From contig CAINLW010000064.1 in the NCBI GenBank assembly GCA_903850545.1, forward strand, positions 1-40,239: a stretch of 40,239 nucleotides of DNA. Reading direction: 5' to 3'. Below the pieces are notes generated by a model, which was given only the letters and a program-made list of their open reading frames with translations, was not told where the DNA came from and did no database searches. Positions 1-40,239 of this stretch are shown here, piece after piece (positions within the stretch are counted from its first letter, which is position 1; every line of letters starts with the position of its first letter). This DNA is from an uncultured bacterium. Lineage in GTDB: Bacteria > Patescibacteriota > Minisyncoccia > Phycocordibacterales > GWA1-40-21. The position numbers and the translations under genes are program-made.

Positions 1-615
1 CCTTATACAACAACTCAACAATATATCACTGGAACAAAATATTACACTAGACTTGTGGTGGAAGCGAATAATGAGGCGAATTTAAAATCAACGGTTGAGG
101 ATGTAAAAATTACTTTAAGAAATTCTCACAATATTACCGATCCGACAAAAGATGATTTTTCCGTTACGACTTCTGCTGATGTTGCGGCAACACTTGGCAC
201 AATCACCAGTGCTTTGACAGCGTTTTTGGCTGCAGTTGCTGCGATTTCGCTTATTGTTGGTGGAATTGGAATTATGAATATAATGCTTGTTTCTGTGACG
301 GAAAGAACTCGCGAAATAGGTTTGAGAAAGGCGATAGGAGCAACCAACAAAGATATTTTGACACAATTTTTACTTGAAGCAGTTATGCTTACTGCGACGG
401 GTGGTCTAATCGGCATTCTTCTTGGCGGATTATTATCATATATTATTTCAATTATTCTGGCGTCAGCTCTAGGTTTGGATTGGCAGTTTGTTTTTCCTTG
501 GAATGCTGCCGTGCTCGGAATAGTAGTTGCAAGCTTAGTTGGTTTAGTTTTTGGAATTTATCCTGCAAATCAAGCTTCTAAAAAAAGCCCGATGGAAGCA
601 CTTAGATATGAGTAG
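1..615 (+). CDS. MacB/FtsX-type ABC transporter permease, C-terminal part (5' end outside window)
   Basis: The frame is open from base 1 and ends with TAG at 613-615, giving the last 204 residues of a larger protein. It starts inside the periplasmic MacB_PCD-like domain and continues into an FtsX permease domain. A first hydrophobic helix is followed by the family hallmark GIMNIMLVSVTERTREIGLR, then KAIGAT, two further membrane helices and a typical C-terminus (YPANQASKKSPMEALRYE). MacB/SalY-family permeases pair with a LolD/MacB-like ATPase and act as mechanotransmission exporters or in lipoprotein or peptide handling; the substrate cannot be read from this fragment. The partner ATPase would be expected upstream, outside the window. 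The family call is firm, the substrate unknown. Confidence 0.93.
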   Translation, partial: PYTTTQQYITGTKYYTRLVVEANNEANLKSTVEDVKITLRNSHNITDPTKDDFSVTTSADVAATLGTITSALTAFLAAVAAISLIVGGIGIMNIMLVSVTERTREIGLRKAIGATNKDILTQFLLEAVMLTATGGLIGILLGGLLSYIISIILASALGLDWQFVFPWNAAVLGIVVASLVGLVFGIYPANQASKKSPMEALRYE

Positions 616-654
616 GAATAGTATAAGTGATAAGTATGAGTATAAAAAAATTGT

Positions 655-768
655 GTCATTCCTGTGAAGACAGGAATCCAGGCCTGCCCCGTCAAATTGG
701 CTTTTTATCCCAACACCCCTTTTTTTTGTTTTAAGAATAGGTGTTGGGATTTATTTGACTGGGGTTTA
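655..768. repeat. Composite dispersed palindromic repeat (intergenic copy 1)
   Basis: The left part (655-682) is a small hairpin unit: ATTCCTG at 658-664 pairs with CAGGAAT at 671-677 and ends in TCCAGG. The right part is a nested inverted repeat: 687-697 pairs with 753-764 (CCCC..GTCAAAT against ATTTGAC.GGGG), and inside it ATCCCAACACC (707-717) pairs with GGTGTTGGGAT (740-750). The same composite architecture recurs at 2282-2368, and the left unit recurs at 5179, 5230 (inverted) and 5451. No transposase is linked, so it looks like a MITE-like or REP-like element. It may also act as a terminator for the permease gene. Confidence 0.8.
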
Positions 769-776
769 TTTGAATT

Positions 777-806
777 TTGATTTTTTGAATATAAATATGT
801 TACAAT
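777..806 (+). promoter_or_regulatory. Predicted sigma70-type promoter for the 76-aa gene
   Basis: TTGATT at 777-782 and TACAAT at 801-806 are separated by 18 bases, and TG sits one base before the -10 box (extended -10). It lies about 36 bases before the ATG at 843. Prediction by eye only. Confidence 0.45.
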
Positions 807-842
807 GGAGACCACTTATTATTAGTTTAATATATAAAACAT

Positions 843-1073
843 ATGGGATTTTTTAAAAATTTTGCAATGAAAATGGCGATGAAATCGCAAATGAAAGGGG
901 TTCCACAAGCTCAACAAGATTTGATATTGGCTGCAATAGAAAAAAATCCAGAATTTTTTGAAAATATTGCAAAGGAAATTGAACAAAAAGTAAAAGAAGG
1001 AAAAAGCAAAACTGCTGCTTCTATGGAGGTTATGAGAAAACATCAGGACGAAATGAGAAAATTGATGATGTAA
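843..1073 (+). CDS. Small Met/Lys-rich helical protein of unknown function
   Basis: 76 residues, predicted soluble and largely helical, very rich in Met, Lys and Glu. The N-terminus (MGFFKNFAMKMAMKSQMKG) is amphipathic and basic; the remainder (NPEFFENIAKEIEQKVKEGK and onward) looks like two helices. There is no signal peptide and no recognisable catalytic motif. It has a plausible promoter upstream and a strong hairpin downstream, so it is probably a single-gene transcript. A long opposite-strand reading frame here is judged a shadow because this strand has the promoter and the protein-like composition. I do not recognise the family. Confidence 0.6.
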   Translation: MGFFKNFAMKMAMKSQMKGVPQAQQDLILAAIEKNPEFFENIAKEIEQKVKEGKSKTAASMEVMRKHQDEMRKLMM

Positions 1074-1116
1074 TAGTAAGTATGTAGTATAAGTATTTAG
1101 TATGAGGCATAAAGCA

Positions 1117-1161
1117 AATACAAAATGCGTGGCGACCTTCGGTCGCCCCGCATTTTGTATT
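1117..1161. terminator. Strong hairpin after the 76-aa gene
   Basis: AATACAAAATGCG (1117-1129) pairs with CGCATTTTGTATT (1149-1161). After one mismatch, GGCGACC (1131-1137) pairs with GGTCGCC (1141-1147) around a TTC loop. There is no long T-tract, so it may be a terminator or another structured repeat. An AGTATAAGTAT-like run precedes it at about 1078-1104; similar runs occur at about 618-642 and 38296-38318. Confidence 0.6.
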
Positions 1162-1207
1162 ATCAAAACTATTTCCAAACCACATTTTATATGATATTAT
1201 CCATTTT

Positions 1208-2137
1208 ATGATATCTGTCGTTGTACCAATACTCAATGAGGAGGGAAGTATAATATCTCTTCATCAGGAAATAGTGAAAGTCATGCAAAAACTTGGCCGA
1301 CAGTTTGAGGTTATTTTTGTTGATGACGGTTCTACTGACAAGACAGCAGAAAAATTAAAAACACTCAAACCCTTAACGGTAATTACATTTAGGAAAAATT
1401 TTGGTCAAACATCAGCACTGGACGCAGGTATTAAAAGATCCAAAGGGACCTATGTGATAACTCTTGATAGTGATGGACAAAACGATCCAGCAGACATCCC
1501 TAAACTTATTGGATATTTAGAAAAAAACAATCTCGATGTGGTGTCTGGATGGCGAAAAAAAAGACTTGATAATTCAAGCAAAAAAGTTTTTTCGAGACTT
1601 GCAGCAATAGTGCGAAGATTCCTAATAAATGATGGCATTCACGATAGTGGTTGCACCCTCAAGGTTTATCGCAGAGAATGTTTTGTTGAAGTTGATCTGT
1701 ATGGTGAAATGCATAGATTCATTCCAGCTATTTTAAGAATTAAAGGATTTAAAATTGGTGAAATTGAGGTCAATCATCGCACACGTATACATGGAAGAAC
1801 CAAATATGATTGGAATCGTGGACTAAAAGGATTTCTCGATATGGTCTCAGTTTGGTTTTGGAAAAAATTTGCAAATAGACCGCTTCACCTATTTGGTGGA
1901 ACAGGTCTTGTGTTAGGTAGTTTTTCACTAGCACTTTTTATGTTTGTTGTTTTTCAAAAAATATTTTATGTAATAGATATGTCAGGAAGCGCCTTTTTTT
2001 CAATTTCTCTTTTTGGTATGGTGATGGGAGTACAATTTGTGGTGTTCGGTCTTCTCGCTGATATTATGTCTAAAAATTATTATGCGTCCCGAAAAGAAAC
2101 AGCCTATGTGATTAAGGAAGTAAAAGAAAATATTTAA
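1208..2137 (+). CDS. GT2 family polyprenyl-phosphate glycosyltransferase (DPM1/GtrB-like)
   Basis: 309 residues. The N-terminal GT-A domain (about 1-215) has the nucleotide-binding VDDGSTD (38-44), NFGQTSALDAG (64-74) and the metal-binding LDSDGQNDP (86-94), the classic signature of dolichol/undecaprenyl-phosphate sugar synthases. Two C-terminal membrane helices follow (about 228-250 and 262-285), as in GtrB/ArnC. By family knowledge it transfers a sugar from a nucleotide donor to a polyprenyl phosphate on the cytoplasmic face. The neighbouring minus-strand GT39-like gene is the type of enzyme that would use such a lipid-linked sugar outside the membrane, so the two may cooperate (inference). 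The start codon has no Shine-Dalgarno motif. The sugar is not predictable. Confidence 0.92.
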   Translation: MISVVVPILNEEGSIISLHQEIVKVMQKLGRQFEVIFVDDGSTDKTAEKLKTLKPLTVITFRKNFGQTSALDAGIKRSKGTYVITLDSDGQNDPADIPKLIGYLEKNNLDVVSGWRKKRLDNSSKKVFSRLAAIVRRFLINDGIHDSGCTLKVYRRECFVEVDLYGEMHRFIPAILRIKGFKIGEIEVNHRTRIHGRTKYDWNRGLKGFLDMVSVWFWKKFANRPLHLFGGTGLVLGSFSLALFMFVVFQKIFYVIDMSGSAFFSISLFGMVMGVQFVVFGLLADIMSKNYYASRKETAYVIKEVKENI

Positions 2138-2219
2138 TCATAGATTTAATTCTACTATTTTTTCAGTTCGATTTTTAATAATCAAAAGCGAAGCACCGAA
2201 AGGTAAATATTATAGTATT

Positions 2220-2253
2220 ATTCCCGCACTCCTATGTATAGGAGTGCGGGAAT
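2220..2253. terminator. 16-bp-arm perfect palindrome between convergent genes
   Basis: ATTCCCGCACTCCTAT (2220-2235) is followed two bases later by its exact reverse complement (2238-2253). It lies between the plus-strand GT2 gene and the convergent minus-strand GT39-like gene, where a bidirectional terminator is expected. T-tracts are short, so a repeat-derived origin is also possible. Confidence 0.6.
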
Positions 2254-2281
2254 TCAATAATTAGACAAAGTTATTTTACCG

Positions 2282-2368
2282 CGTCTTTGCGAATTGTAAT
2301 CCAAGCTTGACCCGTCAAATAGGTTTTTGCCTGTCCGACAACACGGTGGATTTGACCTGGGTTTGACT
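2282..2368. repeat. Composite dispersed palindromic repeat (intergenic copy 2)
   Basis: Begins with GCGTCTTTGCG at about 2281 and runs to TAATCCAAG, a diverged version of the unit seen at 5486. ACCCGTCAAAT (2310-2320) then pairs with ATTTGACCTGGGT (2350-2362). The right part matches the 687-764 inverted repeat in layout and sequence (CCGTCAAAT ... ATTTGAC.TGGG), so 655-768 and 2282-2368 are two copies of one composite element flanking the GT2 gene. Confidence 0.75.
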
Positions 2369-2387
2369 GAGACACAACTTTATTAAA

Positions 2388-3881
2388 TTATATTCCAAAC
2401 GAATAGACTGCCACAACATCATTTGTGGCGCTTTTATTATCATACAGTAGTGTGACTCGCGGATGGTTAATTATTGCCGTAAGAAGTCCTTTAAGGCGCA
2501 CTTTTGCCATAGAATCGATGACAATATAGCCATGCATCGTATTCAAAATATTTTCTAACGCAGTTTGATCAGGAATGATTGGTGCTCCAGTATAATAATC
2601 ACCACCATTTATAGTATTTGCTGTAATTTCACTAGTGCGTCCAGTGAGACTGATCGGAAGCCACAAACCTTTGTCATCCAAATAAATTTTTGATAAATGC
2701 GTATATGGCGATATGATGACATCGCCATTTTTTTTGAGATTATTAATTATAGTGTAAGCTTTTTTGAAATTTGGTTGTGGTGAACCAGACTCAAGATTGT
2801 ATATACTTTGTGGAATGAAAGTTGATGTTGTAAAAGCGACAGCTCCGATTATTATAAAATATAAGATCATTTTATATTCCGGCTTTATATATTCCTTTTT
2901 ATAAACAATCAGATAGAGTCCATATGCTCCAGTTATTAGTAAGAAAGGAAAAATCGCAAGAAGATATCTCGTTTGAATCACTTGGCTGTAAAATATAACA
3001 ATAATTATTGTTGGTAAAATAATTCCTATCAAATATACAGATTTCCAAAATATCTTTTTTCCAAAAAATAAACCAAATAAAACAAAAATTACAGCTAATG
3101 AAATATATTTCAAATCGCCAGAAAGAAATGAAACATAATTATCAACATAAGAATAAGTAACTATTGATGGAAGAATTCTATATAGAATCCAAGTTCCAAA
3201 CACTCCTAGTATCACGAGGAACCCAATCGTGGAAAAAGAGAGCCATTCCTTTATTTTTCCAGATGAAATGCCATGAATTATGAAAATCACAAAATATGCA
3301 GGTATGAATATAAGTGCGACTCCATGGGAAAAATATGACAGTACCAGGAACAATATTGCAAGTAATCCATTAATGATTTTTTTGTTTTCAAGCCAACTAT
3401 AAAAGAAAGCAAAAGATAAAAGTATAAAAAATTGCATGTCTGCATATCCGCGAGCCTGGCGTGACCACGCAATTTCCCAATAAGAAAATGTCATTAGAAA
3501 TGATGCTGAAAGAGAAGTAAAAAGACTACTCGTTACACGTTTTGTAAAAAAGAATACTGCAAGGATAGATAAAATTCCAAAAAGAGCTGCAGGTAAACGT
3601 GCGGACCATGGATTTTGTGCATCAAACCCAAATAGCTTCATTGAACCAGCAGTAATATAATTATGTAGCTTATGTGCGTCGTATGTTTTGCCAGAATCTA
3701 GAAGGGGATAACCATATTCAACAATGCCCTGTGACGCATTTATCGTGTATCCTTCATCAATCCAGAGTGATTGTTCGCCTAGGTTGTATAATCGTAAAAA
3801 TCCTCCGCAAAAAACAAATATTCCAAGTATAATTATCGTTCCACGATTATTTTGAAAAAAAGTTTTGATACTTTCAAACAT
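2388..3881 (-). CDS. GT39/ArnT-like (PMT_2 family) integral membrane glycosyltransferase
   Basis: 497 residues with about eleven predicted membrane helices. After the first helix comes SLWIDEGYT with the acidic pair D42-E43, the conserved first-loop motif of GT-C enzymes that use polyprenyl-phosphate sugars. A second motif around 136-145 (AWSRQARGYA) matches the conserved Arg-containing loop of PMT_2 proteins. The C-terminal ~130 residues form a soluble extracytoplasmic domain. Family members (ArnT, PMT, AglS-like) transfer a lipid-linked sugar to lipid, protein or glycan outside the cell membrane. It is convergent with the GT2 polyprenyl-phosphate transferase at 1208, a plausible supplier of its donor. 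The acceptor is unknown. Confidence 0.88.
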   Translation of the reverse strand: MFESIKTFFQNNRGTIIILGIFVFCGGFLRLYNLGEQSLWIDEGYTINASQGIVEYGYPLLDSGKTYDAHKLHNYITAGSMKLFGFDAQNPWSARLPAALFGILSILAVFFFTKRVTSSLFTSLSASFLMTFSYWEIAWSRQARGYADMQFFILLSFAFFYSWLENKKIINGLLAILFLVLSYFSHGVALIFIPAYFVIFIIHGISSGKIKEWLSFSTIGFLVILGVFGTWILYRILPSIVTYSYVDNYVSFLSGDLKYISLAVIFVLFGLFFGKKIFWKSVYLIGIILPTIIIVIFYSQVIQTRYLLAIFPFLLITGAYGLYLIVYKKEYIKPEYKMILYFIIIGAVAFTTSTFIPQSIYNLESGSPQPNFKKAYTIINNLKKNGDVIISPYTHLSKIYLDDKGLWLPISLTGRTSEITANTINGGDYYTGAPIIPDQTALENILNTMHGYIVIDSMAKVRLKGLLTAIINHPRVTLLYDNKSATNDVVAVYSFGI

Positions 3882-3990
3882 ATATATAGTATAGCAATTT
3901 TTTTAAAAAAACATAACATACATATTTTTTATAATATCGATGTATTTGAGAAAAGTATTATTTATATAAAATTATGGTAAGATATATAAA

Positions 3991-4491
3991 ATGAATGAGA
4001 AAAACAATCTTGCGTTTATAGATGGACAAAATTTATATCTCGGAACAAAACAAGATAAATGGAACGTTGATTTATTCAAATTCAGGACATATTTAAAAGA
4101 CAAATATGAAATATCAGAAGCCTATTATTTTCTTGGATATCTCCAGGAAGAAAACGATGATTTGTATAAAGAAATACAAAAAGCTGGATTCATCGTTGTA
4201 TTCAAAGAGCACAGTCAATATGCCGAAACTAAAAAGAAAGGTAATGTAGATACCGATATTGTTTTTGAGATAATGAAAAATCTTTTAGAAAACAAAATCT
4301 TTAATAAAGTCGTTTTGGTTTCCGGTGACGGTGATTATAAAAAGTTGGTAGACTATTTAATTATAAAAGATAAATTTAGTAAAATATTATTTCCTAATGT
4401 GAGATATGCCTCTTCTTTGTATAAAAAACTAGGTAATAAGTTTTTCACGCATCTTGGAAGAGAAGATGTTAAATATAAAATCAAAAAATAA
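3991..4491 (+). CDS. NYN-domain (LabA/DUF88-like) putative ribonuclease
   Basis: 166 residues covering essentially one NYN/PIN-fold domain. The conserved acidic residues expected at the metal site are visible: FIDGQNL (D11), KGNVDTDIVFE (D87, D89) and VSGDGDYKKLV (D113, D115). NYN proteins are predicted metal-dependent RNases; LabA-like members also occur as regulators. No partner domain is present. A TGG-TAAGAT extended -10-like box ends only 7 bases before the ATG, suggesting a leaderless message. It stands alone between GT genes, so its job is not given by context. Confidence 0.85.
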   Translation: MNEKNNLAFIDGQNLYLGTKQDKWNVDLFKFRTYLKDKYEISEAYYFLGYLQEENDDLYKEIQKAGFIVVFKEHSQYAETKKKGNVDTDIVFEIMKNLLENKIFNKVVLVSGDGDYKKLVDYLIIKDKFSKILFPNVRYASSLYKKLGNKFFTHLGREDVKYKIKK

Positions 4492-4497
4492 GCAAAA

Positions 4498-4540
4498 GAA
4501 AAGGGTGCCTAAAGCACCCACACTTTTCGGACCCCTTTTC
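4498..4540. terminator. Nested hairpin terminator after the NYN gene
   Basis: GGGTGC (4503-4508) pairs with GCACCC (4514-4519). A larger alternative stem pairs GAAAAGGG (4498-4505) with CCCTTTTC (4533-4540). The two stems share bases and are mutually exclusive in part. Position just after the stop codon supports a terminator role. Confidence 0.6.
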
Positions 4541-4597
4541 GTATTGATTTAATCATTATACACTTCTAATTAATAGTATGCAAGTCAATTTTTGTGC

Positions 4598-4603
4598 TAG
4601 AAT
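4598..4603 (+). promoter_or_regulatory. Extended -10 box immediately upstream of the GT4 gene
   Basis: TGC-TAGAAT, with the hexamer at 4598-4603, ends 9 bases before the ATG at 4613. A start of transcription about 7 bases downstream would leave almost no 5' leader. No good -35 box was found. Confidence 0.4.
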
Positions 4604-4612
4604 ACTAATCTT

Positions 4613-5971
4613 ATGAAAATTATTATTGTTGCAACCACACCCTTTTTTACAGAAAGAGGAACTCATATCAGGATACTCAATGAAGCGATTTCTGTTGCAA
4701 AAGCTGGACATTTTGTTGAAATTATTACTTATCCAATCGGTAAAAATCCAAAAGAATGTGTAGAGAATAATATAAAAATCACGAGAATCTCTAACGTTTT
4801 TCCATGGTATACAAAAACTTCAGCGGGTCCATCGTTTGCAAAAGTTTTTTTTGATATTGTTTTATCTTTCAAATTATTCTTTCGTGTTTTGAGTGAAAAA
4901 CCAGATATTCTTTATGCACACAATCATGAAGCAGTAATCGCATCCTTTTTAGTTCAGAAGATTCTTTTTTGGAGAAGAATTAGAACAGTTGGCGATTTTC
5001 ATGGGGGTCTCGTTTCTGAAATGATTATATATAAAGGAATAAAATACTCGGTAGTGAAGAAATTTTTTAGTTTGATTGAAGATGCTATTTATAAAATGCC
5101 AGATCAGTCGATTGCAAGTTCACGTCCACTAACTGAATATATATCAAAAGATATTTTGAATTACGAAACTCCCGAATTGTCATCCTCGCGAATGCGGGGA
5201 TCCAAGTTAATTAAGTTAATGCAACACAACCTGGATTCCCGCCGAAGCGAGAATGACATAAAAAATAGAAAAAAAGCATGCAGTGTATTTTATGATGCGC
5301 CGTCTATCCCATTTGTTTTTCATGATAAGAAAAAGATGCGAGAAAAGTATGCTGTTTCTCAGGAAGCTTTTGTTATTCTTTATACTGGAGGTTTTACAAA
5401 AGATAAAGGTATAGATGTCCTTTTGTCTCTTATTCGTGAATGTGTATTTTGTCATTCCTGCGTAGGCAGGAATCCAGGCTCTAATGCGTCTTTGCGCCGT
5501 GTCCGCCATAGCTTTAGCGAAGGTGGAAGTACGGAGCGACGTGGCAATCCAGGTTCAACAAATATATTTTGGATTATTGCCGGAGATCCGCTTGAAGCAT
5601 TACAAATTCCAGCCGATATCTCTTCTCATATTAAAATTGTAAGTCCTCTCGATCCAACAACTCTTGGTGAATTACTTTCTCTTGCTGACAGTGCTATTGA
5701 TCCGAAAGAACAAAACTCACTTCAGGCAAGCGGAAAAATAATTAATTATATGCAGTATGGGCTTCCAGTATTTTGTTTCGATAATGCAATTTCTCGTGAT
5801 TATTTTGGAGATGAATTAGCGGATAAATTAACAGGAAAAAATCTGGATTTACTACAAAAGAAAATATTGTATTTTTTAAAACATAAGGATGAATGTGTTA
5901 TTATGAAAGACACTATGCAAAACCGCGTGAAATTATTTTCATGGAATAATATTGTTGATATTCTAAAATAA
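4613..5971 (+). CDS. GT4-like glycosyltransferase carrying two in-frame repeat insertions
   Basis: 452 residues, GT-B fold. The N-terminal acceptor domain starts MKIIIVATTPFFTERGTHIR and includes an ILNEAISVAKAGH helix and a YAHNHEAVIA segment (101-110). The C-terminal donor domain begins near VILYTGGFTKDKGIDVLLSL (254-273) and has the E-x7-type region KEQNSLQASGKIINYMQYGLP (365-385). Residues about 189-215 are encoded by an inverted pair of repeat units (5179-5257), and residues about 280-314 by a second composite repeat (5451-5553). Both are rich in Arg, Ser and Gly, unlike the Lys/Ile-rich rest, and the second splits the donor domain between the first strand-helix unit and IFWIIAGDP. The frame stays open through both, so the enzyme may still be active. 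Shorter spacing between these motifs is usual in the family. Confidence 0.85.
   Translation: MKIIIVATTPFFTERGTHIRILNEAISVAKAGHFVEIITYPIGKNPKECVENNIKITRISNVFPWYTKTSAGPSFAKVFFDIVLSFKLFFRVLSEKPDILYAHNHEAVIASFLVQKILFWRRIRTVGDFHGGLVSEMIIYKGIKYSVVKKFFSLIEDAIYKMPDQSIASSRPLTEYISKDILNYETPELSSSRMRGSKLIKLMQHNLDSRRSENDIKNRKKACSVFYDAPSIPFVFHDKKKMREKYAVSQEAFVILYTGGFTKDKGIDVLLSLIRECVFCHSCVGRNPGSNASLRRVRHSFSEGGSTERRGNPGSTNIFWIIAGDPLEALQIPADISSHIKIVSPLDPTTLGELLSLADSAIDPKEQNSLQASGKIINYMQYGLPVFCFDNAISRDYFGDELADKLTGKNLDLLQKKILYFLKHKDECVIMKDTMQNRVKLFSWNNIVDILK
5179..5257. repeat. Inverted pair of palindromic repeat units inside a coding gene
   Basis: The left unit (5179-5206) starts GTCATCCTCGCGAATGCGGG and ends ATCCAAG; the right unit (5230-5257) is an inverted copy whose complement starts GTCATTCTCGCTTCGGCGGG and ends ATCCAGG. 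The pair forms one large hairpin with a spacer of about 23 bases. It is in frame within the GT4 gene and contributes peptide SSSRMRGSKLIKLMQHNLD and flanks. Base composition is more G+C-rich than the gene around it. Related units are at 655, 5451, 8532. Confidence 0.85.
5451..5553. repeat. Composite palindromic repeat inside a coding gene
   Basis: The first unit, 5451-5478, starts GTCATTCCTGCGTAGGCAGG. The second unit, 5486-5553, starts GCGTCTTTGCGCC, holds TCCGCCATAGCTTTAGCGAA with GGTGGA completing a hairpin, and ends GCAATCCAGG. The second unit is nearly identical to 6984-7047 in the next glycosyltransferase. It is translated here as CHSCVGRNPG and then SLRRVRHSFSEGGSTERR. Confidence 0.88.
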
Positions 5972-6011
5972 AAGATATTATTGTGGAAGTATGTTAAAAT
6001 TTATGTAGAGT

Positions 6012-6473
6012 ATGGAACAAAATAAACTAAAAGAAGTAATAGAAAAAGCAAAAATGATATATCCTCTACAAGGACAAATAAGATGTCCTTATTTTCATGA
6101 TGATGTCGTTTTAACTTCAGATGGTTTTAATCATTTACAGTTTAAAGGTAATAGAATGCCAAGAAACACCGATGAACAGATATTGAAGTTAACTTTATTA
6201 CCAAAAGCATTAGATATAATTAAACATACTGGTACACTTCAGGAATATAGAAAAGGAATTGAAAAAATCGGTAATAAAGGTGTTGATGGTTTTTATAGAA
6301 CAAAGAATGTTGAGTACTGGGGATTTCATGCAATTGTCGGGAAGGATTATTTGAGAAAAATAGTTGTTATTTTAAAAAGAGTGGGGGATGGAAAAATTGT
6401 TTTTTGGAGTGTAATGCCACATAGAAAGTTCAATAATCAAAGACTTTATGAAAATGGAATTGAAGATTTTTAG
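6012..6473 (+). CDS. Hypothetical 153-aa protein, possibly RelE/barnase-like nuclease fold
   Basis: Soluble, basic, no signal peptide. I do not recognise the family with certainty. The order of elements (a helical N-terminus, a strand with HLQFKG at about 37-42 followed by Arg, a LPKALDIIKHTGTLQEYRKG helix, then YWGFHAIVG, YLRKIVVILKRVGDGKIVFW and a final SVMPHRKF) resembles the compact beta-sheet nucleases grouped as PBECR (phage-associated barnase/EndoU/colicin E5-D/RelE-like), but the match is by eye only. It is monocistronic with TGT-TAAAAT at 5992-6000 about 11 bases before the ATG. No antitoxin-like partner is adjacent. An alternative is an uncharacterised nucleic-acid-binding protein. 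Confidence 0.55.
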   Translation: MEQNKLKEVIEKAKMIYPLQGQIRCPYFHDDVVLTSDGFNHLQFKGNRMPRNTDEQILKLTLLPKALDIIKHTGTLQEYRKGIEKIGNKGVDGFYRTKNVEYWGFHAIVGKDYLRKIVVILKRVGDGKIVFWSVMPHRKFNNQRLYENGIEDF

Positions 6474-6509
6474 AAACAAAAAAACCCTCATTAAGAGAGT
6501 TATTTTGTT

Positions 6510-6567
6510 ATGCCTGCCTTCAGCTTAGGTAATCCTTAGCCGAAAAGGAGCTTGCGCTCACAGGCAT
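6510..6567. repeat. Branched stem-loop repeat downstream of the 153-aa gene
   Basis: ATGCCTG (6510-6516) pairs with CAGGCAT (6561-6567). Inside are a near-palindrome GCTTAGG-TAAT-CCTTAGC and GAGC-TTGC-GCTC. The whole would fold into a cloverleaf-like shape, but there is no tRNA sequence signature. It probably is another structured intergenic repeat or the terminator of the upstream gene. Confidence 0.5.
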
Positions 6568-6643
6568 ACTCATATTATATACTAATAATATTTATGAAGC
6601 AAGTGGAAAAATTTTGAAATAGATAGTAATTTAATTAACGAGA

Positions 6644-7762
6644 ATGAACCATCAATATGAAATAGGAATAGTAATAGTAACATGGAATGGTCTCGCACAT
6701 CTTGAACGTCTTTTTCCATCTCTGTTTATGCAAGATACTGACAAAAAATATAAAATCGTAGTAGTGAATAATGGATCAACTGATGGCACAAAAGATTATA
6801 TTTTAGATTATCCAGAAATAGATTATATTGAGCTTTCCAAAAATGAGGGATTTGCTGAACCAAATAATATTGGTATTCGTCATTTATTCTCCAAATATCC
6901 TTCAATAGAGAAAATTGTTTTTTTGAATAATGATACTGTTGTACCAAAAACATTTATTTCGACATTATTGTCCGGTTTTGACTCGTCATTGCGCTGTGTC
7001 CGCCATAGCTTCAGCGAAGGTGGAAGGACGGAGCGTGGCAATCCAGGTTTAATTGCCACCGTTCAAACAAAAATAGTATCTTTCGATAATCCAAAAATTA
7101 TTGACAGTGTTGGAATTTTGGTTGACGAAAGTATGAGTGCTATCAACAAAGGCCAGGGAGAAACTGACATTGGACAATATAATGAGGCATGCGAAATTTT
7201 CGGTACCACAGCCAGTGCCATGATGATTTCCAAAGAAGCTCTTCAAGCAGTTGATCTTAGTAATGAAACGTATTTTGACCCTCTTTATTTTGCATATCAA
7301 GAAGATGTGGACCTAGCGTGGCGACTTCGACTTCTAGGATTTACATCGCAATATATTTCTGGAGAACCAGTTTTACACGTACACAGCGCAACAGGTCAGA
7401 GTTATTCCGCGTTCAAATCTTTCCATATTCATCGCAATACACTTTTTACAATAGTTAAAAATATGCCATTTTCTCTTGTATTTAAGGTTTTAGGATTATT
7501 TTGTATGCGATATATTCACCTTGTTTTAAGTGTTTTTAGAAAAAGAGGTCCTTCGTATGAGGTCTCGAAAAAAACTGGAATATTTGCTATGATGTGGAGT
7601 GTAGTTGTATCGTGGTTGTCTCTTCTTTGGTATGTGTCAGAATTGATTAAAAAAAGGTCAATTATACAAAAAAAGCGAAAAATATCTATAAATGATACAA
7701 AAGAAATTTTTCATAAGTTTAAAGCAAATAAACAAAAAATAATATATGGCACTCGGTCATGA
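6644..7762 (+). CDS. GT2 family glycosyltransferase (rhamnosyltransferase WbbL-like) with an in-frame repeat insertion
   Basis: 372 residues. GT-A motifs: IVIVTWNGLAHLERL (9-23), VVNNGSTDGT (40-49), LSKNEGFAEPNNIGIR (64-79), metal-binding LNNDTVV (94-100) and the catalytic-base region AYQEDVDLAWRLRLLGF (217-233), typical of WbbL/RfbN-type transferases. The C-terminal ~110 residues have hydrophobic segments (about 275-297 and 314-336) and a basic tail, as in membrane-associated members. Residues about 114-135 derive from a palindromic repeat (6984-7047) placed after the metal-binding motif, where other members have a short loop. The gene overlaps the wzm start by 17 bases, so it heads the export operon. 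With rmlA-D in the same window, dTDP-rhamnose is a plausible donor (inference). Confidence 0.9.
   Translation: MNHQYEIGIVIVTWNGLAHLERLFPSLFMQDTDKKYKIVVVNNGSTDGTKDYILDYPEIDYIELSKNEGFAEPNNIGIRHLFSKYPSIEKIVFLNNDTVVPKTFISTLLSGFDSSLRCVRHSFSEGGRTERGNPGLIATVQTKIVSFDNPKIIDSVGILVDESMSAINKGQGETDIGQYNEACEIFGTTASAMMISKEALQAVDLSNETYFDPLYFAYQEDVDLAWRLRLLGFTSQYISGEPVLHVHSATGQSYSAFKSFHIHRNTLFTIVKNMPFSLVFKVLGLFCMRYIHLVLSVFRKRGPSYEVSKKTGIFAMMWSVVVSWLSLLWYVSELIKKRSIIQKKRKISINDTKEIFHKFKANKQKIIYGTRS
6984..7047. repeat. Palindromic repeat inside the GT2 gene, twin of the 5486-5553 copy
   Basis: Starts CGTCATTGCGCTGTG, contains TCCGCCATAGCTTCAGCGAA with GGTGGA, and ends GCAATCCAGG. It differs from 5486-5553 by a few substitutions and a 3-base gap (ACG), so the reading frame is the same. 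It is translated as SLRCVRHSFSEGGRTERGNP, against SLRRVRHSFSEGGSTERR in the other gene. Confidence 0.9.
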
Positions 7763-8525
7763 AAATTACAAAGAATTAGTACTTCGTCTTGCAATAACAG
7801 ATTTTAAGCTTCGTTATCATGCATCAGTACTTGGTTATGTTTGGGCGATATTAAAACCGCTTCTTTTATTTACTATTTTAAATTTTGTTTTTTCCTCAAT
7901 TTTTAATTTTAAAAACTCTGGGACACCACTATACTCACTAGAGCTTTTAACAGCTTTGTTAATGTTTAATTTTTTTGCTGAGGGAACAACTGCTGGTTTG
8001 GCATCACTGCTTTCAAAAGCTCAACTGGTTACAAAAATTTATGTACCAAGGTGGACAATTGTTCTTGCTTCCACACTCAATTCATTTTTTGTTTTTTTAG
8101 CAAATATGTTCGTGCTAGTTATATTTTTTGCTATATATGAAAAAGTACCAAGTATAGGAGGTGTTTTGTTATTTATTTTATATATTATTTTATTATACAT
8201 TCTTATTTTATCTTTTTCTTTTATTTTTTCTCCGCTCTACGTTCGATTTAGAGATTTGTCTATGATTTGGGAAGTGTGTATGCAGATGCTTATGTACGCT
8301 GCTCCAATAGTTTATCCTTTGTCACTAATTCCAGAAAATCTTCAACAGATTATTCTTTTAAACCCATTGGCTTTTATTATTCATTTTGCCAAACAAGGTC
8401 TTATTTCTGATCATTTTGCTAAACCATTAAATTTGGCCATTCTTGTAATAAGTTGCATCGCGATTTTTATAGTCTCCATTTTTCTTTTTCAAAAAAACCA
8501 ACGAAAAGTAGCAGAAAATATATAA
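7746..8525 (+). CDS. wzm: ABC-2 type polysaccharide export permease Wzm
   Basis: 259 residues with about six membrane helices. The N-terminus (ELVLRLAITDFKLRYHASVL, then GYVWAILKPLL) is the conserved amphipathic and first-helix region of Wzm/TagG/RfbA permeases. YAAPIVYPLSLIPE and the NPLAFIIHFAKQGL segment match the conserved periplasmic gate region. It forms the channel for lipid-linked O-antigen or teichoic-acid-like polymer together with the ATPase encoded next. It overlaps the upstream glycosyltransferase by 17 bases and is separated from wzt by 73 bases that hold a dispersed repeat. Confidence 0.93.
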   Translation: MALGHENYKELVLRLAITDFKLRYHASVLGYVWAILKPLLLFTILNFVFSSIFNFKNSGTPLYSLELLTALLMFNFFAEGTTAGLASLLSKAQLVTKIYVPRWTIVLASTLNSFFVFLANMFVLVIFFAIYEKVPSIGGVLLFILYIILLYILILSFSFIFSPLYVRFRDLSMIWEVCMQMLMYAAPIVYPLSLIPENLQQIILLNPLAFIIHFAKQGLISDHFAKPLNLAILVISCIAIFIVSIFLFQKNQRKVAENI

Positions 8526-8531
8526 AGTATT

Positions 8532-8559
8532 GTCATTGCGAGGTACGAAGCAATCCAGG
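8532..8559. repeat. Short palindromic repeat unit between wzm and wzt
   Basis: GTCATTGCGAGGTACGAAGC followed by AATCCAGG; ATTGC (8535-8539) pairs with GCAAT (8550-8554). It is the compact form of the unit found in the two glycosyltransferase genes. Confidence 0.8.
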
Positions 8560-8598
8560 TTAGTTTACATAAATAGAAAATATAACTGATAAAAAATA

Positions 8599-9942
8599 AT
8601 GGAAAATTCAACACAAAAACCCCAAATAGCAATCTCAGTAAAAAATGTTTCAAAAACATTTATTATTCCTCACGACAAGATTTCCACACTTCGAGGAGCA
8701 TTTACAAGCATGTTTAATAAAAAAGACCATGATGTTTTAGATGCGCTAAAAGATATTTCATTTGAAATAAAAAAGGGGGAGTTTTTTGGCATCATTGGGA
8801 GAAATGGAAGTGGAAAATCCACATTACTTAAGATTCTTGCAGGTGTATATGCTCATGATACGGGGTCAATTGAAATAAATGGTGCCATTTCACCTTTTTT
8901 GGAACTTGGAATAGGATTTAATCCTGAACTTTCTGGGAGAGATAATATTTATCTTAATGCTACTGTACTAGGTTTAACAAAAAAACAGATTGATAAAAAG
9001 TTTGATTCTATTGTTGCATTTTCCGAGCTTGAGAGATTTATTGATCAAAAACTAAAGAATTATTCTTCGGGAATGAGTGTACGTTTAGCCTTTTCTGTTT
9101 CAATTCATGCAAATCGAGATATCCTGCTTATGGACGAAGTACTTGCGGTTGGAGACGTAAATTTTCAAAGCAAGTGTTTAAACGAATTTAATAAGTACAA
9201 AGAAATGGGTAAAACTGTAATTTTGGTTGTTCATGATGTCGGCACGATTCAGCGTTATTGCGACCGAGCTATGCTCCTCAGGAATGGAAAAATAGAAATG
9301 ATAGGAAAAGCTGATGAGGTGGGTAATGAATATATTTATCAAAATATGTCAGATGAGGAGAAGAGAATAAAGAGAGAGCAAGAGCAAGAAAGAATAGGTT
9401 TTGAAAAAGAAAGAATACAAGTGGAAAAAGAAGCCGAGAAATTAAAGGGGAAAGAATTAGAGGAGGAAAAAAAGAGAATTGAGAATGAAAAAATAAAACT
9501 TGAGGAAGAAAGAAAAAATAAAGTCGCAGAAATAACTAGTGTTGAATTTTTAGACAAAAGTGGTAATGTAAAAAATGTCTTTGAAACGGGGGAGCCAATG
9601 GGTATTAAGGTTGATTTTAAGATCCATAGGGAAGTAAAATTGTTAAATTTTGGGATTGGAATGCATTCGGCTATTGGAGGGTGTATTTTCGGATATAATA
9701 CCCAAATAGACAAAAGTCCTGTTTATAGAAATGATAATTTTGTCGTTTTAAGTATAGACGAGCTATCACTTTTAAAAGGTGAATATTTTATTAATGTTAC
9801 GTGTTTTGGGGAGGTTGCGGAGCATGTTTATGATTTTAAACCAAAGTGTAAGATATTAACAATTTATTCAACAGGAACAGCAAATAAACATGGAGGATTT
9901 TTTTTAATTAAACATGAATGGAAAAAACCACTAACAAATTAA
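8599..9942 (+). CDS. wzt: ABC transporter ATPase Wzt with C-terminal glycan-recognition domain
   Basis: 447 residues. The nucleotide-binding domain (about 10-248) has Walker A GRNGSGKST (67-75), signature YSSGMS (155-160), Walker B DILLMDE (174-180) and switch His212. The LRGAFTSMF and DVLDALKDISFEI stretch is typical of Wzt/TagH. Residues 251-309 are almost only Glu, Lys, Arg and hydrophobics and predict as one long charged helix or coiled coil. The rest (310-447) is a beta-sandwich-like Wzt_C domain (EITSVEFLDKSG onward, ending HGGFFLIKHEW). In E. coli O8/O9a and Raoultella O12, Wzt_C recognises the terminal modification of a finished chain. The long charged linker is longer than in well-known examples. 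The methyltransferase directly downstream could provide such a cap (inference). Confidence 0.94.
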   Translation: MENSTQKPQIAISVKNVSKTFIIPHDKISTLRGAFTSMFNKKDHDVLDALKDISFEIKKGEFFGIIGRNGSGKSTLLKILAGVYAHDTGSIEINGAISPFLELGIGFNPELSGRDNIYLNATVLGLTKKQIDKKFDSIVAFSELERFIDQKLKNYSSGMSVRLAFSVSIHANRDILLMDEVLAVGDVNFQSKCLNEFNKYKEMGKTVILVVHDVGTIQRYCDRAMLLRNGKIEMIGKADEVGNEYIYQNMSDEEKRIKREQEQERIGFEKERIQVEKEAEKLKGKELEEEKKRIENEKIKLEEERKNKVAEITSVEFLDKSGNVKNVFETGEPMGIKVDFKIHREVKLLNFGIGMHSAIGGCIFGYNTQIDKSPVYRNDNFVVLSIDELSLLKGEYFINVTCFGEVAEHVYDFKPKCKILTIYSTGTANKHGGFFLIKHEWKKPLTN

Positions 9943-9979
9943 TGCGATTATTTTAAAAAATAAATTTTAATTAAATAAT

Positions 9980-10648
9980 ATGTCAGATACATCAAGAGGT
10001 TGGACAATTTTTACAAAAATAAAAACTTTGTTTTACAAATTATTTTTTGAATGGATCATTATTTTAAAAAATAACAAAAAAGAAATACGATTTTTGGAAA
10101 TTGGTCCAGGAGATGAGAGAATACGTGATTTTGAAACAATAAATATTATAAAAACAAAAAATACTGATTATGTAAGTGATGTTTCAAAAAAAATTGATTT
10201 TCCTGATAAAACCTTTAATATTGTTTACGCGAGCCATATTTTAGAACATATACCATGGTATATGTTAGAGAAAACTATTAAAGAATGGACAAGGGTTTTG
10301 AAAATTGGAGGTTCTCTTGAAGTGTGGGTTCCAGACGGGCTAAAAATAGCAAAAGCGTTTTGCGATTCAGAACAGGGTATTAATAACGATTTTATGAAAG
10401 ATGGGTGGTATAGATTTAATGAAGAAAAAGATCCTACAAAATGGTTTTCTGGAAGAATGTTTTCTTATGGTGATGGTATTGGAACACGAGGGCATTTTAA
10501 CTTTCATTTAGCCACTTTTTCTGAGAGATACTTGAAAAAACTTTTTATTGACGCAGGATTTAAAAATATCGTGAAAATGGACAATTCGGAATGTCGAGGT
10601 TATGACCACGGATGGATTAATTTAGGAATTAAAGGAACAAAAAAATGA
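9980..10648 (+). CDS. SAM-dependent class I methyltransferase
   Basis: 222 residues. Motif I is LEIGPGDER (about 39-47), followed by the acidic ends of the next strands, DFPDKTFNIVYASHILEHIP (about 73-92, typical Methyltransf_11 motif with ILEHI) and VLKIGGSLEVWVPD (post-motif). Motif I is short, with Pro-Gly-Asp in place of the usual GxGxG. The C-terminal part (KWFSGRMFSYGDG, HFNFHLATFSERYLKKLFID) matches sugar or polysaccharide-locus methyltransferases. It overlaps the next gene by 4 bases (ATGA), which ties it to the polysaccharide operon; likely it methylates a sugar or chain end. Acceptor unknown. Confidence 0.85.
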   Translation: MSDTSRGWTIFTKIKTLFYKLFFEWIIILKNNKKEIRFLEIGPGDERIRDFETINIIKTKNTDYVSDVSKKIDFPDKTFNIVYASHILEHIPWYMLEKTIKEWTRVLKIGGSLEVWVPDGLKIAKAFCDSEQGINNDFMKDGWYRFNEEKDPTKWFSGRMFSYGDGIGTRGHFNFHLATFSERYLKKLFIDAGFKNIVKMDNSECRGYDHGWINLGIKGTKK

Positions 10649-11496
10649 CAACTTTAAATTTTAAAACATATTCACAACTAGCTTTAGATGTTCGCAATGT
10701 TATTTGCAAAATACCAAATGATATAGATCTTGTTGTTGGTAATCCTCGTTCTGGCATAATTCCTGCTTACATGATTAGTGCATTTTTAAATTTGCCAGTA
10801 TCATCAATTGATGAGTATTTGAATGATATTAAACCTTCTTCAGGAGATCGTCCCATTAAAAATCACAATGGAATAAAAAAAGTTTTAATTGTTGATGACA
10901 GTGTAAATTCAGGAAGCGCTTTAAAAAAAATTAAAAGTAAACTTAGTGAAAAAGGATCAAATGTTGAGTATATTTTTTTGGCTATATACGCGACAAATGA
11001 AAGCAAGAATTTAGTAGACATTTATGCCTCTATTTGTGAACAGCCACGAATTTTTCAGTGGAATTATTTATATCACGATATTATTTTACGTTCTTGTTTC
11101 GATATTGATGGCGTATTATGTATAGACCCAACTGAGGATCAAAACGATGACGGTAATAAATACATAGATTTTATTTTAAACGCTAAGCCACTTTATATAC
11201 CAAATTATAAAATAAATACATTAGTTACCTCTAGATTAGAAAGGTATAGAAAGGAAACAGAAGAATGGTTAAGAAAAAATAATGTTCAGTATGAAAGATT
11301 ATTTATGCTTGACTTACCGTCAAAAGAAGAGAGAATTAAACTCGGTGCTCACGGTAAATTCAAAGCCGAAATTTATAATAAATTAACAGAGTGTATTTTG
11401 TTTATAGAAAGTGAAAGAAATCAAGCTATTGAAATTGCGAATCTGACAAAAAAACCAGTAATTTGCTTACCAACCGATGAATTATTTCAAAATTAA
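10645..11496 (+). CDS. Phosphoribosyltransferase-HAD phosphatase-like fusion
   Basis: 283 residues in two domains. Residues 1-130 form a type I PRTase domain with the PRPP-binding loop LIVDDSVNSGSAL (81-93), here ending in Ser-Gly-Ser rather than the usual Thr-Gly-Thr, and a GNPRSGIIPAYMIS loop (32-45). Residues 150-283 resemble a HAD hydrolase: motif I CFDIDGVLC (D153, D155), motif II VTSR (194-197), a Lys near 238-240 and a degenerate motif IV (FIESE, 253-257). Together these could make or dephosphorylate a phosphoribosyl group; whether it transfers ribose-phosphate to the glycan or serves nucleotide salvage is not visible. Translationally coupled to the methyltransferase. Confidence 0.8.
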   Translation: MTTLNFKTYSQLALDVRNVICKIPNDIDLVVGNPRSGIIPAYMISAFLNLPVSSIDEYLNDIKPSSGDRPIKNHNGIKKVLIVDDSVNSGSALKKIKSKLSEKGSNVEYIFLAIYATNESKNLVDIYASICEQPRIFQWNYLYHDIILRSCFDIDGVLCIDPTEDQNDDGNKYIDFILNAKPLYIPNYKINTLVTSRLERYRKETEEWLRKNNVQYERLFMLDLPSKEERIKLGAHGKFKAEIYNKLTECILFIESERNQAIEIANLTKKPVICLPTDELFQN

Positions 11497-11525
11497 TCAA
11501 AATATTGAAAATTACGAATAAACTT

Positions 11526-14500
11526 ATGGATTCAACTGAACACCTAAACATTTTTAGTAATAAAAAAAAGGAACTATTAATTTCTTTTATTTCCCACTCT
11601 GCGGGAATGGATGGTGCCGAAAGGTCACTTTTGGATCTTATTGCTGGATTAAAATCTAGAGGCGTTTTGTGTCATGTTGTAATTCCAGGACAAGGTCCAA
11701 TGGAAGATGAATTAAAAAAAATGGAAGTTCCTTACGATGTACTAACTTATAGATTTTGGACAATGGGTAAAAATGAGGAAAAAGAAAAAGTTGAGGATGA
11801 AATAAATATACAAACGATTGCACTTGCTACACTACTTGAAACAATTAATCCAGACATCATATACACGAATACCTCGGTAATAAATGTTGGTGCATTGGCG
11901 GCTAAGATACTTGGAAAGCCACATGTTTGGCACATTAGAGAGTTTGGGGAGTTAGACCATAACATGAAATTTACTCTTCCAATAAAAGAACGTTCAAAAT
12001 TTGTATATGAAAATTCTGAACGTGTTATATATAATTCAAAGGCTGTAGAGGAATATTATGCTGGAGATAAGGAGAAAGGTGCCGTTATCTATAATAATGT
12101 TAGTGTTCCTACAGGTGGCTTAGTGAATACAGTACCGATTTTTAAAAATAAGAAATCTTATAAATTGGCAGTTATAGGAACGGTTCATGCCGGGAAAAAC
12201 CAGGAAGATGTGATCTTAGCAGTAAAAGATCTTATTAATTCTGGTATCAATGCTGAACTGATAATTGTTGGCGGAATAGAAGGTAGTTATGGTGAAAAAT
12301 TAAATAAAATAATATCTGATAATAAATTAAATGATAAAATAAGGTTATTAGGTTATGTATTAAAACCATATTCTTTACTTTGTGAAGTCGATGCTCTTGT
12401 TGTTTGTTCAAAAAGCGAAGCTTTTGGGAGAGTTGTTGTTGAGGGAATGCTTGCAAAAAAACCTATTATAGCTACACGAAGTGGAGGTATACCAGAGATT
12501 ATTACCGATGGAGTTAACGGACTATTATACACACCTGGTAAATATGAAGAATTAGCAGAAAAATTAAAATTTCTTTTTGATAACAAAGATAAGGCTGATT
12601 TGTATGCAAAAAACGGATACAATTTTGCCATTGAACATTTTAATGATGATAAATATTCAGGAAAAATAACAAAAATCTTTAATACTTTAGGTAATTTTGT
12701 TACGTCAGGTTTCAATTCTTTGTATACAAAAATATGGAAAGTTCAAAGTGACAATATAAAAAAATTGGACAGTGAGATTTTCGGTTTGATTAAGTCCGTT
12801 CAAAAGAAAGATCAAGAAGTTTCAATTCTCAATCAGAAAATTGTAGTTGATAACGAAACATACAAAAAAGAAACAGAATCATTATCTACTCAGATAAATA
12901 ATATTGAGCAGGCACAGTTTACATTAGAAGGTGAAAAGAAATCACTTAATGAACAAATCGCTCAACAACAAAATAAGTTTTTTGAAGAACAGAAGTTTAC
13001 ACGATTAGAATTTGCAGAACGAATAACTCAGCAACAAAATAGATTTTTCGAAGAGCAGAAAATTACAGAATCTAAATTTGTTGAACAAATTGCACAAGAA
13101 AATCAGAGGTCTTTTGAAGAACAAAAGATTATAAGAGTTGAATTTGCTGAGCAAATTGCAAAACAAAGTGAAGTTTTTCTTGATCAATATAAAATCGTAC
13201 AGTCTGAATTGGTTTCGATGGTGGGGAAGTTAAATCAGCAGAATATTTTATTACGACAAAAAGAAGAAGAGAAAAAACAACTTATCGAACAACACGAAAA
13301 AGTTCTTTTGGTAAAAAATGAGGAGGAAAAACATCTAATTGAGCGAAATAAGAATGAATTAAATGTTAAAGATTCCGTCATTTCTGCTCTTCAAGAAAAA
13401 GATAAACAACAAACATCTCATATTCAATTAAAAGAACAGGAAATAATAGTATTACAAAATCAGATTTCCGGACTTTCTACTGCTATCTCTAATAAGGATA
13501 TTGAAATTGCATTTATGCAATCATCCAAATTTTGGAAACTCCGTAACGAATATATTCGCAGTAAATGGGCATTACTTAATCCACTTAAATTTACAAAAAA
13601 GTATTTAATTAAATCCATGCCAAAATATTCGCAAATTAAATGGGCCGTTTTTCATCCATATGCGTTCATCAAAAAAAGTATTTTAATAAGAAAAAGACGC
13701 TTACAAAGTAATATTTATCAGAAAATTGTTGAAAAAAAAGCTTCTGTTGTTTTACCGCTCAAGACAGTTTATTATGTTTCTAACGTTGAAAAAGGTGGTG
13801 CAAGTAAATACATTAATGATTTGATCGATACTTTTGGCTCAATTCATCTGAATTTTGTACAAATAAAAAATCGGGGTGATCTTAATTTGTATAAAGGTAG
13901 TTTTACAAAAAACGATGTTTTTATATTTCAGTATTTTTTTATAACAGATCTTACATTTGAAGATGTGGCGAGTGTTAAAAAAGAATACGGAATGAAACTA
14001 GTAATTCCAACACATGATTTTTATTTTTTAGGAAAATCAAACATTGATTTATACCAGTTTAACATTTCAGTACATTCAAACTATTTAGTAAATCCATCGT
14101 TTAGACCCCAAATATTAAAACTATTACAGTTGGCAGATGTAATAATATATCCATCACATTTTGTTAAAAATATTTTTGATTCAGTTTTTATTTTTAAAAA
14201 TGCACAGCTGTCAAGACATATTGATAATAAGATTATTGAGTATACAAAAATCCCAAAAGTTGAAAAAAACATCAATATAGGTGTCATCAATGATATACAT
14301 ATTCATAAAGGAGCAAGTTATTATCCAGAATTGTTTCGTGTAAAAAAATACAAAGGACATAATGTCGTTTATCATATATTTGGTCATGTTGAACTAAAAT
14401 CGCCAAATGTTGTTTTTCACGGTGTATACGATGAAAATCAAATATTTTCATTGCTTCAAAAAAATAATATTCATGGATTGGCTTTTCTCAACGAATGCGC

Positions 14501-16712
14501 CGAAACTTACAGTTACTCTTTAACAAAAGGTATAAATTCTGGATTACCCATCCTTTATTCAAATACCGGTGCATACATAGAAAGGTTACAGAATAACAAA
14601 AAGTATTTTCCAGTTAATAATATTAAAAAAATTGAATTAGAAATGCAAAAAATGTTGAATCTGATCGTTAATAATCATTGCACAACATCGAAGAATGTAA
14701 TTATTTCAACAGAAAAAGATATTCCAGATTTATATCGTAATATATTTTCAATTGATTATGATTATATATTAAATGATAAATATCAAAAAAATAAAAAACT
14801 CTATGACGACCTTTTTAAGTTTATTGAACCTTACGCTATCTATCTTCCGCAGTTCCATGCTTTGGAAGAGAACAAAAAAACCTTTTATGACGGATATCAT
14901 GACATGATCAATTTACAACAGGCAAAGTTGGCAGATCAATCTATTGAAACGCCTTTAAAAAATTATCTTGGTTATTATAATTTAAAAAATGACTCAGGAA
15001 TTATTGAAAAACAGGTATTGCTGGCCAAGTCGAATGGTATTAAGGGTTTTGCTATATATTATTATTGGTTTAGTCAAAATACTGTAACAGGAAATAATAT
15101 GCTAATGAAGGATGTTGTCGATAAGTTTTTCCAGAAATCTTTAAAAGATTTTGATGTGTTTTTTATTTATGCAAATGAGAGTTGGAGTGGTAATCCAGCA
15201 TTTAATCAACATTCAAATGATTATATTATTACAAATAAATATTCTAATGAAGAAATTACTAAGAATTTTGAGAATCTTTTGCGATATTTTAAACATGTTA
15301 ATTATAAAAAAATAAACAATAAACCAGTATTGTTTATTCATCATCCTTGGGAGATGACTTTAAAGGAATTTGAATTATTTTATGCTTTAGGAAATGAGAT
15401 GGTAAAAAAGAATGGTTTTGCAGGACTTGAATTATTTGTAAATGGCATGTATGGGAATTATGATGGATATAAAAATTATTCACATCACGCGGATTATAAA
15501 AACACTTCAGATTTTACATCTATCGGGGACGGTGTGAGATATATTGATTATCAAAAATATGTAGATAAACATGTTTTTAGTATGCCGTTTCGTTCTAGTA
15601 ATATTCAAACTGTTTTTTATAATTTTAATAATTCAGTTCGATATTTTAACCACAAAAATAAAAAGATTCTTGTAACTAAAACAAAAAATAATAACATTGA
15701 GTATTTTAAGAAATTTTTGGTTTCGCAATTCGATACCTACCACTCTTCTAACAAGGTTGGAAAAATACTTTTATTAAACTCATGGAATGAATGGGGAGAG
15801 CAAATGGCAATAGAACCTAGTAGTGAGTTCGGTTTCAAATTACTCGATGCTTTTAACGAGGTCGTTATTAAATTTACAGACAAAACAACAAATAAAATAC
15901 AGTTGTTTCGTCAATTGCTTCCATTGGTAAATTCTAATTCTAGATTACCACTTATTTTTTCAGGACAACTTGGAGAGAAAGAGATTTGTGTTGTTTTACA
16001 TTTATATTATACAGATATGTGGAATGAAATTAAAGAAAAATTAAAAAATATACCATATTCATATTCTCTGATCATCTCTCTAATTAAAGGTCACTATACC
16101 CAAGAGGATATAGAAGAAATATTTAAATTCAATCCAAAAACAAAAATATTAATCTTTGAAAATAAAGGAATGGATATTTTACCATTTTTAAAATCTTTAA
16201 AATATGTACCCAAGACAACGAAATATCTTTTAAAAATGCACACGAAAAGATCACTTCAAAACCCAGCATACGGCTCAGCGTGGTTTGTTGATCTTGTGAA
16301 CCATATGTTAGAAGACGAACATTTAGTGGATATGATATTGGATAATTTAGCTCATACAGACATAGGAATGATTGGTGGTAGCACCCTTTCGGGATTTGAA
16401 TATCAGGGACTTTTACATAGTACTGAATTTTATGAGGCAAAAATTGAATTGATTTACGATTACTACAAGACACACCACTCAGATTACAAATGGGTAGCTG
16501 GATCAATGTTTTGGGTACGTTTTGATCTTATAAATAAATTCGACGACAAATTTATTGATTTTTTTGAAAAAAATCAACCATCAGGTTATTCAATGGATGC
16601 GACTATTGCACACGGACTTGAAAGATATTTTTGTAAACTTGTGTATGATGCTGGAAAGACGATTTCACTTAACCCGGTTATTATAAGTAAAAAAGATAAA
16701 ATTAATGATTGA
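11526..16712 (+). CDS. Giant multi-domain glycosyltransferase (GT4 + coiled coil + GT4-like + WbsX-like + RgpF-like)
   Basis: About 1,728 residues from ATG 11526; a TTG at 11505 would add 7, and the numbers here count from that TTG. Modules in order: (1) GT4 domain about 24-395 with SAGMDGAERSLLDL (32-45) and the EAFGRVVVEGMLAKKP signature (305-320); (2) coiled coil about 415-670 with four exact-length 22-residue repeats (483-570), ending SSKFWKLRNEY; (3) GT4-like domain about 752-1085 with VEKGGASKYINDL and NECAETYSYSLTKGINSGLP; (4) WbsX-like domain about 1108-1450 with IYLPQFHALEEN, LGYYNL, GIKGFAIYYYWF, YANESW and LNSWNEWGE; (5) RgpF-like domain about 1495-1735 with FENKGMDILPFL, KMHTKRS and AGSMFW. 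It probably adds several sugars of the repeat unit, with the coil setting spacing or oligomer state (inference). Stop overlaps the next ATG by 8 bases. Confidence 0.9.
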   Translation: MDSTEHLNIFSNKKKELLISFISHSAGMDGAERSLLDLIAGLKSRGVLCHVVIPGQGPMEDELKKMEVPYDVLTYRFWTMGKNEEKEKVEDEINIQTIALATLLETINPDIIYTNTSVINVGALAAKILGKPHVWHIREFGELDHNMKFTLPIKERSKFVYENSERVIYNSKAVEEYYAGDKEKGAVIYNNVSVPTGGLVNTVPIFKNKKSYKLAVIGTVHAGKNQEDVILAVKDLINSGINAELIIVGGIEGSYGEKLNKIISDNKLNDKIRLLGYVLKPYSLLCEVDALVVCSKSEAFGRVVVEGMLAKKPIIATRSGGIPEIITDGVNGLLYTPGKYEELAEKLKFLFDNKDKADLYAKNGYNFAIEHFNDDKYSGKITKIFNTLGNFVTSGFNSLYTKIWKVQSDNIKKLDSEIFGLIKSVQKKDQEVSILNQKIVVDNETYKKETESLSTQINNIEQAQFTLEGEKKSLNEQIAQQQNKFFEEQKFTRLEFAERITQQQNRFFEEQKITESKFVEQIAQENQRSFEEQKIIRVEFAEQIAKQSEVFLDQYKIVQSELVSMVGKLNQQNILLRQKEEEKKQLIEQHEKVLLVKNEEEKHLIERNKNELNVKDSVISALQEKDKQQTSHIQLKEQEIIVLQNQISGLSTAISNKDIEIAFMQSSKFWKLRNEYIRSKWALLNPLKFTKKYLIKSMPKYSQIKWAVFHPYAFIKKSILIRKRRLQSNIYQKIVEKKASVVLPLKTVYYVSNVEKGGASKYINDLIDTFGSIHLNFVQIKNRGDLNLYKGSFTKNDVFIFQYFFITDLTFEDVASVKKEYGMKLVIPTHDFYFLGKSNIDLYQFNISVHSNYLVNPSFRPQILKLLQLADVIIYPSHFVKNIFDSVFIFKNAQLSRHIDNKIIEYTKIPKVEKNINIGVINDIHIHKGASYYPELFRVKKYKGHNVVYHIFGHVELKSPNVVFHGVYDENQIFSLLQKNNIHGLAFLNECAETYSYSLTKGINSGLPILYSNTGAYIERLQNNKKYFPVNNIKKIELEMQKMLNLIVNNHCTTSKNVIISTEKDIPDLYRNIFSIDYDYILNDKYQKNKKLYDDLFKFIEPYAIYLPQFHALEENKKTFYDGYHDMINLQQAKLADQSIETPLKNYLGYYNLKNDSGIIEKQVLLAKSNGIKGFAIYYYWFSQNTVTGNNMLMKDVVDKFFQKSLKDFDVFFIYANESWSGNPAFNQHSNDYIITNKYSNEEITKNFENLLRYFKHVNYKKINNKPVLFIHHPWEMTLKEFELFYALGNEMVKKNGFAGLELFVNGMYGNYDGYKNYSHHADYKNTSDFTSIGDGVRYIDYQKYVDKHVFSMPFRSSNIQTVFYNFNNSVRYFNHKNKKILVTKTKNNNIEYFKKFLVSQFDTYHSSNKVGKILLLNSWNEWGEQMAIEPSSEFGFKLLDAFNEVVIKFTDKTTNKIQLFRQLLPLVNSNSRLPLIFSGQLGEKEICVVLHLYYTDMWNEIKEKLKNIPYSYSLIISLIKGHYTQEDIEEIFKFNPKTKILIFENKGMDILPFLKSLKYVPKTTKYLLKMHTKRSLQNPAYGSAWFVDLVNHMLEDEHLVDMILDNLAHTDIGMIGGSTLSGFEYQGLLHSTEFYEAKIELIYDYYKTHHSDYKWVAGSMFWVRFDLINKFDDKFIDFFEKNQPSGYSMDATIAHGLERYFCKLVYDAGKTISLNPVIISKKDKIND
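12951..13214 (+). repeat. Four tandem 66-bp units encoding 22-residue coiled-coil repeats
   Basis: The units encode residues 483-504, 505-526, 527-548 and 549-570, each beginning with a Glu-Gln-Ile or Glu-Arg-Ile variant (EQIA, ERIT) and the first three sharing a (F/S)FEEQK core. Exactly 22 residues equals two 11-residue (hendecad) turns, which favours a straight or slightly right-handed coiled coil. DNA identity between units is only partial, so the duplication is not recent. Confidence 0.85.
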
Positions 16713-18666
16713 ACAATCAAAACAAGTTAACAAATTAATATACTTTGCAAGTTCTCGTGTCAGAGGATTAGTGATTTACTTAGTCACACTTGCAATTGTG
16801 AGTTTGATTGTTGTGGGTATGGGCTCGACTTTTCAAAACAGTTTGATAGTTTACTTTCAAAAAGAAAAACCAGACTCAATACAAGTTTTTTTTCCAGTAG
16901 ATGGGAAGTATAGCGAAGAAAATAGTGTGCGGGCTGATTTTTTTGATAATGTGAAGAATGGTATTAAAATTGTTTTGCCACAAAATTTATTTGAGCATGT
17001 TCGTATAGATCCAGCCACTGAAGCGGGAGATGTGATAATTGAGAAAATGGAATTAAGGAATTTGTTTAGCACAGAAACCTTGATGCCGAATGATTTAGTA
17101 GTACTTGCAAAACCAATTCAGATGATTGATAAGTTTGAGATAACTCCAAATGGTTTACTCCTTCATTCAACTGGAAACGATCCTTTTTTTGAATTACAAA
17201 TAAATAGGTCATCGGTATTATTCGAATATATTATACTTGGGATTATAAGTATCTTTTTATCTTTCATTATTTTTTTGTTGATAGCGTTCAGAAAAAAACT
17301 TTATAAAATTTGTGTTGCTTTAGGTTTGGAAAAATCAACAAGTGATAAAATGAGAAAAATATATTTATTTGCGATACCTTTGCTAGTGTCACTAGGAATT
17401 GTATTTATATTTTATCCAGGATTTATGACGTATGATACTTTACACGCTCTTCGTGGCGCAAGAAATGGAGTAACAGATTCAATGTGGCCACCTATGGTTA
17501 GTTATGTTTGGCGTGCTGTTGACCTGGTATCACTCAATCCGTCCGCGATGCATTTTTTACAAGTTTTTCTTTTACTCGGATCTATATTTTATATAATATA
17601 TTTTTTTACAAAGAAAATATGGTGTGCCACATTATTTCTGGTAATTTATCTAAGTATTCCTGTTGTGCTTGGTACAGTGGCAGTTATTTGGAAGGATGTT
17701 TTGATGGCATCATTCTTTATGTCCAGTTTTGCAATAGTTGTGTATATGGAAACCGTGGCAAATAAATGGAGGTTTATTTTATTATCACTTTTGTCAGTGT
17801 TTCTAATATTTCTTGGTGTATGTTCACGACACAATGCTATTGCGGGTGCTGTTCCATTGCTTTTTTACCTTGCATTTGTAGTATGTTCTCGTAAGTATAA
17901 TTGTCCCATGCATTTATGGTTAAGTATTTTTTTACTTGGCTCAGTATTAATTGGCTCGCTTTACTATACTAAAACTATACTAGATAATTATTCTCTACCA
18001 AGTTTTACTAAACTTAATAGTAGTACAAGTACTTTTCTAGAATCTGTGCGGGTTTTGGATGTTGCAGGTGCGAGTGTTTGTGTTCATAGTAATCTTTTTT
18101 CAGAAATGGCACCAAATTTATCTGTAGCTGAAATTGAGAGTTTGTATGATCCAAAACATATCAATTTATCTGCGGGTTTACTTGGTAAAGTGGGTACTGA
18201 TAACAGAATCAATAAAATATGGTTGAATGTTGCTATTCATCATCCGATTTGTTTTTTCAACAATAAATTTCAATTGACTAAATACATGATTGGCGCCAAT
18301 GAAGGGGCACAATTTTTAATTACTGCGCCATCTGTTGATGAAAATGAATACGGTTATTCTTTACCAGAATCTTCTTTTCGTGATTCGGTTGTTACTTACA
18401 TAATAAAAGCTTCCAACTGGTTCTTTTTTAGACCTTGGTTTATATATCTAATTTCAATCCTCGCTTTTATTTATATGATTAGGATCAAAGCTTTAGCAGT
18501 AAGTTATTTGACAATGTTTTTGTCAGCCATTTTATATTTTGTTGGTCTTATAATGACGGGGAATGCAGCAGATGCTAGATTACTTTTTTATAGCACTACA
18601 GTTTTTTTGGTATTTGTTTTTATTACAATTTTTGTATCTATAATTAGGTTTAAACAAAAACCATAG
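16705..18666 (+). CDS. Large integral membrane protein, GT-C-like glycosyltransferase candidate
   Basis: 653 residues. One helix near 20-42 is followed by a ~125-residue extracytoplasmic region (44-170, beta-rich by eye), then about ten membrane helices (from about 172 to 650). After the helix at about 225-240 comes FYPGFMTYDTLHALRGARNG and WPPMVSYVWRAVD, reminiscent of the DUF6020-type GT-C proteins, which carry PGxxxYD and W(H/P)P motifs in the first large loop. A second loop between late helices holds RINKIWLNVAIHHPICF. It is translationally coupled (8-base overlap) to the giant transferase and followed by GtrB- and GtrA-like genes, so it may transfer a lipid-linked sugar to the glycan outside the membrane. 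Family assignment is tentative; an oligosaccharide polymerase-like role is an alternative. Confidence 0.7.
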   Translation: MIEQSKQVNKLIYFASSRVRGLVIYLVTLAIVSLIVVGMGSTFQNSLIVYFQKEKPDSIQVFFPVDGKYSEENSVRADFFDNVKNGIKIVLPQNLFEHVRIDPATEAGDVIIEKMELRNLFSTETLMPNDLVVLAKPIQMIDKFEITPNGLLLHSTGNDPFFELQINRSSVLFEYIILGIISIFLSFIIFLLIAFRKKLYKICVALGLEKSTSDKMRKIYLFAIPLLVSLGIVFIFYPGFMTYDTLHALRGARNGVTDSMWPPMVSYVWRAVDLVSLNPSAMHFLQVFLLLGSIFYIIYFFTKKIWCATLFLVIYLSIPVVLGTVAVIWKDVLMASFFMSSFAIVVYMETVANKWRFILLSLLSVFLIFLGVCSRHNAIAGAVPLLFYLAFVVCSRKYNCPMHLWLSIFLLGSVLIGSLYYTKTILDNYSLPSFTKLNSSTSTFLESVRVLDVAGASVCVHSNLFSEMAPNLSVAEIESLYDPKHINLSAGLLGKVGTDNRINKIWLNVAIHHPICFFNNKFQLTKYMIGANEGAQFLITAPSVDENEYGYSLPESSFRDSVVTYIIKASNWFFFRPWFIYLISILAFIYMIRIKALAVSYLTMFLSAILYFVGLIMTGNAADARLLFYSTTVFLVFVFITIFVSIIRFKQKP

Positions 18667-18714
18667 ATTAAACATCAAATTTCCATAGATACATTGAATA
18701 ATATTATTGATTAA

Positions 18715-18743
18715 TTGACATAGAAATATTAAAGAAGTAATAT
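18715..18743 (+). promoter_or_regulatory. Predicted promoter of the gtrB-gtrA pair
   Basis: TTGACA at 18715-18720 and TAATAT at 18738-18743 with a 17-base spacer. The surrounding sequence, including AGAAGTAATATT (18733-18744), closely matches the predicted rfbG promoter at 21548-21576. It lies in the 137-base gap before the GT2 gene at 18804. Confidence 0.6.
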
Positions 18744-18803
18744 TCATTCATGTTAATCTATATTAAAGAGATATTATCTAAATTATAAAAAAATATATAT
18801 TAT

Positions 18804-19751
18804 ATGAATAAATCGCAAAACAAAAAAATTATTTCCGTAGTAACTCCGTGTTTTAATGAAGCAGAAAATGTTGAAGGTTTGTTTTTAGCTGTTAAAAAGG
18901 TGTTTGAAAATAATCAGAAATATGAGTTTGAACATATTTTTATTGACAATGCTTCAACTGATGCAACAGTTGATATTCTTAGGCGGATGGCGAGTAATGA
19001 TAAACGTGTAAAGGTAATTATTAACGTAAAGAATTTTGGTCCCATTCGTTCTCCTCATTACGTATTGCTTCAAGCGAATGGTGATGCTGTCGTATGGATG
19101 TGTGCTGATTTTCAAGACCCCCCTGAAATGATTAATGATTTTATTAAAGAGTGGGAAAGTGGATATAATATTGTCATCGGTATCAAAAATAAGAGCAAAG
19201 AAAATCCATTAATGTTTTTGATTCGCAGATTGTTCTATTGGTTAATTGATAAAATGTCTGAGACAGAATATATAAAAAATTTTACTGGTTTTGGTCTTTA
19301 TGATAAAAAGTTTATTGATGTTTTACGAAGTCTAGATGAACCGTACCCATATTTTAGAGGGCTGGTAGCAAAGTTTGGATTTAATATTAAAAAAATAAAT
19401 TTTACTCAGCCAAAACGAAAAGCGGGAAAAACAAAACACAATTTTTATACTCTTTATGATACTGCTATGCTTGGTTTTGTAAATCATTCCAAACTTCCTA
19501 TCAGATTAGCTAGTTTTATTGGATTTGCCGGGGCTCTTATAAGTTTTATTTCAGCTATTATTTATCTTGCATACAAGCTAATTTATTGGGAAACATTTGA
19601 AGCGGGGATTGCTCCTCTAGTTATTGGTTTTTTCTTTGTTTCATCAATTCAACTTTTATTTGTAGGTATAATAGGAGAGTATATTGCTTCGATATATACC
19701 CAGGTAAAGGATGAACCATTAGTCATTGAAAAAGAGAGAATTAATTTTTAA
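18804..19751 (+). CDS. GtrB-like GT2 polyprenyl-phosphate glycosyltransferase
   Basis: 315 residues. GT-A motifs are VVTPCFNEAENVEGLF (12-27), FIDNASTDATVDIL (46-59), VKNFGPIRSPHYVL (75-88) and the metal site CADFQDPPEM (100-109), the form seen in GtrB/YfdH-type bactoprenol glycosyltransferases. Two C-terminal membrane helices (about 232-258 and 268-292) and GIIGEYIASIYTQVKDEP before the C-terminus complete the family pattern. It charges undecaprenyl phosphate with a sugar in the cytoplasm. The gtrA-like gene starts 4 bases after its stop, the classic gtrA/gtrB pairing. Confidence 0.93.
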   Translation: MNKSQNKKIISVVTPCFNEAENVEGLFLAVKKVFENNQKYEFEHIFIDNASTDATVDILRRMASNDKRVKVIINVKNFGPIRSPHYVLLQANGDAVVWMCADFQDPPEMINDFIKEWESGYNIVIGIKNKSKENPLMFLIRRLFYWLIDKMSETEYIKNFTGFGLYDKKFIDVLRSLDEPYPYFRGLVAKFGFNIKKINFTQPKRKAGKTKHNFYTLYDTAMLGFVNHSKLPIRLASFIGFAGALISFISAIIYLAYKLIYWETFEAGIAPLVIGFFFVSSIQLLFVGIIGEYIASIYTQVKDEPLVIEKERINF

Positions 19752-19755
19752 CAAT

Positions 19756-20169
19756 ATGGTAAAAAAGATTTGGTCAATTAAATTTTTTCGTTTTCTAGCC
19801 GTTGGTTTATTAAATGCTGTATTTGGATATTCAGTTTTTGCTTTATTTATTTTTCTTAGTTTAAATTATGCTTTGGCGATAACACTTGCGACAATTATTG
19901 GGATTTTGTTTAATTTTAAAACAGTTGGTGTAATTGTGTTTAAAAGTCACAATAATAACCTGATTCTAAAATTTTTTTTAGTTTATATTGTTGTTTATTT
20001 ATTTAATTTAATTGGTTTATGGATTTTTAATGGTTATCACGTAAATAACTATGTTGCCGGTGCGATTTTAATTTTGCCAGCAGCCATTATTGGATTTCTT
20101 TTAAATCAAAAATTTGTGTTTAAATCAACCGATCTAGAATCTGTAAAGACAACGAATAACGTTCAATAG
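19756..20169 (+). CDS. GtrA-family flippase-like membrane protein
   Basis: 137 residues with four predicted membrane helices, from ATG 19756; an in-frame TTG at 19726 would overlap the previous gene and adds only a charged tail, so the ATG is preferred. RFLAVGLLNAVFGYSVFALF at the start and FLLNQKFVFK at the end are the conserved edges of GtrA (PF04138). GtrA proteins are thought to flip polyprenyl-phosphate-linked sugars made by GtrB across the membrane. Together with 16705 and 18804 it forms a possible three-component periplasmic-type glycosylation system. A strong terminator follows. Confidence 0.9.
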   Translation: MVKKIWSIKFFRFLAVGLLNAVFGYSVFALFIFLSLNYALAITLATIIGILFNFKTVGVIVFKSHNNNLILKFFLVYIVVYLFNLIGLWIFNGYHVNNYVAGAILILPAAIIGFLLNQKFVFKSTDLESVKTTNNVQ

Positions 20170-20180
20170 ACACAAAAATA

Positions 20181-20217
20181 AAAATACCTCGCAAAGATGA
20201 TTTTTGCGAGGTATTTT
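20181..20217. terminator. Bidirectional intrinsic terminator between gtrA and rfbH
   Basis: AAAATACCTCGCAAA (20181-20195) pairs perfectly with TTTGCGAGGTATTTT (20203-20217), with A-tracts on the left and T-tracts on the right. It lies between convergent gtrA and rfbH and can serve both. Confidence 0.92.
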
Positions 20218-20223
20218 TTATAA

Positions 20224-21447
20224 CTATTTATATAACGTTAGAAATTCAGTAAACTTATCTTTCAAATAATTCATTTGGTCGTCATTTAAGCCGTGATGAC
20301 ATGCAACAACAAATCCGTTTTTCATAATAAGTTCTGTATTTGGAAAAATTGCTTTTGTTTCTTTTCTTTCAATTTTCTTAAATGCAGGTTGTTTTAAAAT
20401 ATTACCAGTAAAGATTGGACGTGTTTGAACATTATTGTCTTCTAAGAAAGTAACTAATTGTAAACGAGTAAATGGTGCTCCTGGTTTTATTATGAGCGGA
20501 AAAGCAAGCCATGCAGTTTCGGTTTTTGCTGTTTGTTTTGGAAGTATAAAGTATTTATCATTTTGGTTAAAATAGTTCAAAAGTAAGGCAAAATTCTTTT
20601 TTCTTTTTGTAAGAAAACCAGGTAATTTTTTAAGTTGTACTAAAGCAAAAGCAGATGAAAGTTCGAGTGGTAGAAAATTGTAGCCTATCTCACTAAAAAT
20701 AAATTTATTATCATAAGGTATACCATCAAGTTTTACACTAAAACGATTTTTTAAAAGTTCAGAATTAGTTTTTTCTCCAAATAAAGAAGATTGTCTGCCC
20801 CAACCGCGTAGAATTACAAGTTTATCTACCCATTTCGAATCATTTACACAGATCATACCACCTCCGCCAGCACCATTTATAATATGTGATCCATAGAAAC
20901 TTGTTGTTGTGATATGAGAATAAGTACCAGTAGGTTTTCCGTCATATTTACCACCTAGTGTGTCACAAGAATCCTCAATGAACCAAAGTTTGTGTTTTTT
21001 TGCAATCGATGACAATTTTTTCATATTCGGAATATTTCCCATAAGTGATGGAATCATCAATAATTTTGTTTTTGGAGTAATTGCTTTTTCGACATCATCG
21101 GGATTTATTATATATGTATTAGGATCAACATCAACAAAAACAGGAACGAGACCTTTTTGAATGATTGGTGCTATTGTTGTAGCAAAAGTTAAAATAGGTG
21201 TAATAACTTCGCTTCCTTGTGGTAAATTTAATATTTCTAAAGCAAGTAGGTTTGCTGATGATCCAGAGTTTACCATTACTCCATATTTCTTACCAAACAT
21301 TTTTGCTATTTTACCTTCGAACTCTTTAGTTTTGTCACCAAGAGCTGTGTTTCCTTTGAGAACTTTTACAACTGCATCAATTTCTTCTTGTCCATGAACA
21401 GAAAGGCCATATGGAACTCTCATTTTTGGTTGTACTATTTTTGACAT
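20224..21447 (-). CDS. rfbH: RfbH/DdhC-type 4-keto-6-deoxysugar 3-dehydrase lacking Fe-S cysteines
   Basis: 407 residues, DegT/DnrJ/EryC1/StrS fold type I. Cofactor-site residues are visible: SGSSANLLAL (61-70), the pyridine-binding Asp in IEDSCDT (D159) and TSFYGSHII, where the Schiff-base Lys of aminotransferases is replaced by His188. That replacement marks 3-dehydrases (E1/AscC/DdhC and ColD) rather than aminotransferases. The middle region follows RfbH closely (RGWGR 214-218, NRFSVKLDGIPYDNKF, IGYN 254-257). But the segment that in E1 carries the four [2Fe-2S] cysteines reads SSLFGEKTNSELLK (220-233) and contains none. It may therefore work by a ColD-like, glutamate-coupled PLP/PMP mechanism (inference). 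Divergent from rfbG, and encoded on the opposite strand from the rest of the set. Substrate CDP-4-keto-6-deoxyglucose is inferred from the neighbours. Confidence 0.86.
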   Translation of the reverse strand: MSKIVQPKMRVPYGLSVHGQEEIDAVVKVLKGNTALGDKTKEFEGKIAKMFGKKYGVMVNSGSSANLLALEILNLPQGSEVITPILTFATTIAPIIQKGLVPVFVDVDPNTYIINPDDVEKAITPKTKLLMIPSLMGNIPNMKKLSSIAKKHKLWFIEDSCDTLGGKYDGKPTGTYSHITTTSFYGSHIINGAGGGGMICVNDSKWVDKLVILRGWGRQSSLFGEKTNSELLKNRFSVKLDGIPYDNKFIFSEIGYNFLPLELSSAFALVQLKKLPGFLTKRKKNFALLLNYFNQNDKYFILPKQTAKTETAWLAFPLIIKPGAPFTRLQLVTFLEDNNVQTRPIFTGNILKQPAFKKIERKETKAIFPNTELIMKNGFVVACHHGLNDDQMNYLKDKFTEFLTLYK

Positions 21448-21547
21448 GTTTTGTGTGTTTTTTTAACTATTAATAATAGTAAATATACTATCATTTTTTT
21501 ATTTTTCTGTATATGAATATTATTATAATTTGTAAAATATCTCAATA

Positions 21548-21576
21548 TTGACTTGGAGATATAATAGAAGTAATAT
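21548..21576 (+). promoter_or_regulatory. Predicted promoter of the rfbG operon
   Basis: TTGACT at 21548-21553 and TAATAT at 21571-21576 with a 17-base spacer, 23 bases before the ATG. Aligned with 18715, 27 of 34 bases are identical by hand count, including AGAAGTAATATT. It sits in the 152-base divergent gap between rfbH and rfbG. Confidence 0.6.
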
Positions 21577-21599
21577 TAATACGGAAAGCTGATAATACT

Positions 21600-22670
21600 A
21601 TGAATAAATTTTATAAAAACAAAAAAATTATTATTACTGGACATACTGGTTTTAAGGGAGCTTGGCTTACCCAAATTTTGCTAAATTTTAAAGCAAATAT
21701 TGTCGGAATTTCTTTGCCTCCAGAAAAATCTCCAAACTTATTTGAAGTTTTAAAACTTAAGAATAATATTAAAAATTATTTTGTGGATATTCGAGATTAT
21801 GAAAAGTTAAAAGACGTTTTTTTGAAAGAAAAACCCGAAATAGTTTTTCATCTCGCAGCGCAAGCAATTGTAAGAGATAGCTATGATGATCCGTTGAATA
21901 CCATTTCCACCAATGTTTTGGGTACAGCAAACGTGCTTCAGGTTATAAAAGAAGTCGGTGGAGTGAAGTCCGTTGTTATTATTACAACAGATAAAGTTTA
22001 CGAAAATAAAGAATGGCATTATGCATATAGAGAAAATGATGCTTTAGGAGGTTATGATCCATATAGTGCTAGTAAAGCGGCGGCAGATATTATCTCAAAT
22101 TCTTATATTCAGTCCTTTTTTAATTTAAAAGATTATAATATAAAACATAATTCTTTGATTGCGATTGCAAGAGCGGGAAATGTTATCGGTGGTGGAGATT
22201 GGGCTAGATATCGCTTGATTCCCGATATAGTTCGGTCTATTTATGACAAAAATGAAAAAATAGAAATTCGTAATCCACAGTCTATTCGTCCATGGCAACA
22301 TGTTTTAGAACCTTTATCTGGTTATCTAATGTTAGGAAAAGGTCTTTATGAAGGAAAAACTTGTTTGTCTGGGGCATATAATTTTGGACCAAATAATGAA
22401 AGTTTTGTTACAGTTGAAAAACTTCTTAATCATGCAATAAAGATTTTAGGAAAAGGTGTTTATGAGATTAATCCAGATAAATCAAATAAACATGAAAGTA
22501 GTCTATTAAAACTTGATATAAATAAAGCTGATATTTTGTTAAACTGGAGACCAAAATTATGTCTTAAAGAGAATCTCGAGCTCACATTTAATTGGTACAA
22601 GAGCTATTATAAAAAATCGGGAGATATTGTAAAAATTACTAACCAGCAAATTAATAATTATTTTAAATAA
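21600..22670 (+). CDS. rfbG: CDP-glucose 4,6-dehydratase
   Basis: 356 residues, extended short-chain dehydrogenase. The family-specific N-terminus GHTGFKGAWL (14-23), HLAAQAIVRDSY (84-95), TTDKVYEN (129-136) and YRENDALGGYDPYSASKAAAD (143-163, with Tyr155 and Lys159) identify CDP-glucose 4,6-dehydratase (RfbG/DdhB/AscB) rather than RmlB, which has an STDEVYG motif. It converts CDP-D-glucose to CDP-4-keto-6-deoxy-D-glucose using bound NAD. The next gene starts 1 base after its stop, so it is tightly linked with rfbF, which makes its substrate. Confidence 0.96.
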   Translation: MNKFYKNKKIIITGHTGFKGAWLTQILLNFKANIVGISLPPEKSPNLFEVLKLKNNIKNYFVDIRDYEKLKDVFLKEKPEIVFHLAAQAIVRDSYDDPLNTISTNVLGTANVLQVIKEVGGVKSVVIITTDKVYENKEWHYAYRENDALGGYDPYSASKAAADIISNSYIQSFFNLKDYNIKHNSLIAIARAGNVIGGGDWARYRLIPDIVRSIYDKNEKIEIRNPQSIRPWQHVLEPLSGYLMLGKGLYEGKTCLSGAYNFGPNNESFVTVEKLLNHAIKILGKGVYEINPDKSNKHESSLLKLDINKADILLNWRPKLCLKENLELTFNWYKSYYKKSGDIVKITNQQINNYFK

Positions 22671-22671
22671 T

Positions 22672-23451
22672 ATGAAAGTAGTAATATTAGCAGGTGGATT
22701 GGGAACTAGGTTGAATGAAGAAACAACAGTAAAACCAAAACCGATGGTTGAGATAGGTGGGAAGCCAATTCTTTGGCATATTATGAAAATATATTCTCAT
22801 TATGGTTTCAACGAATTTATTATTTGTTTAGGCTATAAGGGTTATTTTGTAAAAGAATGGTTTAATAATTATTATTTACATAACAGTGATGTAACTTTTG
22901 ATTTAGAAAAAAATTCTATCAAATATCACGAAAATCGTAGTGAAAAATGGAAAATAACTCTTGTAGATACAGGTGACAATACAATGACCGGTGGAAGAAT
23001 AAAAAGAATACAAAATTATGTTGGGAAAGAAACTTTTATGCTTACTTATGGTGATGGTCTTTCTGATATAAATATAAAAGATTTAGTAAGTTTTCATAAA
23101 AAAGCTAAAGGAGTTGCAACTGTTACCTCAGTAATCCCTGAGGGTAAATTTGGAACACTAATCATTAATGAGAAACATAACGTGACATCTTTTAGTGAGA
23201 AAACAGACAATAAAAATAGAATAAATGGAGGTTTTTTTGTATTTGAACCTGAGATTTTTGACTATCTTCTTGATGGTGATGCAACTGTGTTGGAGAAAGC
23301 TCCATTAGAGAATTTATCTGAAGGAGGAAAATTAAAAGCTTTTTTTCATGATAGTTTTTGGAAACCAATGGATACTTTAAATGACAAAAATAAATTAGAA
23401 GACATGTGGTTAAAAAATAATGCACCATGGAAAGTTTGGAATAAAAAATAA
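22672..23451 (+). CDS. rfbF: Glucose-1-phosphate cytidylyltransferase
   Basis: 259 residues, the usual length. It has the nucleotidyltransferase loop LAGGLGTRL (6-14) with ETTVKPKPMVEIGGKPILWH (17-36), IICLGYKGYFVKEWFNNYYL, the long FDLEKNSIKYHEN insertion and DTGDNTMTGGRIKR, all specific to RfbF/DdhA/AscA and absent from RmlA. It makes CDP-glucose from CTP and glucose-1-phosphate, the entry step of CDP-dideoxy-sugar synthesis. The end, NAPWKVW, is also typical. Cytoplasmic; in an operon with rfbG and the following SDR and ThDP genes. Confidence 0.97.
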   Translation: MKVVILAGGLGTRLNEETTVKPKPMVEIGGKPILWHIMKIYSHYGFNEFIICLGYKGYFVKEWFNNYYLHNSDVTFDLEKNSIKYHENRSEKWKITLVDTGDNTMTGGRIKRIQNYVGKETFMLTYGDGLSDINIKDLVSFHKKAKGVATVTSVIPEGKFGTLIINEKHNVTSFSEKTDNKNRINGGFFVFEPEIFDYLLDGDATVLEKAPLENLSEGGKLKAFFHDSFWKPMDTLNDKNKLEDMWLKNNAPWKVWNKK

Positions 23452-23454
23452 TGT

Positions 23455-24384
23455 ATGAGCATAAAAAATCATTTTTGCATACACGGAGCATCAAGTTTGA
23501 TAGGTAAAAACTTTTGTAAATATCTTTTATCAAAAAATTATCCAATTACTATATTTTCTCGTAGTACAAGTAATCTTGATTTTTTAGAAAATAAACCTAA
23601 TGTTTTTATTTATAGATATAATAAGTCTATTTCAGAACTTATGGATAAAGTTTCGGCAATAGATAATTCTGTTTTTGTAAATATAGCTTGGGACGGTGTT
23701 TTTGGTGCAGAACGAGACAATCCGAAACAGTTTAGTATAAATATACCGCAAATAACTGATTCGATTGAATTGTCTAAAAAAATTGGTGTAAAACACTGGA
23801 TTGGTTTCGGTTCTCAGGCGGAATATGGAAATATAAATAATCAAACAAAAATAGATGAAAATTATCCAACCGATCCAGTTACTTTATATGGAAAATCTAA
23901 ACTCATTTGTTCTAAAATATCAGAAGAATTGTGTAAGGCATATGGAATAGAGCATTCGTGGTTTCGATTATTTTCTGCTTATGGGCCATATGGAAATCAC
24001 AAATGGTTTATTGATTATTTGATAGATGAGATGAAGAATGATAGAGTTTTAAATATAACCAAATGCGAACAATTTCTTGATTATTTGTATGTTGATGATA
24101 TTTCTGATTTATTGATTCGTTTAGGAGAGGGAGGGGGAGTTGGTATTGCTAATCTAGGATCTGGAAAAGCAACACAGCTTAAAGATATTGTAGAGATCAT
24201 TCGTTCTCAAACAAAAAGCAAGTCCACCATTAATTATGGTGCAGTGGAATACAAATCAGATCAGGGTATGTTTAATGAAGCGGATATATCTAAATTATTT
24301 AAAACGATCGGTTGGAAACCAAAAGTTGATATTGAACAAGGTTTGTCTAATATGATAAAAATAAACAATAATGAAGGCATCTAA
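23455..24384 (+). CDS. NAD(P)-dependent epimerase/reductase (extended SDR) of the CDP-sugar module
   Basis: 309 residues. It has the Rossmann motif GASSLIGK (11-18), NIAWDG at 76-81, a Ser in GFGSQAEYG (117-125), the catalytic YGKSK (Tyr145, Lys149) and an FRLFSAYGP substrate region. The second half (YLYVDDISDLLIRL, NLGSGKATQLKDIVEIIRS) matches nucleotide-sugar reductases or epimerases such as the CDP-abequose/paratose synthases and YerF. It starts 3 bases after rfbF and overlaps the ThDP enzyme by 14 bases, so it acts in the same pathway, most likely reducing a 4-keto or aceto side-chain carbonyl. The exact product cannot be read from sequence. Confidence 0.85.
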   Translation: MSIKNHFCIHGASSLIGKNFCKYLLSKNYPITIFSRSTSNLDFLENKPNVFIYRYNKSISELMDKVSAIDNSVFVNIAWDGVFGAERDNPKQFSINIPQITDSIELSKKIGVKHWIGFGSQAEYGNINNQTKIDENYPTDPVTLYGKSKLICSKISEELCKAYGIEHSWFRLFSAYGPYGNHKWFIDYLIDEMKNDRVLNITKCEQFLDYLYVDDISDLLIRLGEGGGVGIANLGSGKATQLKDIVEIIRSQTKSKSTINYGAVEYKSDQGMFNEADISKLFKTIGWKPKVDIEQGLSNMIKINNNEGI

Positions 24385-26122
24385 ATTTATAGCTAAATAT
24401 TTAGAAAAAAGAGGTGTAAACCATGTTTTTGAAATGTCTGGTGGAATGATTACACATTTACTTGATTCCATTTATCTTGAGGATAAAATTAAAATAATTA
24501 GTACTCATCATGAACAAGCAGCCGCATTTGCTGCTGAAGGTCTCGCTCGAATGAATGGTATTCCTGGTATAGCTTTTGCGACCAGTGGACCAGGAGCAAC
24601 TAATTTGATAACTGGCATTGGTAGTTGCTATTTCGATTCAACGCCAGTTGTTTTTATTACTGGGCAAGTAAACACTAATGAACAAAAAGGGAAACTTCCC
24701 ATAAGACAACTTGGTTTTCAGGAGACTGATATAGTAAAGATCGCTGCACCGATTACTAAAGCCGTTTTCAAGATAAATAAACCAGATGAGATTCCAAAAT
24801 TTTTTGAATCTGCTTTTAAAATTGCACTATCTGGCCGACCGGGTCCAGTACTTATTGATATCCCCATGGATCTTCAGAGGGCAGAATTGAAGGAGGATTT
24901 GATAAAAAGATTTTTACAAAAATCTAACTTACCAAATTTAAAAAAGAGAGACAATTCAAAGGTTGATATTTTTTATAAAAGTTTGATTGAAGTCATTAAA
25001 GTTTCTAAAAGACCTTTACTTTTGGTTGGTGGAGGAATACGTTCTGGAAGAGCCCATGATGTATGCGTTAAATTTATTGATAAATTAGGAATTCCAGTTA
25101 TTAATTCGTTGATGGGTGTAGATATTTTGCCTCACAACCATCCACTGAGAGTGGGTATGATTGGAAGTTATGGAAATCGTTTTGCAAACACAACTTTGGC
25201 TGAATCAGATTTCGTTTTGGTTTTGGGTAGCCGCCTTGATATTCGTCAAACTGGCGGTGATGTCAATTCTTTTAAAGAAGGACGTAAAATTTTTCATGTT
25301 GATATTGACGAAAGTGAATTAAATTTTAGAGTTAAGGGATGTACAACCTTAAAATTAAATTTGTATGATTTTTTTGAATATGGAAACGGTGATAGAAAAA
25401 AAATAATAAAAAATAAAAATTTCTCTTTCTGGATCACTCATATTATGCAACTAAGAAAACGTTTATTAGACGTAGATGAATTGAAAGATTGTTTGGGAAT
25501 TAATCCAAATATATTTATGCATAAATTGTCATATTATTCTAAAAAAATTACTGCATATGTTGTTGATGTTGGTCAGCATCAAATGTGGGCAGCACAATCT
25601 CTGGATTTGGAATCTCATCAACGTTTTTTAACTTCAGGTGGAATGGGGTCAATGGGATTTTCCTTACCAGCCGCAGTGGGTGCTTCTTTAGCAAGTTTGA
25701 AAAATAAACCAGTAATGGTTATCGCTGGTGATGGTGGAGCACAACTAAATATTCAAGAACTTGAAACAATCAAGCATAATAAAATACCTATTAAAATTGT
25801 TATCATAAACAATCAATCTTACGGAATGGTTCGTCAGTTTCAAGAGTCATATTTTAATAGTAGATTTCAATCTACAGTTTGGGGTTATAGTGCGCCATCT
25901 TTTGAGAAACTGGCAAAAGCATATGGAATAGAAGGGAGAAGAATTAATAAACCGGAAGAGATTGAAAAAGCTCTTGTTTGGTTAAATGAAGACTTAACTA
26001 AACCCTCTTTACTCGAGGTTATGATTGATTCTTCCATTAATGTTTATCCAAAATTAGCTTTTGGAAAAAAGTTTGGAGAAATGGAACCACAAGTTAAACC
26101 AACAGAAATGGAGGGAATATAA
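24371..26122 (+). CDS. ThDP-dependent carboligase, YerE-like (acetolactate synthase family)
   Basis: 583 residues with the three-domain layout of the family. The catalytic Glu sits in THHEQAAAFAAEG (Glu48), SGPGATNLITG (72-82) is the conserved pyrimidine-domain turn, and the ThDP motif runs GDGGAQLN (453-460) to IINNQSYGMV (478-487). Without context this would be called acetolactate synthase. No regulatory subunit or other branched-chain amino acid gene is present, and it overlaps a CDP-sugar SDR in an rfbF/rfbG operon beside rfbH. That is the gene set for CDP-yersiniose A, where the flavoenzyme YerE adds a two-carbon unit from pyruvate to C4 of the 4-keto-3,6-dideoxy sugar. So a branched-chain sugar is proposed (inference). 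Confidence 0.82.
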   Translation: MKASKFIAKYLEKRGVNHVFEMSGGMITHLLDSIYLEDKIKIISTHHEQAAAFAAEGLARMNGIPGIAFATSGPGATNLITGIGSCYFDSTPVVFITGQVNTNEQKGKLPIRQLGFQETDIVKIAAPITKAVFKINKPDEIPKFFESAFKIALSGRPGPVLIDIPMDLQRAELKEDLIKRFLQKSNLPNLKKRDNSKVDIFYKSLIEVIKVSKRPLLLVGGGIRSGRAHDVCVKFIDKLGIPVINSLMGVDILPHNHPLRVGMIGSYGNRFANTTLAESDFVLVLGSRLDIRQTGGDVNSFKEGRKIFHVDIDESELNFRVKGCTTLKLNLYDFFEYGNGDRKKIIKNKNFSFWITHIMQLRKRLLDVDELKDCLGINPNIFMHKLSYYSKKITAYVVDVGQHQMWAAQSLDLESHQRFLTSGGMGSMGFSLPAAVGASLASLKNKPVMVIAGDGGAQLNIQELETIKHNKIPIKIVIINNQSYGMVRQFQESYFNSRFQSTVWGYSAPSFEKLAKAYGIEGRRINKPEEIEKALVWLNEDLTKPSLLEVMIDSSINVYPKLAFGKKFGEMEPQVKPTEMEGI

Positions 26123-26229
26123 TTTTAATTTAGGAAATACACCTAATTTTTAAAATTTATTAAAAATAAATAATATCTCCATTGTTTATATTAAGATATT
26201 TATCTGTCTAACTAACCTTTATGTAAGCT

Positions 26230-26253
26230 TATTCGTACGAATAGGTAAGTAGA
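26230..26253. promoter_or_regulatory. Palindromic operator candidate upstream of the ArsR-type gene
   Basis: TATTCGTACGAATA (26230-26243) is a perfect 14-bp palindrome followed by GGTAAGTAGA. The same 24-base string occurs at 26637-26660 with one difference. TACAAT at 26265-26270 could be the -10 box of the regulator gene, putting the palindrome next to the -35 position. ArsR-family proteins bind short palindromes and often control their own genes. Confidence 0.6.
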
Positions 26254-26304
26254 GTAAAAAGGAGTACAATATGTAATATACTCAATTAATCCAATTATAA
26301 TTAT

Positions 26305-26565
26305 ATGAAAAATATTGAATACTTGATGAAGGCTTTAGCGAATCGTCGCAGAATTGAAATTATTAGATATGTTTACAAAAATAAAAAAGCAACGGTGGGA
26401 GTTTTGGCCGAACATCTCAAATTGTCTTTTAAGTCAACTTCCAAACATATGAGTGTTTTGAAATCGGCTGAAATAGTTGATGGGGAACAAATAAGTTTAT
26501 CCATCTTCTATTTTCTAAACAAGCCGATTCATCCGATTGTTATGTTTCTTATTTCCAATTCATAA
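26305..26565 (+). CDS. Small ArsR-family winged-helix transcriptional regulator
   Basis: 86 residues, essentially one winged helix-turn-helix. LMKALANRRRIEIIRYVYKN (7-26) is the ArsR dimer/helix start, VGVLAEHLKLSFKSTSKHMS (32-51) the recognition helix-turn-helix, and VLKSAEIVDGEQISLSIFYF the wing. No ELCVCD-type or other Cys-rich metal site is visible, so it is probably not a metal sensor. It is shorter than classical members (about 100-120 residues). It stands alone between the CDP-sugar operon and the convergent rml genes and is bracketed by two copies of a palindrome that is its likely operator. Confidence 0.85.
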   Translation: MKNIEYLMKALANRRRIEIIRYVYKNKKATVGVLAEHLKLSFKSTSKHMSVLKSAEIVDGEQISLSIFYFLNKPIHPIVMFLISNS

Positions 26566-26636
26566 TTCTCCCCCGTTTATTATGTTTGATCTAAATTTAT
26601 ATTAATGTTATTTAATTATCACTTTATCTATAGGCA

Positions 26637-26660
26637 TATTCGTACGAATAGGTAAATAGA
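26637..26660. promoter_or_regulatory. Second copy of the palindromic operator candidate
   Basis: TATTCGTACGAATA (26637-26650) followed by GGTAAATAGA, one base different from the copy at 26230-26253. It lies between the 3' ends of the regulator gene and rmlD, where no promoter is obviously needed. Confidence 0.55.
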
Positions 26661-26689
26661 AAAAAATGTGTTGGTTGCTGTAAACAAGC

Positions 26690-27544
26690 TTATCTTTTTA
26701 AAAGATATTCACTTAGCATTTTTTGCCAAGGTCTTGCTTTAATTCCTAAAGTTTTTTCTATTTTTGACTTATCTAAATATGAGTAGTGTGGTCTCAGTGC
26801 TTTTTGAGTGTAATCTTTGCTTTCGATTGGTATTAAATCAATTTTGGTATTTGTTTGTGTAAATATTTCTTTTGCAAAATCATACCATGAACATGTACCG
26901 TCGCCAGAAAAATGATAAGTTCCAAATTCTGGAGCTTTTTCTATTATTTTAAAAATCGTTTCTGCGAGATCGCCTGTATAAGTAGGGGAGCCGATTTGGT
27001 CATTTACTACTTTTAAAATTGTTTTTTCTTTTGCCAACCTTAACATTATTTCAACAAAATTTGTTCCTTTATATTCAATTGGTAATTCACCAAAAAGCCA
27101 CGATACTCTAATGATATAATATTTTTCACAAAATTTTTGGACATATTTTTCTCCTTCATATTTTGTCAGGCCGTAAACAGAAGTCGGGTTTGGTTTATCG
27201 TCCTCCGTGTAGGGTTTATTTTTTTTACCATCAAAAACAAAATCTGTTGAAATATAAATTAGTTTTATATCATACTCTTTTGCTACAGCCGCAATGTTTT
27301 TTGTTCCATAAGAATTTATTTCCCTGCAAAGCTCGATATTTTCTTCTGCTTTATCTACTTGAGTATATGCAGCGGCATGAATTATATAATCTGGTTTTTC
27401 TTTTTTTATAACTTTTTTGATGATATCAATATCGGTTATATCCATACTAGTAGAATCAGTTAAAATTAGTTGATATTTTTTGCCTAAAATTTCAATCAAT
27501 TTTTTACCAAGTTGTCCTTTTGATCCCGTGATTAGTACTTTCAT
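26690..27544 (-). CDS. rmlD: dTDP-4-dehydrorhamnose reductase
   Basis: 284 residues, normal length. It has the NAD(P)H-binding GSKGQLGKKL (7-16), HAAAYTQVDKAE (56-67), ISTDFVFDG (98-106), catalytic YGLTKYEGE (Tyr124, Lys128) and RVSWLFGE, all RmlD hallmarks. It reduces dTDP-4-keto-L-rhamnose to dTDP-L-rhamnose, the last step of the pathway. It begins 12 bases after the rmlB stop and is the last gene of the minus-strand rmlA-C-B-D group. Confidence 0.96.
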   Translation of the reverse strand: MKVLITGSKGQLGKKLIEILGKKYQLILTDSTSMDITDIDIIKKVIKKEKPDYIIHAAAYTQVDKAEENIELCREINSYGTKNIAAVAKEYDIKLIYISTDFVFDGKKNKPYTEDDKPNPTSVYGLTKYEGEKYVQKFCEKYYIIRVSWLFGELPIEYKGTNFVEIMLRLAKEKTILKVVNDQIGSPTYTGDLAETIFKIIEKAPEFGTYHFSGDGTCSWYDFAKEIFTQTNTKIDLIPIESKDYTQKALRPHYSYLDKSKIEKTLGIKARPWQKMLSEYLLKR

Positions 27545-27556
27545 TAAAATGCAAAA

Positions 27557-28579
27557 TTATATATTTTTAATTTTATTAGCCTGAGCTCTGTTGTTATCCA
27601 AATATTCTTTTGAAATTATTTTTCGCCACCAGGATTCATTATTTTTATACCAGTCAATAGTTTTTTTCAAACCTTCTTCAAAAGTAACTGTGGGTTTCCA
27701 TCCAAGCTCATTTGTAATTTTAGAATGATCCATCGCATATCGCATATCATGTCCTTTTCTGTCTTCAACAAAAGTTTTTAGAGTTTTAGGTTTACTAAGT
27801 AAGTTTAAAATAGTATCAGAAATATCAAGACCATTTTTTTCTGAATCTCCGCCAATACAATATGTTTCGCCGATTTTACCTTTATGAAGAATTAGATCAA
27901 TAGCTTTGCAGTGATCCGTTACATAAAGATAATCACGTACAGCCATACCAGTACCATATATTGGTAAGGGTTTATTCGCAAAAGCATTTATAATAAAAAG
28001 TGGAATTACTTTCTCAGGAAAATGGAATGGTCCATAATTATTTGTACAGTTTGAAATTGTGGCAGGGAAGTTGTAGGTGTCTATAAAAGCTCTAACTAAG
28101 TGATCCGAACCCGCTTTTGAAGCAGAATAAGGTGAATGTGGAGAGTACGGAGTGTTTTCTGCAAATTTTTCTTTCAAATTTTCAAGAGATAAAGAGCCGA
28201 AGACCTCATCTGTTGAGACATGATGAAATCTTTTAATTCCAAGATCTCTGGCTGTTTCAAGTAAAATTTCAGTTCCGATTACATTAGTTTGTACGAAAAT
28301 TGTTGGACCAGTGATAGATCTGTCCACGTGTGACTCAGCAGCAAAATGAACGACGGCGTCACAACTTGTCATTGCTTTTTTAACAATTTCTCTATCGCAA
28401 ATATCTCCTAAAACAAATTTGTATCTCGTATTATTTTCTACACTTTTGAGATTTTCCAAATTGCCGGCATAAGTCAATTTGTCTAAATTTACAATTTCAT
28501 AATCCGGATACTTTTCAAGTATGTGAATAATAAAATTTGAGCCTATAAAACCAGCACCACCTGTAACTAAAATTTTCAT
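27557..28579 (-). CDS. rmlB: dTDP-glucose 4,6-dehydratase
   Basis: 340 residues. It has [12 protein letters not shown] (6-17), [14 protein letters not shown] (31-44), [11 protein letters not shown] (79-89), the catalytic STDEVFG (122-128), YSASK (Tyr151, Lys155) and [11 protein letters not shown], all diagnostic of RmlB. It dehydrates dTDP-D-glucose to dTDP-4-keto-6-deoxy-D-glucose with a bound NAD. It acts between RmlA and RmlC. A gap of 140 bases to rmlC holds only A+T-rich sequence with no clear element. Confidence 0.97.
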
Positions 28580-28719
28580 CCCAGTTGTAAAATTTTAAAG
28601 CTAATAAAGTTTTGCATATTTATTTTCATCTTGTTCACAATTATACCACAATCATTTTATGATTATTATCTCGTAATTTACAACGGGACAAGTAAATATT
28701 TTTTAATTAATAATAATTA

Positions 28720-29265
28720 TTAAAAACTAACATCACAATCTTTTAAAAATGGGGCATTTTTGTCGCGCTCAAGTAAAAGAGGATTATTATTATTCCAATC
28801 TATACCAATTTCCTGATCGTCATAACGAATACACCTTTCTGATAATTTGTTATAATAATTATCAACTTTATATTGAAACTCTGTATTGTCAATTAGTGTT
28901 AAAAATCCATGCGCAAAGCCTTTTGGTATAAAAAATTGTTTTTTATTTTCAGCAGTTAATTCAATAGATACCCATTGTTTGTATGTCGGTGAATTTTTAC
29001 GCAAATCTACAGCAACATCTAAAACTGCACCTTTCGTACAGCGAACAAGTTTTGATTGATCATGGGGATTTTTTTGAAAATGTAGACCTCTGAGTGTTCC
29101 TTTCTCTTTGCTAAAAGAATGATTGTCTTGAATAAAATCACAATCAATGCCAAGATCTTTAAATTTTTCTTTGTTGTATGTTTCTACAAACCATCCTCGA
29201 TTATCAGTAAAAATATCTGGTTCAATTATAAACAAATCTTTAATTTTAGTTTTAACTATTTTCAT
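28720..29265 (-). CDS. rmlC: dTDP-4-dehydrorhamnose 3,5-epimerase
   Basis: 181 residues from the ATG whose first base is at 29265. A further ATG at 29283 would add MKFHYG, which is encoded by the arm of an inverted repeat, and homologues begin with the MKIVKTKIKDLFIIEP-type start, so the internal ATG is preferred. The cupin shows DNRGWFVETYNKEKF (21-35), QDNHSFSKEKGTLRGLHFQ (46-64) with catalytic His62, LVRCTKGAVLDVAVDLR (73-89) and FFIPKGFAHGFLTL, all RmlC hallmarks. It epimerises C3 and C5 of the 4-keto sugar. The gene lies between rmlA and rmlB on the same strand. Confidence 0.95.
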   Translation of the reverse strand: MKIVKTKIKDLFIIEPDIFTDNRGWFVETYNKEKFKDLGIDCDFIQDNHSFSKEKGTLRGLHFQKNPHDQSKLVRCTKGAVLDVAVDLRKNSPTYKQWVSIELTAENKKQFFIPKGFAHGFLTLIDNTEFQYKVDNYYNKLSERCIRYDDQEIGIDWNNNNPLLLERDKNAPFLKDCDVSF

Positions 29266-29440
29266 CCCGTAGTGAAATTTCAAATTGTTTTTTTATTGTT
29301 CACAATTTGAAGTTTTGATTAATGTTATTAATATAAATTTATTTTGTCTATATATACCTTAGTTAATAAAAAACAAAGCAATGATTTTAAACCTGTCAGG
29401 TAGTGAGCTTTGCTCTACTACTCTGATTCTACTACGGGAT
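29264..29440. repeat. Long-range inverted repeat and hairpin between rmlC and rmlA
   Basis: ATCCCGTAGTGAA (29264-29276) pairs, with one bulge, with TTCTACTACGGGAT (29427-29440) across the whole intergenic gap. Near the right arm, GTAGTGAGC (29400-29408) pairs with GCTCTACTAC (29412-29421). A compact relative of the outer arms lies at 33423-33463. The left arm supplies the extra codons upstream of the preferred rmlC start. Confidence 0.65.
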
Positions 29441-30318
29441 TAATATTTGAATTTTCCCTCGGCAACCTTCATAAGATAGGTTCCATATTGTGACTTGCCA
29501 TATCGCTTCGCAATCTCAATTAATTTAGCTTTATTGAGCCATCCATTTACATACGCAACTTCTTCAGGTGCAGCGATTTTAATATTTTGTCTTTCTTCAA
29601 TTACTTTTACAAAATCATTTGCTTCCATTAGAGAATCGATAGTACCGGTATCTAGCCATGCAAAACCGCGCCCTAAAAGATTAACATCAAGTTTGCCTTC
29701 TTTTAAATAAAGTTCATTAATGGTTGTTATTTCAAGTTCGCCTCTATCACTAGGTTTGATTTTTTTTGCAAAATTCACAACTCTGTTGTCATAAAAATAT
29801 AAACCAGTAATTGCATAATTTGATTTTGGGTTTTTAGGTTTTTCTTCAACTGAAATAACTTTATTATTTTTATCAAATTCAACCACGCCAAATCTTTCCG
29901 GATCATTTACATAGTAGCCAAATATAGTTGCGTGCTCCGTATTTGATGCTGCCCTTTTTAAAATTTTGGTTAGGCCATTGCCATAAAAAATATTATCTCC
30001 GAGAATCATTGCAACACTATCTTTACCAATAAATTTTTCACCAATAATAAATGCTTGAGCTAGCCCGTCAGGAGAAGGTTGTTCCGCATAAGATAATTTT
30101 AATCCGAAATTTTCACCAGTACCTAAAAGTTTTTTAAAATTTGGTAAATCATGTGGGGTTGAAATAATTAAAATTTCTCTGATTCCGGCCAACATAAGAA
30201 TTGACATCGGATAAAAGATCATCGGTTTGTCATAAACCGGTAATAATTGTTTACTCATCGCCATCGTGAGTGGATAAAGTCTGGTTCCGCTACCTCCTGC
30301 TAATATTATTCCTTTCAT
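29440..30318 (-). CDS. rmlA: Glucose-1-phosphate thymidylyltransferase
   Basis: 292 residues, the normal length. It has the nucleotidyltransferase loop [12 protein letters not shown] (5-16), [20 protein letters not shown] (22-41), [15 protein letters not shown] (79-93), LGDNIFYG (107-114), [21 protein letters not shown] and [11 protein letters not shown], all RmlA signatures. It makes dTDP-glucose from dTTP and glucose-1-phosphate, the first and feedback-regulated step towards dTDP-L-rhamnose. It is the promoter-proximal gene of the rml group, divergent from the surface-protein gene across a 230-base gap. Confidence 0.97.
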
Positions 30319-30453
30319 ATTAATGTTTAGTTAAAATTATAATTTAATACAAAAAGTTTAGCATGTTTTGATTTCATTTTCCACCGAGTTGATTAATGTG
30401 TGATAGTTATTTAGTAACAAGTTTAAAATTTGTCAAAACTGTTAATAACTTAT

Positions 30454-30483
30454 TTGGATATTTCTTAAAGCGAGTGGTATAAT
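30454..30483 (+). promoter_or_regulatory. Strong predicted promoter of the surface-protein gene
   Basis: TTGGAT at 30454-30459, an 18-base spacer and TATAAT at 30478-30483 preceded by TGG (extended -10). The 66 bases from there to the ATG form an A+T-rich leader with no clear ribosome-binding motif. A near-consensus promoter fits an abundant surface protein. Confidence 0.7.
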
Positions 30484-30548
30484 ATAAACACGAATTTATA
30501 TAAACGTTTGTGTTTGATTTATTAGTTTTATTATTTAAATAATTTTAT

Positions 30549-32159
30549 ATGAACAAATTAAAGTTTTCTAGAAATCTTTTAGCGGTCGTTGTTTTAGCAC
30601 TACTTTGCGGTGGTGCAGTAGCTTATGCAGAATTTGCCAGACAAACTGGTGATTCCAATTGGGGTTACGGATACGGATATGGTTACGGATATGGTTACGG
30701 TTTCGATGGAGGTACCTATTCCGGTTACAGAATGGGAGGCTCAAATCTTGATACTTATGGATATGGATATGGATACGGATATGTGGCCGAAGGTGTAACT
30801 TACGATTCTATCACTGGTTTTAATGCAACCCCAACTACTATGTCTAGTTTGGTTCAGAGTGGAGTTATGGTGCCAGATGGAACAAGTATTACTTCAACAA
30901 CAGAAGTTACTTTCAACTCGACAACAACTTTAACTCTTGCCTCTGACACAACGATTACAATACCAGAAGGTACTGTATTTACAGCTGGAACATCAACAAC
31001 CTTTGCAACATTGGCCGCTTCTACTACTGTTGGTGTTGGTGATTTAACCAATATCATTTCTCTCGGTGCATTATCATTTGGTTTACCCGATTTAGATTTA
31101 ACAGTTTCTCCAGCAGTTACAATTAATATATATGTTGGAAATGATTATAATGGACGAACATTAAGTGTCTATCGAAAAGATGCTACAGGGTCTTGGAAGG
31201 CAGGTACAGGTTCAAGTGGTAATGGTACGGACGCTAGATGTACAGTTGACTCTGGTATTTGTTCTTTTGAAACTACTCACTTGTCTGATTTTTCTACAGG
31301 TAAAGTTCAGTTAACAATTGCAACTCCTACGTTAACAACTTCAAAAAATTATGATGCAAACACTTCAGCCACAGTTACGGCAGGAGCATTAAGCGGAGTT
31401 GTAAGTCCGGATGTTGTGACCGTAAGTGCAGTGGCAACATATGATAATACAAACGCTGGAACTAATAAGACAATAACAGTTGTTTACACTCTAGCTGGAG
31501 CAGATGCTGCAAATTATATTAAACCAGTAAATTATACCGTTGCAACAGGTGCTATTACTAGTAGTAGTGGTGGAGGTTGGGGAGGAGCACCGCAACAAGT
31601 TTTCCAAACACCAGTTGTATCACCAGTCGTATCAACAGCTGTATCATCAGTTGTGTCAGCAGGATTTAGTTTTAAGAAAGACTTGGAACTTGGTTCAAAA
31701 GGAGCTGATGTTACAGAATTACAAAAGGTTTTGGTAGCAGGAGGATATCTAGTTATGCCACAAGGCGTAGCTTATGGTTACTTCGGATCAGTAACAAAAA
31801 CAGCAGTTATGAAATATCAAAAAGCAAAAGGTCTTACACCAGTTGCTGGATATGTTGGTGCAAAAACAAGAGCAGTTTTAAACGCATCAGTTGTTTCTAC
31901 TGTACAGACAACAGTAACAACAGTAACAACCGTACATAGTTTTGTAGCTGATTTAGAACTTGGTTCAAAAGGTGATGCTGTAACAGCATTGCAACATATA
32001 CTTATTGATGGAGGATATATGTCATCAGGTTATCCGTTTGGTTACTTCGGGTCAGTAACAAAAACAGCAGTTATGAAATACCAAAAAGCAAAAGGTATTA
32101 CACCAGTTGCAGGATATGTTGGTGCAAAAACAAGAGCTGTTTTGAACGCATCAAATTAA
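30549..32159 (+). CDS. Secreted surface protein with Tyr-Gly repeats, a YDG-like domain and two peptidoglycan-binding domains
   Basis: 536 residues. A Sec signal peptide (1-27, LAVVVLALLCGGAVAYA) is followed by two Tyr-Gly runs (39-51, 70-78). Residues 80-250 are Thr/Ser-rich and beta-strand-like. Residues 258-336 match a YDG/MBG-type module (KNYDANTSATVTAGALSG, then ATYDNTNAGTNKTITVVYTL and AGADAANY). After a Gly/Val-rich linker come two PG_binding_1 domains (377-446 and 467-534), each with DLELGSKG..V..LQ and YFGSVTKTAVMKYQKAKG. They probably anchor it non-covalently to peptidoglycan; no sortase motif or C-terminal membrane helix is present. An adhesin or cell-envelope role is likely. Monocistronic between a strong promoter and a terminator. 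Confidence 0.88.
   Translation: MNKLKFSRNLLAVVVLALLCGGAVAYAEFARQTGDSNWGYGYGYGYGYGYGFDGGTYSGYRMGGSNLDTYGYGYGYGYVAEGVTYDSITGFNATPTTMSSLVQSGVMVPDGTSITSTTEVTFNSTTTLTLASDTTITIPEGTVFTAGTSTTFATLAASTTVGVGDLTNIISLGALSFGLPDLDLTVSPAVTINIYVGNDYNGRTLSVYRKDATGSWKAGTGSSGNGTDARCTVDSGICSFETTHLSDFSTGKVQLTIATPTLTTSKNYDANTSATVTAGALSGVVSPDVVTVSAVATYDNTNAGTNKTITVVYTLAGADAANYIKPVNYTVATGAITSSSGGGWGGAPQQVFQTPVVSPVVSTAVSSVVSAGFSFKKDLELGSKGADVTELQKVLVAGGYLVMPQGVAYGYFGSVTKTAVMKYQKAKGLTPVAGYVGAKTRAVLNASVVSTVQTTVTTVTTVHSFVADLELGSKGDAVTALQHILIDGGYMSSGYPFGYFGSVTKTAVMKYQKAKGITPVAGYVGAKTRAVLNASN
30663..30782 (+). repeat. Hexamer repeats encoding Tyr-Gly runs
   Basis: Two blocks (30663-30701 and 30756-30782) built of GGNTAY hexamers (GGTTAC, GGATAC, GGATAT) encode the alternating Gly-Tyr stretches of the surface protein. 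Such hexamer arrays can change length by slippage without a frameshift. Confidence 0.8.
31776..31889 (+). repeat. Direct repeat, copy 1 (peptidoglycan-binding domain)
   Basis: 114 bases from GGTTACTTCGG to AACGCATCA, nearly identical to 32040-32153. They encode the C-terminal two-thirds of each PG_binding_1 domain. The close DNA identity points to recent duplication or gene conversion. Confidence 0.85.
32040..32153 (+). repeat. Direct repeat, copy 2 (peptidoglycan-binding domain)
   Basis: Second copy of the 114-base unit at 31776-31889, with a few silent changes and Leu-to-Ile after KAKG. Confidence 0.85.
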
Positions 32160-32170
32160 TTTATTAAATA

Positions 32171-32207
32171 AAAAAATCACTCGCAAGAACATTGCGAGTG
32201 ATTTTTT
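32171..32207. terminator. Intrinsic terminator after the surface-protein gene
   Basis: AAAAAATCACTCGCAA (32171-32186) pairs with TTGCGAGTGATTTTTT (32192-32207), followed by more T-rich sequence. Confidence 0.92.
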
Positions 32208-32292
32208 ATTGAGTCGTTTTTTAAGTATTATAATAATATTGACTGATTTTTTCCTTTATTTTTCATCATTTTTCTGGTAGAGTAATCATATT

Positions 32293-33390
32293 ATGAGTTT
32301 ATCAATCGGAATTGTAGGACTACCAAATGTCGGGAAATCAACATTGTTTAATGCACTTACTCGCAAAGCTGTGGCTTGTGAGAACTATCCTTTTTGTACA
32401 ATTGATCCATCTGTGGGGGTTGTAGCTGTGCCAGATGAGAGAATTGCTAAGCTTTCTACGTTTTCTAAGTCAGCAAAAACTTTACCGGCAGTTGTGGAAT
32501 TTGTAGATATTGCTGGACTTGTAAAAGGTGCTTCAGCAGGTGAAGGTTTAGGAAATAAATTTCTTACAAATATTCGCGAAACAGATGCTATTGCAGAAGT
32601 AGTGAGAATCTTTGAAGATGACAATATTATTCACGTTGCAAATAAAATAGATCCGCTTTCTGATATTGAAACAATAAATCTAGAACTTATTCTTGCGGAT
32701 CTTCAGACAGTTACAAAAAGACAGGGAAGTTTGGCAAGTGAAGTTAAGAAGGGAACTAAAACATCAATTATTGAAAATGGTGCAGTCGAAAAACTAAAAC
32801 CTATTCTTGAATCTGGAAAGTTGGCAAGCACAGTGACTTTTGATGAAAAAGAAATTGTTGAAATATACAAACTTTGCCTTATTACAATGAAACCGATTCT
32901 TTATGTATTAAATAAAAAAGCTGGTGGTAAAAATTTAGATGAAATTAAAGATGAAAGATATCTAAAACTTATTAACTTCTTTAAAGAAACCAATTCTAAA
33001 TATGTTGTGGTAGACGCAGGTATTGAACATGAACTTAAAGACCTTGAAGGTGCAGATAAGAAAGAAATGAGAGAAGGTTTAGGAATAAAAGAAGATGGTG
33101 TGGACGATCTAATAAAAGCAGGATATGATTTACTTGGACTTATTACGTACTTTACAACAGGAGAAGATGAAACTCGCGCTTGGACTATTAAAAAAGGTTG
33201 GACAGCACCACTCGCTGGCACAGCTATTCATGGAGATTTTAAAGACAAATTTGTTCGTGCAGAAGTTATAGAATGGGATAAGCTTTTGGCTTCTGGTTCA
33301 TATGGAAGTGCTCGAGAAAAGGGGTTAGTAAGAACGGAAGGAAAAGAATACGTGGTAAAAGATGGAGACGTAATAGAATTTAAGATATAA
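32293..33390 (+). CDS. ychF: Ribosome-associated P-loop ATPase/GTPase YchF (OLA1 family)
   Basis: 365 residues, the usual length. It has the P-loop GLPNVGKST (9-17), ENYPFCTIDPSVGVVAVPD (30-48), the switch II FVDIAGLVKGASAGEGLGN (70-88), NIREtDAI-type helix, the central coiled coil and the C-terminal TGS-like domain (TYFTTGEDETRAWTIKKG, GTAIHGDFKDKFVRAEVI). YchF hydrolyses ATP and binds ribosomes in stress response. The loop usually reading VxGxVDP is NKIDPLSDI here, as seen in some lineages. TGG-TAGAGT (32275-32283) ends 9 bases before the ATG, suggesting a leaderless message. Confidence 0.96.
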   Translation: MSLSIGIVGLPNVGKSTLFNALTRKAVACENYPFCTIDPSVGVVAVPDERIAKLSTFSKSAKTLPAVVEFVDIAGLVKGASAGEGLGNKFLTNIRETDAIAEVVRIFEDDNIIHVANKIDPLSDIETINLELILADLQTVTKRQGSLASEVKKGTKTSIIENGAVEKLKPILESGKLASTVTFDEKEIVEIYKLCLITMKPILYVLNKKAGGKNLDEIKDERYLKLINFFKETNSKYVVVDAGIEHELKDLEGADKKEMREGLGIKEDGVDDLIKAGYDLLGLITYFTTGEDETRAWTIKKGWTAPLAGTAIHGDFKDKFVRAEVIEWDKLLASGSYGSAREKGLVRTEGKEYVVKDGDVIEFKI

Positions 33391-33422
33391 TTTGATTAGA
33401 AAAACTAAGATGGAGATGCTTG

Positions 33423-33463
33423 CCCCGTAGTGAACCGAGAATTTTGAGGTTCTACTACTGGGG
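33423..33463. repeat. Hairpin repeat between ychF and the phosphatase gene
   Basis: CCCCGTAGTGAACC (33423-33436) pairs with GGTTCTACTACTGGGG (33448-33463). It is the compact version of the arms at 29264 and 29427, so this is a second dispersed palindrome family. It may double as the ychF terminator. Confidence 0.7.
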
Positions 33464-33517
33464 TGATTGAGTTTAAAATTTAGTTTAACCTTTGATTATT
33501 AATTTAATATTAATAAT

Positions 33518-34156
33518 ATGAAAAAAATTTATTTTGTTAGACATGGAGAAACTGAGGCTAATATCAGTAATAATGTTTATCAGACTCCCACCACACCATT
33601 GACACAGAAAGGTAAGTCACAAGCTGTTATTGTTGCTGAGAGATTAGCGACATTACCAATAGAAATTATTATTTCTAGTAATCTAACTAGAGCTAAAGAA
33701 ACAGTTGAGATAATTGCTGACAAACTTAAAATAACTATAGAGTATTCGGACTTATTTGTGGAGGTGCGTAAACCGTCAGAAGTTTTTGGAAAAGATAAAG
33801 ATAGTCAAATCGCGCTTGATTATAAAAAAGAAACTAAAAATCATTATTATTATTCCAACTGGCACTATTCTGACGAAGAAAGTTTTAATGAATTGAAAGA
33901 AAGGGCGCTTATGGCTTTGCAATATTTAGCAAATCGTTCAGAAGAAAATATTCTTGTTGTAACACACGCTGAATTTTTGAAATGTATGATCGCTTGTGTA
34001 ATCCTTGGAGATAAGCTTACCAGAGAGGAATGTGAAAAATGCATTTATTCTTTACGCTCGGAAAATACAGGAATCACCACATTTGATTACTCTGCAGAGT
34101 TAAAAAATCCTAGTTGGTTTTTGCGGGGATGGAATGACCATTCACACTTAAATTAA
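33518..34156 (+). CDS. Histidine phosphatase superfamily protein
   Basis: 212 residues. The catalytic N-terminal VRHGETEAN (7-15, with phospho-acceptor His9 and Arg8), LTQKGKSQA, SNLTRAKETVEII (around 54-66) and the second catalytic His in VVTHAEFLK (about 147-155) are the branch-1 histidine phosphatase core shared by phosphoglycerate mutases, CobC and others. A segment with several Tyr (KNHYYYSNWHYSDEESFNEL) is the variable insertion that sets substrate. No phosphoglycerate-mutase-specific features are seen, so a small-molecule phosphatase is more likely than glycolytic mutase. It lies upstream of the ABC exporter in the same direction. Confidence 0.88.
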   Translation: MKKIYFVRHGETEANISNNVYQTPTTPLTQKGKSQAVIVAERLATLPIEIIISSNLTRAKETVEIIADKLKITIEYSDLFVEVRKPSEVFGKDKDSQIALDYKKETKNHYYYSNWHYSDEESFNELKERALMALQYLANRSEENILVVTHAEFLKCMIACVILGDKLTREECEKCIYSLRSENTGITTFDYSAELKNPSWFLRGWNDHSHLN

Positions 34157-34201
34157 AGATAATTTTTTATACAGTTTTATTAGCAATAATAAATAATACT
34201 T

Positions 34202-35992
34202 ATGTCATCAAAAAATTCAAATATAAAATATCCGGAAGTAAATATTTCTGATGTTTTCAAAACAATCTGGAAAGGTATGAGAAAGTATAAACTTTCTCTT
34301 TTTCTAACTATCTTCAGTGTTGCTTCGGCTAGTGCCATTTCTCTCGCCATTCCCTTATACTATAAGAAGTTTTTTGATGTTTTGACAAATTCTCAAGACA
34401 AAATATTAGTTGCCCCACAACTTATTCATGCACTGTTAATAATACTTATTCTTAATATTTTCGCATGGATTTTTTGGCGTTTGGCTACCCTCACACATCA
34501 CAATTATCAAGCGAAATCTATGGCATCTTTAAGACAACAAGGATTCAATCACATAATGCATCATTCTTATAGTTTTTTTACAAATAATTTTACAGGGACT
34601 CTTGTTCAAAGAATTGGACGATACGCGCGTTCATTTGAAAGAATTACAGATAGAATTGTTTGGGATGTGGTGTCACTTATTGTTCGTTTAGTCGGAGTTT
34701 TGATTATTACTGCTACAATAAATATTTATCTAACGATTTTTATTATCGTTTGGACTATTATATATATGCTCATAAGTTATTTTTATTCTTTATGGAGATT
34801 AAAATATAATATAATGGCTGCAGAAGCAGATTCCTATACTACTGGAGTGCTTTCTGATGCTATAACAAATCAAAATAATATAGAATTATTTAGTAAATAT
34901 AAATATGAAAAAGAAAGATTCAAAGAAGCAACAGAAAAACAGCAAGTTATTACTCAAAGAAATTGGGATATTAATGGACATTTAGATTCTATTCAATCTT
35001 TGTTGGGTATAATAATTGGATTCGGTCTTTTTTATGTTTCTGTATATTTTTGGAAACAAAATATATTTACAGTTGGATCTTTCGTTTTGATTCAGATGTA
35101 TATCGTAGATTTAAGCGATCGTTTGTGGAATTTTAGTAAGATTATTAAAGATTTTTATGAAAGCTATGCTGATTCTAAAGAGATGGTTGAGATGATAATG
35201 CTTCCTTATGAAATTCGAGATGATGTTTTAACAAAACCAATAATTATTAACAAAGGAGAAATTGTTTTTAACAAAGTAGATTTTTATTTCAATCCGACGA
35301 GAAAAATATTTGAAAATGTTAATTTAAAAATTAAAGCTGGAGAGAAGGTTGCTTTTGTTGGACCTTCAGGAGCTGGTAAGACTACAATTGCTAGATTACT
35401 TTTGAGATTTTATGATGTGACAAGTGGTGTGATTTCTATTGATGGACAAAATATAAAAAATATTACACTCGAAAGTTTAAGAAACGCAATAAGTTTGGTA
35501 CCACAGGATCCAATGCTTTTTCACAGAACAATTAAAGAAAATATACGTTATGGAAAACAAGGAGCAACTGATGAAGAAGTGTTTGAGGCAGCTCGACTAG
35601 CGCACTGTGATGAGTTTATTGATCATCTTTCTAAAAAGTATGACACTTATGTCGGTGAACGTGGAATTAAACTTTCGGGAGGAGAGCGTCAGCGTGTAGC
35701 TATAGCGCGGGCAATTCTTAAAAATGCTCCAATACTTATTCTCGATGAAGCAACATCGAGCCTTGATTCTCATTCTGAATCACTTATTCAGGACGCTCTT
35801 AGTAATCTTATGAAAGGTAAGACAGTTGTTGTGATTGCACATAGACTTTCGACTATAAAGGAAATGGATAGAATTATTATATTAGATAACGGCGAAATAA
35901 TTGAAGATGGAAGTCATGAGGATTTGATAAACAACAAAGAAGGTTTGTATAAAAAATTGTGGACTTTGCAAGCGGGAGGGTTTATACAATAA
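34202..35992 (+). CDS. MsbA-like ABC exporter (fused membrane and ATPase domains)
   Basis: 596 residues. The transmembrane domain (about 25-345) has six predicted helices and the conserved FFTNNFTGTLVQRIGR coupling region. The ATPase domain has Walker A GPSGAGKTT (about 387-395), SLVPQDPMLFHRTIKENIRY (Q-loop), LSGGERQRVAIARA (about 491) and Walker B PILILDEATSSLDS (about 510), then the switch His in IAHRLST. It works as a homodimer or heterodimer exporting lipids, lipid-linked sugars or drugs. No dedicated partner is adjacent; the mnmA gene begins 8 bases after its stop. Confidence 0.93.
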   Translation: MSSKNSNIKYPEVNISDVFKTIWKGMRKYKLSLFLTIFSVASASAISLAIPLYYKKFFDVLTNSQDKILVAPQLIHALLIILILNIFAWIFWRLATLTHHNYQAKSMASLRQQGFNHIMHHSYSFFTNNFTGTLVQRIGRYARSFERITDRIVWDVVSLIVRLVGVLIITATINIYLTIFIIVWTIIYMLISYFYSLWRLKYNIMAAEADSYTTGVLSDAITNQNNIELFSKYKYEKERFKEATEKQQVITQRNWDINGHLDSIQSLLGIIIGFGLFYVSVYFWKQNIFTVGSFVLIQMYIVDLSDRLWNFSKIIKDFYESYADSKEMVEMIMLPYEIRDDVLTKPIIINKGEIVFNKVDFYFNPTRKIFENVNLKIKAGEKVAFVGPSGAGKTTIARLLLRFYDVTSGVISIDGQNIKNITLESLRNAISLVPQDPMLFHRTIKENIRYGKQGATDEEVFEAARLAHCDEFIDHLSKKYDTYVGERGIKLSGGERQRVAIARAILKNAPILILDEATSSLDSHSESLIQDALSNLMKGKTVVVIAHRLSTIKEMDRIIILDNGEIIEDGSHEDLINNKEGLYKKLWTLQAGGFIQ

Positions 35993-36000
35993 AAATCATT

Positions 36001-37314
36001 GTGATTAAAAAAATTGAAAAAAAAGTATACATCGGTATGTCGGGTGGAGTAGATTCTTCCGTATCAGCTTTGTTATTAAAAAAGAATGATTACGATGTTA
36101 CTGGAGTTTTTATTAAGGTATGGCAACCGGAATTTTTTGAATGCACTTGGCGACAAGACAGACTCGATGCAATGAGAGTTTGCGCTAAACTTGATATTCC
36201 ATTTATTACTTTAAATCTCGAGAGTGAATATAAAAAAGAAGTGGTAGATTATATGATTGAGGAATACAAGAGAGGAAGAACACCAAATCCTGATGTTATG
36301 TGTAATAAATATGTGAAATTTGGTGGTTTTTTTGATTGGGCAATAGAGCAAGGTGCCGATTATGTTGCTACGGGACACTATGCGCGCACATCGCGAGTCG
36401 AAAGTCGAAAGTCGAAAGTCGAAAGTAAAAATTTAAATATTATGAATAAACATTATGGTGTTAGCAATAATACCATAATGAATCAGCTTGTTGCGGGAAG
36501 TGATAAAAATAAAGACCAAACTTATTTTCTTTGGACACTTACACAAAAACAACTTTCAAAAACTCTTTTTCCAATAGGTGATCTAGACAAGCCTAAAGTC
36601 AGAAAATTAGCTGAAAAATACGTATTAAGCACTGCAGTTAAAAAAGACAGTCAAGGACTTTGTTTCATTGGGAAAATTGATATAAAAGATTTTCTTAGAA
36701 ATTATATTAAAGAAAAAAAGGGAAAGGTTTTGGATGAAAATGGGAATAAAATTGGAGAACACGATGGAGCTTTTTATCTAACCGTGGGGCAGAGACATGG
36801 CTTCAATATAACGCGGAACATACGCGGACAAGACGCGGAACATATGCGGAATAGTGTAGAAAAAAATGGAGGTCTTTCCTTGAGGAGGAGCGGAGCTACG
36901 GGAAAAGGTGAGTCCTCGGTTTTTTCTGAATGTAATCAAAAACAAAAAAAAGACATTGCCCCATATTATATTATTTCAAAAGATATTAAAAATAACACAA
37001 TCACTGTTTCTCATTCACCAAAAATAGCGGATGATGAATCGCGAATCGTGAAGTTGGAAAAAATAAATTGGACACTTGGTGAAGTTCCTGATTTATCAAA
37101 GAAATATTATGCAAGAATTCGTTACAGACAACCATTAGAAGAATGCAGGATAGTTGAAAGTTATAAAGTTATAAAATTGAAAGTTGAAAATAAAATAAAA
37201 GAAAATATAGAATATGAACTTCATTTTGAAAATCCTCAAAAAGCTATTACTTCTGGCCAGTCGGCTGTTATTTATGATGGGGAAGTTTGCTTGGGAGGAG
37301 GGATTATTAGTTGA
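36001..37314 (+). CDS. mnmA: tRNA-specific 2-thiouridylase MnmA with repeat-derived insertions
   Basis: About 437 residues from GTG 36001; ATG 35959 lies inside the upstream ABC gene, and the family start (short basic stretch, then VYIGMSGGVDSSVSA) fits the GTG. The PP-loop is MSGGVDSS (13-20), the catalytic cysteines are NPDVMC (Cys101) and DSQGLCFIG (Cys221), and GHYAR, KDQTYFLW and TVGQRHGFNI are present. MnmA thiolates U34 of Lys, Glu and Gln tRNAs. Three stretches are unlike homologues: 131-160 (between GHYAR and the KDQTYFL strand), about 270-319 (between GQRHGFNI and PYYIISKD) and about 384-402. Their DNA consists of tandem heptamers, 11-mers and palindromes. The length is well over the usual ~350-370. 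All catalytic residues remain, so it may still function. Confidence 0.92.
   Translation: MIKKIEKKVYIGMSGGVDSSVSALLLKKNDYDVTGVFIKVWQPEFFECTWRQDRLDAMRVCAKLDIPFITLNLESEYKKEVVDYMIEEYKRGRTPNPDVMCNKYVKFGGFFDWAIEQGADYVATGHYARTSRVESRKSKVESKNLNIMNKHYGVSNNTIMNQLVAGSDKNKDQTYFLWTLTQKQLSKTLFPIGDLDKPKVRKLAEKYVLSTAVKKDSQGLCFIGKIDIKDFLRNYIKEKKGKVLDENGNKIGEHDGAFYLTVGQRHGFNITRNIRGQDAEHMRNSVEKNGGLSLRRSGATGKGESSVFSECNQKQKKDIAPYYIISKDIKNNTITVSHSPKIADDESRIVKLEKINWTLGEVPDLSKKYYARIRYRQPLEECRIVESYKVIKLKVENKIKENIEYELHFENPQKAITSGQSAVIYDGEVCLGGGIIS
36397..36480. repeat. Heptamer tandem repeat plus inverted repeat inside mnmA
   Basis: Four perfect GTCGAAA heptamers (36397-36424) followed by CATTATGGT (36451-36459) pairing with ACCATAATG (36472-36480). 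Similar GTTGAAA/GTTATAAA runs occur at 37151-37195 in the same gene and at 37312-37341 after it. Confidence 0.85.
36811..36922. repeat. Four 11-bp tandem repeats and a hairpin inside mnmA
   Basis: ACGCGGAACAT, ACGCGGACAAG, ACGCGGAACAT and ATGCGGAATAG run in tandem from 36811 to 36854. A G+C-rich stem-loop-like stretch follows at about 36869-36920 (GGAGGTCTTTCC ... GGTGAGTCCTCGG). The reading frame is kept across both. Confidence 0.75.
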
Positions 37315-37346
37315 AAGTTATAAAGTGAAAAGTTGAAAGTAAACAA

Positions 37347-37396
37347 AAACAACAATACCCCAATTACGCTATAGCGTAATTGGGGTATTGTTGTTT
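37347..37396. terminator. 50-bp perfect palindrome after mnmA
   Basis: Positions 37347-37371 are the exact reverse complement of 37372-37396, centred on GCTATAGC, with no loop bases beyond the palindrome itself. Core arm: CCCCAATTACGC. It lies between mnmA and the ATP-cone gene and probably terminates the exporter-mnmA transcript; as a hairpin it would be very stable. Confidence 0.8.
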
Positions 37397-37421
37397 AAAG
37401 CTATTTTCTTAAATTTTTTTG

Positions 37422-37430
37422 TGTTAAAAT
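37422..37430 (+). promoter_or_regulatory. Extended -10 box before the ATP-cone gene
   Basis: TGT-TAAAAT, with the hexamer at 37425-37430, ends 6 bases before the ATG at 37437. This implies a leaderless or nearly leaderless message. No convincing -35 box. Confidence 0.4.
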
Positions 37431-37436
37431 AACGAT

Positions 37437-38297
37437 ATGAATGAATTTTATGTAATAAAAGCAAATGGCGAAAAAGAACTTTTTGATTATAAGAAGTTAG
37501 AAAGTTCACTTAAAAAGATTAATACACCAGACGATTTGATAGCACAAGTTGTTGCAGAAATTAGCAATGACGCAAAAAACAAAGAGATTGTGACGACCCA
37601 TGATATTTATAGACAAGTTTTTTCTATTTTAAGAAAAAAACATAAGCCAGTAGCAGTTAGATATTCATTAAAAAAAGCCGTGGCGATGCTTGGCCCAACT
37701 GGTTTTCCATTTGAAAAGTTTGTTGCTGAAATTTTTAAAGCTCAAGGTTACGAGACAGTCACCGATCAGTTAATAAAAGGAAAATGTGTAGAGCATGAAA
37801 TAGATGTAGTTGCTTGGAAAAAAGAAGAAATGATTATGGTTGAAGCAAAATTTCATACAGATTTTAATCTCAAATCTGACCTTAAAATCGTTCTTTATGT
37901 TAAAGCCAGATACGATGATATTTTTGGTCAGGAATATGCCGTAGGCGGAACAGCAAGAAAGTTGACTGAAGGTTGGATTATTACTAATACAAAATTTAGC
38001 TCAACCGCAATTCAATATGGTCAATGTCAACCTTTATTGAAATTTGTTGGTTGGAATTATCCATATGATAATAATCTTCACGATTTAATAGAAAAATATG
38101 AGCTCATTCCCTTAACAGCTTTGACTAGTATTACAACTTCTGAGAAAAATCTGTTTCTTTCTCGGGGAATAATTCTTTCAAAAAGTTTACTTGATGACGA
38201 TATGATGAAAGGTTACAGTTTTGATGAAAATAAAATTAAATCTATTAAAGATGAGGTAAATGGCTTGTGCGAACATTGCAGAAATAGATTCAAATAG
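37437..38297 (+). CDS. ATP-cone domain fused to an Mrr-like restriction endonuclease domain
   Basis: 286 residues. Residues about 3-88 form an ATP-cone (VIKANGEKELFDYKKLESSL, KEIVTTHDIYRQVFSILRKK, VAVRYSLKKAV), the nucleotide-sensing domain of ribonucleotide reductases and NrdR. Residues about 90-210 are a PD-(D/E)XK nuclease domain: GFPFEKFVAEIFKAQGY (89-105), EIDVVA with Asp123 and MIMVEAKFH with Glu136 and Lys138, the catalytic D-ExK triad of Mrr_cat. The C-terminal ~75 residues end with a CEHCRNR cysteine pair that could bind metal with Cys116 or others. Family knowledge suggests a nucleotide-gated nuclease; its biological target is unknown. No restriction methyltransferase is nearby. Confidence 0.88.
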   Translation: MNEFYVIKANGEKELFDYKKLESSLKKINTPDDLIAQVVAEISNDAKNKEIVTTHDIYRQVFSILRKKHKPVAVRYSLKKAVAMLGPTGFPFEKFVAEIFKAQGYETVTDQLIKGKCVEHEIDVVAWKKEEMIMVEAKFHTDFNLKSDLKIVLYVKARYDDIFGQEYAVGGTARKLTEGWIITNTKFSSTAIQYGQCQPLLKFVGWNYPYDNNLHDLIEKYELIPLTALTSITTSEKNLFLSRGIILSKSLLDDDMMKGYSFDENKIKSIKDEVNGLCEHCRNRFK

Positions 38298-38341
38298 TAT
38301 GAGAACTTAGTATAAGAATAAGGGAAAAAAGAACTAAAATT

Positions 38342-38935
38342 ATGCAGAGCAAAATTGAACTATTAAAACAAATAGAAGATGAAGTTTTAGATTTAAAAAA
38401 ATCACCTCTTTATAAATATAGAATTGAAAATAATTATTTTCCTGTTATTGGGGAAGGAAGTTATGATGCAAAAATAATGTTTGTGGGCGAAGCTCCTGGG
38501 AGAAACGAGGCGAAAACTGGCCGTCCTTTTTGTGGTATAGCAGGAAAAGTTTTAGACGAACTTTTAACGCATGTTGGTATAAAAAGAGAAAGTGTTTATA
38601 TTACAAATATTGTAAAAGATAGACCCCAAGAAAATCGAGATCCAACGGATGAAGAAATCAAAATTTATGGACCATTTTTAGATAAACAAATTGAAATAAT
38701 TAATCCCAAGGTTATTTGTGCGCTAGGCAGATATTCAATGGGATATATAATGCAGAAATTTGGTCTTGGAGATAAAGTGGATGTAATAAGCAAAATGCAC
38801 GGAAAATCTTTTAATGCAATAACAACTTACGGAAATATTAAAATAGTTTGTTTGTATCATCCGTGTGTTGCCGTGTATAATCCAAATCGTAAAGATGAAT
38901 TGAAAAAAGATTTTGAAGTTTTTAAAAAATTGTAA
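38342..38935 (+). CDS. Uracil-DNA glycosylase superfamily protein (family 4-like) without Fe-S cysteines
   Basis: 197 residues. Motif A VGEAPGRNEAKTGRPFCGIAG (48-68), YITNIVKDRPQENRDPTDEE (86-105) and the catalytic-loop motif HPCVAVYNP (173-181) match family 4 uracil-DNA glycosylases. In that family four cysteines ligate a [4Fe-4S] cluster: a CxxC-type pair at the N-terminus, one in the KCRPP-like motif and one about 14-16 residues later. Here the N-terminus (DLKKSPLYKYRI) has none, the KCRPP cysteine is Asp93 (VKDRP) and the last is replaced by Tyr109. The cluster is therefore absent. It should excise uracil from DNA, if active without the cluster. Other glycosylase-superfamily functions are possible. 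Confidence 0.85.
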   Translation: MQSKIELLKQIEDEVLDLKKSPLYKYRIENNYFPVIGEGSYDAKIMFVGEAPGRNEAKTGRPFCGIAGKVLDELLTHVGIKRESVYITNIVKDRPQENRDPTDEEIKIYGPFLDKQIEIINPKVICALGRYSMGYIMQKFGLGDKVDVISKMHGKSFNAITTYGNIKIVCLYHPCVAVYNPNRKDELKKDFEVFKKL

Positions 38936-38952
38936 TTGATATAATTTTTTTA

Positions 38953-38961
38953 TGATACAAT
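38953..38961 (+). promoter_or_regulatory. Extended -10 box before the membrane-protein gene
   Basis: TGA-TACAAT, with the hexamer at 38956-38961, ends 6 bases before the ATG at 38968. A TTGATA sits at 38936-38941 but the 14-base spacing is short. Confidence 0.4.
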
Positions 38962-38967
38962 ACTCAA

Positions 38968-39552
38968 ATGTCTGATTGGCATTTATATTTAGGAATAATA
39001 GCGGGCTTAATATCATTTGGGGCAATAATCCCATATATTATTGATGTTTTAAATGGAGTCGCTCGACCAAATCTAGCTTCTTTCGTTCTTTGGGCATTAC
39101 TTCTAGCTATTTCTGTTCTAGCTCAAATAAGCGCAGGAACTTCTTGGTCAGTTCTTTTTATAATTGGAGATTTTGTTGGAACAAGTTCTATTGTCATTCT
39201 TTGTTTGTATGGATATGGATACAGAAAGTATGGAAAAACGGAGTGGATATGTACCGGGCTAGCATTACTTGCAATTATTTCTTGGCAAATTACCAGTCAG
39301 CCATTGTTAGCAATTATTTTTGCTATTATTGCAGATGTTATGGCAGCGTTACCAACCGTAATCAAGACTTACAACGATCCTTCTTCTGAAACTCCCACCA
39401 TGTGGTTTCTTGTTGCTTTTGCCGCAATATTAAGCATTATTTCAACAACTGTTTTTAACCCCGTGAATTTATTTTTTCCGATATATTTATTAATAATAAA
39501 TGGAACAATCGGTTCCTTGTCATTTTTTGGCAAGCGAATGAAATTAAGGTAA
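38968..39552 (+). CDS. PQ-loop/SWEET-like integral membrane protein
   Basis: 194 residues with about six or seven predicted membrane helices. Two internally similar stretches look like degenerate PQ-loop repeats: GAIIPYIIDVLNGVARPNLASFVLWALLLA (about 18-47) and ADVMAALPTVIKTYNDPSSETPTMWFL (about 121-147), each with a Pro in a helix, then a polar turn and a Trp. Semi-SWEET/PQ-loop proteins move sugars or other small molecules, but the resemblance is by eye. The N-terminus (MSDWHLYLGIIAGLISFGA) enters the membrane directly. Single-gene transcript by its own -10 box. Confidence 0.7.
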   Translation: MSDWHLYLGIIAGLISFGAIIPYIIDVLNGVARPNLASFVLWALLLAISVLAQISAGTSWSVLFIIGDFVGTSSIVILCLYGYGYRKYGKTEWICTGLALLAIISWQITSQPLLAIIFAIIADVMAALPTVIKTYNDPSSETPTMWFLVAFAAILSIISTTVFNPVNLFFPIYLLIINGTIGSLSFFGKRMKLR

Positions 39553-39598
39553 AAAATAAGTATATAGAATTAATTATTAATAGTAATTTTGTAAAAAT

Positions 39599-40171
39599 AT
39601 GTATATTAAAAAAGATTTTAGTTATTTAATAGGAATTGAAGGTTTTAGTGAAGGTATATTAAAAAATCATTTCTTACTTTATGAAGGTTATGTAAACAAT
39701 ACTAATAAACTTATCGAAATTCTTGATAATAAAGAGCCGGGTAGTTTGGAATACTCTGAACTTCAAAGAAGATTTGCTTGGGAGTGGAATGGAATGCGAT
39801 TTCATGAATTGTATTTCTCAAATATAAAAAGTGGTTCGGGGAATATTTCAGATGGAATATTGAAACAAAAGATAGAAAAAAAATATGGAAATGTTGATAA
39901 TTGGCTAAAAAATTTTATTGCCGTTGGTTTGATGCGTGGTATTGGTTGGGCTGTGCTCGCCTATGATAAGGAATCTGACGAATTATTTAATATTTGGGTT
40001 AATGAACATGACGTGGGAAATTTTGTTGGAGCGATACCACTTCTTGTTATTGATGTTTTTGAACATGCGTACATGATGGATTACGGAACAAAACGTGTAG
40101 ATTATATAAATATGTTTTTAAAAAATATAAATTGGCAAGAAGTTGAAAAAAGATTTGAAAATATAAATTAG
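39599..40171 (+). CDS. Fe/Mn-family superoxide dismutase
   Basis: 190 residues. All four metal ligands can be placed: His24 (LKNHFLLYEGYVNNTN), His69 (WNGMRFHELYF), Asp152 and His156 (LLVIDVFEHAYMMDYG). FIAVGLMRGIGWAVLAYDK (106-124) and the N/C-terminal two-domain split follow the family. Compared with E. coli SodA, the first His is shifted by one residue relative to YVNN, and the HxxxH pair around it is reduced. This points to a divergent sub-branch; iron or manganese preference cannot be assigned. It converts superoxide to peroxide and oxygen in the cytoplasm. No catalase or rubrerythrin is visible in the window. Confidence 0.86.
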   Translation: MYIKKDFSYLIGIEGFSEGILKNHFLLYEGYVNNTNKLIEILDNKEPGSLEYSELQRRFAWEWNGMRFHELYFSNIKSGSGNISDGILKQKIEKKYGNVDNWLKNFIAVGLMRGIGWAVLAYDKESDELFNIWVNEHDVGNFVGAIPLLVIDVFEHAYMMDYGTKRVDYINMFLKNINWQEVEKRFENIN

Positions 40172-40222
40172 TTTCGTATTAAATGCTGAATATGCGATGT
40201 GTTTTACAAATTATAAAAGCGG

Positions 40223-40239
40223 GCAAAACGAAGTTTTGC
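40223..40239. terminator. Hairpin after the superoxide dismutase gene, cut by the window end
   Basis: GCAAAAC (40223-40229) pairs with GTTTTGC (40233-40239) around GAA. The window ends at the stem, so a T-tract cannot be seen. It might also be the start of another dispersed repeat. Confidence 0.5.

Follow-up and report, generated by a model that had tools for sequence, protein, structure and literature searches.

The palindromic repeats translated in frame within two glycosyltransferase genes of the window (the whole 40,239-nucleotide stretch of DNA analysed, which is contig C64 of a 985 kb genome in 64 contigs, 97% complete) are very probably selfish REP insertions that have been tolerated: elements that spread through the genome, were largely purged from genes and survive where they fell in loops. 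The two glycosyltransferase genes and the REP copies in and around them are as follows.

4613-5971, + strand: GT4-type glycosyltransferase gene (452 aa), host of the REP blocks; Pfam Glyco_transf_4 and Glycos_transf_1, alignment with seven homologues
5179-5257, + strand: type A REP inverted pair in GT4, in frame at residues about 189-215; patterns, fold, absent from seven homologues
5451-5478, + strand: type A REP unit in GT4, in frame at residues about 280-289; exact type A pattern match, 8-bp stem and 4-nt loop
5487-5553, + strand: long type B REP unit in GT4 that contains an inner palindrome, in frame at residues about 292-314; repeat families D1/D5, genome hits
6644-7762, + strand: GT2 glycosyltransferase gene (372 aa) with one REP unit; Pfam Glycos_transf_2 (E 5.6e-16), model mean pLDDT 90.6
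6985-7047, + strand: long type B REP unit in GT2, residues about 114-135; twin of 5487-5553, absent from 31 homologues
655-682, + strand: free-standing type A REP; type A pattern and fold
2283-2306, + strand: degenerate free-standing type B REP; one-mismatch match to the type B 5' motif
8532-8559, + strand: free-standing short type B REP; pattern matches

The initial annotation had placed two repeat blocks in the GT4 gene and one in the GT2 gene, and all three lie where it put them and are open in frame; the second GT4 block (5451-5553) resolves into a type A unit and, after it, a long type B unit. It had also described the copies at 5486-5553 and 6984-7047 as near twins with a 3-base gap between them. 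This holds, the GT2 copy (6985-7047) being 92% identical to GT4 positions 5487-5538 over 52 nt with a 3-base in-frame gap downstream, and the twins translate to SLRRVRHSFSEGGSTERRGNPG and SLRCVRHSFSEGGRTERGNPG. Its free-standing relatives at 655, 2282 and 8532 are likewise real, the second (at 2283) being degenerate. Alignment showed neither block in the GT4 homologues (n = 7, best 41% identity), although these align on both sides of each; the GT2 segment was present in 0 of 31 homologues, the closest named of which are from Candidatus Moranbacteria, and here too the flanks join. In an AlphaFold model of GT2 built with homologues, residues 117-131 fall below a pLDDT of 50 and form the main disordered stretch, a loop with a helix (104-114) on one side and a strand (137-141) on the other, so that the insert has a loop position. 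Foldseek confirmed the GT-A fold of GT2 and nothing beyond. For GT4 alone AlphaFold gave a low-confidence model (pLDDT 35.8), which was set aside, and a GT4 search of the genome contigs gave no matches.

Type A units loosely follow TGTC-ATTCCTGC-GNAG-GCAGGAAT-CCAGG and fold (5451-5478 and 655-682) into an 8-bp stem starting with AT and closed by a 4-nt loop. The tag is TGTC in 48/48 copies, with T always before GTC; the loop is GAAG, GGAG or GTAG and the tail CCA or CTA. The type A pattern has 55 matches in the genome and its reversed counterpart 0, SAATCCAGG has 48 versus 0 for the backwards pattern, and RCAATCCAGG occurs three times in the window versus 0.10 expected; Rfam returned no match within the window. 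Type B reads GTC[A/T]TTGCGAG...GCAATCCAGG, with 40 exact genome matches to its 5' motif. Free copies often stand as inverted pairs of 65-105 bp, many clusters contain A+A- pairs 65-81 bp long, and the inner palindrome of the GT4 and GT2 twins occurs elsewhere only on contig C17, in part. Type B is presumably akin to CGTC-4 / RPE-4, to judge by the GTCATTGCGAG...GCAATCCAG layout and the existence of intragenic copies; RPE-4 has a 9-bp stem and a 5-nt loop. The type B copy at 8532-8559 folds with 5 bp only, and the GT4 and GT2 copies differ in their inner palindrome CCGCCATAGCTT-AGCGAAGG and length of 63-67 bp.

By sequence and fold, the elements are REPs of the CGTC superfamily, with type A in the CGTC-1/dRS3/RPE-6 class. 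In the defining paper, CGTC-1 has a CGTC or TGTC tag, an 8-bp stem, a 4-nt loop and a CCA tail (PMC3733652), and is equated with neisserial dRS3 and Rickettsia conorii RPE-6, as CGTC-4 is with RPE-4 (Di Nocera et al., 2013; PMC3733652). Type A is like CGTC-1 in its TGTC/CGTC tag, 8-bp stem beginning with A-T pairs, 4-nt loop and CCA tail, in the predominance of inverted (HH) dimers, and in being mostly intergenic with some intragenic in-frame copies; it differs in its stem, here mostly ATTCCTGC/GCAGGAAT, and in its Patescibacteria-like host, of which the sections of PMC3733652 consulted make no mention. The initial annotation had drawn a parallel with Rickettsia palindromic elements, and this is closer than claimed, since type A falls by structure in CGTC-1, which includes RPE-6, and some Rickettsia palindromes thus belong to one element class with it. 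Rickettsia palindromic elements (RPE-1 and others) are also tolerated in frame in unrelated proteins, truB included; RPE-1 is longer.

A census by genome pattern searches, with the sequence stretches around the matches, gave about 60 REP clusters; about nine are intragenic and all of these are open in frame, ORFs over REPs at L120, L358, L362 (minus strand), L365, L368, L369 and L394 having been left uncounted as spurious or uncertain. The intragenic share (about 9 of about 60) is far below the coding share of the genome (88%, assumed). The flagged cases, neighbours of REPs on one strand but in different frames, yielded no REP-broken gene: each proved to consist of separate genes. Two further hosts, universal genes elsewhere in the genome, serve as the best controls and allow the insertion to be compared with an empty site. 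uvrA carries 45 extra residues containing two REPs; 13 relatives lack them, among them a congener with 92.5% identity, in the DNA of which the empty site is visible, and no target-site duplication was seen at it. truB carries two REP pairs that are missing from 16 relatives, with empty sites in congeners.

The elements extend beyond this genome. Relatives sampled from the same phylum mostly have genomes of 0.4-1.4 Mb, which, with the Candidatus Moranbacteria homologues of GT2, makes Patescibacteria the most likely lineage. Of 146 genomes searched, 17 contain type A REPs, in numbers reaching 119. In-frame type A units were found in tgt (G003), in rsmE and holB (G004), in xthA (G007), in murB, holB and mnmA (G026), in a UvrD-type helicase gene (G100) and in surface proteins (G007, G026). 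The two holB units (L338, L370) come from different families and all but coincide in their position in the gene, which encodes DNA polymerase III delta prime. A surface-protein family in three genomes (L084, L347, L362) has several REPs in a serine/threonine-rich linker.

A third palindromic family, missed by the initial annotation, is also translated within the window.

36861-36929, + strand: in-frame copy of the third palindromic family in mnmA (35998-37314); also present in truB, uvrB and a lipase-like gene

Further copies lie at L093 5279-5355 (truB), L111 3008-3084 (uvrB) and L098 2150-2213. This family, AAAAACGGAGGTCTCACCTT...AAGGTGAGTCCTTGGTTTTTT, is read in the common frame KNGGL-L-RN-VTGKGES-VF in four genes. 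The mnmA product has about 45 aa at residues 273-317 versus 4 aa in solved MnmA. An 11-base ACGCGGACTTG-type unit, repeated in runs, is also translated in frame in mnmA (window 36810-36845) and uvrB (L111 2239-2280), the uvrB product having 26 residues there and solved UvrB 2.

How the in-frame copies are read and where they sit bears directly on their origin. Five of the six type A frames lack stops, and units occur in every one of these (6, 3, 5, 2 and 5), with none in the stop-bearing frame; natural indels occur within 3 residues of 6/7 tested insertion sites (P about 0.002), the exception being one TruB site, of the third repeat family, with no natural indel nearby. No peptide is shared across insertions, and both frames and sites differ between genomes. 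The small number of intragenic clusters, all open, together with the frame usage and the indel sites, points to random insertion followed by purging that left the tolerated loops; we infer this history, as detection by open frame is blind to insertions that have been lost. CGTC-superfamily REPs would have spread through the genome, probably moved in trans by a transposase (reportedly, CGTC REPs have none dedicated to them), and selection would have removed most intragenic insertions, out-of-frame copies among them. Survivors would combine a frame-keeping length, a stop-free frame and a loop already variable in length, so that the host protein is predicted to keep working with 10-45 extra residues. 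The initial annotation had offered two readings, selfish elements tolerated in surface loops or a route to new protein segments; the use of all stop-free frames and the natural indel sites favour the first, and the second fits less well.

Plain tolerance does not predict one feature of the data, the lean of the hosts towards repair and RNA modification. Replication/repair and RNA-modification classes make up 9/16 REP hosts versus 11/60 length-weighted random proteins (Fisher P 0.004), against a small background of 60 proteins drawn from two other genomes and the window, with classes assigned by hand and UvrD in both lists; RNA modification alone accounts for 4/16 versus 2/60 (P 0.016) and the DNA class alone for 5/16 versus 9/60 (P 0.13). 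The third repeat family, having come to light by way of truB, was excluded from this test. The same host classes, including uvrA, uvrB and truB, are reported for other phyla in PMC3733652, and their recurrence here is an independent repeat of the pattern stated by Di Nocera et al. It is nevertheless unlikely that the insertions were selected, with REPs tuning repair (uvrA, uvrB, xthA, uvrD, holB) and RNA-modification (truB, mnmA, tgt, rsmE) genes; reduced repair or a raised mutation rate through REPs in repair genes is a speculation of Di Nocera et al. (PMC3733652). Such selection would suit the class excess, the shared uvrA, uvrB and truB hosts of other phyla, the nearly identical holB site in two families and the extra repeats of mnmA in two genomes, but frames and sites vary by genome, the sites are those of natural indels, no peptide is shared, and the background is small and hand-classified. 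We regard as doubtful the broader proposition that independent phyla keep in-frame REPs preferentially in uvrA, uvrB, truB, mnmA and holB because the elements are favoured or targeted there.

The palindromes could instead act as RNA or DNA (as an mRNA hairpin, a pause or terminator, or a gyrase site) with the peptide as a by-product, a reading that we consider very improbable. The GT4 pair at 5179-5257 does have a strong predicted RNA fold (-35.5 kcal/mol, z -7.0, 0/200 shuffles as good), as do both truB pairs (z -10.7 at -45 kcal/mol and z -12.1 at -46 kcal/mol). Folding is, however, modest (z -1.7 to -2.5) for the long type B copies and for uvrA, where the copy is a direct tandem, and the property common to the sites is an open frame, not a strong hairpin. 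A reading of the host genes as pseudogenes or as artefacts of annotation is scarcely credible: GT4 and GT2 have no close orthologue among 148 relatives, but both frames run to full length and contain the expected Pfam domains, the GT2 motifs are conserved and its model is confident, uvrA and truB are single-copy in the genome, and the gap between the twins keeps the frame.

The translation of REPs inside genes is not new in itself. The initial annotation knew of no such elements for this lineage, and that part stands insofar as we found, in the literature searched, no paper on point on REPs in Patescibacteria or on the peptide VIPAKAGIQ, which is not proof of absence; intragenic translated REPs had, however, been published in 2013 for several other phyla, with uvrA, uvrB and truB among the hosts (PMC3733652). 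What is new is the Patescibacteria-like lineage, the glycosyltransferase hosts, and the recurrence in repair and RNA-modification genes. Translated REP palindromes are thereby extended to a reduced-genome lineage, and the question raised in 2013, why repair and tRNA-modification genes are so often hit, gains independent data. Where a sister species has the empty site, the cost of an insert is directly measurable. For annotation, what looks like a conserved motif in peptides such as VIPAKAGIQ, CHSREGGNP, LDSRLRGND and WIPAFAGMT can be a translated REP.

As for related systems, REPIN / GTAG REPs, which RAYTs mobilise, are likewise dispersed inverted pairs of short palindromes, and the genome has a RAYT-type gene and encodes two Y1-family proteins (C13, C23); the tag here is TGTC, not GTAG, and no transposase tied to the TGTC-tagged REPs was found, the RAYT-type gene on contig C13 carrying a different palindrome. 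That palindrome, CTTGGAAGCAAGGCTTCCAAG, stands on both flanks of the RAYT-type transposase gene, which itself contains a third, in-frame copy (L121 1634, 1862 and 2336). A long inverted repeat, CCCGTCAAATT ... TTTGACTGGGGTT, directly abuts REP copies at window positions 681-765 and 2298-2363, and recurs at other REP loci, L062 and L021 among them.
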